Shown: positions 1 to 64,000 of the stretch, in pieces
How positions within the stretch are numbered: the stretch's first letter is position 1
How the letters are laid out: each line of letters begins with the position of its first letter
Assembly: GCA_030656215.1 (NCBI GenBank)
Contig: JAUSOD010000010.1
Location: 1 to 64,000 of the forward strand
Reading direction: 5' to 3'
Source of the DNA: Azoarcus sp.
Lineage (GTDB): Bacteria; Pseudomonadota; Gammaproteobacteria; Burkholderiales; Rhodocyclaceae
Length of the DNA stretch: 64,000 nt
Notes under the pieces: model-generated
The model's database searches: none
What the model was told of the DNA's origin: nothing
What the model saw: the letters and a program-made list of their open reading frames with translations, nothing else
Position numbers and translations under genes: made by a program

Positions 1-140
1 ACGCCGATCCGGCGCTGGCTCCTATGTGCCGATCCGCGACTGGCTCCAATATGCCGATCACAGGGTGGCTTCAATGTGCCGATCACAAGGTGGCTCCATT
101 GTGCCGATCATCAAATGGCTCCTATGTGCCGGTCGGTGAC
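1..140. repeat. Degenerate 25-bp tandem repeat array (5 full units plus a partial), consensus TGGCTCCAATGTGCCGATCANNNNN
   Basis: Units at 16-40, 41-65, 66-90, 91-115 and 116-140 all start TGGCTYC and contain RTGCCGATC or close variants; partial unit at 1-15. Exact 25-bp period with no spacers. Confidence 0.85.
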
Positions 141-250
141 ACCAGGGGCGGATCATATTGCCCCGAGGGCGTTACGGGCTGCCGGTCGTCCGCTGAGCGG
201 GGCGGTCCTGCACCCCGCTGGGTGCTGCCCTCCCGACGCGATCATCTTCA

Positions 251-335
251 TGGTGCCCTGGGCGAGACTCGAACTCGCACGGCTTTCGCCACTACCCCCT
301 CAAGATAGCGTGTCTACCAATTTCACCACCAGGGC
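251..335 (-). tRNA. tRNA-Leu(GAG)
   Basis: Reverse complement GCCCTGGTGGTGAAATTGGTAGACACGCTATCTTGAGGGGGTAGTGGCGAAAGCCGTGCGAGTTCGAGTCTCGCCCAGGGCACCA: 7-bp acceptor stem, encoded CCA, GTTCGAGTC T-loop, long variable arm, anticodon loop TTGAGGG giving GAG. Confidence 0.95.
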
Positions 336-581
336 CCCGGCTCCCCCGCTTGCCGCAGACATTGCGTTCGGCGGTGCGCGTCGTTGATGCGCCGAGGGGG
401 CAGAAGGGCGCGGATTATAGTCGGAACAGGGTCGTTGCGGTCAAGTGGAGATTTGGCGACTGACGGACCGGGCTGGTAACGCAATCGCCGCTCGTTCAAG
501 TCCAATGGAATAATGCCACGCGCGATGCATTGGTCTATTCTGAAGACGGGATGGAATGTCACCGGCACGAAGGGGTATCGC

Positions 582-2093
582 ATGCAGTCTGCACGCAGTT
601 TCTGGCGCACTTTTACGGGAGCCCTGCTCGCACTGCTGTGCGGCGTGGCAGTGGCGGGTACGACGCAATCGTTCAACTTTCAGGCGCGGGAGTATCCGGG
701 CTCGCGCGATCGCCAGTACAAGGTCTATGTTCCGGATCCCCTGAGCTTGCCGGCCAGCATGGTGATGGTCTTGCACGGATGCCGGCAGACCCATGATGAC
801 GTGTTGCGCGATTGGGGCATGACCGCTGCCGCCGATCGTTACGGGTTCATTCTGGTGACACCCTTCATCACCACCTACGATGGATTGCGCAACCCCAACT
901 GCTGGGGCTTCTGGTTCGACGCGCACCGCCGCGAAGGGGGTGGCGAGCCCGAGGATCTGCACCAGATCGCACGCGAGGTCGAAACCCGTTTTTCGATCGA
1001 TCCAGCGCGCCGCTACATCACCGGCCTGTCTTCCGGCGGCGCCATGGCGGTGGTCGCCGCCACCACGCACAACGAGTACTGGGCGGCTGCAGCGAGTGCA
1101 TCCGGGCTGCCTTATGGAGAAGCTGCTGCGGCCGTATCGCTGTCCGGCCAGTGCCCGGGTTCCGCGACTTTTCGCAGCGTTGACCAGGTCGCGCGCGACA
1201 TGCGGGCCGAGCTCGACGACCCCTATGCGATTCCACTGCTGGTCCTGCACAACGAACGCGACTGCACCGTGGTGCAGCCAGCCGGACGCAATCAGCGCGA
1301 TGCCCATCTCCGGGTGTTCGGGTCGCCGCCGCGCGACACCGCAGCCAGCACACGTGCGGTGCAGCGCCCCTGCGCCCCAGTGCTGGGCGAAGACTATGCC
1401 TGCGTGCATGAGACCTACACCGTCGACGGCACTGCCAACAGCCGCTCCATCGTCGAGACCGTGTTCTACACTGGCCCGCTTGCCACCCCGAATGCTGCCG
1501 ACACCGATCACGGGCATTACTGGATCGGCGGCGAGCACGGCAATAACGGCCTGTGGTCGTTACGCCGCGGGCCGAGCTATCCGGACATCGTGTGGGACTT
1601 TTTTTCCCGCCATCCGCGCGACGGTGGGGTGTCGGCGGGCTCGCCGCAAATCGTCCTCAACGGCGCAAATCCGCTACGCATAGCACTCGGACAGGTGCTT
1701 GCCGACCCTGGCGCGACTGCCACCGATCCCGAGGATGGCAGCGTGTCGGTCGTCGCCGACTGCAGCGCGGTCGACACCAGCCGCGTCGGGCAATACAGTT
1801 GCAGCTATCGCGCCACCGACCGCGACGGCAACAGCACCACCGCGAGCCGCAGCGTCATCGTGTTCGACTCGAACCCGCCCGCGCCGGACTGCGCCGCCGT
1901 CAGCGCCACGCCCGCCGCACACATCGTAGCCGGCCGTGCTGTCGCCGGCGGCTGGTTCAATCTGCGCGCACTTGCCACCGGCAACCGCCAGGACATCGGC
2001 TTCGCCTGGGACTACTGGTGGCCGATAACGCTGTATGAAGGCGCGCCGGGGCAATGGTTTGCGACCCTGCCCGCGATCTGCGCCAATTTATAG
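582..2093 (+). CDS. PHB depolymerase family esterase (LpqC-like) with C-terminal Ig-like DUF5011/HYR-type domain, secreted
   Basis: Signal peptide MQSARSFWRTFTGALLALLCGVAVA; VMVLHGCRQT, GLSSGGAM lipase box, GHYWIGG; C-terminal PGATATDPEDGSVSV...YSCSYRATDRDGNSTTASRSVIV repeat-like domain. Start chosen at the internal ATG preceding the signal peptide. Confidence 0.85.
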   Translation: MQSARSFWRTFTGALLALLCGVAVAGTTQSFNFQAREYPGSRDRQYKVYVPDPLSLPASMVMVLHGCRQTHDDVLRDWGMTAAADRYGFILVTPFITTYDGLRNPNCWGFWFDAHRREGGGEPEDLHQIAREVETRFSIDPARRYITGLSSGGAMAVVAATTHNEYWAAAASASGLPYGEAAAAVSLSGQCPGSATFRSVDQVARDMRAELDDPYAIPLLVLHNERDCTVVQPAGRNQRDAHLRVFGSPPRDTAASTRAVQRPCAPVLGEDYACVHETYTVDGTANSRSIVETVFYTGPLATPNAADTDHGHYWIGGEHGNNGLWSLRRGPSYPDIVWDFFSRHPRDGGVSAGSPQIVLNGANPLRIALGQVLADPGATATDPEDGSVSVVADCSAVDTSRVGQYSCSYRATDRDGNSTTASRSVIVFDSNPPAPDCAAVSATPAAHIVAGRAVAGGWFNLRALATGNRQDIGFAWDYWWPITLYEGAPGQWFATLPAICANL

Positions 2094-2097
2094 GGCG

Positions 2098-2132
2098 TTA
2101 GGCGAAACCTGCTTGAAGCAGGTTTCGCCTAA
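2098..2132. terminator. Bidirectional terminator-like perfect inverted repeat between convergent genes
   Basis: TTAGGCGAAACCTGCTT-G-AAGCAGGTTTCGCCTAA, 17-bp perfect arms, located between the + CDS ending at 2093 and the - CDS ending at 2129. Confidence 0.7.
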
Positions 2133-2461
2133 TTCTGCCGTTCCGCGTGATGCCGGATCTTGAGCCGCTCGATCTCGGCGTGCTGATACTGGAAGGCCCT
2201 GATCGCACGCAATTCATCCGCGCTCAGCTCATCGATCCGCACGTGCGCGAGCAATACCGCCAGTGCGTCACCGATCTGCCCGAGCTGGCGCCCGTAGGTG
2301 CCGACCTCGTTGAGGATGCGCTCCTCCAGTTCCGGGTTGGAGGTCTTGCCCAGGTTGATGTTGATCAGCCCGAACTGGTTACCCACCGCCCGCATGAACC
2401 AGGTCCATGGGTTGATCGTCTGGGTCACGTCGCCCGACAGCGGAAGTTGCAGATTAGGCAT
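2129..2461 (-). CDS. Hypothetical protein (110 aa)
   Basis: Intact ORF MPNLQLPLSGDVTQTINPWTWFMRAVGNQFGLININLG...; ends at the shared terminator. No family recognised. Confidence 0.65.
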   Translation of the reverse strand: MPNLQLPLSGDVTQTINPWTWFMRAVGNQFGLININLGKTSNPELEERILNEVGTYGRQLGQIGDALAVLLAHVRIDELSADELRAIRAFQYQHAEIERLKIRHHAERQN

Positions 2462-2735
2462 CGAGATCTCCTGAAATGAAGGTTTTGACTAGCTACCGTA
2501 AGGCGATTGTCGTGCCACTCGCCCGGCGCGATGCTGACTGGGCACGCCGTCCGGCGCTGCGCAGGGCGCACCAACGATCTCAATACTAGACCCCGATTAC
2601 GCAAAAGGCATTGGCGGGAGTTCTCCACCCCTGGCGCCGCACCACCGTTGTGGATGGCGGCAGCACCGAACCCCGGATTCCGATCGCCACGCCGCGGCGC
2701 TGCAATGCTCGCGACCGGGCATAATCGGCGCCATC

Positions 2736-3461
2736 ATGGCTTCGCACCCCACTCACCCTTCGGCGGGTAACGGTCGTCCTCCAGCGCATTCCGCCGCGAA
2801 CGGCGCCCCGCCGGGCTTTCTCGCCTTCCTGCATTCCGATGCGGGGCGAGACTTTCTTGCCGGGTTCGAGCGCGTGAGTTATGCCAAGGGCCAGCTCATT
2901 GCCACACCCGGCTCGGCGCTCGATCGTGTTTTCATCGTGTTCTCCGGCCAGGTGCGCGCCTACCTTGCCAACGACGAACGTGAGCTGACCCTGTCCTTTC
3001 TCGAGGCGGGCGACATATTCAGCACCCATACGCCGAGCTACCTGGCCAGTGTCGGCGTCTCGTCCATCGTGGCGATGGACACCCGTGCCTTTGCCCAACG
3101 CATGACGCTCCACCCTGAGCTCACACCCTTCCTGATGCGGGCGCTGGGCAAGTTGCTCAGTGATGCGATTCGCCGCATCGAAAGCCTGTCGCTGCAAGAC
3201 GTGGGCGCCCGTGTCGCCGGTTTTCTCGCCCAGGCCACGCGGCAGCGTGGCACGCCCGACGGCGATGGATGGCAGGTGCCGCTCGGCTTGGCGGCGAGCG
3301 ACATTGCCTTGCTGCTGGGCACCACCCGGCAGACTGTGTCGGCGCATCTGAGCGCAATGGCGCGCCAGGGCATTCTCGAACGCGACGGCCGCGACCGGCT
3401 TCGTGTGCATCGGCTCGATTTGCTCGAACAGTGGCGCGCCACCCCTGGCGAATCCCGCTGA
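2736..3461 (+). CDS. Crp/Fnr family transcriptional regulator, CooA-like
   Basis: cNMP-binding fold plus HTH (LLLGTTRQTVSAHLSAMARQGIL). Sequence AKGQLI..VFIVFSGQVRAYLANDERELTLSFLEAGDIFSTHT resembles R. rubrum CooA AKGSLV..VFVVVDGRLRVYLVGEEREISLFYLTSGDMFCMHS, including the His at the CooA His77 position. No Cys, so not an Fe-S FNR. Confidence 0.85.
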   Translation: MASHPTHPSAGNGRPPAHSAANGAPPGFLAFLHSDAGRDFLAGFERVSYAKGQLIATPGSALDRVFIVFSGQVRAYLANDERELTLSFLEAGDIFSTHTPSYLASVGVSSIVAMDTRAFAQRMTLHPELTPFLMRALGKLLSDAIRRIESLSLQDVGARVAGFLAQATRQRGTPDGDGWQVPLGLAASDIALLLGTTRQTVSAHLSAMARQGILERDGRDRLRVHRLDLLEQWRATPGESR

Positions 3462-3471
3462 TTGCAGTTTT

Positions 3472-3487
3472 CGTCGGCCAGCCGACG
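3472..3487. promoter_or_regulatory. Candidate CooA-type operator upstream of cowN
   Basis: CGTCGGC-CA-GCCGACG, perfect 7-bp arms; contains GTCG-N6-CGAC, the core of the CooA site TGTCR-N6-CGACA, with the outer T and A not conserved. Confidence 0.4.
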
Positions 3488-3545
3488 GACAGCGCGAGGC
3501 CTGCGGGGTGATGATGTGCGCTTCTCCCGCTTTTTCCCGACCGCC

Positions 3546-3851
3546 ATGGACTCCGAAACCCGCTGCAGTTGCACGACCCGCCCCGACCGCTACGTGAGCT
3601 TCAAGGGCATCGACTGCGACGGCAACGCCCGCCGCATGATGGACATCCTCGACACCCTGCGCACCGAGGACCCCGACGAACTGGCCCTGCTCGCCTTGCT
3701 GCGCGAACGCCGCGCCGCCGTCAGCGGTGTGCAATGCGACAACCTGTTGCTGCTGGCGAGCTTCGTGAACCCGATACGCGAGTTGTGCGAGCGCCACGAG
3801 AACCTTGCCGGACTCGAACTGCTCGAGCAGCTCGAGGAAGAATGCTTCTGA
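3546..3851 (+). CDS. cowN: N2-fixation sustaining protein CowN
   Basis: MDSETRCSCTTRPDRYVSFKGIDCDGNARRMMDILDTL...: RYVSFKGIDCDGNAR is characteristic of CowN; about 100 aa. Confidence 0.88.
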   Translation: MDSETRCSCTTRPDRYVSFKGIDCDGNARRMMDILDTLRTEDPDELALLALLRERRAAVSGVQCDNLLLLASFVNPIRELCERHENLAGLELLEQLEEECF

Positions 3852-3940
3852 GTTTCCACCGCGGTATGCAGTCGCTGTCGGATTGTCGGGTTTACGCCAG
3901 CCTTATGAGCTGAAAGGCGGGTAACGGCGGACTTTTGGCG

Positions 3941-3956
3941 TGGTCCCGGACTTGCT
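3941..3956 (+). promoter_or_regulatory. Candidate sigma-54 (-24/-12) promoter
   Basis: TGGTCCCGGACTTGCT against consensus TGGCACGNNNNTTGCW: GG-N10-GC spacing and TTGCT match; 25 nt upstream of the ATG at 3981 with SD AGGAGGGAGG. Confidence 0.5.
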
Positions 3957-3980
3957 TCCTTCCCGTATAGGAGGGAGGCA

Positions 3981-5333
3981 ATGAAACATCATCTGGACTG
4001 GTCATCGTACGAAACCGCAGGGCAGGGCGACGCCTATGCTGGCATTCCGGCCACCGGGGGCGATTTTGCCAAGGCGGTGGCGGTATGCATCAGCGACCGC
4101 CTGTGTCAGCGCTCCCCCAAGGGCGTGATGTGCCCCAGCTTTCGCGCCACCGACGATCCGGCACAGTCGCCCGGCGGTCGGGTGCTGGCGCTCAAGGCTG
4201 CGCTCAATGGCGAATTCGGCCCCGTGCCCTTCGCCGACCCGCGCCTGGCTGATGCCATGGATCTGTGCGTCGGGTGCAAGGGCTGCAAGCGCGAATGCGC
4301 CAACCAGATCGACATGGCCGCGATCAAGATCGAATGGCAGGCGCAGCGCAATGCCCTCACCGGGGTACCGCTGCGCGACCGCCTGTTTGCCGGCCTGCCA
4401 CGCTGGCTCGAGCATCCGCGCCTGCTACGCCTCGCGATCCGCCTGCGCAACCGCATCCCGGCGCTGGCCCGGCTGCTCGAACGACGCGTCCGCATCGCCT
4501 CGGCGCGTACCCTGCCCGAGCCGGTGTCGCGGCCCTATACCGCACCCAAGCTGGCGCCTGAGGCGGCAAACGAGACCGCGGCTGGGCGTGACGTGTTCCT
4601 GTTCGTCGATACCTTCGCCCGCCACTTCGAGCCCGCGATTGCGGAGGCCGCACACACGGTGCTTACCGCTGCCGGCTACCGGGTGAGCGTGCTCGGGCCC
4701 GCGGCCGACGACCCGGAGCCCGGCCGCGCGCTGTGCTGCGGCCGTACCTGGCTGTCGCTCGGTCAGGTCGAGGCCGCCCGCCGCGAGGCGCAGCGCATGC
4801 AGGCTGCGCTGCGCCCGGCGCTTGCCGCCGGCACCCCGGTGATCGGGCTGGAGCCTTCTTGCATCCTGTCGCTGCGTGACGACCACCTCAAGCTCGGTCT
4901 CGGCCCCGAGGCCGAGGCGCTGGCGAAACAGGTCTTCCTGTTCGAGGAGTTCATCGCCCGCGAGCACGACCGCAAGCGCCTCACCATCGCGCTCAAGCCG
5001 CTCGGCCAGCCCAAGCTGCTGGTGCACGGCCACTGCCACCAGAAGGCGGTGGGCGCGATGAAGTCGCTGCGCAAGGTGCTGCGCCTGATTCCCGATCTCG
5101 AATTCGAATTCATCGAAGCCAGTTGCTGTGGCATGGCCGGCAGCTTCGGGCTCGACGCTGAGCACGCCGGCATTTCGCAACAGATGGCCGAGCTCGATCT
5201 GTTTCCTGCGTTGCGCGCCGCTCCCGATGCGCCCGTGCTGGCCAACGGCTTCTCCTGTCGCCACCAGATCGTCGAAGGCGTGGCGCGGCGACCGACGCAT
5301 GTGGCGGAGCTGATGCGGGATGCGCTGGCGTGA
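3981..5333 (+). CDS. (Fe-S)-binding / heterodisulfide reductase-related CCG-domain protein (GlpC-like)
   Basis: CVGCKGCKRECANQIDM 4Fe-4S motif; CCG-type motifs LCCGRTWLS and ASCCGMAGSFG; HGHCHQKAVG. Confidence 0.82.
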   Translation: MKHHLDWSSYETAGQGDAYAGIPATGGDFAKAVAVCISDRLCQRSPKGVMCPSFRATDDPAQSPGGRVLALKAALNGEFGPVPFADPRLADAMDLCVGCKGCKRECANQIDMAAIKIEWQAQRNALTGVPLRDRLFAGLPRWLEHPRLLRLAIRLRNRIPALARLLERRVRIASARTLPEPVSRPYTAPKLAPEAANETAAGRDVFLFVDTFARHFEPAIAEAAHTVLTAAGYRVSVLGPAADDPEPGRALCCGRTWLSLGQVEAARREAQRMQAALRPALAAGTPVIGLEPSCILSLRDDHLKLGLGPEAEALAKQVFLFEEFIAREHDRKRLTIALKPLGQPKLLVHGHCHQKAVGAMKSLRKVLRLIPDLEFEFIEASCCGMAGSFGLDAEHAGISQQMAELDLFPALRAAPDAPVLANGFSCRHQIVEGVARRPTHVAELMRDALA

Positions 5334-5358
5334 CGCTCGAAAATGGAATGCCGGCATC

Positions 5359-5374
5359 CGGGCAGGCCATTGCG
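5359..5374 (+). promoter_or_regulatory. Weak candidate sigma-54 promoter upstream of nifF
   Basis: CGGGCAGGCCATTGCG: GG-N10-GC with TTGC; the -24 extension is a poor match. Confidence 0.25.
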
Positions 5375-5444
5375 CCCGAGTCCCGCTCCATGCGGCTTTG
5401 CGCCAGACCTTTCTCCCTCACCACACCACTGATCGAAACTCATC

Positions 5445-6002
5445 ATGAATAAAATCGGCATATTTTTCGGCACCGAAACCGGCACGACACGGCTGATCGC
5501 AAAGAAGATACACAAGAAGCTGGGCGACGAGATCGCCAGCAAACCGGTCAATGTCAATCGTATTGGCGTGGACGAGATGCTGCAGTACGACGCGCTGATC
5601 CTGGGCACGCCAAGCTACGGCATTGGCGAGATTCCGGGGCGCAGTGCGGGCTGCCTGGAGCCCAACTGGGAGGAGTTTTTTGCCCAGTTCGAGCGTGCGG
5701 ACTTTTCCGGCAAACGCATCGCGCTGTTCGGGCTCGGTGCGCAGGAGCGCTATGCCGACCGCTTCGCCAGCTCGCTGATCCGTTTGTATGAGGTATTCAC
5801 CGGCTTTGGCGCCGAGATCGTCGGCGGCTGGAGTACCGATGGCTACACCTTCGATCACTCCGCCTCCATCATCGACGGACGCTTCGTCGGGCTGGTGATC
5901 GATGCGCGAACGCAGGGCATGTATACCGACGCGCGCATCGATGCCTGGCTGGAACAGGTCAAGCCGCTGCTGCTGGAGAAGGTGAGCGTGGCCGAATCCT
6001 GA
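5445..6002 (+). CDS. nifF: Long-chain flavodoxin, NifF-type
   Basis: KIGIFFGTETGTTRLIAKKI FMN-binding loop, LILGTPSYGIGEIPG, WEEFF, KRIALFGLG, VGGWSTDGYTFDHSASIIDGRFVGLVID. Confidence 0.88.
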   Translation: MNKIGIFFGTETGTTRLIAKKIHKKLGDEIASKPVNVNRIGVDEMLQYDALILGTPSYGIGEIPGRSAGCLEPNWEEFFAQFERADFSGKRIALFGLGAQERYADRFASSLIRLYEVFTGFGAEIVGGWSTDGYTFDHSASIIDGRFVGLVIDARTQGMYTDARIDAWLEQVKPLLLEKVSVAES

Positions 6003-6155
6003 TTCAGGATGCATGTCAGATCGCAGTACGGCCTCCCATGCCGACCTTGCGCGTGAGCCATACCCAACTACCATGAAAGCGAGCGGCGTAAGTCGCTGCA
6101 CTGGATGGCAACACCAAAACGTCGCGATACAGCCTCGAGCCAGGGAGACTTTTTC

Positions 6156-9100
6156 ATGAGCAAGCGCACCGCAGGGACCACCGTCCGTATCCCCGGACGT
6201 CTCCAAGCCGATGAGCCGTTGTGGCTGGCGAGCCAGATACCTGCGGGCTCGCCCCTGTTCGTCAACGCCGGGCCGGCGCGCGCTTTTCGTCTGGGCGGAA
6301 CCGGTGTCCGCGGCAACGCCGCCGATGCCGTCACCGAAGTCATACCCGCCGACGCGCTGGTCGAAATCGAGTTCGAAAGCGGGCTGCGCTTCTGGACCTC
6401 GGGGGATCTGTTGCGCGAGCGCCTGCAGGCCGCCGGCGGCGACACCACGCGCGGGGGATCTGCGGATGGTGCAGGCGGGGCCTGGGACCTGCCGGCCAGT
6501 ATCGCGCCGGTGCCACAGGGCACCCGCGGAGCGGTGGGCAAGCTGGCAATCAAGGCGCTGCGCTGGGTGGGGCTCGATCCGGTGCAGGCAGGCGTGGACA
6601 AGCTCGTCGAGCTGGCGGAAACTCGCTCGGTGCCGCGCGAGGGGCTGTTTCGGGTGGGTGATGACGGGATTGTGGGCGATCCGCTCGATCGGCCGATTCC
6701 GGATGGCGCGCGCGCGCTGATCCTGGTGCATGGCACAGCCTCCAACACCCGCGGCAGTTTCTCCAGGCTGTGGCTGGATCAGCCCAAACAGTGGGCGCGC
6801 CTGCGCGCCTGGTTTGGCGAGCACATCTACGCATTCGATCATTGCACGCTGACCAGAGGCCCGATCGACAACGCACTCATGCTTTCGCGCCTGTTGCCGC
6901 GCAAGGGTGCCGTGCGCTTCCTGACCCATTCGCGCGGTGGGCTGGTGGGCGAGTTGCTGTGTCTCGACCCGGCCGAGATCGACCGCGCAGGGATCGTCGC
7001 CACGCTGGAGGCCGGAAAGCACGGCAACATCGAAGCACAGGCCGCCCGCGAAGGGCAGAAAACGCAATTTTTCGAGCTGATGCGCGAGCTCGAGGCTCGC
7101 CCCGAACTGGAGATCGAAAGCTTCGTCCGCGTCGCCTGTCCGGTCATCGGCACCACGCTGCTGGGGCAGAAGCTGGACCAGTGGTTCTCCTTGCTGGTGC
7201 TGGCTGCGATTGCCGACGAGATGCGGCGCAGCAATAGCCGCGGGCTCCTCACCAGTGCGCTCGGATCGCTCGCCCGCTACGGCCTGGACATGCTGGCCGA
7301 GATCACCGCCGGCATCGTCGCCAGCCGCAAGGAGACGCACCAGCTGCCCGGGCTGGAGGCGCAGATGCCGCAATCGGCGCTGGTGCGCATCCTCAACGGC
7401 AACCCCGGTCGCGGCCAGTTGTTCGTGGTTGCCGGCGACGCCGAACCGTCCGAGCACAAATGGCTCGCGGAGTTGCGCTTCGGGCTGATCGACCGTTATT
7501 TCGAGCATGACCACGATCTGGTGGTGGACACGCGCGCCATGCTCGACGGCCCCATCCGCCCGGGGCGCAAGCTGCTGTTTCGCAGCGGTGCGGACGTCAA
7601 TCATTTCAGCTACTTTGGCAACGACGACAGCGCCGCCGCCATCGCCGCCGCACTGACCGACGGCACCGAGACGCACACCGTGTTTCGCGATTACAGCGGT
7701 GAATGGCCCCTGCCCACGGGCGCCGCACGCGGTCTGTTCGCGCCGCGTCCGCTGGCCGACCCGCCGCTTGAGACCGCGCGCGGCATCGTGCTCCTCGTTC
7801 CCGGCCTGTGCGGTTCCGAGCTGAATGTGGCGGGCCGGGACGTGTGGGCCAATGTGCTGTCGCTGGCCTGGGGCGGATTCGGCAAGACGCTCGCCATCGA
7901 CAATCCCGCGGTGGCGCCGGGCAAACCGCTTGCCGGCAGCTATCTGGCGCTGGCCAATGCCTTGCGCCGCGAAGGCTATGTGGTGCGCATGCACGGCTAC
8001 GACTGGCGCAAATCGGTACTCGCTTCCGCCGACGACCTGGTCACCGCGCTGAACGGGGCGCTGGATGACTCGACCCCGCGCAAGCTGCCGGTGCACGCGG
8101 TGGTGCATTCGATGGGCGGGGTGCTGATTCGCGCCGCCTTTGCCAAGGACAAGGCCTTGTGGCAGCGCTGGAAGGACCAGCCCAGCCCGAGCGCGCGGGT
8201 ACTCATGCTGGGCACGCCCAACCTGGGTTCGCACGCGGTGACCCTGCTCTTTACCGCGCGCGACGGGTTTTTCAGCAAGCTCGCCCTGATTGATCTGCAC
8301 CATACCGAGGCCGAACTTCTGGCGGTTGCCAACCAGTTCCCCGGCGTGCTCGAACTGCTGCCGCGCCATCCGGACGAAAACGGCGCTGACATCCGTGTGT
8401 CCGCTACCTGGGCCGAGTTTCAAAAGGCCGACAAGGGGCGCTGGCCGACGCCACCGGATGGCCCGCTGAGCAAGTCGGCCGAGTTGTGGGATACGCTGCT
8501 CAAGGATGATCCGCTACCCACCCACGAGCGCCTGATCTACCTTGCCGGCACCGCACCTGAGACACCGCTGCGAGCCACCATCGGCGCCGATGGCAAGTTC
8601 CACCTGCTCAAGACGGCCGAGGGCGATGGCCGCGTCACTTGGGCCAGCGGCATTCCGCCGGCCTGCAAGGAGGGCCAGCGCTGCTATTTCATGAACGCCG
8701 TACACGGCGACATGCCCGAGCACGCAGACGCCTACCCGGCACTGCTCGAGCTGTTGCACAAGGGCAGCACCAGCCATCCCGCGTTGTCGCGCCAGCCCGC
8801 CCCGCCGCGCGCGCGCGGTGCGCTCGAGGCCCCCGGCGAGTACCCCCCGCTCGATGCCGCCGACCTCAGCCACTTTCCCTCGCGCGTGGACTTGCTGGCG
8901 GCTGCCACCGGCGCCACGCTGGAGGCAGCGCGGGCCGGGGCTCGTCCGGGTGCGGACGACCGGGCCGCGGTGCGGGTGATTCACGGCGACCTGATCTATG
9001 TCGATTCGCCGGTGCTGGTTGGCCACAAACAGGGCGTGAACAATCTCGAACAGGCGGAATACATCCTCAATCACGCCCTGAACGGGCGCATGCAGCGTCG

Positions 9101-11798
9101 ACTGGATGCAGGCATCTACGCCGGTCCGCTCAAGAGCTTTGCTCTGTTTCCACCCCAGCCCGACGAAAGCTCCGCGGTCGGTGCCATCGTCATCGGCATC
9201 GGCCGCATCGGCGAGCTCTCGCCCGGTCGGCTGGCGGACGGCGTGGCCCGTGCGCTCGCCGCCTACGCCATCACCATGCTCGAGGAGCGCGATCGCCTGC
9301 GGGACAAACACGCTGCCCCGGATGACAGCGGCCAGCCGCTTGAATTGCGGGTGAGCGCCCTGCTGATCGGCGCCGGGGTGGGCGAGATGAGCCTGCGCGA
9401 CTCGGTTGCCGCCATCCTGCGCGGTCACCGCGATGCGCGCGAGCGCCTGGCGGATGCGAAACTCGACACACGGGTCAGGCTGTGCGCGCTCGATTTCGTC
9501 GAACTGCTCGAAGACCGGGCGATCCAGGCGCAGAAGGCGGCACGCGACGCGGTTGCGCTGGATGGCGAGTTGCGGCGGCGCTTCACCGTGGCCGACACCC
9601 TGTCCGCCAACGAAGGGGGCAGGCGCCGCGCCTATGCCGAAGCGGTGGACGGCGAGTGGTCGCGGATTGCGATCAGCGCGGTCCGGATCGCCGACGGCAG
9701 CGGCACCCAATTGCTGTTTGACGCCTATGGCGACCTGGCCCGAACCGAACGGCTGTACAACGGCATTCCGCTTGCAAGCATCGAGCGCTTCACGCGCGAG
9801 CTGATCAGCAAGGAAAGCGATGACGAGGAGGTCGGGCGCACCCTGTTCGAACTGTTGCTGCCGCACTGGTTGAAGGATCAGGCGCCTGACCGGCGGCGCG
9901 CCCAACTGGTGCTGGATGCGGCCGCCGCCGCCATCCCGTGGGAGCTGTTGCGCGACCGCATGGCCGACCGCAGCGACCGTGGTGGCGAGCCCCTGTCAGT
10001 GCGCAGCGGCCTCGTCCGCCAGCTGGCATCCGGGCGCTTCCGCCAGCGTGTACAGCGCGCGGAAGGGCACCACGCGCTGGTGATCGGCGACCCGGACCTG
10101 GGTGCGCTGAGCACGTTCTTCCCGCAGCTTGACGGCGCACGGAGCGAAGCTGCAAGCATCGCCAGGCTGCTCGACGACGGCGGCTACAGCGCGCCCACCG
10201 CCCTGCTCGGGAGCAAGGCCGAGCGGATCCAGATCGCGCTCTACCAGCAGGACTGGCGGATCATGCACCTCTCGGGCCATGGTGTGTACGGCGAGGCCCT
10301 TCCCTCCCTCGGCGGAGATGAAGCCACGGACAGCGCGGTACCGGTCACCGGCATGCTGATCGGCGAGAATAGTCTGCTGACCCCGGCGCACATCGAGCAG
10401 ATGAGGGTGGTGCCCGATTTCGTGTTCATCAATTGCTGTTCACTTGGGCGTATCGACGCCGATGGGGCGGCACTGGACCATAGCCGCCCGGGGAATCCGG
10501 CGCTGGCGGCCAACCTCGCCACGCAGTTGATCGAGATGGGGGTGCGCGGCGTCATCGCGGCCGGCTGGCGGGTGCTCGACGACGCCGCCGAGCTGTTCGC
10601 CACCACCTTCTATGCATGTTTCCTTGACGGCGAAACCTTCGGCGAGTCGGTACTCGCCGCACGCCGCGCAACCTACGACCGCTTCCCGCGCAGCAATACC
10701 TGGGGGGCGTACCAGTGCTACGGCGATCCGGGCCTACTCTTGCCGCGGCCTCCCAGCAGCAGCAGTCGGCGCGTGCGCCCGGTACGCTACGATTTTGTCG
10801 CGCCGCGCGAAGTGCTGGCCGAGCTGGAGCGCCTGTCCCAGCAAACCCGCTACCGCGCGGTGGAGTCGGGCCCCAGTCGGCAGCGCAGCGAGGAGAGCAT
10901 CGATGCCCTCGCCCGACTGTGCGAGCGCCATGGCTGGGGCGTGCGCGGCGATATCCAGGAGGCATTCGGGCGGCTGTGGGGCGAGCTTGGCGACCACGAC
11001 CGGGCCATCGCCAGCTATCGTGCGGCGCAGGGCGCCGGCGATGCCACTGCGTCGCTCAAGACCGCCGAGCAACTGGTCAGCATGCTGGCGCGGCGCGGGA
11101 CCGGACTGCTCGGCGCAGCCGGTGGCGATACTGCGGAGGGCAAGACGCGCGGCAATGCGATGCTTGCCGAGGCGGAAAACCTGATCGACCAGCTGATTGC
11201 GATCGCGCCCAATCTGGAACGTCATTGCCTCAAGGGCAGTATCTGCAAGCGCCGGCTCAAGCTGACGCCCGACAATGAGCTCGACGCCGAACTGCAACGC
11301 ATGGCGACCGCCTACGAGGATGCCGAGCGTTTCGCCACCGAGCCGGGTGGGAGGCTGTACTACCCGGCGCTCAACGTCCTTCAGGCCAGTCTGCTACGCC
11401 AGTTGCTCGGCACCTTGTCGGACAAGGAACTCGTGGCGGCACGCGCACGCATCGAGGCGGTCCGGGCCGAACTCGACCGTCCGGAGTTCGAGATCAAGGA
11501 CATCTGGGATCGGGTCGCTCCGCTCGATCTCACGCTCACCGAACTCCTGTTCGACGCCGCCTGCAACAGCAATAGCCCGCGCGCGCTCGAGGCCGAGTTC
11601 GAGCAGTCGCGGCGCCGGTATGAGGACCTGCTGGCCTACACCTCCCGGCGCGAGCGGGACTCGGTAACGGGCACGCTCGATGCGCTGTCGGCCTTCCTGC
11701 AGCGCCTGCCACCGGGTCGCAAAGGCAGCCATTCGGGGCGGGCACGAACACTGGTCAGCAGCCTCAAGACCCTGGCCGACGCGCTACGCAGCTCGTAG
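6156..11798 (+). CDS. Giant multidomain protein: two alpha/beta-hydrolase domains (PGAP1/LCAT-like) plus M17-N/macro-like segment plus CHAT caspase-like protease plus helical C-terminus
   Basis: LVHGTASNTRGSF...THSRGGLVGELL (Ser codon 6930-6932), HDLVVD and VNHFSYF; second LVPGLCGSELN...VVHSMGGVLIR (Ser codon 8109-8111), GDGRVTW, NAVHGDM; IVIGIGRIGELSPGRLADGVARAL resembling leucyl aminopeptidase N-domain; CHAT MHLSGHGVYG (His 10278-10280) and FVFINCCSLGR (Cys 10434-10439). ATG at 6156 preceded by AGGGAG. Confidence 0.85.
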   Translation: MSKRTAGTTVRIPGRLQADEPLWLASQIPAGSPLFVNAGPARAFRLGGTGVRGNAADAVTEVIPADALVEIEFESGLRFWTSGDLLRERLQAAGGDTTRGGSADGAGGAWDLPASIAPVPQGTRGAVGKLAIKALRWVGLDPVQAGVDKLVELAETRSVPREGLFRVGDDGIVGDPLDRPIPDGARALILVHGTASNTRGSFSRLWLDQPKQWARLRAWFGEHIYAFDHCTLTRGPIDNALMLSRLLPRKGAVRFLTHSRGGLVGELLCLDPAEIDRAGIVATLEAGKHGNIEAQAAREGQKTQFFELMRELEARPELEIESFVRVACPVIGTTLLGQKLDQWFSLLVLAAIADEMRRSNSRGLLTSALGSLARYGLDMLAEITAGIVASRKETHQLPGLEAQMPQSALVRILNGNPGRGQLFVVAGDAEPSEHKWLAELRFGLIDRYFEHDHDLVVDTRAMLDGPIRPGRKLLFRSGADVNHFSYFGNDDSAAAIAAALTDGTETHTVFRDYSGEWPLPTGAARGLFAPRPLADPPLETARGIVLLVPGLCGSELNVAGRDVWANVLSLAWGGFGKTLAIDNPAVAPGKPLAGSYLALANALRREGYVVRMHGYDWRKSVLASADDLVTALNGALDDSTPRKLPVHAVVHSMGGVLIRAAFAKDKALWQRWKDQPSPSARVLMLGTPNLGSHAVTLLFTARDGFFSKLALIDLHHTEAELLAVANQFPGVLELLPRHPDENGADIRVSATWAEFQKADKGRWPTPPDGPLSKSAELWDTLLKDDPLPTHERLIYLAGTAPETPLRATIGADGKFHLLKTAEGDGRVTWASGIPPACKEGQRCYFMNAVHGDMPEHADAYPALLELLHKGSTSHPALSRQPAPPRARGALEAPGEYPPLDAADLSHFPSRVDLLAAATGATLEAARAGARPGADDRAAVRVIHGDLIYVDSPVLVGHKQGVNNLEQAEYILNHALNGRMQRRLDAGIYAGPLKSFALFPPQPDESSAVGAIVIGIGRIGELSPGRLADGVARALAAYAITMLEERDRLRDKHAAPDDSGQPLELRVSALLIGAGVGEMSLRDSVAAILRGHRDARERLADAKLDTRVRLCALDFVELLEDRAIQAQKAARDAVALDGELRRRFTVADTLSANEGGRRRAYAEAVDGEWSRIAISAVRIADGSGTQLLFDAYGDLARTERLYNGIPLASIERFTRELISKESDDEEVGRTLFELLLPHWLKDQAPDRRRAQLVLDAAAAAIPWELLRDRMADRSDRGGEPLSVRSGLVRQLASGRFRQRVQRAEGHHALVIGDPDLGALSTFFPQLDGARSEAASIARLLDDGGYSAPTALLGSKAERIQIALYQQDWRIMHLSGHGVYGEALPSLGGDEATDSAVPVTGMLIGENSLLTPAHIEQMRVVPDFVFINCCSLGRIDADGAALDHSRPGNPALAANLATQLIEMGVRGVIAAGWRVLDDAAELFATTFYACFLDGETFGESVLAARRATYDRFPRSNTWGAYQCYGDPGLLLPRPPSSSSRRVRPVRYDFVAPREVLAELERLSQQTRYRAVESGPSRQRSEESIDALARLCERHGWGVRGDIQEAFGRLWGELGDHDRAIASYRAAQGAGDATASLKTAEQLVSMLARRGTGLLGAAGGDTAEGKTRGNAMLAEAENLIDQLIAIAPNLERHCLKGSICKRRLKLTPDNELDAELQRMATAYEDAERFATEPGGRLYYPALNVLQASLLRQLLGTLSDKELVAARARIEAVRAELDRPEFEIKDIWDRVAPLDLTLTELLFDAACNSNSPRALEAEFEQSRRRYEDLLAYTSRRERDSVTGTLDALSAFLQRLPPGRKGSHSGRARTLVSSLKTLADALRSS

Positions 11799-11866
11799 GC
11801 GGTCGCCGACGGGCTGCGTGTAGAAGCGCACAGACTGCGGGCTATCTCTGTGAGACTATCGCGCGA

Positions 11867-14800
11867 ATGCGAACATGCGGATGCCAAAAAAAACGGGCCA
11901 GAGGTGGTTTCCTCGATTTCTCTTGCACGCGGGCGCCTTGGGCGGGTGTCGAGCACCTCGTCTGCTCGTGCCTGGCGGTGCTCGCGATCGCCTGCCTGCC
12001 TGCGATCGCACTCGCTGCGGAAACCGTTCGCCCACTGGCCGAAACGGCGCCGGCCACAGCCGCAGACGCTCGTGGGGCACCGGAATTGGGCCTGACCGAG
12101 CAGGAAGCCGCCTGGCTCGCCGCGCACCCGGTAATCCGGGTCGGCATCGACCGCGATTTTGCCCCATATGAATGGATAGACGAGGATGGCAAATACGTCG
12201 GCCTGGCCGCCGACTACATGCGGATTCTCGAACAAAAGCTCGGGGTGCGCTTCGAGATCATCGGCAACCAGCCGTGGTCCGTGGTGCTCGACATGGCCAG
12301 GCGCGGCGAACTGGAGCTGCTGTCGTGTGTGGTCAGAACACCGGAGCGGGAACAGTTCCTGATCTTTACCCAACCCTATAAGTCGACCCGGGCGGTGATC
12401 ATCGACCAGGGCCGGGGAGATTTCATCGGTAGCCTGGATCACCTGGCCGGCAAGCGGGTGGCGGTCGAGAAGGGCTACTTCATGCAGGAACTGCTGACGA
12501 ACAATTATCCGCGCATCCGGCTGATGTTGACGGGCAGCACCCAGGAAGCGCTGAAGCTGGTGTTCGACGGCAGCGCGGATGCCTATGTCGGCGACGCCGG
12601 CACCACCAACTACGCGATCAAGCACGAAGGCCTGCTCACGCTACGTTTTTCCGGCCTGACCGAGTATTTCAGCCAGCACAGTGTGGCGATCGCCCGCGAT
12701 CACCCGGAACTGGCATCGATCATCACCAAGGCCATGGCCAGCATCCCTGCGGACGAAGCCGATGCCATCTTCAATCGCTGGCTCGGGCTGCGGATCGAAC
12801 AGGGGGTCAAGACCGAGACCCTGGTCGGCTACGGTGTGGCCGTACTGGGTTTCTTTCTGTTGTTTGCCTACTGGGTGCTCCGCCTGCGGCGGGAGATCGG
12901 CGTCCGCAAGTTGGCCGAACTGCACCAGCAGCACCACAACCTGGTGCTGCAGATGCTGGCCGAAAAGGCACCGCTGACGAGTGTGCTGGACGCCATTGCG
13001 GCCAACGTGGAAACGCTCAATCCGAACATGTCGTGCCGTATCGGGCTGGTGGATGAGGGCGGCCGGTCACCGTGGCCGCTGGCCATCGACCCCGTCCGCC
13101 GTCTGGGCCCCGGCACCTGCTGGTCGCAGCCGATCCGCTCTGGGCAGGGCGGCTTGCTCGGCGCATTTCTCATCGAACATCGGCATCCACGCCCGCCCTC
13201 GGCCGTCGACCTGCAACTGATCGAGGACGAGGCGCGCCTTGCCGCCCTCGCCATCGAAAAATCCGCGGACGAAGCCCGCCTGCAACTTGCCGCCAGCGTG
13301 TTCACCCATGCCCGCGAAGGCATCATGATTACCGACCCCGAAGGCACCATCGTCGAGATCAACGACACCTTTACCCATATCACCGGCTACAGCCGCGAAG
13401 AAGCCGTCGGCCAGAATCCGCGGCTGCTGAAATCCGGTCGTCACGCGCCGGAGTTCTACGCCGCGATGTGGGAGCAGCTGAAAACCAGCGGCCACTGGGC
13501 CGGGGAAATATGGAACCGGCGCAAGGACGACGAGGTTTTCGCCGATCTTCGCACCATCAGCGCCGTGCGCGACGCAGCCGGAAGGACGCAGAACTACGTC
13601 GCCCTGTTCACCGACATCACCCCGATGAAGGAACATCAGCAGCAGCTCGAACACATGGCCCATTTCGACGCCCTGACCGGCCTCCCCAACCGGGTGCTGC
13701 TGGCCGACCGGCTGCAGCAGGCGATGATCAAGAGCCGGCGGCGCGACCAGTCGCTGGCAGTGGCCTATCTCGATCTCGACGGTTTCAAGGCGGTCAATGA
13801 CCGCTACGGCCATCATGTCGGCGACGAACTGCTGATCATCATCTCGCGCCGGATGAAGGAGGTGCTGCGCGATGGCGATACGCTGGCGCGCATCGGCGGC
13901 GACGAGTTCGTAGTGGTGCTGTTCGATCTCGAGCAGCCGCAGGACTGGAAGCCGGTGATCGCCCGCCTGCTGCAGGCTGCCGCCGATCCGGCGACGGTGG
14001 GCGATGCCGTGGTGCAGGTCACGGTCAGCATCGGGGTGACCCTCTATCCGCAGGACGGCGCCGACGCCGACCAGTTGATGCGCCACGCCGACCAGGCCAT
14101 GTACGGTGCGAAGCAGGAGGGCAAGAACCGATATCACCTGTTTGACGTCGATCACGACGCCGCATTGCAGAGCTGGCGCGACAGTCTCGAGCACATCTGC
14201 CGCGCGCTGATTCGGGGCGAGTTCGTGCTGTACTACCAGCCCAAGGTCAACATGAAGACGGGTGCGGTGATCGGCGCCGAAGCCCTGATCCGCTGGCAGC
14301 ACCCCGAGCGCGGTCTGCTGGCGCCGGCGGCCTTTCTGCCGGTTATCGAGAAGCACCCGGTAGGGGTGGATCTGGGCGAATGGGTGATCGACAGCGCACT
14401 GGCGCAGATGAGCGCATGGCATGCGGTCGGCGTCGATATCGCGGTCAGCGTGAACGTCGCCGCCCGCCAGTTGCAGATGGCCGACTTCGTGCCGCGTCTC
14501 GAAGCGCTGCTGGCCGCCCACCCCGACGTTGAGCCGCGCTGCCTCGAACTGGAAGTGCTGGAAACCAGTGCGATGGACGACATGGCGCATGTGTCGGCGG
14601 TGATGCACGCATGCCACGCGCTTGGCGTCCGGTTTGCGCTGGACGACTTCGGCACCGGCTACTCCTCACTCACCTATCTCAAGCGCCTGCCAGCCGACAT
14701 CCTCAAGATCGACCAGAGCTTCGTGCGCGACATGCTCGACGACCCCGACGATCTGGCTATCATCGAGGGCGTGATCGGGCTGGCCACGGCTTTTCGGCGA

Positions 14801-15016
14801 GAAGTGATTGCCGAAGGGGTGGAAACGGTGGCACACGGCGAGCTGTTGCTTGCGCTCGGCTGTGACCTGGCGCAGGGCTACGGCATCGCCCGGCCGATGC
14901 CTGCCGCGGAACTGCCCGGTTGGATCGCGACCTGGCACCCGGATGGCGCATGGACGGCGTGGAGTCAGCACCCACCGAAGCGTGCCGAACCGGTGCTGGA
15001 GGGTGCTTCGGTGTAG
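11867..15016 (+). CDS. Periplasmic SBP_bac_3 sensor - PAS - GGDEF - EAL protein
   Basis: TQEAAWLAAHPVIRVGIDRDFAPYEWIDEDGKYVGLAADY; PAS TDPEGTIVEINDTFTHITGYSREEAVGQNPRLLKSG; RIGGDEFVVVLF; GAEALIRWQHPERG; DDFGTGYSSLTYLKRLPADILKIDQSFV. Confidence 0.93.
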   Translation: MRTCGCQKKRARGGFLDFSCTRAPWAGVEHLVCSCLAVLAIACLPAIALAAETVRPLAETAPATAADARGAPELGLTEQEAAWLAAHPVIRVGIDRDFAPYEWIDEDGKYVGLAADYMRILEQKLGVRFEIIGNQPWSVVLDMARRGELELLSCVVRTPEREQFLIFTQPYKSTRAVIIDQGRGDFIGSLDHLAGKRVAVEKGYFMQELLTNNYPRIRLMLTGSTQEALKLVFDGSADAYVGDAGTTNYAIKHEGLLTLRFSGLTEYFSQHSVAIARDHPELASIITKAMASIPADEADAIFNRWLGLRIEQGVKTETLVGYGVAVLGFFLLFAYWVLRLRREIGVRKLAELHQQHHNLVLQMLAEKAPLTSVLDAIAANVETLNPNMSCRIGLVDEGGRSPWPLAIDPVRRLGPGTCWSQPIRSGQGGLLGAFLIEHRHPRPPSAVDLQLIEDEARLAALAIEKSADEARLQLAASVFTHAREGIMITDPEGTIVEINDTFTHITGYSREEAVGQNPRLLKSGRHAPEFYAAMWEQLKTSGHWAGEIWNRRKDDEVFADLRTISAVRDAAGRTQNYVALFTDITPMKEHQQQLEHMAHFDALTGLPNRVLLADRLQQAMIKSRRRDQSLAVAYLDLDGFKAVNDRYGHHVGDELLIIISRRMKEVLRDGDTLARIGGDEFVVVLFDLEQPQDWKPVIARLLQAAADPATVGDAVVQVTVSIGVTLYPQDGADADQLMRHADQAMYGAKQEGKNRYHLFDVDHDAALQSWRDSLEHICRALIRGEFVLYYQPKVNMKTGAVIGAEALIRWQHPERGLLAPAAFLPVIEKHPVGVDLGEWVIDSALAQMSAWHAVGVDIAVSVNVAARQLQMADFVPRLEALLAAHPDVEPRCLELEVLETSAMDDMAHVSAVMHACHALGVRFALDDFGTGYSSLTYLKRLPADILKIDQSFVRDMLDDPDDLAIIEGVIGLATAFRREVIAEGVETVAHGELLLALGCDLAQGYGIARPMPAAELPGWIATWHPDGAWTAWSQHPPKRAEPVLEGASV

Positions 15017-15036
15017 CGTGCCGGCACCGGTTGCGG

Positions 15037-15321
15037 CTAATGCCCGTGACCGTACTTGTGATGAGGTTTGTGATGAGGCTCGGTCGGTAGTTCGGGCGGC
15101 GGCGGGTAGCGGATCACGACCACGGCCTCGTCCGGCTCGAACCAGAACTCACCGTGCGGGGCATCGAGACTGCCCGTGATCAGCACGATCAGACCGTCGG
15201 CCGAATTGACCTGGGTAATGGTTTCCCACGCATGGGTCGGGTGATTGCTGCTGTTGGGACCGTTGTAAATGTGATCGCCGACGCGGACTTCGGCAGCGGC
15301 GATGGTGATTCTGTTGGTCAT
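15037..15321 (-). CDS. Small His-rich-tailed hypothetical protein
   Basis: MTNRITIAAAEVRVGDHIYNGPNSSNHPTHAWETITQV...EPHHKPHHKYGHGH; start chosen at the internal ATG after an SD-like GGAGG. Confidence 0.65.
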   Translation of the reverse strand: MTNRITIAAAEVRVGDHIYNGPNSSNHPTHAWETITQVNSADGLIVLITGSLDAPHGEFWFEPDEAVVVIRYPPPPELPTEPHHKPHHKYGHGH

Positions 15322-15415
15322 GCCCCGTCTCCTCCTGAAACGCCCGCGGCGCGGCCACGGGCGACACGTGATCATGCGCTTTCCCGGGGATGTCCGCCAT
15401 CGGCCGGGCGGGTAC

Positions 15416-17077
15416 TCAAGCTGGCCACGCGCGGTTGAGCAGGGTTTGCGCAAGCGACGGACTGGCGAGGAGCCCCGCCACCTGCCCGGAGGGGTGGGCG
15501 AAGCGGCTGGCGATAAAGGTATCGGCCACTTCGGTGGGGGCGTGGCGTATCAAGAGGCTCGCCTGGGCCAGCAACACCAGTTGCATTGCGACCTGGCGCG
15601 CGTGCCAATCGACATCGGCGGGGGCGCGTACCAGCGTGATCATCGCGGCCATCGCATGAGTGAGCGCGGGCTCGGTGGCGCAGACGGCGGCAAGCTTGTG
15701 GATCAGCAGCGCGGTGCTGTCGGATTCGCGCGAAAAGGCGCGCAATACATCCAGGCACATGACGTTGCCCGAGCCTTCCCAGATCGAATTGACCGGCGCC
15801 TCGCGCAACAGCCGGGCCATCGGGCCGTCCTCGACGTAGCCGTTGCCGCCCCACACTTCCATGCACTCGGCGGTGAAGGCGATGGCGCGCTTGCAGATCC
15901 AGAACTTGGCCGCCGGGGTGACGATGCGCCGCCAGGCGCGGGCCACGGCGGCGGTTTCGGTGTCGGCGGCGGAGCCGGTGTCGAGGTCCACCGCGGCGGC
16001 CAGGTGCAGGGCCAGCATGGTGGCGGCTTCGCTTTCGAGCGCGAGGTCGGCAAGCACGTTGCGCATCAGGTCCTGCTCGATCAGGGGACGGCCGAAGGCG
16101 CTGCGGTGGCGGGCGTGGTGGATGGCCTCGATCAGGGCGCGGCGCATCAGTGCGGCGCTGCCGAGCACGCAGTCGAGCCGGGTCTGCGCGGCCATCTCGA
16201 TCAGGGTGGGAATGCCGCGTCCGGGTTCCCCGACGAGGGTGCCGGCGGCATGGCGGAACTCGACCTCGGCCGAGGCGTTGGAGCGGTTGCCGAGCTTGTC
16301 CTTGAGGCGCTCGATGTGCACCGCGTTGCGCGTCCCATCCACCCGCCAGCGCGGGACGAAGAAGCACGACAGGCCGTCGTCGTCGCGCGCGAGCACGAGG
16401 TGGGCATCGGCGGTGGGGGCTGAGAAGAACCACTTGCGGCCTTCCAGTGCGTACTCGTGGCCGCGGCCCGGGGTGGCGAGCGCGTTCGCGCGGGTGGTGT
16501 TGGTGCGCAGGTCCGAGCCACCCTGCTTCTCGGTCATGCCCATGCCGATCGTTACCGAACGCTTGGCACCCAGCGGGATGTCGCGCGGGTCGTAGTCGCG
16601 GCTGGCGAAGTGCCCGGTCAGGGTGGAAAACAGGGCCGGTTCGCGGCGCAGCACCGGCAGTGCGGCGAAAGTCATCGTTACCGGACACAGCGAGCCGGCT
16701 TCGGCCTGTCCATGGAGAAAGAACGACGCCGCGCGCGCCACATGGGCGCCCGGCTGCGGATCGAGCCAGGCCGAGGAATGAACGCCGTCGGCGTGGAGCA
16801 TCTCCATCAGCCGTGTCCACGCGGGGTCGAAGTCGACCCGGTCGACGGGTTGGCCGAGGGCGTCTTCGCTGATCAGCTGCGGCGGGTGGCGGTTGGCGAG
16901 GTCGGCGAGGTGCAGGGTCGCCGCCTGCCCGAGGCGATCGCCCTGTTGCGCCAGGACGATGGCGTGCCACCCAGCGCCTTCGCGCGATACGGCCTCCTGC
17001 AGGACGGGATCGGACGTGTACAGGTTGATGTCGCTCAGAGGCGGTGCCTGGTTGAACGATTCGTCGGGGTCTGGCAT
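15416..17077 (-). CDS. aidB: Acyl-CoA dehydrogenase family protein, AidB-like
   Basis: EAVSREGAGWHA, EAGSLCPVTMTFAALPVL, IGMGMTEKQGGSDLRTNTTRA, RLKDKLGNRSNASAEVEF, PAAKFWICKRAIAFTAECMEVWGGNGYVEDGPMARLLREAPVNSIWEGSGNVMCLDVLRA closely match E. coli AidB motifs. Confidence 0.9.
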   Translation of the reverse strand: MPDPDESFNQAPPLSDINLYTSDPVLQEAVSREGAGWHAIVLAQQGDRLGQAATLHLADLANRHPPQLISEDALGQPVDRVDFDPAWTRLMEMLHADGVHSSAWLDPQPGAHVARAASFFLHGQAEAGSLCPVTMTFAALPVLRREPALFSTLTGHFASRDYDPRDIPLGAKRSVTIGMGMTEKQGGSDLRTNTTRANALATPGRGHEYALEGRKWFFSAPTADAHLVLARDDDGLSCFFVPRWRVDGTRNAVHIERLKDKLGNRSNASAEVEFRHAAGTLVGEPGRGIPTLIEMAAQTRLDCVLGSAALMRRALIEAIHHARHRSAFGRPLIEQDLMRNVLADLALESEAATMLALHLAAAVDLDTGSAADTETAAVARAWRRIVTPAAKFWICKRAIAFTAECMEVWGGNGYVEDGPMARLLREAPVNSIWEGSGNVMCLDVLRAFSRESDSTALLIHKLAAVCATEPALTHAMAAMITLVRAPADVDWHARQVAMQLVLLAQASLLIRHAPTEVADTFIASRFAHPSGQVAGLLASPSLAQTLLNRAWPA

Positions 17078-17120
17078 GGGGCTCACTCCCGGGCGTGCTG
17101 GGTGCTCGTGCCCACGATGT

Positions 17121-18233
17121 TCAACCGAAACGCACGCAGTAGATCGGCGGCAGACGGGCCGAAACGCACTGCCACTGATCGCCGCCGTTCTCCGAAATCC
17201 ACAGGCCGCCGGTGGTGGAGCCCATGGCCAGGCGTTCGCCCGAGTCGTCCACCGCAAGGCCGTGGCGGTAGACGAGGTCGTAGGCGGGCACCGGTGGCAG
17301 GCCGTCGCTCAACACCTCGAAGCTGCGCCCGCCGTCGCGGGTGCGGGTGACCACCAAGCGGGCGTCGACCGGGATCCGGCATTCGTCCTTTACCGCGGGC
17401 ACGAACCATGCGGTGTCTGGCTGTTGCGGATGGGCCGCGACGGCAAAGCCGAAACTCGACGGCCCCGCATGCACCTCATGCCAGTGATGGCCGCCGTCGA
17501 TGGAGCGGAAAATGCCGTTGTGGTGCTGCACCCACATGGCCTCGGGCTGGCCCATGCATTGCGCCAGCCGGTGCGGATCCTGGATTGCCGAGTCGTCGCG
17601 GCGCTCGGGTGGCATGTAGTCGGCGTGCATGCCGGTGGTGGTGCACACCCAGTCGAGACCGCCATCGAAGGTCTGCCACACGCCGCCGCAAGACACCGCG
17701 AGGGTAAGGTGGCGGCTGCCGCGCGGATCGACGCAGATCGAATGGATGCCGGGTGTGTCGTAGCCGCCGCCGAACCAGCGGCTGCGCTCGGGGCGGTCCC
17801 ACAGCGCGCGGTTCAGCGCCCAGCTGTCGGCGCCGTCGGCAGAGCGGAACAGGCCACCGGGGAGGGTGCCGGCCCACAGCACGCCGGGCTCGTCGGCGCC
17901 CCCGGCTTCCAGCACCCAGATCTGCTGCAGCGACCACGGCGCGGGTGGAGGCTGGTCTGGCACCGGCGGCGGTGTGCCAGCCGCCGGCTGGGGCGGATAC
18001 AGCGGCACTGCACAGGCTTCCCACTCCTGCCCGCCGTCGCGGCTGCGCCACAGCTTGACCCCGAAATGGCCGAGGTTGAGCGCGGCGTAAAGCGTGTCGT
18101 CGCGGAGATCGGCGAGCACGGCGGTGACCGGTTCGCCCATGAACTGCGTCGGTGTCGGTTGCCAGTGCCCATCGCCCAGACGGTGGAGGATGAACAGGCC
18201 CTTGCGGGTGGCGACGAGGAGTCGGTCTTTCAT
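17121..18233 (-). CDS. Beta-propeller (sialidase/BNR-repeat, YCF48-like) protein
   Basis: Repeated Asp-box-like motifs LWRSRDGGQEWE, LFRSADGADSW, VWQTFDGGLDW, IFRSIDGGHHW, RTRDGGRSF, LWISENGGDQW. Confidence 0.85.
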   Translation of the reverse strand: MKDRLLVATRKGLFILHRLGDGHWQPTPTQFMGEPVTAVLADLRDDTLYAALNLGHFGVKLWRSRDGGQEWEACAVPLYPPQPAAGTPPPVPDQPPPAPWSLQQIWVLEAGGADEPGVLWAGTLPGGLFRSADGADSWALNRALWDRPERSRWFGGGYDTPGIHSICVDPRGSRHLTLAVSCGGVWQTFDGGLDWVCTTTGMHADYMPPERRDDSAIQDPHRLAQCMGQPEAMWVQHHNGIFRSIDGGHHWHEVHAGPSSFGFAVAAHPQQPDTAWFVPAVKDECRIPVDARLVVTRTRDGGRSFEVLSDGLPPVPAYDLVYRHGLAVDDSGERLAMGSTTGGLWISENGGDQWQCVSARLPPIYCVRFG

Positions 18234-18250
18234 GATGGAGTGTCTCCGGT

Positions 18251-18520
18251 TCAGCCGCCGGACAGGGCCTGCACCACGTAGATCTCGCTGGTGGTACCGA
18301 CCGGATCGCTGAGTCGGTGGCGGTCGTGGATGGCGATGCCGTCGACGAAAACGGCGAGGTGGAGGCGCAACCGGCCCTGGTCGTCGAGAATGTAGCCGCG
18401 CAGCGCGGGCAGGGCGGCGAATGCCAGCCCCAGCGCGGCGCCGACCGTGCTGGCATCGACGTCGTGCACTGGGCTGGGGACATGGCGCTGGATGGCAGGG
18501 GCGAAAACGATGCGAGGCAT
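18251..18520 (-). CDS. MoaD/ThiS-type beta-grasp ubiquitin-like protein
   Basis: 89 aa, LRGYILDDQGRLRLHLAVFVDGIAIHDRHRLSDPVGTTSEIYVVQALSGG; ends exactly in the diglycine C-terminus typical of MoaD/ThiS. Confidence 0.8.
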   Translation of the reverse strand: MPRIVFAPAIQRHVPSPVHDVDASTVGAALGLAFAALPALRGYILDDQGRLRLHLAVFVDGIAIHDRHRLSDPVGTTSEIYVVQALSGG

Positions 18521-18779
18521 GGTGCGGCGTGACTCAAGGTTGAGATGAACAAACGGCGGTGATGGTGGCTGCCGCGGTGGCTGCAGCGGGAATCGGGTCG
18601 TGCGGCAGGTCTTGCTATGCAGTGTAGATGCTCGCTGCTGTATCCGCCATGTAGCGGCGGCCGCTATCGGGGTGCCGGCTCGCCAGCCGCTCAACATGTT
18701 TGCTTGCAATGCGCTGCAGCGTCGGGATGGACGCCGTTGCAGTGATGTCGGTACAGTCGGAGCCTCTCCTGTGCCGTGG

Positions 18780-19778
18780 ATGCCGAACATGATCGTCGAT
18801 CCACCCCCGCTTCCGTCTGTCGCCACGCGCCCGCCGGGACCGTTCCTTATCTTGGTTAACGCGGGATCCGGCTCGCAGGACGCTGATGCGGCTCGCGCGA
18901 CGATCGAGTCGGTGCTGAGTGCCGGCGGGCGTTCATGTGCCTTTGTCGACGTCGCGAAGGCAGACCGGATCGACGAGCTGGCGCGCGGGTGCGTGCAGCG
19001 TGCGCGGGAGCAGGGCGCGACGGTGGTGGCGGCCGGCGGTGACGGCACGATCAATGCCGTGGCCCACGCGGTGCTCGGTTCCGGTTGCACCTTCGGAGTG
19101 TTGCCGATGGGCACTTTCAACTATTTTAGTCGTGCCCACGGCATTCCTGAGGACCTCGAACCGGCCACCCGGGTGCTGCTCGACGGGCGGGTGCATCAGG
19201 TGCAGGTGGGGGTGGTCAACGACCGTGTGTTCCTGGTCAATGCCAGCTTGGGCCTGTACCCACAATTGCTCGAGGATCGCGAAGCGGCCAAGCAGCAGTT
19301 CGGGCGCAGTCGGGTGGTGGCTTTCGCTTCGGCGTTCAAGACCCTGCTGCGCAGCCATCGCGTGTGGCGCCTGCAATTGCGCTATGACGACGTGGCCGAG
19401 CACATCACTACGCCCACGCTGTTCGTCGGCAATAACCGCCTGCAGCTCGAGCAGATCGGCATCGCCGAGTCGGCCAGCTTGGCGAGCGGGCATCTTGTAG
19501 CCGTCGCGCTGCGCCCGGTCAGCCCGCTGGGCATGCTCGGCCTGGCACTGCGCGGTTCGCTCGGCGTACTGGGCGAGGCCGGGAACGTGGTGAGTGTTTC
19601 CTTCGTCGATCTGGTGGTGAGTGTAAGGGGCCGCGGTACGCCGCGGGTCAAGGTGGCGACCGACGGCGAAGTGGACTGGATGCGGTTGCCATTGCGCTTT
19701 CGGGTGGCGGCCGAAACCCTTCCCCTGCTGTGTCCGGCGGCGTCCGCCGAGGACGCGGCGGTGGCCGGACCGGGTTGA
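18780..19778 (+). CDS. Diacylglycerol/lipid kinase family protein (DAGK_cat)
   Basis: PFLILVNAGSGS, VVAAGGDGTINAVAHAVLGSGCTFGVLPMGTFNYFSRAHGIP, NNRLQLEQIG. Confidence 0.88.
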   Translation: MPNMIVDPPPLPSVATRPPGPFLILVNAGSGSQDADAARATIESVLSAGGRSCAFVDVAKADRIDELARGCVQRAREQGATVVAAGGDGTINAVAHAVLGSGCTFGVLPMGTFNYFSRAHGIPEDLEPATRVLLDGRVHQVQVGVVNDRVFLVNASLGLYPQLLEDREAAKQQFGRSRVVAFASAFKTLLRSHRVWRLQLRYDDVAEHITTPTLFVGNNRLQLEQIGIAESASLASGHLVAVALRPVSPLGMLGLALRGSLGVLGEAGNVVSVSFVDLVVSVRGRGTPRVKVATDGEVDWMRLPLRFRVAAETLPLLCPAASAEDAAVAGPG

Positions 19779-19786
19779 GCAAGGGG

Positions 19787-20653
19787 ATGGCGGCGCTACT
19801 CCACTTGTCCGACCCCCATTTCGGTACCGAGCGCCCGCATGTGGTCGAGGCCTTGTTGCGTTGTGTGGCGGAGCAGGCGGTGAGCGTGGTGGTGATTTCG
19901 GGCGACATCACCCAGCGTGCGCGCCACGGCCAGTTCCGCCGGGCACGGGTCTTTGTCGACCGGCTGCAGGAGATCCTGGCGGGTGCGCCGGTGCTGGTGC
20001 TGCCCGGCAACCATGATATTCCGCTGTTTAACCTGCCTGCTCGGCTGCTGCATCCCTTTGCCGGCTTTCGTCGGGCCTTCGGTGCAGACCTGGAGCCGAG
20101 TTACGAAGACGCGCAGATCCAGATCCAGCTGGTGAACACCGTGAGCCGCTGGCGTCACACCGATGGCGTGGTGGGCGCGGCGCAGGTGGCGCGGGTGGCG
20201 GGGCGCCTGGCACAGGCGCGGCCAGGGCAATTGCGGGTGGTGGTGACGCACCAGCCGGCGGCGGTGGTACGTGAGGCCGATGCGCCGGATCTGCTGCACG
20301 GTCACGCGGCGGCGATCCGCGGCTGGTCGCAGGCCGGGGCCGACCTGCTGCTCGGCGGCCACATTCACCTGCCGTACATCCACCTGGCCGATACTCACGT
20401 GGTGCAAGCCGACGGCGCACCGGCACGCGGTATGTGGGTGGTGCAGGCAGGCACCGCGCTGTCGAGCCGGATCCGCCACGAAGCCGGCAATTCGTTCAAC
20501 CTGATCCGCTACGGTGAGGCCGGCGCCCGGGTTGATGAACTGATCGCCCGTGAGTGCGTGGTCGAGCGCTGGGACTACATCGACGATGACGACCGCTTCG
20601 TGTGCCGCGCGATTACCCCGCTCGGGCTGGGCCCCGGGGCGAATACAACTTGA
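19787..20653 (+). CDS. Calcineurin-like metallophosphoesterase
   Basis: LLHLSDPHFG, VVISGDITQRA, LPGNHDIP, VTHQP, LLLGGHIHLPY: full metallophosphatase motif set. 8 bp after the DAGK stop. Confidence 0.92.
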   Translation: MAALLHLSDPHFGTERPHVVEALLRCVAEQAVSVVVISGDITQRARHGQFRRARVFVDRLQEILAGAPVLVLPGNHDIPLFNLPARLLHPFAGFRRAFGADLEPSYEDAQIQIQLVNTVSRWRHTDGVVGAAQVARVAGRLAQARPGQLRVVVTHQPAAVVREADAPDLLHGHAAAIRGWSQAGADLLLGGHIHLPYIHLADTHVVQADGAPARGMWVVQAGTALSSRIRHEAGNSFNLIRYGEAGARVDELIARECVVERWDYIDDDDRFVCRAITPLGLGPGANTT

Positions 20654-20669
20654 GCCGGAGCACGGCCTT

Positions 20670-21170
20670 CTAGAGGTTGAACGCGTGGCCGTGGCCGCGG
20701 TGTGGGTCGGGCTTTTCGGGGGCCGGGTGCATGACAAAGCCTATCGTCGGCGGGCACTGTGGCAGGTCCTGCTGCAGCTGTGCCTGTACCGCCAACAAGA
20801 GCGCTGTCCACCGCGCGAGGGATGTGCTGATCGCATCGGGCAGCGCCAGCACCTCGCCGATAAGCGCAATTGCTCCCGGCTTGTCGATTTCGGTGCGGAG
20901 GTGGTGCCGCAGCCCGACGAAGATCCTGAAGTCAATCAGCCGGCTACCGGTGCGGGTGCCGAGGTGTTCGATGTCGAGCTCGTAGAGCAATGCCAGTGCG
21001 GGCTGCCGGCGGGCGAACTCGAGCGCGCTGAGGTAGCGGAAACCATCGAAGGCGACGTGGGCGAGCGCATCGTCCGTGGTCGGCACGACCAACGTGCCGT
21101 CGATGGTCTGCAGCACGTCGGGGAGTGCGGCGAGCTCAGTCTTCGGTGGCGGAGGAGACGGCATGGTCAT
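20670..21170 (-). CDS. Hypothetical protein (166 aa)
   Basis: Intact ORF MTMPSPPPPKTELAALPDVLQTIDGTLVVPTTDDALAHVAFDGF...; no family recognised. Confidence 0.6.
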   Translation of the reverse strand: MTMPSPPPPKTELAALPDVLQTIDGTLVVPTTDDALAHVAFDGFRYLSALEFARRQPALALLYELDIEHLGTRTGSRLIDFRIFVGLRHHLRTEIDKPGAIALIGEVLALPDAISTSLARWTALLLAVQAQLQQDLPQCPPTIGFVMHPAPEKPDPHRGHGHAFNL

Positions 21171-21326
21171 GGCTGTTTCCTGCGAAGGAATGAGCGGGCC
21201 GCAGCTCGACGGGTGAAGGCGACTACCCTGATCAGTGTAGATGGGCTACGGCACATTCGCCATGGCGGGTGTCGGGCCGATATTGCATCCGATCAGTGGT
21301 GTTCGGGCAAACCGTAAGACCCTGGA

Positions 21327-22580
21327 TCAGGAGGGTGGCGCATGGCGTGATTCGTCAGGGCGGCCCGTGCCATGAGGCAAGAGTACGATCGCGTTGCGTC
21401 CGCCGGCCTTCGCCTGATACATGGCGGCGTCCGCACTGCGGGCGAGTTCGATCGCGTCTGCGCCGTGATCCGGATAGAGAGCGATGCCGATACTGGCCGA
21501 GATGGAAAAGGTGTGGTTCTCGATCATGAACGAGTTGCTCAGCTTAGCGCGGATTTTTTCCGCCACCAGCAAGGCATCGTCGGCATGGTGGAGATTGCGT
21601 AACAGGACGATGAATTCATCCCCGCCGATGCGCGCGGGGATGTCCGACTCGCGCACGGCCTGGCGCAGGCGCTGGCCGACTGCCAGTATCAGCAGGTCGC
21701 CGATACGGTGGCCCATGGTGTCGTTGACCGCCTTGAACCGGTCCAGATCGATGAACATCAGGCCGAAGGTCGTCCGGTCGCGGCGCGCTGCCGCCAGCGA
21801 GACGCCCAGATGCTCGTCGAACAGGATCCGATTCGGCAGGTCGGTAAGCGCATCGTGCTGGGCCATGTGGCGGAGGCGCTCTTCGGCCTGCTTGCGCTCG
21901 GTGATGTCGCGGCTGACACCATGGATTTCCACCCTGCCGGTTCTTGGGTTGGTCACCCGGCTCATGACGATCTCGGTCCACACCGACGAGCCGTCCTTGC
22001 ATGTTTGCGCGACTTCCTCGGTGATGACGTTGTGGAGTCCCTCCCTGCCCGCCGGAAAATCTCGAAGCCGCTCGGCAAGTACCGGGGTCAGCGCCGCTTC
22101 GATCGGCATGGCCATGATCTCTTCGGGGCTGTAGCCAAGCTGCCGAAGGACAGAGGGGCTGACATAGCGCAGACGCAGGGTGTCGGCATCGAGCACCCAG
22201 ACCACGTCGTTGATGTTCTCGGTGACGTTGCGGTAGTGCTCGGCACTGAGCTTGAAGCGGTCGTGCGCGTAGATGATCACGAGCCCGATGGCGGCAAAGC
22301 TCAGCACTCTTCCCATATCGTCCGCTTCGCTGATAAGTAGCGAGTGCGTCGGCGCCATGAAAAACCAGGCTACAAGCCCGATCGAGAGCAGCATGGCGAC
22401 GGTGCCGCCCACACGTCCTCCGATCCAGCTGCTCAACACGAGGGCCGGATAAAACAGCACGAATGCCAGCGGTTGAACCGACTCCCATAGCCGGCTCTGC
22501 AAGGCGAGTGCCACACAGGGCAACAGGATCGCGACACTCAGCTCAAGCCGATGCCGTGACGTAACCGTAAGGAAGTGCAT
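21327..22580 (-). CDS. Membrane diguanylate cyclase (DUF4118-like TM region - PAS - GGDEF)
   Basis: N-terminal TM segments FYPALVLSSWIGGRVGGTVAMLLS; PAS ...VSPSVLRQLGYSPEEI; MAQHDALTDLPNRILFDEHL; ARIGGDEFIVLL. Confidence 0.92.
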   Translation of the reverse strand: MHFLTVTSRHRLELSVAILLPCVALALQSRLWESVQPLAFVLFYPALVLSSWIGGRVGGTVAMLLSIGLVAWFFMAPTHSLLISEADDMGRVLSFAAIGLVIIYAHDRFKLSAEHYRNVTENINDVVWVLDADTLRLRYVSPSVLRQLGYSPEEIMAMPIEAALTPVLAERLRDFPAGREGLHNVITEEVAQTCKDGSSVWTEIVMSRVTNPRTGRVEIHGVSRDITERKQAEERLRHMAQHDALTDLPNRILFDEHLGVSLAAARRDRTTFGLMFIDLDRFKAVNDTMGHRIGDLLILAVGQRLRQAVRESDIPARIGGDEFIVLLRNLHHADDALLVAEKIRAKLSNSFMIENHTFSISASIGIALYPDHGADAIELARSADAAMYQAKAGGRNAIVLLPHGTGRPDESRHAPPS

Positions 22581-22840
22581 TTTTTCGTGGTGTCGCTTCG
22601 TGGGTGGACTTGCTCACTACCGTGTTCCGCCGGCTTGCCGCGACAGCGGTGATCAGGACGGCATTGGGCCACGAGCGTACCGTGCTGGGCCGCGGCATTG
22701 TAGACGCAGCTCAACCGGGCTGTCGCGTGCGAGGTGCCATTTGCGAAGGCGGGTGATTGACTCGTTGATGCCAAAGTCGTAAGGTCGGCCCCGGTTTGCC
22801 CGCATTGGCAGACGACTGCCCATATAACCACTTCATCTGA

Positions 22841-23359
22841 ATGGATATGTGCCGGCCGCGTCGTTGGCGGTCGCACTGGTCCGTCCGTTTGCCGGAGCCC
22901 CACTTGCCCATCGCCTGGACCACAGATCTCAATACCGGCATCGACGTGATCGACCAGCAGCACCGGCGCATTGTCGACTACATCAACGACCTGGAGATGG
23001 CGAACATCGGGCGTGATCTGCAGGCCGTGGGCCGCACGCTCGACGAGCTCGTCGACTACACCCTGTCTCATTTCGCCTTCGAGGAGAGCCTGCAGGAAGA
23101 GGCCGGCTACCAGTACTGCAAGCCGCACCGGAAAGTGCACGAGTTGTTCATCCGCCGCATCAACGAATATGTCGAACGCTACAAACGGGGCGAGGACATC
23201 ACGACCGAACTGCACAAGCTGCTGAGCGCCTGGCTGATCAACCACATCCGGCGCGACGATGCCGACTACGTGGTGGCGGTGAAGGCGAACATGGTCGGGA
23301 TCATCGCGGAGAAGGAAAAGAAGATGGACAGAGGCTGGCTCAGCCGCTTCTTCCGCTGA
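22841..23359 (+). CDS. Bacteriohemerythrin
   Basis: IDVIDQQHRRIVDYINDLE, HFAFEESLQEEAGYQYCKPHRKVHELF, WLINHIRRDDADYV: diiron-binding His/Glu/Asp pattern. Confidence 0.92.
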   Translation: MDMCRPRRWRSHWSVRLPEPHLPIAWTTDLNTGIDVIDQQHRRIVDYINDLEMANIGRDLQAVGRTLDELVDYTLSHFAFEESLQEEAGYQYCKPHRKVHELFIRRINEYVERYKRGEDITTELHKLLSAWLINHIRRDDADYVVAVKANMVGIIAEKEKKMDRGWLSRFFR

Positions 23360-23921
23360 GGTCGGCTGGGCGGTCGACATCCCGCACTACCCCGGCTTCC
23401 GTGGTGTCAATCAGGGTGAGCGCGGTGCCGTGCAGCAGTTCGCGTGCGCCCCGGTCTCCGCTCAGGGCGGCAAGGCGGTCGCCCCAAGCTGCGCCGAAGG
23501 CGACCGGATGGCCGCGAACGCCATTGTGCACCGGTGCAGCGATAGTGTCGGGCCTTGCGATTGCCGCCGCCACGCGGCAGATCACATCCTCCGGCAGCCA
23601 TGGCATGTCGCCGAGCGCTACGAGCCAGCCGTCCGCGCCGCGACTCGCACCCACCGCGGCAGCCAGCGCCGTGCCGATGCCGTCCTGCGCCGCGGCACAT
23701 TCGAGCACCCTGCAGCCTGCGTCTTCGAGGGCCAGACGGCGTGCTGACTGGTCGGGGCGGATCACCGCGATGCTACCCGGCAGCGCGGCGCACAGGTGGC
23801 GGGCGCTGTGCCACAGCAGCGCGTGGCCGTCTGCAAGCGGTTCAAGGAGCTTGTCGCGATTGCCTGCGGGATCGAAACGGCGGCCGTAACCGGCGGCGAG
23901 GAGGATGCCCTGGGTCATCAA
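23340..23921 (-). CDS. MobA-like NTP transferase (MocA/CoxL-accessory type nucleotidyltransferase)
   Basis: GILLAAGYGRRFDPAGNRDKLLEPL, GWLVALGDMPWLPEDVI, GVRGHPVAFGAAWGDRLAALSGDRGARELL. Confidence 0.85.
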   Translation of the reverse strand: MMTQGILLAAGYGRRFDPAGNRDKLLEPLADGHALLWHSARHLCAALPGSIAVIRPDQSARRLALEDAGCRVLECAAAQDGIGTALAAAVGASRGADGWLVALGDMPWLPEDVICRVAAAIARPDTIAAPVHNGVRGHPVAFGAAWGDRLAALSGDRGARELLHGTALTLIDTTEAGVVRDVDRPADLSGRSG

Positions 23922-24190
23922 CGTCCCTTGCGTGGCTTGTCGAACTTGCGCCAGTACTGGAATTCATCCTCGTGCACTTCGATGTCGATCTCCAGCACCT
24001 TTGCCTGGAGCCGATCCTGAACGTCGGTCACTGCCTTGTTGTATATCGCCGGCCCGATCTCCTCGAGAAAGAAGCACAGCAGTCCGCCGGCAGCGATGTT
24101 GCCGATCTCTTCATCCATGTTCTCCAGAAAGTATCGCTGCAGCGATGCGATTGCGGTAGTTCTGCTCTCTTTCGACAGTTCGATGGCCAT
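23918..24190 (-). CDS. DUF2164 family protein
   Basis: MAIELSKESRTTAIASLQRYFLENMDEEIGNIAAGGLLCFFLEEIGPAIYNKAVTDVQDRLQAKVLEIDIEVHEDEFQYW; overlaps the following gene by 4 nt. Confidence 0.85.
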   Translation of the reverse strand: MAIELSKESRTTAIASLQRYFLENMDEEIGNIAAGGLLCFFLEEIGPAIYNKAVTDVQDRLQAKVLEIDIEVHEDEFQYWRKFDKPRKGR

Positions 24191-24286
24191 GGCATTTCAC
24201 CGGTGTTCAGCGCGTTATCGGGGCGCCCATACTAACGCTTTGCGCAGAGTCGGCAGCGCCTCAGCGCGGGGCCATGTACGCGCGGC

Positions 24287-24775
24287 TCAGCTGCGCGGGC
24301 GGTAGTGAACGTGATGCGTGGAGTGGGGGTGAGGGTGGTCGTGTGCGTGACCGTGGGTCTGCTTGGTGGCGCTGACGTCGACGCTGATCAGGTTCAGGCT
24401 GCCGTGACGCACGCCGCTTTCGGCCATGATCGACTGTGCGAAGCTGCGTACCCCGGCCGTCGGTCCGCGCAGAACAGTGCATTCGATACAGTTGTCATGA
24501 TCGAGGTGGGCGTGCAGGGTGGATACGGTGAGGTCGTGGTGGTCGTGCTGCAGGCCGGTGAGGCGCTCGGCGAGGTCACGTTCGTGATGGTTGTACAGAT
24601 AGCTCAGCGTGGCCACACACTGGCCGTCGGCCTCCTTGCCCTGGTGCGAGGCCTCGAGCTCTCGTCGCAGGAGGTCGCGCATCGCCTCGGAACGGTTGCG
24701 GTAGCCACGTTCGGCGATCAGCGCATCGAACGCGCTGGCCAGTTCCTCATCCAGTGAGATGGTGATGCGTTCCAT
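24287..24775 (-). CDS. nikR: Nickel-responsive regulator NikR
   Basis: RHH N-terminus MERITISLDEELASAFDALIAERGYRNRSEAMRDLLR; ACT-like metal domain YNHHERDLAERLT, HAHLDHDNCIECTVLRGP; His-rich tail. Confidence 0.93.
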   Translation of the reverse strand: MERITISLDEELASAFDALIAERGYRNRSEAMRDLLRRELEASHQGKEADGQCVATLSYLYNHHERDLAERLTGLQHDHHDLTVSTLHAHLDHDNCIECTVLRGPTAGVRSFAQSIMAESGVRHGSLNLISVDVSATKQTHGHAHDHPHPHSTHHVHYRPRS

Positions 24776-24815
24776 TTATCTCCCCTCGTTCCTTCGTTCC
24801 GCAGTCGGTGGCAGA

Positions 24816-25475
24816 TTAGCACGCCGGTGCGGGACCGCCTCCCAGTGTCATGCAGCGGGTGGCAAGCCGGTCGACCAGTGCGGTGTCGTGGGATGCGACC
24901 ACCATCGGCAGGCCGCTTGCGGCCAGCACCGCGGAGACACGGGCTGCGGAGTCGGAATCGAGCGATGCGGTTGGTTCATCGAGCAACAGCACCGTCGGCT
25001 GCATGGCCAATACGCCTGACAGTGCGGCGAGGCGCTGTTCGCCACCGGAGAGCTCATGCACCGGCCGCTCGGCAAGGCCGTCGATGCCTACCTGTTGCAG
25101 TGCTGCCCATGCCCGTTCGCGGGCCGCGGCCGCCGACAGACCCTGGTTGAGCGGGCCGAACGCAGCGTCCTCGATGACCGTGGGGCCGAACAGCTGGTCG
25201 TTGGAGTCCTGGAACAGCAAGCCCAGTGGCCCGCGCAGCGGGGCAAAGTCGGCTTCGCAGCGACACGGCCGGTTGAACACGTGTATGGTGCCTGCGCTGG
25301 CCGGCACAAAGCCGAGCAAAGTCAGCAGCAGGGTGGATTTGCCGGCGCCACAGGGACCGAGTACGAACAGGCGTTCCTCCGGGTGCAGGATCAGATCGAC
25401 GTCGCACAGGACCGGGCGACCGTGTCGCTGCACTCCGAGGCCGCGTGCCGCGATCAGGGGCAAATCCGGACGCAT
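24816..25475 (-). CDS. nikO: Energy-coupling factor ABC transporter ATPase (NikO/CbiO)
   Basis: Walker A GPCGAGKST, Q-loop LLFQDSNDQLFGPTV, signature LSGGEQR, Walker B VLLLDEPTASLDSDS. Confidence 0.9.
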   Translation of the reverse strand: MRPDLPLIAARGLGVQRHGRPVLCDVDLILHPEERLFVLGPCGAGKSTLLLTLLGFVPASAGTIHVFNRPCRCEADFAPLRGPLGLLFQDSNDQLFGPTVIEDAAFGPLNQGLSAAAARERAWAALQQVGIDGLAERPVHELSGGEQRLAALSGVLAMQPTVLLLDEPTASLDSDSAARVSAVLAASGLPMVVASHDTALVDRLATRCMTLGGGPAPAC

Positions 25476-26305
25476 CAACCGATGCCCAGCCAGGCGCTGC
25501 CAAGCACGATGCCGAGCAGCAGCAGCGAGGCGCCGAGTGCCGGTGCCGGTGCCGCCGCCGGCCGCCGCCGGTTCGCCGGGGAGGCGGGCGGGGTGTGTGG
25601 GGCAAAGCCGCGGGCGCGCATGGCCATGCCGACCCGCTCCGCACGGAGCATGGCGTGTACCAGCAGCAGCGCCACCAACTGGGCCAGGACCTGCAGCGTA
25701 CGGAGATTGAAGCCTGGCCGAAAGCCGCGTGCGCGCATCGCACGCTCGATCCGCCGGCGGCTGTCGTCGAGCAGGCCGAAGTAGCGCACCATCAGTGCCA
25801 GCAGGCGGGCCATCTTGGGTGGCAGCCCGAGACCGGACGCGGCACGCGCCACCGCGAAGGCGTCCATTCCGGCGAGCAGGCCGATGCAGCACAAGGCGAT
25901 GGCATTGGTCCGCAGGGAAATCAGCAGCGCCAGCCGGCGCCCTTCGTCCGATGCGGCCAGACCGTTTGCGCCCAGCTCCCAGGGTAGCGTCAGCCACAGC
26001 ATCAGCACGAAGACATTCACCACCAGCAGTCGACGCAGCAGGCGGCTCATGTTGCCGGAGCTCAGTATCGCAGCGAGCAGCAGGGCAAGTCCGAGGCCAC
26101 CCGCAGCGAGCAGCAGGCCAGGGTCGTTCAGCAGGGAGATTCCGACGCTGGCGCCGACCGCTGCTGCCAGGCGCACGCGCGGCACACGCACCTGCCTGGC
26201 GGGTGGGGCGGGCCGGGCGCTCACTGGACTACCGTCCCGTCGCCGCGCGACACCCTCCCCAAGGGAGGGAGCGCCCCCTTCGGGCGGCCGCGCGGAAGCG
26301 CTCAT
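25475..26305 (-). CDS. nikQ: ECF transporter transmembrane T component (NikQ/CbiQ)
   Basis: Polytopic, with ARAASGLGLPPKMARLLALMVRYFGLLDDSRRRIERAMRARGF and RAERVGMAMRARGF coupling motifs; ATGA overlap with the upstream nikM stop. Confidence 0.85.
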   Translation of the reverse strand: MSASARPPEGGAPSLGEGVARRRDGSPVSARPAPPARQVRVPRVRLAAAVGASVGISLLNDPGLLLAAGGLGLALLLAAILSSGNMSRLLRRLLVVNVFVLMLWLTLPWELGANGLAASDEGRRLALLISLRTNAIALCCIGLLAGMDAFAVARAASGLGLPPKMARLLALMVRYFGLLDDSRRRIERAMRARGFRPGFNLRTLQVLAQLVALLLVHAMLRAERVGMAMRARGFAPHTPPASPANRRRPAAAPAPALGASLLLLGIVLGSAWLGIG

Positions 26306-26916
26306 GAGCGCACCGATGCGAGTGCCTGCGGCATCATCCGGACCAGAGTGGCGACGGTGAAGGCACCGATCGCCGCATCCACTACCAGCACCGGCAGGTG
26401 CGCGAGGCCGAACAGTACGATCAGCTCGCTGAACACCCGGCCGCCCGACAGGGCGAGCAGGGCGCCGGCCAGCAGTGCCGCGCCACCGATGCCGATCACG
26501 CCACAGGCGGCACCCGAGATCAGTGCCTGCAGGTGAGCAACGCCCGGCCCGAGCCGGCCGCGCAGCATGTGGTGCGCGGCCACTCCGGGCAGGGCCATGA
26601 TCAGCAGGTTGGCGCCGAGCACGGCGAAGCCGCCGAAGGAGAACAGCGCCGCCTGTAGCGCCAGCGCAACGCACAGCACCGGAAACACCGCCCAGCCCAG
26701 CAACAGTCCGGCCAGGCCGTTGAGGATCAGGTGCACGCTACCTACGCCGACCGGCACATGGATGGTGCTGGCAACGAAGAACGCCGCGCCGAGCAGCGCC
26801 GCCAGCGGCAGCTGCTCCTCGCGCAGCCGACGCAGGCCAAACGCCACACCGGCCACCGACAGCGCGGTGCTGGTCAGCAGCACCGGTGCGCTCAGCACGC
26901 CATCCGCCAGATGCAT
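26302..26916 (-). CDS. nikM: NikM/CbiM substrate-binding S component
   Basis: N-terminal MHLADGVLSAPVL (MHIPDG-type metal-binding N-terminus), HVPVGVGSVHLILNGLAGLLLG. Confidence 0.92.
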   Translation of the reverse strand: MHLADGVLSAPVLLTSTALSVAGVAFGLRRLREEQLPLAALLGAAFFVASTIHVPVGVGSVHLILNGLAGLLLGWAVFPVLCVALALQAALFSFGGFAVLGANLLIMALPGVAAHHMLRGRLGPGVAHLQALISGAACGVIGIGGAALLAGALLALSGGRVFSELIVLFGLAHLPVLVVDAAIGAFTVATLVRMMPQALASVRS

Positions 26917-27413
26917 TACTTCCTCCGCCGCGCCATGAACCAGGCGGTGAGACCGGCCAGGCCGAAGATGTAGCCGATGCCACCGACGATATCCTGCAGC
27001 CGGATGCGCGCTTCCATGCGGGCGATGTCCTCACGCAGCAGGCGCAGCGCATCCACATCCACCGCGCCACCGCTGGTCAGCCGGGGCGCGTGGGCTTCGG
27101 CACGGTGTCCTTCTTCGCCCTCGACCACCACGCGGTAGGCCGGCAGCGACGGGACCGCGATACGGAAGCGGCCGTCGTCGCCACTGCTGCCGTCGGCCAG
27201 TCTGGTGGCGGTGGTCGGGTCGAGGATATCGACGAACAGGCCGGCGGCCGGCGTCAGGTCGGAGTACAGCGCCTGACCGACCACGTCCTCGCCCGCGGCA
27301 TGGGCGGTGACGCGCAGGCCATGGGCGAGCGCGTGGGCGCTGCCCGCGAGCAGGGTCAGCGCCACGCAAAGGTGGCACAGGAATGCGGTGGAGGCACGGG
27401 ACGGAGCGATCAT
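26916..27413 (-). CDS. nikL: NikL-like auxiliary component (carboxypeptidase-regulatory-like domain plus C-terminal TM)
   Basis: Signal peptide ...GSAHALAHGLRV, DGRFRIAVPSLPAYRVVVEGEEGHRAEA, C-terminal TM GYIFGLAGLTAWFMARRRK; position between nikM and the DUF4198 gene. Confidence 0.75.
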   Translation of the reverse strand: MIAPSRASTAFLCHLCVALTLLAGSAHALAHGLRVTAHAAGEDVVGQALYSDLTPAAGLFVDILDPTTATRLADGSSGDDGRFRIAVPSLPAYRVVVEGEEGHRAEAHAPRLTSGGAVDVDALRLLREDIARMEARIRLQDIVGGIGYIFGLAGLTAWFMARRRK

Positions 27414-28132
27414 TTGGTCGCCGCCACCTCGAAGCCGAGGATGTACTCGATCGACCGCGTGGTGAAGCGCGCCTCGCCGTGGACCGCGCTGCGCTGTCCC
27501 GCCCAGATCCTGTTGAAGCCGGCCCGGGGCACGATGGTGGCGACGCCGTCGGCATCGCTCGTGACGCCGGGTGCCTCCTCATCGATCGCGAGCTTGATCC
27601 CGGCGGCCGGCTTGCCGTCGATCAGCACGCGCAGCTTCAGCGGCGCACCGGCACGCGGTGCGGCGACATCCACTGCAACCAGTTCGAAGGGCTGGCCCCA
27701 GGCGCGGGTCGCGGCCTCGCCCCAGCGGGCGATGGTCTTGTGGTACTTCATCGCGTGCACACCGCTGGTGGCGCCGGGCACCTCGTTCATCGGCCGGTTG
27801 ACGCTGCGTCCGCCGCCCGGCTTGCTCCAGATACCGTTGTCGAAGCTCATCAGCAGCACCGCGGCCTCGCCGCCGACCTGCAGGTGTACGCCGTCGGCCG
27901 CCTCGCGGCGCTCGACCGGCAGCGCACTGCCGTCGCCGCCGAGTGCGGTGACGGTGCCGACCTTGCTGGCGGGGTAGGACTCGGTCTTGCCTTCGTGGCC
28001 GCCGAACACGACGCGATACTGCCCGCCAGCGCCGCCACGCTCGAGCCAGGCGGTATGGGCGGCGGCGCTGCCGGCTGCGCCGATCAGGGCCGCGGCGATC
28101 ATACTGCGAGCGAAAAACGTGTGAAGGTTCAT
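27410..28132 (-). CDS. nikK: DUF4198 periplasmic protein (NikK-like)
   Basis: Signal peptide; AHTAWLERGGAGGQYRVVFGGHEGKTESYPASKV..., PLKLRVLIDGKPAAGIKLAID; first gene of the operon. Confidence 0.8.
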   Translation of the reverse strand: MNLHTFFARSMIAAALIGAAGSAAAHTAWLERGGAGGQYRVVFGGHEGKTESYPASKVGTVTALGGDGSALPVERREAADGVHLQVGGEAAVLLMSFDNGIWSKPGGGRSVNRPMNEVPGATSGVHAMKYHKTIARWGEAATRAWGQPFELVAVDVAAPRAGAPLKLRVLIDGKPAAGIKLAIDEEAPGVTSDADGVATIVPRAGFNRIWAGQRSAVHGEARFTTRSIEYILGFEVAATK

Positions 28133-28225
28133 TTGCGCATTGTCTCTGATCAGAAGCTGAATTGGGCACCGAGGCGCATCGCTTCGTTGACTGTTAGCGA
28201 CTTGATTGTGGCGGAATTGTAGGAA

Positions 28226-28245
28226 GTATTCAGAGATCTTCATAC
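28226..28245. promoter_or_regulatory. Possible NikR-type operator upstream of nikK
   Basis: GTATTCAGAGATCTTCATAC: GTAT/ATAC ends and a perfect TCATAC half-site, but spacing is shorter than the E. coli GTATGA-N16-TCATAC. Confidence 0.25.
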
Positions 28246-28404
28246 CAATATCGCTCAGCCTGCCGATCGCTGCCATCCGCTCCGGTCGCGGGGCATGACT
28301 TGCGTGCCGGCCGGAAGTGGACTTTCCGCTTTGAACGGGGAATCGAGCGCCTGGTTGGCGGTGAGGCGCCGGGACAGCGCTCCTGTGATCGACGATAATC
28401 GGGG

Positions 28405-30237
28405 ATGTCCGCACGCACCGCGCCCTCTCCCCCTCCCCTCGTTGCAGTGACAGGCGCCGATCCCGCTACCCGCCGCTTGTCCGCCCTGCGTGGACTGCTA
28501 CCCTTTCTGCGCCCCTACCGGGCGCGGCTGGCGCTGGCCTTCGTGCTGCTGTGCCTCGGTTCGGCCACCATCCTGGTGGTGCCGCTGGCGTTTCGCGACC
28601 TGATCGATTTCGGTTTCGGATTCGGCGAGCGTGCGCGGACGAATGAGGGTCTGCTCGGTGGCTTGAGCCTGGACGGGCACTTCATTGCCCTGTTTGCATT
28701 GGCGGCGTTCTGGGCCCTGGCCGTGGCGGCGCGTTACTACACCGTGTCGTGGGTGGGCGAGCGGGTGACCGCGGACTTGCGCAGCGCGGTGTACGCGCGC
28801 GTGGTCGGGCAGTCGCCGCAGTTTTTCGAGACCGTGCAGACCGGCGAGGTGCTGTCGCGCCTGACCGGCGACACCACGCTGATCCAGACCGTGGTGGGCA
28901 GTTCGATCTCGATGGGCTTGCGCAGCCTGTTCCAGTTCATCGGTGGCATGGTCATGCTGGCGGTCACCAGCTTTCAACTGTTTGCCCTGAACCTGGGCCT
29001 GATGGCCTTGCTCACGCTGCCCATCGTCGCGATCGGGCGCAAGGTGCGCAAGCTCTCGCGTGAATCGCAGGACCGCATTGCCGACGCCTCGGCGCTGGCC
29101 GGTGAAATCCTCAACGCCATGCCCACGGTGCAGGCCTACACCCAGGAGCGGCAGGAGGCGATGCGTTTTGCCGATCGCACCGAGACCAGCTTCGTCACCG
29201 CGCTGCGGCGCACCCGGGTGCGCGCGGCACTGACCGCGCTGATCATCACCGCGGTGATGGGCACGATCATCTTCGTCCTGTGGATAGGCGCGCACCAGGT
29301 GCATGCGGGTACGCTGACCGGTGGCCAGCTCGCCTCCTTCGTGCTGTATGCGGCGCTGGTGGCGGGCGGGGTCGGGACCATGGCGGAAGTGTGGGGCGAC
29401 GTGATGCGGGCGAGCGGCGCCACCGAGCGCCTGCTCGAACTGCTGCATGCCGAATCGGCGATCCGCGAGGCCGCCGCGCCGCAACCGCCAGTGCCCTCGG
29501 CGCAGGCTGCGGTGAGCTTCGACCACGTGAGCTTCTCCTACCCCGCACGGCCACAGACGCGGGCGCTGGACGACATCTGCCTGGACATCGCGGCGGGCGA
29601 GAGCGTGGCCCTGGTGGGGCCTTCGGGCGCGGGCAAGACCAGTCTGTTTCAGGTCCTGCTGCGCTATTACGAGGTGTCCGGCGGCTGCATCCGGATCAAC
29701 GGCCAGGACATCCGCGAACTGAGCCTGAACGACCTGCGCAAGGACATCGCCATCGTCTCGCAGGATCCAGTAATCTTCTCCGCCAATGCGCTGGAGAACA
29801 TCCGCTACGGTCGCATGGATGCGAGCGACGAGGAGGTGGTGCAGGCGGCGCGAGCGGCGGTGGCGGACGAGTTCATCGACCGACTGCCCGACGGCTACCA
29901 GACCTTTCTCGGCGAACGCGGCACCCGCTTGTCAGGTGGCCAGCGCCAGCGCATCGCGATTGCGCGGGCGATCCTCAAGGGCGCCCGCCTGCTGCTGCTC
30001 GACGAAGCCACCAGCGCGCTCGATGCCGAATCCGAAATCCTGGTGCAAAAGGGCTTGAGCGCGGCGATGCAGGGGCGCACCACGCTGATCATCGCCCACC
30101 GCCTGGCCACGGTGCAAAAGGCCGACCGCATCGTGGTGATGGATCATGGGCGCGTCGTCGAGACCGGCACCCCGGCTGACCTGCGTCAGCAGGGCGGACT
30201 TTACGCGCGGCTTGCGTCCTTGCAACTCGATCTTTGA
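28405..30237 (+). CDS. ABC transporter, fused permease/ATPase (MsbA-like exporter)
   Basis: N-terminal six-TM domain; Walker A GPSGAGKTS, LSGGQRQRIAIARAILKGARLLLLDEATSALDAESE, H-loop IIAHRLAT. Confidence 0.92.
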   Translation: MSARTAPSPPPLVAVTGADPATRRLSALRGLLPFLRPYRARLALAFVLLCLGSATILVVPLAFRDLIDFGFGFGERARTNEGLLGGLSLDGHFIALFALAAFWALAVAARYYTVSWVGERVTADLRSAVYARVVGQSPQFFETVQTGEVLSRLTGDTTLIQTVVGSSISMGLRSLFQFIGGMVMLAVTSFQLFALNLGLMALLTLPIVAIGRKVRKLSRESQDRIADASALAGEILNAMPTVQAYTQERQEAMRFADRTETSFVTALRRTRVRAALTALIITAVMGTIIFVLWIGAHQVHAGTLTGGQLASFVLYAALVAGGVGTMAEVWGDVMRASGATERLLELLHAESAIREAAAPQPPVPSAQAAVSFDHVSFSYPARPQTRALDDICLDIAAGESVALVGPSGAGKTSLFQVLLRYYEVSGGCIRINGQDIRELSLNDLRKDIAIVSQDPVIFSANALENIRYGRMDASDEEVVQAARAAVADEFIDRLPDGYQTFLGERGTRLSGGQRQRIAIARAILKGARLLLLDEATSALDAESEILVQKGLSAAMQGRTTLIIAHRLATVQKADRIVVMDHGRVVETGTPADLRQQGGLYARLASLQLDL

Positions 30238-30301
30238 CTTCGGGCGGCGCCGGTGGGCGCTACCCTTAATGTATGACCCACATGACTAACTGGAACTGAC
30301 C

Positions 30302-30694
30302 ATGAAACCCGTCATCAGAACTTTCTTCAGAACGCTGCGCCTCGTCCTCGGACCGGTGATGATGGCGCGCGAACGGCTGACCCGGCCGCAGGCCGTGGTA
30401 CGCCCGCCCGCGGTGCAGGCGAAGGTGGACAAGCAGTGCCGCGATCTGGTGCTGTACGAGTACAAGACCTGCCCGTTCTGCATCAAGGTCAGGCAGGAGA
30501 TGCACCGCCTGGCGCTGCCGATCGAGCGCCGCGACGCACAACAGGAAGGCAGCAACCGCGAGGCGCTGGTGCGCGGCGGCGGGCGGGCCAAGGTACCGTG
30601 TCTGAAGATCACCGATCGATCGGGGAAGAGCCAGTGGATGTACGAATCCGACGAAATCCTGGCCTTTCTGCGCGGGCGCTTCGCCACCGTGTGA
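30302..30694 (+). CDS. Glutaredoxin / GST-N-domain protein
   Basis: LVLYEYKTCPFCIKVRQEMHRLALPIERRDAQ, AKVPCLKI, WMYESDEILAFLRGRF. Confidence 0.88.
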   Translation: MKPVIRTFFRTLRLVLGPVMMARERLTRPQAVVRPPAVQAKVDKQCRDLVLYEYKTCPFCIKVRQEMHRLALPIERRDAQQEGSNREALVRGGGRAKVPCLKITDRSGKSQWMYESDEILAFLRGRFATV

Positions 30695-30700
30695 GGGTCG

Positions 30701-30958
30701 GTGCCCATGAGCGGACAACAGCCCAACAACCCCCTCCACGGCATTACCCTGGAGGCCATCCTGAACGAACTGGTCAGCCAGTACGGCTGGGACGAGCTCG
30801 GACGGCAGATCGAGATTCGCTGCTTCACCCACGATCCGAGCATCGCCTCCAGCCTGAAGTTCCTGCGCCGCACGCCGTGGGCGCGGGAGCGGGTCGAAAC
30901 GCTGTACGTGTACAGCGTGCGGCGCGACGGCGGGGCTCGAACCGCTCCTCCGCCCTGA
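30701..30958 (+). CDS. VF530 family DNA-binding protein (DUF2132)
   Basis: [61 protein letters not shown]. Confidence 0.88.
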
Positions 30959-30974
30959 GCCCCGCGGCGCAAAG

Positions 30975-31010
30975 AAACAGGGGCGACAGCGCAAGCTGTC
31001 GCCCCTGTTT
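30975..31010. terminator. Bidirectional rho-independent terminator
   Basis: AAACAGGGGCGACAGC-GCAA-GCTGTCGCCCCTGTTT: 16-bp perfect stem with GNRA loop between convergent genes. Confidence 0.9.
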
Positions 31011-31042
31011 CAACGTCCCGGGCGGACGAAGGGAGAACCCGG

Positions 31043-31717
31043 TCAGAACTTGTAGCCGACCCCCACCATGAACACCCACGGATCGATTTCAACGTCCACC
31101 TTGACCTTGTTGACGCCACCGAGACGGGCACTTGCGGTGGTGTTGATATCGATGTACCAGATGGCAGCGTTGAGCATCAGCTTGTCGGTGATCATGATGT
31201 CCGTACCCACCTGCAGCGCGAGGCCCCAGGAGTCGCTCAGGCTCAGGCTGGAGAAGCCGTTTGCCTTCTGAGCGCTGGTGAGCTTTTCATCGAAGAAGGT
31301 CGTGTAGTTGATGCCCGCACCGACATAGGGCTGCCATTTCGAGCTCGGCTCCAGAGGAAAGTACTGGACCGACAGGGTGGGCGGCAGATGCTTGACGTCG
31401 GCGAGCTTGCCGTCGATGCCGGCACCGACGCCCTTGACCCCGACACGGTGGGTGAAGGGCGTGGCGGCCAGCAGCTCGATGCCGACGTGGTCGGTCAACA
31501 TGTAGCTCAGGGTAAGGCCGAGCTGGGTGTTGTCATTCACCGTGGCCTCGCTTCCTGCCACCTTGGTGCCATTGACCTTGATTTCGGAGCTGTCGGTCTG
31601 CGAGTTGACCATCGCGGCGCCGGCACGTACCACCACGTCCCCTGCCTTGTGGGCGAACGCAAGCGGGCTGACGAGGGCGAGGGCGATTGCGGATGCAAGT
31701 ACGGTAGATGCTTTCAT
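31043..31717 (-). CDS. ompW: OmpW family outer-membrane protein
   Basis: Signal peptide ...LVSPLAFAHKAGDVVVRAGAAMV; LGLTLSYMLTDHVGIELLAATPFTH; VQYFPLEPSSKWQPYVGAGINYTTFF; C-terminal VGVGYKF. Confidence 0.93.
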   Translation of the reverse strand: MKASTVLASAIALALVSPLAFAHKAGDVVVRAGAAMVNSQTDSSEIKVNGTKVAGSEATVNDNTQLGLTLSYMLTDHVGIELLAATPFTHRVGVKGVGAGIDGKLADVKHLPPTLSVQYFPLEPSSKWQPYVGAGINYTTFFDEKLTSAQKANGFSSLSLSDSWGLALQVGTDIMITDKLMLNAAIWYIDINTTASARLGGVNKVKVDVEIDPWVFMVGVGYKF

Positions 31718-31784
31718 TGCGGTTCCCTGGGCGTGTTATATGAAAAAGTGCGCGCCCATCGTATGTCATATCGAATGGCCAAAC

Positions 31785-31798
31785 TTGACCGAGATCAA
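31785..31798. promoter_or_regulatory. FNR/ANR box (imperfect) upstream of ompW
   Basis: TTGACCGAGATCAA against TTGAT-N4-ATCAA. Confidence 0.6.
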
Positions 31799-31817
31799 GG
31801 ACCTGCAACAGCAAGAC

Positions 31818-31831
31818 TTGATCAGGATCAA
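31818..31831. promoter_or_regulatory. FNR/ANR box (perfect consensus) upstream of ompW
   Basis: TTGATCAGGATCAA is an exact TTGAT-N4-ATCAA; centre 33 bp from the first box. Confidence 0.75.
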
Positions 31832-31904
31832 AGATGGATCAATATCACCGAAGTGGTAACCGTCCGGCCGTAGGTGTTCCAGCTGTCCCCGTCGGCCCGA
31901 CGCT

Positions 31905-33614
31905 TCAGGCCGCCTGCTCCTGCGCCAGCGGGACCTGTGCCGCAACCGTGGGCAGCCGGTTCACCCCACTGACGATGGCCCGGATCGAAGCGGTGACGAT
32001 GTTGCCGTCGATCCCGACGCCATACACGTCGCCGCTGCTGCCATCGGCCGGGGTGAGCTCGAGGAAGGCGCAGGCGCGGGCGTTGCCGCCGTCCTCGCTG
32101 GGTGCGATCGAGCGCTCCTCGAAGCTGCGCACCTGCACGTCGATCCCGACCGTGCGCAAGGCATGCACCGCGGCGTCGATCGGGCCGTTGCCCTCACCGA
32201 CGAGCAGGTGGCGGGTGCCGTCGAGTTCGACCACGAGGCGGATGCCCTGCGCGGCGCCGTGCTCGAACAGGTGGTGCTCGCAGTAGCGCACCGGTTCGAC
32301 GGTGTTGAGATAGGTGCGGCCGAACAGCGTCCAGATCGCGGCCGCACTCATCTCGCCGCCGGTGGCGTCGGTGACTTGCTGCACCTCGCGCGAGAACTCC
32401 ACCTGCAAGCGGCGCGGCATCACCACGCCGTACTCGGTCTCGAGCAGGTAGGCGATGCCGCCCTTGCCCGACTGACTGTTAACCCGGATCACCGAATCGT
32501 AGCTGCGGCCGACGTCGGCGGGGTCGATCGGGAGGTAGGGTACGTTCCACGGGGCGCCTGCCTCTTGAGCGGCGAATCCCTTCTTGATGGCGTCCTGGTG
32601 GGAACCGGAGAAGGCCGTGAACACGAGATCCCCCACATACGGGTGGCGTGGGTGGATAGGGAGCTGGTTGCAGTACTCGACGGTACGTGCGACCGCGTTG
32701 ATGTCGGAGAAGTCGAGCCCCGGATGCACGCCCTGGGTGTAGAGGTTGAGCGCGAGGGTGACGATGTCGACGTTGCCGGTGCGTTCGCCGTTGCCGAACA
32801 AACAGCCCTCGACCCGGTCCGCGCCGGCCATGATGCCGAGCTCTGCTGCGGCGACGCCGGTGCCGCGGTCGTTGTGCGGATGCAGGCTGAGGATGACGCT
32901 GTCGCGGCGGGCGACATGGCGGTGCATCCACTCGATCTGGTCGGCATAGATGTTGGGGGTGGCGACTTCCACCGTGGCCGGGAGATTGAGGATGACCTTG
33001 TTGGTTGGGGTCGCGCCCCATTCGGCGGTGACCGCGTCGCACACCTCGACCGCGAACTCGACTTCGGTGGCGGAGAAGGTTTCCGGACTGTACTGGAGCA
33101 CGAACTCTGTTTCCGGCTGTTCGGCGGCGAGCTGTTTGATCAGGCGCACCGCCGACACCGCGAGTGCGACCACCTCCGGCTTGCTCATGCCGAACACGAC
33201 TTCGCGAAAGGTCGGCGAGGTGGCGTTATAGACGTGGATGATGGCCCGGCGCGCACCGCGCACCGATTCCATGGTGCGGCGGATGAGGTCCGGACGCGCC
33301 TGGGTGAGCACCTCGATGGTGACGTCCTGCGGCACGTGGCCGCCCTCGACGAGCTGGCGCACGAAGTCGAAGTCGGTCTGCGACGCCGACGGGAAGCCGA
33401 CCTCGATCTCCTTGAAGCCGATCTCGCACACGGTGCGGAACATGCGCATCTTGCGCTCGACGTTCATCGGCTCGAACAGCGCCTGGTTGCCGTCGCGCAG
33501 GTCGGTGCTCATCCAGATCGGCGCTTTGTCGATGACCCGGTTCGGCCACTGACGGTCGGCGAGGCGGATCGGGGCGAAGGGTCGGTACTTGGCGGCGGGG
33601 TTGGGCGACATCAT
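31905..33614 (-). CDS. leuA: 2-isopropylmalate synthase (long LeuA type 2)
   Basis: [89 protein letters not shown]-terminal regulatory domain. Confidence 0.96.
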
Positions 33615-33786
33615 GGTGTTGTCCTCGGTGCGGAGCGTGATCGGTGTATGGCTTGAATCTTACCGAGGGCGGTGGCGCAGACGATTGCAAGTTTGGGGTC
33701 CGATGGGGCTGATTCTGGCAGGAACGTGCATCACAGGTATGATTCGTGCAATATTTAGCCAGTCCATACTGCCGAGGCCACAGACC

Positions 33787-34266
33787 ATGCAGCTCGACCG
33801 CTACGATCGCGAGATTCTCGACGCCCTGCAACAGGACGGCCGCATCAGCAACCAGGAGCTGGCCGACCGCATCAGCCTGTCACCATCGTCGTGTTTGCGC
33901 CGGGTACGCACGCTGGAGGAGTCCGGCCTGATCACCGGCTACCGGGCGATGCTCAATGCAAAGAAGCTCGGCCTGTCGCTGATGGCGTTGATCCACATCT
34001 CGATGGACCGCCACACGCCCGAGCGCTTCAGTCATTTCGAGGCCGAGGTCGGAGCCATCCCCGAGGTGCTCGAATGCTTGCTGATTACCGGTCAGGATGC
34101 CGACTACCAGCTCAAGGTGGTGGTCGCCGACATGGACGCCTATCAGGAGTTGCTGCTCAACCGGGTCACCCGGATCGCAGGGGTGACCGGGGTGCGCTCG
34201 AGCTTCGTGCTGCGCCGGGTGATCGACAAGAGCGCGCTGCCCTTGGGTCTGGCGGCGAAGGCCTGA
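33787..34266 (+). CDS. Lrp/AsnC family transcriptional regulator
   Basis: MQLDRYDREILDALQQDGRISNQELADRISLSPSSCLRRVRTLEESGLITGYRA; RAM domain. Confidence 0.95.
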   Translation: MQLDRYDREILDALQQDGRISNQELADRISLSPSSCLRRVRTLEESGLITGYRAMLNAKKLGLSLMALIHISMDRHTPERFSHFEAEVGAIPEVLECLLITGQDADYQLKVVVADMDAYQELLLNRVTRIAGVTGVRSSFVLRRVIDKSALPLGLAAKA

Positions 34267-34276
34267 GGCGGTGGGT

Positions 34277-34298
34277 CGATGTGCTGCAATGCACATCG
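34277..34298. other. Small perfect hairpin downstream of the Lrp-family gene
   Basis: CGATGTGC-TGCAAT-GCACATCG, 8-bp stem; no strong U-tract. Confidence 0.4.
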
Positions 34299-34404
34299 GG
34301 GTTTCGGTATGACAGAGTAAAATCGTGCTCAGAACCGACTTTTTTCGGCGTTCGGCCAGTTGCCTGGGGTCATCCTTGTGGTCGGTCGCGCAAGGACCCG
34401 CGTC

Positions 34405-36545
34405 ATGTTGAAGAATCCCGTCATGGTTGCCATCGGGCTGATCCTGTTGATCGCGATGGGACTTGCCGCGTCACTATTGCATCGCAGCGATCCGGTGACG
34501 CTTGCGCCGGAGCCGGCCGCAACCGGTGCCGAGCGTGTGTTGCGATTCGGTCACAACATTCCGGTCGATAGTGCCCTGCATCAGGCGGCCATCCGGTTTG
34601 CGGAAAGTGTCGCGCAGCGCAGCGCCGGTCGGGTCCGGGTGGAGGTTTTTCCCGCCCAGGAGCTCGGTACCGACGATCAGATGCTGGAGATGGCTCGCCG
34701 CGGTGAACTCGACATCCTGCTGATTCCCACGGCCAAGATCAGCGCGTCGGTGCCGGCAATGCAGTACGCCGATCTGCCGTTCTATTTCCCCTCGCGCAAT
34801 GATCTCTACGACATGCTCGATGGCGAGCCGGGCCGGATGCTGCTCGGCAAGCTGCGTGAAATCGATCTGGTTGGCGTCACCTTCTGGGAAAACGGATTCA
34901 AGCACTTCACCGCGAACCGCCCGCTGCATCGACCCGAGGACTTCGAGGGCCTGGACATGCGGACCATGAAGAGCCGGCTGCTGATGGAGCAGTTTCGTGC
35001 CCTTGGCGCCCATTCCATCCCGATCGACTTTCACGCCACGCGCCAGGCCTTGGCCGACAAGGTGGTGAGCGGGCAGGAGAATCCGCTCGTCGCCATCGTC
35101 AGCATGGGGCTTCATGAAGTGCAGTCTCACTTGACGTTGAGCAGCCACGGCTACCTCGGCTACGTGTTCATGATCAGCGCGAAGGTGTTCGACGAACTGC
35201 CGCCAGACGTACAGGATCTGCTGCTTGGCACGGCACGCGAGCTGACCCCGTGGGAGCGCGAGGAAACCCATCGGCGTGAGGAGGCCTTGCTCGAGACCAT
35301 ACGCCAGGCGGGGGTTAGCATCCATGAGCTGACCGACGCCGAGCGTGAGCAATTCGTGGCCCACACGGAACACATCCCCGCCCTTTTCGAAGACGCGATC
35401 GGTGCCGACGTGATGGCGCGTACCGAGGAGTTGCTCGATCACAAGTACGGCGCCGGCGAGCACCTCGTCATCGGCCTGGACGCCGATCTGTCGCAAGATT
35501 GTCGTAGGGCCGGGCTGGGATTCAAACGCGGCGCAGCGCTGGCGATCGAGGAGATCAACGCAGCGGGCGGTGTGCTGGGCAAGCCCCTGCAACTGATCGC
35601 CCGCGATCACAAGGGGATGCCCAGCGTCGGGGTGAGCAACATGAAGCACTTTGCCGCACGGCCCGATGTGGTGGCGGTGCTGGGCGGGGTGCAGGCCAAT
35701 GTCGTGGTGGCGCAGGCCGATGTCGTCCGCGAGCTCGGCCTGCCCTTTCTAGTCGCGTGGTCGGCGGCAGCCGAAGTGATGGCCGACGGGCCCAATCATG
35801 ATCCGGTGTTCCGGGTATCGGCAAATGATGTGCTGGCAGTGCCGTTCCTGATCGAATATGTCGTGGGTCAGGGGCAACGGCCGGCAATACTGTTCGAGAA
35901 CTCGGTCTGGGGACGCGGCAATCTGGAAGCAATGCGGGTGCAGCTTCAGCGCGCGGGACTGGACTTCGTGGCGATGGAAAGCTTCAGTCGGAGCGAAGTG
36001 AACTTTGGCCTGCAGCTGGCCCGCATCGAGCGATCGAGTGCCGACACGCTGGTGCTGGTTTCGAGTCCCATGGAAGGTGGCCTGATCGTTCGCGCACTTG
36101 CCGAGCGTAGCGCTGCCCCGCGTCTGGTGTCGCACTGGGGAAACAGCTGTGGCGATTTCTGGGGTGACAATCGCGAGGCGTTGGCGAAGCTGGATCTGAG
36201 CTTCTTCCAGACCTTCTCCTTCATCGACAATTCGCGTCCGGTCAGCCGTGCGCTGGCCGAGCGCTACCGGATTCGCCACGGGCTGGACAGTGTGCGCGCA
36301 ATTGCCGCGCCGCAGGCAGTGGCGCAGGCTTACGACCTGGTGCATCTGCTTGCGCTCGGAATTACCAGGGCGGGCAGTACCGAGCGCGGGGCGGTGCGCA
36401 AGGCGCTGGAGCACTTGCCGCCCTTCGACGGCGCAGTCAGGCGGTACGCCCCGGCCTTCACCCCCGAGAGACACGACGCGCTGGACCTGAATGACTATCG
36501 TATGGCGCGCTACGCAGAAGACGGCGCAATCGTCGGGGTGAAGCC

Positions 36546-36549
<4 letters not shown>
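34405..36549 (+). CDS. Membrane-anchored fusion of TRAP-type DctP and Peripla_BP_6 (LivJ-like) solute-binding domains
   Basis: One N-terminal TM; DctP-type LRFGHNIPVDSALHQAAIRFAESVAQRSAGRVRVEVFPAQELGTDDQMLEM, TMKSRLLMEQFRALGAHSIPIDF; then LivJ-like GFKRGAALAIEEINAAGGVLGKPLQLIARDHKGMPSVGV. Confidence 0.85.
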
Positions 36550-39930
<3,381 letters not shown>

Positions 39931-39944
<14 letters not shown>

Positions 39945-41016
39945 AGACACACAAAGCATCCTGGTTGTGGACGACACGCCGGATAATATCGAGGCCTTGC
40001 GTCAACTGCTGCGCGACGAGTACGTTGTGCATGCTGCCATTTCAGGCGAAAAGGGGCTTGCGATCGCGCTTGTTTCGCCTCAGCCGGACATCATCCTGCT
40101 CGACATCATGATGGCCGGGATGGATGGCTACGAAGTCTGCCGCAGGCTCAAGAGCAACCCCGCTACCGAGCACATCCCGGTAGTTTTCATCAGCGCGCTT
40201 GCGCAGACCGGCGACGAAGCCACCGGGCTGGAACTGGGCGCGGTGGATTACATCCGCAAGCCTTTTGAGCCGGTGGTGGTGAAGGCGAGGGTCCGCAACC
40301 ATCTGGCGCTCAAGCGCTATGAAAGAGGACTCGAGGCGCTGGTGGCGGCGCGTACGGCCGAACTGGTACTGACTCAGCAGGTCACCATTGAAGCGCTCGC
40401 AACGCTGGCCGAGTACCGCGATTCGGAGACCGGTGGCCATATCAAGCGTACTCAGAGCTACGTGCGGGCACTGGCAAGCCATCTGAGCGCACATGGCCCC
40501 TACCAGCATCTGCTGGACGCTGCCACCGTCGATCTGCTTTACCGCTGTGCCCCGCTGCACGACATCGGTAAGGTGGCGGTGCGCGATGTGGTCCTGCTCA
40601 AGCCGGGCAAGCTGACGCCGGAAGAGTTCGATGAAATGAAGCAGCATGTGGTTTATGGCAGCAAGGCGCTGGCAGTGGCCGAAGGCAGTCTGGGTAACAG
40701 CTCCTTTCTTGCGGTGGCGCGCGAGATCATCCTCGGACATCACGAAAAATGGGACGGTAGCGGTTATCCCTATGGACTCAAGGGCAGTGAAATTCCCTTT
40801 CCGGGCCGCCTGATGGCGATTGCAGACGTCTACGATGCGCTGATCAGTCGCCGGGTGTACAAGCCCGCTTTTTCGCATGGCCGCGCAATGGAGATCATTG
40901 TTGAAGGGCGCGGCGCGCATTTCGATCCTGCAATCGTCGACGCCTTCCTCTGTGTTGCCGATGAGTTCCAGCGCATTGCGCATGCGTACGCTGACGAAGG
41001 TCTGCAAGCGGGATGA
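39931..41016 (+). CDS. Response regulator with HD-GYP output domain
   Basis: REC SILVVDDTPDNIEALRQLL...DIILLDIMMAGMDGYEVC; HD-GYP APLHDIGKVAVRD, ILGHHEKWDGSGYPYGLKGSEIP. Confidence 0.94.
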
Positions 41017-41201
41017 TCAAGTCGAGGCCGTGCGCGGCGAGGCTGCGGATGACGTGGCAGGGGAGCGGAGCGTTGGCAAGTGGATAAACCCATGTTTAAG
41101 AATGACTATTTCGTGAAACATCGGCTGCTTGTGCTAGGCATTTGCGGCACAAAGGCGTAGAATCCTGCCCCTTCCCCCAAGGTAAGTGCGCGGAGCGCCA
41201 G

Positions 41202-43112
41202 ATGCTCTATCCCACCCGTTTCGATGTCATCGTAGTCGGCGGCGGTCATGCCGGGACCGAGGCTGCGCTCGCCGCGGCGCGCATGGGCGCGCAGACCCTG
41301 CTGCTGACCCACAATATCGAGACGCTGGGGCAGATGAGTTGCAATCCCTCGATCGGGGGCATCGGCAAGGGCCACCTGGTCAAGGAGGTCGATGCGCTCG
41401 GCGGCGCGATGGCTGCCGCCACCGACGAGGGCGGGATCCAGTTCCGCATCCTCAACGCGTCCAAGGGCCCGGCGGTGCGCGCCACCCGTGCCCAGGCCGA
41501 CCGCGTGCTGTACAAGGCGGCGATCCGCAAGCGGCTGGAAAACCAGCCCAATCTGTGGCTGTTCCAGCAGGCGGTGGACGACCTCTCCGTGGTTGGCGAC
41601 CGGGTCACCGGCGTTGTCACCCAGATCGGCTTGCGCTTCGAGGCGCCCACGGTGGTGCTCACCGCCGGCACCTTCCTCAATGGGCTGATTCACGTCGGAA
41701 TGCAGCATTACCCGGCCGGCCGCGCGGGTGACCCGCCGGCGATCTCGCTCGGCCAGCGCCTGAAGGAACTTGCGCTGCCGCAGGGCCGGCTCAAGACTGG
41801 CACTCCGCCGCGGCTCGATGCGCGCACCATCGATTTCTCGGTGATGACGGTGCAGCCGGGCGACGACCCGGTGCCGGTGTTCAGCTTTCTCGGCTCGGCC
41901 AGCCAGCACCCGGCGCAGCTGCCATGCTGGATGACCAGCACCAACGAACGCACTCACGACGTGATCCGCGCCAACCTCGATCGCTCGCCGATGTATTCCG
42001 GAGTGATCGAGGGCGTCGGGCCGCGCTACTGCCCGTCGATCGAGGACAAGATCCACCGCTTCGCCGACAAGGATAGCCACAACATCTTCCTCGAGCCGGA
42101 AGGGCTGGAGACGCACGAGATCTACCCCAACGGAATTTCCACCTCACTGCCTTTCGATGTGCAGCTGCAGGTCGTGCGCAGTATCCGTGGCCTGGAAAAC
42201 GCGCACATTCTGCGCCCCGGCTACGCCATCGAATACGACTACTTCGACCCGCGCAACCTGAAGTCCTCGCTGGAAACGAAGTCGATCGGCGGGCTGTTCT
42301 TCGCCGGTCAGATCAACGGTACCACCGGCTACGAGGAAGCTGCCGCACAGGGCCTGCTCGCCGGCGCCAATGCCGCGCTGCAGGTGCAGGGGCGCGAGGC
42401 CTGGTGTCCGCGCCGCGACGAGGCCTATCTCGGCGTGCTGGTCGACGACCTCGTCACCCGCGGCGTGTCCGAGCCTTATCGCATGTTCACCTCGCGCGCC
42501 GAATACCGCCTGCAGCTGCGCGAGGACAATGCCGATCTGCGCCTGACCGAGAAGGGGCGCGAACTCGGCCTGGTGGACGACGTGCGCTGGGCGGCGTTCT
42601 GCACCAAACGCGAGGCGATCGAGCGCGAGATGGCGCGACTGAAGGCGGCCTGGGCGCGGCCGGAGGCGATCCCGGTGGAAGATCAGCAACGTGTGGTCGG
42701 CCAGTTGCTGGAGCGCGAATACCGCTACTTCGAACTGCTGCGTCGCCCCGAAGCGAGCTACGCTGCGCTGATGAGCCTGCCGGGGGCGCCGGACAACCCG
42801 GAAACCGATCCGCAAGTGGTCGAGCAGCTCGAGATCGCGGCCAAGTACCAAGGCTACATCGACCGCCAGCAGGACGAGGTGGCGCGCCAGCTGCAGGCCG
42901 AATCCACCGCGTTGCCGCCCGACCTCGACTACACCGAGGTGCGCGGCCTGTCCAAGGAAGTGCAGCAGCGCCTCAACCAGCACAAGCCAGAAACCATCGG
43001 TCAGGCCGGACGCATCCAGGGCATTACCCCGGCTGCAATCTCGCTGCTGCTGGTGTGGCTCAAGCGTCGCGATCTGGCGGCGCGGGCGGGTGTGGAGCGG
43101 CGTACCGCATGA
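41202..43112 (+). CDS. mnmG: tRNA uridine-5-carboxymethylaminomethyl modification enzyme MnmG (GidA)
   Basis: [83 protein letters not shown]. Confidence 0.98.
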
Positions 43113-43762
43113 GTGGCGCGCTCGCCCCCCACGCCGGTCAGCTGGCGGACGGCATTGCCGCGCTCGGCATGGTGCTGCCGCAGGAAACCGTCGATCGGCT
43201 GCTCGCCTTCGGCGAATTGCTGCTCAAGTGGAACCGGGTCTACAACCTCACGGCAATCCGCAATCCGCAGGAAGTCATCACCCACCACCTGCTCGATTCG
43301 CTGGCGGTGCTGCCGTGGGTGGGCACGCTGGGCAAGCTCGCCGATATCGGCTCGGGCGGCGGCCTGCCGGGCATACCGCTGGCCATTGTGCACAGCGGGC
43401 TGGTGGTGAGCTCGGTGGAGACGGTCAACAAGAAGGCCAGCTTTCAGCAACAGGCCAAGATCGAGCTTGGGCTGGGCAATTTCAGCGTGATCAACGCGCG
43501 GGTCGAGCAGGTGCAGCCCGATCGCCTGCCCGGTGGCGCGGCCGACGGCGTGATCTCGCGTGCTTTTTCCAGCCTTGCCGATTTCGCCCGGCTTTCCGGC
43601 CATCTGGTGGCCGAGGGCGGTGCGCTGTATGCGATGAAGGGCGTGCACCCGGCTGACGAGCTGGGTGCGCTGCCGGACGGCTGGGTACTGAGCGAAGTCC
43701 ATCCGCTCACCGTGCCGGGGCTGGGTGCCGAGCGCCACCTGCTGGTGATCCGGCGAGGATAG
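43109..43762 (+). CDS. rsmG: 16S rRNA (guanine527-N7)-methyltransferase RsmG (GidB)
   Basis: [71 protein letters not shown] overlap with mnmG. Confidence 0.97.
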
Positions 43763-43879
43763 GCGAGACATGCCGATGAAATTGATTGCAGTACGCGTGC
43801 TGCGCCGCCGCATTGAACTACACTTCCGGACGTGCGCACCCCGCGTGCGTCCTGCAACCGGAATCCTCTGACCACGACC

Positions 43880-44650
43880 ATGGCGCGTATTTTTTGTGTG
43901 GCCAACCAGAAAGGTGGGGTCGGCAAGACCACCACCTGCGTCAACCTCGCCGCAGCCCTGCATCAGGCCGGTCAGCGCACGCTGCTCATCGACCTCGATC
44001 CGCAGGGTAATGCCACCATGGGTAGCGGGGTGGAGAAGCGCAGCCTCACGCAGTCGGTGTATCACCTGCTGGTCGGGCTGGCCGGGCTGGCCGAAGTGCG
44101 CCTCACGTCGTCGACCGGCGGCTACGACATCCTGCCGGCCAACCGCGATCTGGCCGGTGCCGAGATCGAGCTGGTCAATCTCGACAACCGCGAAAAGCGC
44201 CTGCGCGATGCGCTCAAGGTTTTCGATGCCGAATACGACTTCGTCCTGATCGACTGCCCGCCGTCGCTGTCGCTGCTCACCCTCAACGGTCTGTGCGCCT
44301 CGCATGGCGTGATCATCCCGATGCAGTGCGAATACTACGCGCTGGAAGGGCTGTCCGATCTGGTCAGCTCGATCAAGAAGGTGCACGCCAACCTCAACCG
44401 CGAACTCAAGATCATCGGCCTGCTGCGGGTGATGTTCGACCCGCGGGTGACCTTGCAGCAGCAGGTCTCGGCCCAGCTCGAGAGCCATTTCGGCGACAAG
44501 GTGTTCAGTGCGATCGTGCCGCGCAATGTGCGTCTGGCCGAAGCCCCCAGCCACGGCATGCCCGGCGTGGTGTTCGACAAATCGTCCAAGGGCGCCCAGG
44601 CATATTTGGCCTTCGCCGCCGAGATGATCGAGCGGGTGAAGACCCTGTGA
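43880..44650 (+). CDS. parA: Chromosome partitioning protein ParA/Soj
   Basis: MARIFCVANQKGGVGKTTTCVNLAAALHQAGQRTLLIDLDPQGNATMGSG; VLIDCPPSLSLLTLNGL. Confidence 0.97.
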   Translation: MARIFCVANQKGGVGKTTTCVNLAAALHQAGQRTLLIDLDPQGNATMGSGVEKRSLTQSVYHLLVGLAGLAEVRLTSSTGGYDILPANRDLAGAEIELVNLDNREKRLRDALKVFDAEYDFVLIDCPPSLSLLTLNGLCASHGVIIPMQCEYYALEGLSDLVSSIKKVHANLNRELKIIGLLRVMFDPRVTLQQQVSAQLESHFGDKVFSAIVPRNVRLAEAPSHGMPGVVFDKSSKGAQAYLAFAAEMIERVKTL

Positions 44651-44729
44651 GGTCTGCCATGATCCGGAGTGCAGCTTTGTTCCTCCTGCCGGAATCCCGT
44701 TCCGGTGCCACCGAACCGAAGACGGACGC

Positions 44730-45581
44730 ATGAGCCCACCCAAACTCAAAGGCCTCGGCCGCGGCCTGGATGCACTGCTGGCTGCCAACCGCGACGACGA
44801 AGCCGACAAGGGCGCGTTGCAGATGCTGTCGACCGACGCGCTGCAGCCCGGCAAGTACCAGCCGCGCACACGCATGGACCCCGGTTCGCTCGAGGAGCTG
44901 GCGGCGTCGATCAAGGCGCAGGGTGTGATGCAGCCCATTCTCGTGCGCTCGGTCGGCGAGGACGAGTACGAGATCATTGCCGGCGAGCGGCGCTGGCGCG
45001 CGGCGCAGATCGCCGGCCTGGACGAGGTGCCCTGCCTGGTGCGCGAGATCCCCGACGAAGCCGCCCTGGCGATGTCACTGATCGAGAACATCCAGCGCGA
45101 AGACCTCAATCCGCTCGAGGAAGCCGGCGGTATCCAGCGTCTGATCGACGAGTTCGCGATGACCCACCAGCAAGCGGCCGATGCGGTTGGCCGTTCGCGC
45201 CCGGCGGCCTCCAACCTGTTGCGCCTGCTCAACCTGGCGCGCCCGGTGCAGGAGCTGCTGATGGCCGGCGACATCGACATGGGCCACGCCCGGGCCTTGC
45301 TGCCGCTCGACGGCGCGAGTCAGATCCAGCTTGCCAACTTTGTGGCGGCCCGCCAGTTGTCGGTGCGCGACACCGAGCGCCTGGTACAGCACACGCTGAA
45401 CCCGCGGCCCAAGAAAGCGGCGCTCACGCCCGATCGCGACATCGTTCGGCTCGAAGAGGAAATCGCCGACGCCATCGGCGCCACGGTGAAGATCAAGGCC
45501 AACAAGAAGGGCGCTGGCGAGGTCACGATCCGCTTTGGCAGCCTCGATCAGCTCGATGGGCTGCTCGGCCGTCTGCGCTGA
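44730..45581 (+). CDS. parB: Chromosome partitioning protein ParB/Spo0J
   Basis: LKGLGRGLDALLA, QPGKYQPRTRMDPGSLEELAASIKAQGVMQPILVR, EIIAGERRWRAAQIAGL, SLIENIQREDLNPLEEA. Confidence 0.97.
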   Translation: MSPPKLKGLGRGLDALLAANRDDEADKGALQMLSTDALQPGKYQPRTRMDPGSLEELAASIKAQGVMQPILVRSVGEDEYEIIAGERRWRAAQIAGLDEVPCLVREIPDEAALAMSLIENIQREDLNPLEEAGGIQRLIDEFAMTHQQAADAVGRSRPAASNLLRLLNLARPVQELLMAGDIDMGHARALLPLDGASQIQLANFVAARQLSVRDTERLVQHTLNPRPKKAALTPDRDIVRLEEEIADAIGATVKIKANKKGAGEVTIRFGSLDQLDGLLGRLR

Positions 45582-45612
45582 ACCTGCAGCAGTCTCCGGC
45601 GCGGCCGGGGGC

Positions 45613-48423
45613 TCAGGTGCCCGCCGCCACCGCTTCGTTTTCGCCCCGTTTCGGTGGCAGTGGCGAGAAATAGCCGACGATCAGCAAGAGCAGGCCGGCG
45701 CCGATGAAGGACACGATGCGCGCCAGCGCCCCGCTGGCCGCCATGTCCACCAGGAACAACTTGATCACCACCGCGCCCATCAGGCCCGCACCTGCCAGCC
45801 ACATCATGCGGCTGACGCGGCGGCCGGCGAGCAGCATCAAACCCAGGCCGAGTACCGCCCAACATAGCGACAGGGTCGCCTGGGTGGTGTCCGAGGCGAG
45901 CAGGTCTGACAGATTCCACGCGACGCCGGTGGTGTGATGGACGGCGCGCAACAGCATACCGTTGAACGCGATGAATGCGGTCGCAGCGATTGCCGCCTGC
46001 AGGCGGACGAGCGGCCCGGCGTTGCGTTCCAGCACGTCGGCCGCGCGCTGCAGCCACCACGCAATCGCCCCCAGCGTGATGATCAGCACGACATCGAGCG
46101 GGTTCAGCAGCGGCACGTAGCGGAGTGGGCTCGCGTCGCCATTGCCCACCGTCTGCGCCGCTGCCGACCACAGCGCCAACGCGCCGGCCACGGGGGCCGC
46201 GGCCCACAGCAGGTAAGCGCTGCGCCAGTGCGACAACGGCCACCGGTCGCTGCGCGCGCGTTGCGCCAGCAGCGCAAGAACCAGCGCCGGTGGGAGGGCG
46301 AAGGCGGCAAGTTGCCAGCCCTCACCCACGACCAGGCTTGCCACCCGCTGGCCAATCTCCTGCGACAGGGCAAACGCCACCACCCACACCCCGGCAGCAT
46401 GGCCAAGCGTGAGCAGGGAGCGATCGAGCCGGCGGTGGTCGAGCCAGTCGTGGTCGAGCGCACGCAGGCAGACAACATGCAGTAGCAGGCCGAGCGGCCA
46501 CGCCAGCCAGCCAGCATGACCGGACGGCGGCACGCCGTAAGCGGTGGTTTGCGCCACCGCCAGGGTCATGCCTGCGAGTGGCAGCAAACCCGCACTGCAC
46601 AGCCCCGGCCACTGGAGGCGCGGGCACAGGCGGGTTGCCAGTGCCCCGCTCAGTGCGAACAACAGCAGTGCGGCGGTGGGCTGGTGGCCGGTGGCGAGGT
46701 GGGTGTCGATCTCTGCCCAGGCGCCGCCGAGCCACCACAGCCAGGCCCAGCCGAGCAGCACCTGACCCAGCGTGCGCAGGCGGGTGGTGGAATCGGTCTG
46801 GCGCTCGGCGCACCAGGCACTGAAGAATGCGGCCGCGGCAATCAGGGTGGTGCCAAGCAGTGCGCTGTTCATCAGCGCCGGGTTGCGCAGCGCAGGATGT
46901 TGCGCCAGGTCCGCGGCGAACAGCACGGCGGCGCCGGCCTGCAGCAACAGCCCCGCGGAGGCCGCGAGCCTGCGTTGCTGGCGCAGTCCCACCCACCATA
47001 GCGCTGCGCCTTCGAGCGCCCACGCCGCGGCGCTCCAGCGGCCGTCGAAGGCAAGCGGCAGGGCCAGGGTGAGAAAGGTGATGCCGAGCGCGGTGAAGCT
47101 TAGCACGAGCAGGCCGAGTGCCGGTTTGCCCAAGCGGTGCAGCGCGGCGGCGAGCAACAGGTAGAAAAGCCCGACCGCAGCGGCGCTCCACGCCAATGCA
47201 TGGGGCATGCCGAACACCAGTGCTGCCTGCAGCCCGAAACCGACCACCGGCACGCCGAACACCAGGGTGCCGTCCACCGGATCGTGCAGTGTCGGCGCAC
47301 GCTTCCACGCATAGGCCACGGCGGCGGCGACATACATCAGGAAGAACAGCACGAGGAAGGGTTCGGTGGTGGAAAAGTGCCACGGATCGTAAAAGCGCGC
47401 ACCCCAGGCCAGGCCGATGGCGAAGGTGAACACAAAGCCGGTGAGGTTGAGCCCGCGCCACGCCTTGCGCCACGCCAGCACCAGCACGCCGGCATTGAGG
47501 ATGGCGTAGTAGCCGAACAGCTGGACATGGCTGCCCTCGCCGGTCGACGCCAGAATGGGCGCGGCAAAGCCGCCGGCGGTGCCGATGATGGCCAGCGCCG
47601 GTGCGTCCTGGCGGATCGCAAGCACGGCGGCAACTGCGACCAGCGCGAGCATCAGGACGAAGGTGGCGCCCACCGGCAGGATGCCGTACAGCCGCAGCGC
47701 GGCGAAAGCGCTCAGGTAGAGCACCGCGATGCCGCCACCTTGCAGGCTCAGGCCGTAGCCGCGATTGCGCTCGCGCAGGCGCCAGCCGAGTGCGCCGAGC
47801 GCAAGGCCGAACAGGGCAATGCCCGCCAGCCGCAGTTCGGGTGGGAGCATCGCGTGTTCGACCGCGTAGCGGGCGAGGAAGGCGAGGCCGAAGAACAGCA
47901 CCAGGATGCCGGCGCGAACGAGGGTGTTGCCACCAAACAGAAAGCTCCGACAGCGGGTGTAGAGCGCGTCGAGGTCGACGCCGCCGGCAGGTTTGGCGCC
48001 GGCCGTGGGGTGTGCGGGTGACTGGTGCGGCGCGTGGGCCGGGTCTGCGCCATGGGGGGCAGGGGCCTCGGTCTGGCCAGTCGGGGTGGTGTTGTGCGCC
48101 ACCACCGCGGTCTCGGGCGGGCGGGGGAGCTCGAGATCGAAGACAAGTTCGGTTGCCGTCGTGCCTTCGTGCCGGAGCGCAGTTTCGGCCGCGATCCGCG
48201 CGTCGTCGCCATTCGGAAGGCCGCGCTGTGCGAACTGCTCGGTCAGGGCCGCAAGCTCGTGCTCGAGTTTCGCGATCCGGCTTTCCTGGTGCGCAATGGA
48301 TGCCATGCGCTCCTTGCGCAGGCTGGCGATCATGGCACCGAGGACCGCGCCGGCAACGGCGCCGCCGGCACCGTCCATCAGGCCAAGCAGCGCGCCAGCC
48401 AGGATCCACAGCAAGATATTCAC
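45613..48423 (-). CDS. DUF2339 polytopic membrane protein
   Basis: 936 aa; N-terminal coiled-coil, LDALYTRCRSFLFGGNTLVRAGILVLFFGLAFLARYAVEHAMLPPELRLAGIALFGLALGALGWRLRERNRGYGLSLQGGGIAVLYLSAFAA; many TM helices. Confidence 0.9.
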   Translation of the reverse strand: MNILLWILAGALLGLMDGAGGAVAGAVLGAMIASLRKERMASIAHQESRIAKLEHELAALTEQFAQRGLPNGDDARIAAETALRHEGTTATELVFDLELPRPPETAVVAHNTTPTGQTEAPAPHGADPAHAPHQSPAHPTAGAKPAGGVDLDALYTRCRSFLFGGNTLVRAGILVLFFGLAFLARYAVEHAMLPPELRLAGIALFGLALGALGWRLRERNRGYGLSLQGGGIAVLYLSAFAALRLYGILPVGATFVLMLALVAVAAVLAIRQDAPALAIIGTAGGFAAPILASTGEGSHVQLFGYYAILNAGVLVLAWRKAWRGLNLTGFVFTFAIGLAWGARFYDPWHFSTTEPFLVLFFLMYVAAAVAYAWKRAPTLHDPVDGTLVFGVPVVGFGLQAALVFGMPHALAWSAAAVGLFYLLLAAALHRLGKPALGLLVLSFTALGITFLTLALPLAFDGRWSAAAWALEGAALWWVGLRQQRRLAASAGLLLQAGAAVLFAADLAQHPALRNPALMNSALLGTTLIAAAAFFSAWCAERQTDSTTRLRTLGQVLLGWAWLWWLGGAWAEIDTHLATGHQPTAALLLFALSGALATRLCPRLQWPGLCSAGLLPLAGMTLAVAQTTAYGVPPSGHAGWLAWPLGLLLHVVCLRALDHDWLDHRRLDRSLLTLGHAAGVWVVAFALSQEIGQRVASLVVGEGWQLAAFALPPALVLALLAQRARSDRWPLSHWRSAYLLWAAAPVAGALALWSAAAQTVGNGDASPLRYVPLLNPLDVVLIITLGAIAWWLQRAADVLERNAGPLVRLQAAIAATAFIAFNGMLLRAVHHTTGVAWNLSDLLASDTTQATLSLCWAVLGLGLMLLAGRRVSRMMWLAGAGLMGAVVIKLFLVDMAASGALARIVSFIGAGLLLLIVGYFSPLPPKRGENEAVAAGT

Positions 48424-48447
48424 CTCATGTACTCCGCGGTCGTGCGT

Positions 48448-50331
48448 TCAGCGCATATCGCCGCGCAGGGCGGTGACTTGCTGCTGCAGACGTTCGGGGG
48501 TGGCATCGAGCGCGGCCAGCGGTGCGGCCACGGCCAGCTCGATGCGGCTGAATACTCCGCGGTGCAGCAGGCGCGATAGCGCCGGCCCGTCCTTGCGCGA
48601 GAAGCTGCTGCCCCACAGGCCGCGCAGCGCCATCGGTACCACCGGCACCGGTGTGCGCTCGACGATGCGGCGGATGCCGGGGCGGAAAGGGTAAAGCTCG
48701 CCGGTGTCGGTGATCCGTCCTTCGGGAAAGATCGCCACCAGCTCGCCATTTTCGAGCGCACGGGCGGCCTCGTCGAAGGCGCGTTCCATCATCGCTCCGT
48801 CCTCCTTTGCCGAGGCAATCGGGATGGCGCGGCTCTCTCGGAATGCAAAGGACAGCAGCGGCATGCGGAAGATGCGGTGATCCATCACGAAGCGCACCGG
48901 GCGGCGGCTTGCGGCCATGATCACCAGCGCATCGACAAAGCTGACGTGGTTGCATACCAACACCGCCGGGCCGGTTGCCGGAATGTGCTCGATGCCCTTC
49001 ACTCTGAGCCGATAGACGGTGTGCACCAGCAGCCAGACCAGAAAGCGGAGCAGGAACTCGGGTACCAGGGTGTAGATGTATACCGCCACCACCGCATTGA
49101 GTGCCGCCGTGACCAGGAATAGCTGCGGCACGCTGAACCCGAGCGCGAGCAGGCCGGCGCCCATGCCCGCGGCGACGACCATGAAAAACGCATTGAGGAT
49201 GTTGTTGCCGGCGATGATGCGCGAGCGATGAGCGGGCTCGCTGCGGCTCTGGATCAGGGCATACAGGGGCACGATGAAGAAGCCGCCGAAGACCCCGATC
49301 GCCACCAGATCGGCCAGTACCCGCCAGGTGCCCGGCTCGGCGAGAATCTCGCCGAGTGCCAGCGGGCCGGCCGTTGCAGTGCTTGCCAACGCGCTGCTCC
49401 ACCACAGGTCGAGTGCGAACACGGATAGCCCGATCGAGCCCAGGGGCACCAGCCCGAGTTCCACGTGACCCCCGGACATCCGCTCGCACAACAGTGAGCC
49501 GATGCCGATGCCGACCGAGAACACGGCGAGCAGCAATACGACAGCGTGCTCGTTGCCGCCGAGCACGTCCTTGGCGTAGGCCGGAAACTGCGACAGGAAC
49601 ACCGCACCGTAGAACCAGAACCACGACACGCCAAGGATGGAGAGGAATACCGTCCGGTTGCGCCGGGTGAAGTTGAAATTGCGCCACGTTTCGGTGATCG
49701 GATTCCAGTTGATCCGCAGTGTCGGCGCAGCCGCCGCTGCGACCGGAATGCCCCGGCTGGAGAAATAGCCCAGCAGCGCGAGTACGACCACCGTGGCAGA
49801 CACCCAACCGATGCCGTGCTCGAGGCTGATCAGCAGCCCACCCGTCAGGGTGCCGATCAGGATCGCGAGAAAGGTGCCGGCTTCGACGATCGCATTACCA
49901 CCCACCAACTCGTCCTCACGCAGGTGTTGTGGCAGGATGGCGTACTTGACGGGGCCGAAAAGCGACGATTGTCCCCCCATCAGGAAAAGACAGATCAGCA
50001 TCAGGGCAAGCGACTGGAGCGCAAACGCAGCAGTGGCGAGCAGCATGATCACGACCTCAAGAAGCTTGGTGAACCGGATCAGCCGGCTCTTCTCGTATTT
50101 ATCGGCAATTTGTCCGGCGGTGGCCGAGAACAAGAAAAAGGGCAGGATGAAAATACCAGCGCACAGATTCACCAGTACGCCCGGTGACATGGTGGTGTAG
50201 CGTGTCGCCTGGAAAGTGAGCAGCACCACCAGTGCGTTCTTGTATACGTTATCGTTGAAGGCGCCGAGGAACTGGGTCAGGAAGAAAGGCAGGAAGCGCC
50301 GCAGCCGCATCAGGGCGAACTGATGACTCAT
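48448..50331 (-). CDS. MFS transporter fused to 1-acyl-glycerol-3-phosphate acyltransferase (LplT/Aas-like)
   Basis: MFS N-terminus FFLTQFLGAFNDNVYKNALVVLL; C-terminal PlsC motifs VCNHVSFVDALVI, FPEGRITDTGELYPFRPGI, PVPVVPMALRG. Confidence 0.9.
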   Translation of the reverse strand: MSHQFALMRLRRFLPFFLTQFLGAFNDNVYKNALVVLLTFQATRYTTMSPGVLVNLCAGIFILPFFLFSATAGQIADKYEKSRLIRFTKLLEVVIMLLATAAFALQSLALMLICLFLMGGQSSLFGPVKYAILPQHLREDELVGGNAIVEAGTFLAILIGTLTGGLLISLEHGIGWVSATVVVLALLGYFSSRGIPVAAAAAPTLRINWNPITETWRNFNFTRRNRTVFLSILGVSWFWFYGAVFLSQFPAYAKDVLGGNEHAVVLLLAVFSVGIGIGSLLCERMSGGHVELGLVPLGSIGLSVFALDLWWSSALASTATAGPLALGEILAEPGTWRVLADLVAIGVFGGFFIVPLYALIQSRSEPAHRSRIIAGNNILNAFFMVVAAGMGAGLLALGFSVPQLFLVTAALNAVVAVYIYTLVPEFLLRFLVWLLVHTVYRLRVKGIEHIPATGPAVLVCNHVSFVDALVIMAASRRPVRFVMDHRIFRMPLLSFAFRESRAIPIASAKEDGAMMERAFDEAARALENGELVAIFPEGRITDTGELYPFRPGIRRIVERTPVPVVPMALRGLWGSSFSRKDGPALSRLLHRGVFSRIELAVAAPLAALDATPERLQQQVTALRGDMR

Positions 50332-50520
50332 GCAATCCTCCATGGAGATCGTTATTCAGATGAGGGCCGCATCCATCATGCCGCCTGCGCCCACCAGATT
50401 GCCACACAATTCATGCAAAATAAGTCGTGGCGGGCGTGCTCCCGGAATGAGTACCAGGCGGGCTGGATGGCATGGGAGTAGCCAGAACTCATGTTTTCAT
50501 GTTGGGGATCCGGGGGCGAA

Positions 50521-50562
50521 CTTGTCAATATGGACAGTGATACGTCTTATATAAGTGACAAG
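50521..50562. promoter_or_regulatory. Candidate atp-operon promoter/operator with nested inverted repeats
   Basis: CTTGTCA (50521-50527) ... TGACAAG (50556-50562), enclosing palindrome CTTATATAAG (50546-50555); TTGTCA and the TATA-rich segment resemble -35/-10 elements. Confidence 0.4.
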
Positions 50563-50684
50563 ACCTGGAATGAGGAAAAATGCCATTTTGGCGCAAGGAT
50601 GGTTTGACTTTACTGCGGTTAACCCCTAGTATTGCCGGGATTTTTGGCGGTCACGGGTGTCTGTGGCTCGCTGGTGAGGAAAGG

Positions 50685-51026
50685 ATGCACAAGGCAGTTC
50701 TTCTGCAACTCGGCGCAACCATTCTGGCAACGGCCATTGCGGCCGTTTTTTTCGGGTTGCGTGGGGCAGTGTCGGCAGCATCCGGTGGGCTGGCCTGCGT
50801 GGTGCCCAGTTGGCTCTTCGCCTGGCGGCTCATGGTGACGACACGTCGCAAGGGCACTGCCACTGTGACTGCTTTTGTCGCAGGTGAGTTCATCAAACTC
50901 GCCTCGATCGTGGGATTACTGGGGTTGGTGTTGGCTTTGTATCCGGACGTCCATTGGGGCGCGCTGCTGATCGGGCTGATACTGGCACTGAAAGCGAATT
51001 TATTTGCATTTTTGGTAAAGACCTGA
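50685..51026 (+). CDS. atpI: ATP synthase subunit I
   Basis: [49 protein letters not shown]...; 113-aa membrane protein immediately before atpB. Confidence 0.88.
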
Positions 51027-51028
51027 CC

Positions 51029-51874
51029 ATGGCTGGAAACGCTCCCACTGCATCCGAGTACGTCGTTCATCACCTGACGCACCTCAACAATACCGGTCAC
51101 GCGCAAGCGAACATCGTCGACTGGAGTGTCATCAACCTCGATTCGATGTTCTATTCGATATCGATCGGCCTGCTCACCATCTTCATACTGTGGCTTGCTG
51201 CACGCAAAGCCACTTCAGGCGTGCCCGGGCGATTCCAGGGTTTCGTCGAGATGATGGTCGAGATGGTTGCCGATCAGGCGAAGGGCATCATCCACAGCGC
51301 TGAATCGCGAAAGTTCGTCGCCCCGATGGCGCTGACCGTATTCGTCTGGATCTTCCTGATGAACGCGATGGACTTGCTGCCGGTCGATCTGCTGCCGCGA
51401 ATCTGGGAAGGTGTTTACGCCGCTGGTGGTGGCGATCCGGCCCACGCCTACATGCGTGTGGTAGCCACCGCCGACTTGTCTGCTGCGCTCGGCATGTCCT
51501 GCGGTGTGCTGCTGTTGTGCATTTGGTACAACATCAAGATCAAGGGGCTGACGGGCTGGATTCACGAGCTCTTCACCGCACCGTTCGGTAGCCATCCCTT
51601 GCTGTATCCGGTCAATTTCCTGATGCAGATCATCGAATTTGTGGCCAAAACCGTTTCTCACGGCATGCGACTGTTCGGCAACATGTATGCTGGCGAGCTC
51701 GTGTTCATCCTGATTGCGCTGCTGGGCGGTACGGCTACCATGTTTGGCTTTGTTGGCCACATCGTCGCAGGCACCGTCTGGGCCATCTTCCACATCCTGA
51801 TCATCACCCTGCAGGCCTTCATCTTCATGATGCTGACCCTGGTGTACATCGGGCAGGCACACGAAAGTCACTAA
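51029..51874 (+). CDS. atpB: F0F1 ATP synthase subunit A
   Basis: [50 protein letters not shown]. Confidence 0.97.
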
Positions 51875-51920
51875 CCGTTTTTTGCAGTACCTGGTTTTAA
51901 ACTCACTCATCTCTAACTAA

Positions 51921-52175
<255 letters not shown>

Positions 52176-52216
52176 TCGGTTCGACCTCCTCTCAACGTAC
52201 CTGAGGGCCAAGAACT

Positions 52217-52690
52217 GTGAATTTGAACGCAACCCTGATAGCCCAGCTCGTTGTGTTCTTCATTCTGGGATGGTTCACGATGAAATTCGTGTGGCCGCCC
52301 ATCATGAAGGCACTGGACGAACGCGCGACGAAAATCGCCGACGGGCTCACAGCTGCTGACAAGGCCAAGTCCGATCTGGCGCTTGCCGAGAAGAAAGTCG
52401 TCGAGGAACTGCGCAAGGCTCGCGAATCTGCGGGTGATGTGCGTACCTCTGCTGAAAAGCAGGCGAGCAAACTGATCGACGAAGCCCGTGCCGAAGCCAG
52501 CCGCATCATCACCCAGGCGCGTGAAGCCGCAGAAGCCGAAGCCGGCGTTGCTGCACAGCGTGCCAAGGAAGCCCTGCGCGACCAGGTCGCCCATCTGGCT
52601 GTTGCCGGAGCAGAGAAGATCCTGCGCCGCGAGATCAACACCCAGGTTCACGCCGAGTTGCTTGCCAACCTGAAACAGGAACTGCAATAA
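52217..52690 (+). CDS. atpF: F0F1 ATP synthase subunit B
   Basis: [44 protein letters not shown]...; long coiled-coil. Confidence 0.97.
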
Positions 52691-52693
52691 GTC

Positions 52694-53227
52694 ATGGCCG
52701 AGAACGTCACCATCGCGCGTCCCTATGCCGATGCCGCCTTCGAGCTGGCTCGCGGGGCAGGTGCGCTGGGGCCTTGGTCGGTAGCACTGGATCGGCTTGC
52801 CTCCGTGGCAGCCGATCCCGACATGCTTGCCTGCATCACCAGCCCGAAACTTTCCGACGACCAGCTTGCAAAGCTGGCGCTGGAAGTGGGCGGTGATCTG
52901 TCTGTCGAGCAGCAGAACTTTGTCCGCGTTCTCGTGGATAACGAACGTCTGCAAGTGCTTCCGGAGATCCGTGACCTGTTCGTTGCACTGAAGAACGAAC
53001 ATGAGGGTGTCGTGGAGGCGCAAATCGCCTCTGCCTTCCCGCTCGACGATGCCACCCTGGCCTCGCTGAAAGCCGACCTCGAAGCTCGCTTCAAGACCGT
53101 GCTGAACGTGACCGTCAGTATCAACCCCGAACTCATCGGGGGGGTCCGCATCGCCATCGGCGACGAAGTCATCGATGCCTCGGTCCGCGGCAAGCTCGCG
53201 AACATGGCCGCTGCGCTTAAGAACTAG
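52694..53227 (+). CDS. atpH: F0F1 ATP synthase subunit delta
   Basis: [19 protein letters not shown]...[41 protein letters not shown]. Confidence 0.97.
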
Positions 53228-53239
53228 GAGCATACATAT

Positions 53240-54778
53240 ATGCAACTCAACCCCTCTGAAATCAGTGACCTGATTAAGAGCCGGATCCAGAACCTGCAGC
53301 TCGCCGCCACGTCGCGTAACGAGGGTACGGTGGTCTCCGTCACTGACGGTATCACCCGTATTCACGGTCTCACCGACGTCATGCAAGGCGAAATGCTGGA
53401 ATTCCCCGGCAATACCTTCGGCCTCGCGCTCAACCTCGAGCGTGATTCCGTGGGTGCCGTTGTGCTCGGCGAATACGAGCACATCACCGAAGGCGACACC
53501 GTTAAGGCCACCGGCCGCATTCTTGAAGTGCCCGTCGGCCCCGAGCTGATCGGTCGCGTCGTGAACGCGCTGGGTCAGCCGATCGACGGCAAGGGCCCGA
53601 TCAACGCCAAGCTCACCGACAAGATCGAAAAGGTCGCGCCGGGCGTCATCGCCCGTCAGTCCGTTTCGCAGCCGGTGCAGACCGGTCTGAAGTCGGTCGA
53701 CTCCATGGTGCCGATCGGCCGTGGCCAGCGTGAGCTGATCATCGGCGATCGCCAGACCGGCAAGACGGCCGTTGCGGTTGATGCGATCATCAACCAGAAA
53801 GGCCAGAACATGTTCTGCGTCTACGTGGCTATCGGTCAGAAGGCTTCGACCGTCGCCAACGTGGTGCGCGCTCTGGAAGCGCGCGGTGCGATGGAATACA
53901 CCATCGTCGTCGCCGCCACTGCATCCGAATCCGCCGCCATGCAGTACCTGTCGGCCTACTCCGGTTGCACCATGGGCGAATACTTCCGTGACCGTGGCAT
54001 GGACGCGATGATCGTTTATGACGATCTGACCAAGCAGGCCTGGGCTTACCGTCAGGTATCCCTGCTGCTGCGCCGTCCGCCGGGCCGTGAGGCCTACCCG
54101 GGCGACGTGTTCTACCTGCACTCCCGCCTGCTCGAGCGTGCCGCGCGTGTAAACGCCGACTACATCGAGAAGCTGACCAACGGTGAAGTCAAGGGCAAGA
54201 CCGGTTCGCTGACCGCGCTGCCGATCATCGAGACCCAGGCAGGTGACGTTTCTGCCTTCGTCCCGACCAACGTGATTTCGATCACCGAGGGCCAGATCTT
54301 CCTTGAGACCGACCTGTTCAACGCCGGTATCCGTCCCGCGATCAACGCCGGTATCTCGGTGTCCCGCGTCGGTGGTGCAGCGCAGACCAAGGTCATCAAG
54401 AAGCTCTCCGGCGGTATCCGTACCGACCTCGCGCAGTATCGCGAGCTCGCCGCCTTCGCCCAGTTTGCTTCCGACCTGGACGATGCCACCCGCAAGCAGC
54501 TTGAGCGCGGTCGCCGCGTGACCGAGCTGATGAAGCAGCCGCAGTACGCGCCGCTGTCGATCTCCGATCTGGCCATCACCCTGTACGGGGTGAACAACGG
54601 CTTTTTCGACGATGTCGAAGTGCCGCGCCTGCTGGCCTTCGAATCCGGGCTGCAGCAGTTCGTCAAGAGCAAGCATCCTGAGCTCGTGAGCAAGATTGCC
54701 GATACCAAGGAACTCGACGCCGACGGCGAAAAGGTCCTGGTTGCCGCAATCACCGAGTTCAAGAAGAGCTGGGCTTAA
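53240..54778 (+). CDS. atpA: F0F1 ATP synthase subunit alpha
   Basis: [16 protein letters not shown]...; [70 protein letters not shown]. Confidence 0.99.
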
Positions 54779-54799
54779 CGCTGCAGACGGAGACGGAAT

Positions 54800-55669
54800 A
54801 TGGCTAGCGGCAAGGAAATCCGAACCAAGATCAAGAGCGTGCAAAACACGCGCAAGATCACCAAGGCCATGGAAATGGTGGCCGCGTCCAAAATGCGCAA
54901 AGCGCAGGAAAGGATGCGTGCCGCCCGTCCCTACGCCGACAAGATCCGCCGACTCGCCGCGAACCTGTCTCAAGCTACCGTATCTGATTACAAACACCCC
55001 TTCCTCGTCCGCAAGGGCGAGGCCAAGCGGGTGGGCTTGATTCTGGTTACGACCGACAAGGGCCTTTGTGGCGGCATGAACACCAACGTCCAGCGCATTG
55101 CCGTGACTGCGATGAAGGAATGGGAAGCCGCCGGTGCCACCGAGATCCGTGCCTGCTGCATCGGCAACAAGGGTTTCGGTTTCATGCAGCGTATCGGTGC
55201 AAAGGTGTCCTCGCATGTCGTCCATCTGGGCGACACGCCGCACCTCGAGAAGCTCATCGGTCCGGTCAAGATCATGCTCGATGCGTTCCAGAACGACGAG
55301 CTCGACGCGGTCTATCTGGGTTACACCCGCTTCATCAACACGATGAAACAGGAACCCGTGCTCGAACAGTTGTTGCCGCTTACCGGTGAAAAGCTGGGCA
55401 CGCCCGACAGCTCGTGGGATTACCTCTACGAGCCGGATCCGCAGGTCGTGATCGACGAAATGCTGGTGCGATATGTCGAAGCGCTTGTCTATCAGGCCGT
55501 GGCTGAGAACATGGCCTCCGAACAGAGCGCACGTATGGTGGCAATGAAGGCGGCTTCCGACAACGCGAAGACCGTGATCGGCGATCTGCAACTGGTCTAC
55601 AACAAGACCCGCCAGGCCGCGATCACGAAGGAACTGTCGGAAATCGTCGCCGGTGCCGCCGCGGTCTAA
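54800..55669 (+). CDS. atpG: F0F1 ATP synthase subunit gamma
   Basis: [101 protein letters not shown]. Confidence 0.99.
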
Positions 55670-55685
55670 CGGATTATTGATTTAA

Positions 55686-57095
<1,410 letters not shown>

Positions 57096-57149
57096 TTCGC
57101 TCCACCCGCGCAACGGAGAACCGTTGCGCGGTTTTGAAGAGGACATACC

Positions 57150-57572
57150 ATGGCTATGACAGTTCACGTGGACATCGTCAGCGCGGAAGAACAGATTTTC
57201 TCCGGCTTGGCGGAGTTTGTAGCGCTGCCTGGCGAGTCGGGTGAACTCGGCATCCTGCCCGGACACATGCCGCTGATGACCCGGATCAAACCGGGTGCGG
57301 TGCGGGTCAAGGTTCCGAATCAGGCGGAAGAAGAGCTGGTTTTCGTTGCCGGCGGCATCCTGGAAGTTCAGCCCGGGCTGGTGACAGTGCTGGCTGACAC
57401 CGCAATTCGCGGCAGGGATCTCGACGAAGCGAAAGCACTGGATGCAAAGAGGAAGGCAGAAGAAGCGCTGTCCAATCAGAGCGGCCAGCTCGACTATGCC
57501 AAGGCTCAGGCCGAGCTGGCGGAAGCAATTGCCCAGATCTCTGCAATCCAGAAGCTGCGCAAACGTACGTAA
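57150..57572 (+). CDS. atpC: F0F1 ATP synthase subunit epsilon
   Basis: [54 protein letters not shown]. Confidence 0.98.
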
Positions 57573-57607
57573 GGTTCGTCGTGCCGCGGCTCATGCGGTG
57601 CGTGAAA

Positions 57608-57637
57608 GAAAAAAGCAGCCACTAGGCTGCTTTTTTC
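57608..57637. terminator. Bidirectional rho-independent terminator after atpC
   Basis: GAAAAAAGCAGCC-ACTA-GGCTGCTTTTTTC: 13-bp perfect stem with T6/A6 tracts, between convergent atpC and ubiJ. Confidence 0.95.
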
Positions 57638-57677
57638 ATTTCCGCCGATGCTTATCGGTGAGCGGGAAACGTTTGAG

Positions 57678-58268
57678 TCAAGGACGTTTCCGTTTTGGTG
57701 ATTTGATGCGGTCGACACGCTTTTCGAGTCGGGCGACCGCATCACGCAAGTCGCTGATCTCGTCGGTGAAGCGCTCAGTCATCGGATGCGTGGTCAGCAT
57801 CGCCTGCTCTTCGGTGAGATATTCAACGACGTTGCCGCTCACGCTGGAAACCATGCGTTGATGTGCCTCGCCAAGCGCGACTGCGGTGCCGACCAGCCGG
57901 TGTGCGGCGATGTCGCCGACCACACGAGAGAGATCTTCTTCGAGGTCCCAGCGCAGATGGCGGAAAACGAAGCCCAGGGCGTCGGCGAACTCGGCATTGC
58001 CGGCGATCCTGACGCGAGACATCAGCGCCTCGAGGCCACCTCCGAGCATGCGCGGCGATTCGCTCAGCGGCAACATCAGGGTGACGTCCGGTTCGTCCTC
58101 GCTGCTGCAGGCTGCCAGCCGCCCATCGGACGAAATCGAGAAGTCGATCGATACAGGTGCGAGGTCTAGTCGTGCCCGCTTGCCTGCATGGGGAAGCAGG
58201 CGCGTTCGCGCCCATCCGGCCTGGGCGAGGAGGTGATTGGTGCCTGAGAGAAAAATGCTGGCTATCAT
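57678..58268 (-). CDS. ubiJ: Ubiquinone biosynthesis accessory factor UbiJ (SCP2 domain)
   Basis: MIASIFLSGTNHLLAQAGWARTRLLPHAGKRARLDLAPVSIDFSISSDGRL..., LRHLRWDLEEDLSRVVGDIAAHRL; C-terminal coiled coil; position downstream of ubiE. Confidence 0.85.
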   Translation of the reverse strand: MIASIFLSGTNHLLAQAGWARTRLLPHAGKRARLDLAPVSIDFSISSDGRLAACSSEDEPDVTLMLPLSESPRMLGGGLEALMSRVRIAGNAEFADALGFVFRHLRWDLEEDLSRVVGDIAAHRLVGTAVALGEAHQRMVSSVSGNVVEYLTEEQAMLTTHPMTERFTDEISDLRDAVARLEKRVDRIKSPKRKRP

Positions 58269-58275
58269 GCAGATA

Positions 58276-58293
58276 CGGGGGCCGCGGCCCCCG
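58276..58293. other. GC-rich perfect hairpin between the Tim44-domain gene and ubiJ
   Basis: CGGGGGCC-GC-GGCCCCCG palindrome; no U-tract on the coding (-) strand. Confidence 0.5.
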
Positions 58294-58305
58294 TTTGTTC
58301 TATGG

Positions 58306-59175
58306 TCAGTTTTGCTGGATGCCCGCGATACGCCAGCCGGCATCACCGCTGAGCGGCTTGGTCAGATGCCAGGTTTCGTCGAAGGGTGCCGGTGCGGCGC
58401 CGTCTTCTTCGCGCAGCAGTCCGTTGAAATGCACGCTGACGATGTAACGGTCCGCTTCTTCAACCACATCGAACACTTCAGCATTCAGTTCGACGACGTC
58501 GGTACGTTGTGGCGCAGTGCCGCGCTCGCCGATTTGCATGCTGATCTCGGCATACACCTCGGGGGTGGTGAACTCGCGGATGTCGTCGAGGTTGCGGGCG
58601 TCGTTGGCTGCCTGCAGGCGGATGAAGTTGAGCTTGGCCTGACGTGCAAAGCCTTCCGCATCAAAACCCGAAGCGACCGCTGCAGCAACGGAAGCAGGTG
58701 TTTCCGCGCCGGAACTGCTTGCAGGTGCGGCAAAGTCAGGGGTCGGGCCAGCGACGTTACCCGAACCTGCCGCGGCGCCGGCGTATTGCATGCCACGTGG
58801 TGCCGTCTGGGCGTTGCCGCGACGGAACAGAAGCTTGAACAGGATCACCGCGCCAACCACGAGGAGGGCGATCATCATGAACGAGGCTAGCTCCTCGCCC
58901 ATTCCCAGGTGCGAAAACAGCGCTGCAAGGCCGAGACCAGCAGCGAGGCCGGCAATCGGCCCCATCCACGAGCGCTTCGGTTGCGCAGCGGCACCGGCAG
59001 CAGGTGCCGCGTTCTGCGGACGGGTCATGTTCTGTTGCGGAGCCGCGGCCGGCGGTGTGGCCTGGCGCTTCATGCCGAAGCTGCTGCCACCACCCAGGCG
59101 TTTCGCCTCTGCTTCAGGCACGACCACACCAAAGGTGAAGAGGGTGACGATGAGGGTGAGGAAAAGCTGTTTCAT
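58306..59175 (-). CDS. Tim44-like domain membrane protein
   Basis: MKQLFLTLIVTLFTFGVVVPEAEAKRLGGGSSFGMKRQ..., MGPIAGLAAGLGLAALFSHLGMGEELASFMMIALLVVGAVILFKLLFRR; C-terminal Tim44-type domain. Confidence 0.87.
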   Translation of the reverse strand: MKQLFLTLIVTLFTFGVVVPEAEAKRLGGGSSFGMKRQATPPAAAPQQNMTRPQNAAPAAGAAAQPKRSWMGPIAGLAAGLGLAALFSHLGMGEELASFMMIALLVVGAVILFKLLFRRGNAQTAPRGMQYAGAAAGSGNVAGPTPDFAAPASSSGAETPASVAAAVASGFDAEGFARQAKLNFIRLQAANDARNLDDIREFTTPEVYAEISMQIGERGTAPQRTDVVELNAEVFDVVEEADRYIVSVHFNGLLREEDGAAPAPFDETWHLTKPLSGDAGWRIAGIQQN

Positions 59176-59195
59176 TGTTCGAGAGTCTCCAGTGA

Positions 59196-59933
59196 TCAAA
59201 GTTTGTAACCGCGATGCAAGGCAACAACGCCCGCGCTCAGGTTGAAGTAATCGACACGGCCGAGGCCGGAATGTTCCATCATCGCCTTAAGTTCTTCCTG
59301 ACCCGGGTGCATGCGGATCGATTCGGCAAGGTAACGGTAGCTTTCGGCATCGTTTGCCACCTTGTCCCCCATCCATGGCAGGAGCTTGAACGAGTAAAGA
59401 TCATAGACCGGTGCAAGCGGCTTCCATACCTTGGAGAACTCCAGCACCAGCAGGCGTCCACCGGGTCGCAACACGCGCCGCATCTCGGCCAGGGCGACGT
59501 CCTTGTGGGTCATGTTGCGCAGCCCGAAGGCCACCGTGACGCAGTCGAACCAGTCGTCTGGGAAGGGCAGCTTTTCGGCGTTGCACTGTGCGACCGGAAG
59601 GGCGAAGCCCTTGTCCACCACTCGGTCGCGCCCACGCGACAGCATGGCGTGGTTGATGTCGGTCAGCCATACCTGGCCGCGCGGTCCGACCTTGCGCGCG
59701 AAAGCAAGCGAGAGGTCTGCGGTGCCGCCGGCGACGTCGAGTACACGATCGCCCTCGCGCACACCGGACAGCTGTATGGTGAATGCCTTCCACACCCGGT
59801 GCAGGCCGAGGGACATCAGGTCATTCATCACATCGTACTTCTGCGCCACCGAGGAGAATACCTCGGCAACCTTCTTCTGTTTGATCTCTTCGGCGACGGT
59901 CTGAAAGCCGAAGTGAGTGGTTTTGTCGTTCAT
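59196..59933 (-). CDS. ubiE: Ubiquinone/menaquinone biosynthesis C-methyltransferase UbiE
   Basis: [93 protein letters not shown]. Confidence 0.98.
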
Positions 59934-59940
59934 GGCAATA

Positions 59941-60366
59941 TCAGTGATGGTGACTGCCGCAACCGCCCTTGGGCGCAGGCGGCGGAACGAGAGCCGGATC
60001 GCGGGTGCCGCCCTCGTGCGCGATCCGGTCGAGATAGTCCTGCCACATTTCGCCCTGATTGCAGCCGAGCAGGTAGAGGTAATCCCAAGAGTACAAGCCG
60101 CTGTCGTGCCCGTCCGAGAACGTCGGCTTGACGGCATAATTGCCGACCGGTTCAAGGCTGACGATATCCACGTCACGCTTGCCCTGCTGCAGGGTTTCCT
60201 GGCCGGCACCGTGTCCGCGCACTTCCGCCGAGGGCGAATAGACCCGGAGGAACTCGAAAGGCAGTTCGAATCGGCGGTCGTCGTCGAACGCGACCTCCAG
60301 CACACGCGATTTGCGGTGCAGGGTGATACCGGTGGGCAGCGGGGTGTCCTTGTCGAGTCCGGCCAT
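59941..60366 (-). CDS. DUF971 (gamma-butyrobetaine hydroxylase-like N-terminal) protein
   Basis: [41 protein letters not shown]...[25 protein letters not shown]. Confidence 0.88.
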
Positions 60367-60690
60367 GGCAGGTGCCTCAATGTGGGGGAGTCAATGATAC
60401 CTGATCGTCACCGGCTCAAGGCACGAGCGGCGTGTTGCCGACGTGGCGCTGCGGTTTCAGGACTTTGTCCAGCCGCAGGCAGCCCCCGGTGGGGGCAAGC
60501 TAGAGGCAGGATCGCTCAGGCCGACGGAGATGTATAAGGCTTCGGGGCGCTACCCGGGCCGGTCTGAAGGCGAGCCAATGAGTCCGTGCTCAAAGCCGGC
60601 GGCCCGATCGGCCTGAGGCGGCGGGTGGACGTGACACTGCGGAGAAGCTGCGCGCGAAGATTCTCGAGCGGGAGCTTGAACAGAGTAATG

Positions 60691-60774
60691 AAAAAGGCGG
60701 AGACGCTTCCGGAGATAGGCCGGGAAGGAGGAGAGGGAGAGGTTTGCCGTCCCGGATGTTGCATGCGTCTCCGC
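60691..60774 (-). terminator. Structured rho-independent terminator / possible 3'-UTR-derived sRNA after scoB
   Basis: On the - strand: GCGGAGACGC ... GCGTCTCCGCC-TTTTT (10-bp perfect closing stem), with inner CCGGGA/TCCCGG hairpin and loop CGGCAAACCTCTCCCTCTCCTCCT; starts 21 nt past the CDS end. Confidence 0.65.
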
Positions 60775-60794
60775 AGGAAAGGATGGGCGCAGGG

Positions 60795-61451
60795 TTACAT
60801 TCGATAGGCTTGGGCCAGCGCCGGTGCGATCTGGAAGTCCGCCGCCGTTCCGGCACGGACGTCATCGATCGAGGTGTCCGGTGCGAGGTCCACAAGCGTG
60901 AGTCCCCCGGTTCCGACCTCGAACACGCAGAGGTCGGTGATGATGAGGTCCACCACGCCGGTACCGGTCAGCGGAAGGGTGCATTCGCCGACGATCTTCG
61001 GCTCGCCGCGGGCGGTGTGCTCCATGATCACCACCACACGGGGCACGCCTGCGACCAAGTCCATTGCGCCGCCGATGCCCTTGATCATCTTGCCAGGCAC
61101 TGCCCAGTTCGCCAGATCGCCCTTCTCGGATACCTGCAGGGCGCCGAGCATCGACAACTGGATGTGACCACCGCGGATCATCGCGAATGAGGTCGCGCTG
61201 TCGAAGAAACTGGTCGTCGGCAAGGTCGTGATCGTCTGCTTGCCGGCGTTGATCAGGTCGGCGTTCTCCTCGCCGTCCATGGGGAAGGGGCCCATCCCCA
61301 GCATGCCGTTCTCGCTCTGGAGCTGGATCGACATTCCCTCCGGGACGTAGTTCGCGACCAGGGTCGGGATGCCGATCCCCAAATTGACGTAGTAGCCGTC
61401 GCGCAATTCGGCCGCGGCACGGGCGGCCATCTGTTCTCGGGTCCAGGGCAT
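60795..61451 (-). CDS. scoB: CoA transferase subunit B (3-oxoacid CoA-transferase type)
   Basis: [82 protein letters not shown]. Confidence 0.95.
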
Positions 61452-61454
61452 GCT

Positions 61455-62171
61455 TTACTCCATGAGGGCGGCGGTGCGCGGGCGCACCGTACGCTGTTCG
61501 ATGTACTTCACGATTTCTTCGGGGACGACGATCCGGTGCACGAAGATCCCGGGTGTCACGATGTGGTCCGGATCGATCTCGCCAGAACCGACGAGCTCCT
61601 CCACCTCCGCCACCGTGATCGCGGCGGCGGTCGCCATCAGCGGGTTGAAGTTGCGGGCGGTCATGCGGTACTGCAGGTTGCCTTCCGGGTCGCTGCGCCA
61701 GGCGTGCACCAGCGCGAGGTCGGCGCGCAGCCCGCGTTCCATCAGGTAAGTGTGGCCGTCGAATTCGGCGACCGGCTTGCCCTCGGCGACCACGGTGCCG
61801 ACCCCGGTGCGGGTGTAGAACGCCGGAATGCCGGCCCCGCCGGCACGAATGCGCTCGGCCAGTGTGCCCTGCGGATTGAATTCGACCTCGACCTCGCCGG
61901 CCAGATACTGGCGGGCGAAGGACGCATTCTCGCCTGCGTAGGAGCAGATCAGCTTGCGTACCTGGCCGGCCTCGAACAACTTGCCCAGGCCATGGCCGTC
62001 GGTGCCCGGATTGTTCGAAATGATCGTAAGTCCGCGAACCCCCGACGCCAGGACCGCGTCGATCAGCGTTGTCGGAATGCCGCACAGGCCGAACCCGCCC
62101 GACATGATCGTCATTCCGTCGCGCAGCACATCGGCGATTGCCGCGCTCGGGGTCTGGTACCGCTTCCTCAT
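61455..62171 (-). CDS. scoA: CoA transferase subunit A (3-oxoacid CoA-transferase type)
   Basis: DGMTIMSGGFGLCGIPTTLIDAVLASGVRGLTIISNNPGTDGHGLGKLFEAGQVRKLICSYAGEN. Confidence 0.95.
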   Translation of the reverse strand: MRKRYQTPSAAIADVLRDGMTIMSGGFGLCGIPTTLIDAVLASGVRGLTIISNNPGTDGHGLGKLFEAGQVRKLICSYAGENASFARQYLAGEVEVEFNPQGTLAERIRAGGAGIPAFYTRTGVGTVVAEGKPVAEFDGHTYLMERGLRADLALVHAWRSDPEGNLQYRMTARNFNPLMATAAAITVAEVEELVGSGEIDPDHIVTPGIFVHRIVVPEEIVKYIEQRTVRPRTAALME

Positions 62172-62606
62172 GGACACCTCTATCTCTTGTTTGTCGTTAC
62201 CCCGGTCTGGCGCGTCGTGATGAGTGACGCACCGCAGGTTCGTACGTGATTGGAAGGCATTGTTTCGTGCAAGGCATATCAGCAAGAGCAGTGCCAAGAC
62301 CACCTCGTGGTCACCACTCTCAGCCACGAAGCGGGTTCCGTGCTCGATCCGGGGTATGCGTTTTGCGCAGCTGGCGTCTGAAGAGCGGACGGAGACGGAC
62401 GGTGCGCGTCCGAATATCGGGCAAACGCAGCCGTCTACGGAGCCCATTGATGAGAGCTGCGGTCCCGGATAGCTCCGATCCGACTGAGGCTCAGCGAGAT
62501 CATGCCAGGCACCCCACGTCGGCACGATCCTTGCGCCTCGCAAGCGCTCGATCATGGCGGGTAATTCTCTTGTCATGAGGTCAGAGCAACGATCGGAGGC
62601 GTGACG

Positions 62607-63923
62607 ATGTGGATGGGTCGCAAGCGGCTGTTGCACAGCCTGGAGAACTTTGCGCAATCACTGGTGGATGGGGGCCCGGTACGGTTCGTTTGGCCGTTCA
62701 GGGGCCAGGCCGCAGTGTGTGCGCGGATCGAGGTCGAACTGGGGAAGCACAGGGCGCGGCTTCATGAAGCGGAGGCTGCCGCGATTGCGGCCCGGCAATC
62801 GGCGGGTGTGCTGGCCGCACATGTCGAGCGTGCGGAACGCGAAGCAGAGCGTCTGCGGACCCGTTTCGAACTCGTGCGGCGCGCAACCAGCGACGGCCTG
62901 TGGGACATGGTGGTGGACGATCGCTCGCTGACCATGGATCACGAGATCTGGTGGTCGGATCAGTTTCGGAAACTGCTCGGCTTCCAGGATGTCGCCGAGT
63001 TTCCCGATGTCCTCGACAGCTGGGCGCAGCGTCTGCATCCGCAGGACCGCGACATGGCCTTGAACGCGTTTGCCGAGCATCTGAACGATCGTACCGGGAA
63101 CACCCCTTACGACGTCACCTATCGGCTGGCGTGCCGCGATGGCGAATATCGCTGGTTCCGCGCACGCGGGGAGACCGTCCGCGACCGTGCGGGAAAGCCG
63201 TTGCGCGTGGCCGGCTCGATGTCCGACATCACCGACGATCTGCAGCGCCGCAAGCAGCTCGATACGGCGCAGATCCGCTTCGATCTGGCGCTGGAAATGC
63301 TGAGCGACGGATTGTGGGACATGGAGGTGTGTGCGGGCGATCCGGTCAATGCCCGCAATGTCATCTGGTGGTCTCCCCAGCTGCGCCGCCTGCTCGGCTT
63401 CGACGGTGTCGAGGACTTTCCGGATGTGCTCGAGAGTTGGGCCAACTGTCTTCATCCCGAGGACAAGCAGCGGGTGATCGAGGCCTTCACCCGCCACCTC
63501 ATGGATCGCAGCGGGCGCACCGCCTATAACGTCGAGTCGCGTCTGCGGTGCAAGAACGGCGAGTACCGCTGGTTCCGGGCCAAGGGACAGACCCACCGGG
63601 CGGCCGACGGTACGCCGCTGCGCGTGGTCGGTGCCCTGACCGATATCCAGGCAAGCAAGCTCGAGGACGAGCTCCGGCAAAAGGAGCGGCGCTACCACCA
63701 GCAACTGGAGGGCCACCTGTCGAAGGTGTCCGAGATCATGCAGACGATCAAGGAGATCGCAAACCAGACGAATCTGCTCGCACTCAATGCAGCGATCGAG
63801 GCGGCGCGGGCGGGTGAGTCCGGGCGCGGTTTCGCGGTGGTTGCCGACGAGGTGCGGCGGCTGGCCGAGCGCACCCGCGAGGCTACCGACTATGTGGCCG
63901 GCATGGCGCCGGCAGGGGATTGA
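62607..63923 (+). CDS. Soluble PAS-PAS methyl-accepting chemotaxis-type protein with minimal signalling hairpin
   Basis: Two tandem PAS_3-like domains (GLWDMVVDD...[22 protein letters not shown]...[12 protein letters not shown]); MCP tip [41 protein letters not shown]; no TM or HAMP. Confidence 0.88.
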
Positions 63924-64000
63924 GCCGGGCCGATGGTGGTGGGGCGGGCGTCTCCGGTCCCGCTCGAGTCTCCAGTCGGGGCGTCCGATAGCGGGACGCC

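Follow-up and report, generated by a model that had tools for sequence, protein, structure and literature searches.

The 64,000-nucleotide stretch of Azoarcus sp. DNA analysed here (the window) carries one uninterrupted open reading frame at positions 6156-11798 of the plus strand, which encodes a protein of 1,880 amino acids. An earlier note on this DNA had claimed such a frame and had read it as two serine hydrolases, an aminopeptidase-N/macro-like segment, a CHAT protease and a helical C-terminus fused in one polypeptide. The questions raised by this locus are whether so large a fusion is a genuine protein, and what such a protein would do for the bacteria that encode it.

Domain architecture and active sites

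Translation was taken to start at 6156, because a ribosome-binding-like stretch (AGGGAG) precedes this codon; starting from the in-frame ATG at 6105 would yield 1,897 amino acids. The reading frame, Pfam matches (counted above curated cut-offs) and conservation among 89 aligned full-length homologues define a DUF7379 hydrolase, an LCAT-like lipase, a Peptidase_M17_N/macro-fold domain, a CHAT domain and a TPR-S domain, in this order. They are preceded by a beta-rich N-terminal region (amino acids 1-185; 6156-6710, plus strand, as are all domains below), delimited from the sequence and the AlphaFold2 model, and no signal peptide is apparent by eye at the N-terminus. AlphaFold2 models built from 76-row alignments were confident for amino acids 1-900 (mean pLDDT 85.7, pTM 0.74) and for amino acids 880-1880 (mean pLDDT 87.3, pTM 0.80). 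A sequence search of the PDB with the whole protein found nothing, and neither NCBIfam nor PADLOC holds a model for it.

Alpha/beta hydrolase 1 (DUF7379) was placed at amino acids 186-500 (6711-7655) by Pfam, conservation and the AlphaFold2 model. Its Pfam match covers amino acids 188-274, and S259, D454 and H483 are each present in 89 of 89 homologues. Alpha/beta hydrolase 2, which resembles LCAT and lysosomal phospholipase A2 (LPLA2), was placed at amino acids 540-880 (7773-8795) by Pfam, Foldseek and conservation. The LCAT Pfam match (amino acids 599-741, E = 1.5e-5) is over the cut-off. D824 and H850 are found in all 89 homologues and S652 in 86, the others having cysteine (two) or alanine (one). 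When the model of amino acids 1-900 was compared with the PDB by Foldseek, lysosomal phospholipase A2 and LCAT were found, with 4x92 as the best match (E = 1.1e-8); the bacterial lipase Tle4 (4r1d) was also among the LCAT-type matches. By alignment and model, hydrolase 2 has the alpha/beta-hydrolase fold with the Ser-Asp-His of LCAT/LPLA2-type lipases, and phospholipase or acyltransferase activity is predicted. It shares its fold and the order of its catalytic motifs with LCAT and LPLA2 (4x92, 4x96), but unlike them it is a single domain within a much larger protein that is apparently cytoplasmic. Thus, two serine-hydrolase boxes, each with its own Asp and His, had been recognized correctly, since all six residues are kept in 86-89 of the 89 homologues. 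The nucleophile numbered 'Ser930x' in the earlier note was misplaced; there is none at that position, the nucleophiles being S259 and S652.

The Peptidase_M17_N/macro-fold domain, with a macro-like glycine loop, spans amino acids 938-1210 (8967-9785) and was located by Foldseek and profile searches. Peptidase_M17_N (PF02789) matches 47 of 73 homologous segments, and the segment of the window copy gave no Pfam match when searched alone. A profile of the segment finds the M17 aminopeptidase 3jru_B (E = 8.9e-5), and Foldseek with the model of amino acids 880-1880 returned leucine aminopeptidase N-domains and macro domains (7y1s, 2dx6). The PF02789 and Foldseek matches confirm the previous assignment of this segment. 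The family consensus of the glycine loop, GTGxGG, aligns only weakly with the macro protein 2dx6 (E = 0.3), and the loop is degenerate in the window copy (GAGVGE).

The CHAT domain (amino acids 1225-1524; 9828-10727) was identified by Pfam (E = 2.8e-27), conservation and Foldseek. H1375 and C1428 are invariant in 89 of 89 homologues, as the proposal of a CHAT core with His and Cys would have it, and the neighbouring C1427 is present in 88. Structural matches to this part of the amino acid 880-1880 model include Craspase TPR-CHAT (8d9f), the SAVED-CHAT filament (8tl0) and separase. Sequence and model together place the domain in the CHAT fold with a catalytic His and Cys, and protease activity is predicted.

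The remainder of the protein, amino acids 1550-1880 (10803-11795), is a TPR superhelix with a TPR-S core at 10992-11384 and the fold of the ASK1 central regulatory region, as judged by Pfam, the AlphaFold2 model and Foldseek. TPR-S (PF20308) matches amino acids 1613-1743 (E = 4.5e-9; 37.3 bits against a cut-off of 27.6), and E1638, R1646, R1689, K1698 and N1740 are conserved in the family. The superhelix resembles the ASK1 (MAP3K5) central regulatory region 5ulm in Foldseek (TMt 0.51). Both the Pfam match and the fold support this likeness, whereas TPR-S is linked to a CHAT domain and lipases in the giant protein and to a kinase in ASK1. The C-terminus is helical as described before, but that plain label does not hold, since this is a named sensor domain. 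In a study by Burroughs and Aravind (2020), TPR-S was reportedly predicted to be a sensor of NAD-derived signals, from which the ASK1 scaffold later evolved.

High-GC DNA can yield an overlong frame with motif look-alikes, and spurious long frames do occur in the window, for example a 1001-aa antisense frame at 5418-8423. Such an artefact was rejected here on the conservation of the active sites across 89 homologues. With those residues near-invariant, Pfam matches over the cut-offs and confident models, its probability is practically nil. Chance look-alikes are excluded because the active-site residues are kept down to about 30% identity and in several phyla. In the alignment the active sites are conserved together, and the models confidently predict the expected folds; the earlier reading thus survives on both points named against it, co-conservation and, at the level of folds, predicted structure.

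Distribution of the family and its neighbouring genes

The giant lipase-protease is a real and widespread bacterial protein family. Among related genomes, 13 of 61 encode a match, one of the 13 being the genome of the window, and a scan of one assembly per species found at least 570 relatives in several phyla. The 80 relatives retained come from Proteobacteria, Desulfobacterota, Nitrospirota, Acidobacteriota, Bacteroidota and Anaerolineales. Relatives occur on eight plasmids, and where annotated they are named just 'CHAT domain-containing protein'; none of the phage records searched encodes one. One copy, on an Azotobacter plasmid, adjoins type I restriction-modification and Fic genes. On two Paracoccus plasmids (L127:3699-6944 and L128:3184-6468), a gene for a protein of about 1,090 amino acids precedes the giant gene with a 4 bp overlap or a 37 bp gap, and one of these proteins carries an SBP_bac_3 domain.

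Neighbouring genes were surveyed at 91 loci, where adjacent means directly next door on the same strand. A small C14 caspase gene is adjacent at 30 loci and a TIR gene at 17. Three relatives carry a TIR domain as a C-terminal extension of the giant protein itself (L032 and L036 by Pfam, L044 by an HMM built during this work). Altogether, a caspase or TIR is adjacent or fused at 45 of the 91 loci. Among picked genes only, 38 of the 103 that are adjacent encode a caspase or TIR, whereas 8 of the 699 lying beyond 3 kb do so (Fisher p about 1.7e-29, with kinship among loci ignored). On a quick FastTree phylogeny, in which some long branches are insecure and changes were counted without direction, the adjacent-caspase state requires 11 changes and the adjacent-TIR state 12. 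The pattern is therefore not accounted for by a linkage that arose once and was inherited. Pfam confirmed TIR or caspase in the representatives checked. The consensus of the partner caspases keeps SGHG around the His and DsCHSG around the Cys, and most TIR domains have a glutamate at the expected position. In Azotobacter L056, which belongs to the window's subclade, the adjacent TIR protein matches Thoeris ThsB profiles (E = 3.7e-35).

The adjacent position is variable. Clostripain, phospholipase D, muramidase, peptidoglycan-binding proteins, patatin, astacin and a transglutaminase elicitor were found there, and second TPR-S proteins are encoded next to the giant gene in some relatives. At 15 loci (L059:15331-15987 and 14 others) an M15-type peptidase gene overlaps the stop codon of the giant gene by a few bp. 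Complete operons include a TIR gene with the giant gene in Methyloversatilis (L055), and caspase, giant and M15 genes in Dechloromonas (L103). Not every adjacent gene is part of a system, because some of them serve ordinary metabolism or transport. Since the varying neighbour is often of an effector kind (caspase, clostripain, astacin, patatin, phospholipase D, wall hydrolases, transglutaminase), the giant protein might be a constant sensor or threshold component whose CHAT domain mainly activates the adjacent effector, the hydrolases being regulatory or signal-processing. This would resemble the organization of EACC systems, in which a constant component is combined with variable effectors (PMC8195603, PMC7159879). 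Yet many copies, including the one in the window, are single genes without an adjacent effector, so the giant protein has to be capable of working by itself or in trans. In addition, both hydrolase triads are conserved in the alignment, which favours catalysis and makes a purely sensory role unlikely.

TIR, phospholipase D and wall hydrolases are also known as type VI effectors. Together with the Tle4 match of hydrolase 2, they suggest another reading, namely a secreted interbacterial lipase effector, Tle-like, with accessory domains. Among the adjacent genes run through Pfam, however, neither VgrG, PAAR or Hcp nor an immunity-gene pattern was recognized. The protein also shows no signal peptide by eye, and the combination of CHAT with TPR-S is typical of regulated proteases in the cytoplasm. 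Judged from the adjacent genes scanned and from the architecture, export of this kind is highly improbable.

Several further features were observed near the giant genes. A protein of about 517 amino acids without a Pfam match follows the M15 peptidase gene at several loci. A domain of about 190 amino acids stands alone near the giant gene at L014:13673-14236, L043:1634-2224 and L050:7448-8038, and is fused after TPR-S at the C-termini of L016:4326-6407, L064:7013-8977, L070:6879-8858 and L081:7835-9868. Pfam matches neither the L014 copy nor that of L043; by eye, the motif GACGGD..FAEACLxRG looks like that of a candidate SLOG nucleotide sensor. Directly downstream of the TIR-fused giant gene of L032, a STAND-like protein with TIR, AAA and HEAT/TPR regions is encoded (L032:16481-19816). 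Upstream of the TIR-linked giant gene in Azotobacter chroococcum DSM 2286 (L056:1135-9412) lie a caspase gene and a second reading frame of about 1,830 amino acids; this frame is a putative paralogue of the giant gene, as its DNA is in part similar to the window gene.

The copy in the window and its genome

The window copy is solitary. Upstream are genes for a GlpC-like protein and a flavodoxin, and directly downstream (11867-15016) is a gene for a hybrid sensor with SBP_bac_3, PAS, GGDEF and EAL domains by Pfam. Neither the window copy nor most of its 10-member subclade has an adjacent TIR or caspase gene. The earlier statement that no substrate gene lies next door is therefore true of the window, and about one-third of the relatives do have a small caspase gene there. 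The window copy itself is not in a defence island. Elsewhere in the window, at 513-2093, a PHB-depolymerase-type esterase with an Ig-like domain is encoded near a tRNA-Leu gene (251-335).

The lipase domains that dominate the protein, and the ordinary metabolic surroundings of some copies, including the one in the window, would also suit a protein that regulates the turnover of lipids or storage polymers, in housekeeping or under stress, with CHAT proteolysis controlling the lipase and phage playing no role. Several observations argue against it. The distribution among related genomes is patchy, copies are found on plasmids, and TIR and caspase genes are linked to the family. The nearest relatives, in Thauera, a Limnobacter metagenome-assembled genome and Azotobacter (L056), are 67-71% identical to the window copy, and no flanking DNA is common to them and the window. 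Moreover, the matching region of a congeneric genome (L118) passes straight from the GlpC-like and flavodoxin genes to a GGDEF/EAL gene, and the giant gene is missing there. This spot is likely an empty site, likely rather than certain because the GGDEF/EAL proteins are just 41% identical over 580 amino acids. A housekeeping role is thus quite improbable. No repeats flanking the giant gene were found in the window.

In the window's genome, seven TIR matches lie away from the giant gene, and a search for C14 caspase found none. A relative of the ThsB-like TIR protein of L056 was not found either, the seven TIR matches included, in a search run without a positive control. TIR proteins encoded elsewhere in this genome might act on the giant protein in trans. 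On another contig of the genome (L123:5885-9114), a gene for a second TPR-S protein, of 704 amino acids, is convergent with a gene for a 336-aa TIR protein, one of the seven TIR matches.

Relation to known systems and proposed function

Several known systems share parts of this organization. SAVED-CHAT (8tl0) likewise joins a CHAT protease to a putative nucleotide-sensing domain. It also has a caspase partner protein, recalling the caspases encoded beside the giant gene. In contrast, neither Pfam nor PADLOC finds SAVED in the giant protein, and the adjacent genes inspected showed no cyclic oligonucleotide synthase. Within type III CRISPR signalling, SAVED-CHAT serves as a protease (PMC11417357). 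Craspase (TPR-CHAT, Csx29; 8d9f, 7y8t) shares the TPR and CHAT arrangement found by Foldseek, but the TPR region of the giant protein is C-terminal and of the TPR-S/ASK1 type, and lipase domains are added. The scan of adjacent genes brought up no Cas7-11/gRAMP, Cas10 or SAVED-associated gene.

TIR enzymes produce signals derived from NAD. In type IV Thoeris, a caspase-like protease is switched on by a signal of this kind (PMC12847820); the signal is N7-cADPR according to Rousset et al. (2025), as cited in that paper. A TIR gene beside a caspase-fold protease effector is likewise found in giant loci, and the TIR protein of Azotobacter L056 is ThsB-like. The giant protein differs in that its protease is a CHAT domain within 1,880 amino acids that also hold TPR-S, a macro-fold domain and two hydrolases; the small C14 caspase has a gene of its own, and many copies have no adjacent TIR. 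An adjacent ThsB TIR gene is absent from the window by Pfam and by our own HMM, unlike in L056. The architecture also differs from the known ThsA effector types (SIR2-SLOG, TM-macro, caspase-like), with no PADLOC match. VMAP, EACC1 and EACC2 systems (PMC7159879, PMC8195603) resemble the giant loci in pairing caspase with alpha/beta-hydrolase and a constant component with variable effectors; in VMAP conflict systems, every caspase domain comes with an alpha/beta-hydrolase gene next to it (PMC7159879). The giant protein fuses such parts in one polypeptide, however, and no MoxR-vWA, EAD or EACC components were detected in the Pfam scans made.

The giant protein was not assigned to Thoeris, Craspase or SAVED-CHAT because their defining partners were sought and not found for the window copy. 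The literature searched on TPR-S, on CHAT with Thoeris and on CHAT with lipase does not describe the architecture, an earlier mention in the TPR-S paper (J Bact 2020) being possible. The protein resembles known signal-gated proteases, that is, CHAT/TPR-S conflict effectors, and there is a fair chance that it belongs to an undescribed type of system.

Judged from its domains and neighbours, the gene probably encodes a signal-gated conflict effector of the programmed-death or anti-phage type. It is the TIR and caspase context, together with the ASK1-like TPR-S sensor, that raises what had been a candidate to a probable conflict effector. The following course is inferred, at every step, from domains, neighbours and the cited precedents. 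An upstream sensor, a TIR protein in many relatives, would make an NAD-derived nucleotide signal upon infection or damage. This signal would be recognized by the C-terminal TPR-S superhelix, possibly together with the macro-fold domain, and recognition would free the CHAT protease. CHAT would then cleave a partner zymogen encoded next door (mostly a small caspase, sometimes clostripain or astacin), the giant protein itself, or both. Once cleavage has occurred, membrane lipids would be open to attack by both alpha/beta hydrolases (a phospholipase A/LCAT fold is seen at least in the second), and the outcome would be cell death, growth arrest or dormancy. The previously suggested coupling of lipid or ester hydrolysis to CHAT in a single polypeptide, in the manner of abortive infection, is consistent with the co-conserved active sites (89 homologues) and the confident folds, but the activity itself is a prediction.

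More tentatively, these loci may represent an undescribed type of immune system. In it, a TIR-derived nucleotide signal, or an equivalent supplied in trans, would act on a single lipase-lipase-macro-CHAT-TPR-S executioner of 1,800-2,150 amino acids with an ASK1-like sensor, which would combine a CHAT-to-caspase cascade with phospholipid attack. If the linkage and the ASK1-type sensor hold, bacterial TIR signalling, caspase-like cascades and membrane lipolysis would be tied together in one molecule. The family would then also provide a bacterial counterpart of the ASK1 regulatory region joined directly to executioner enzymes.
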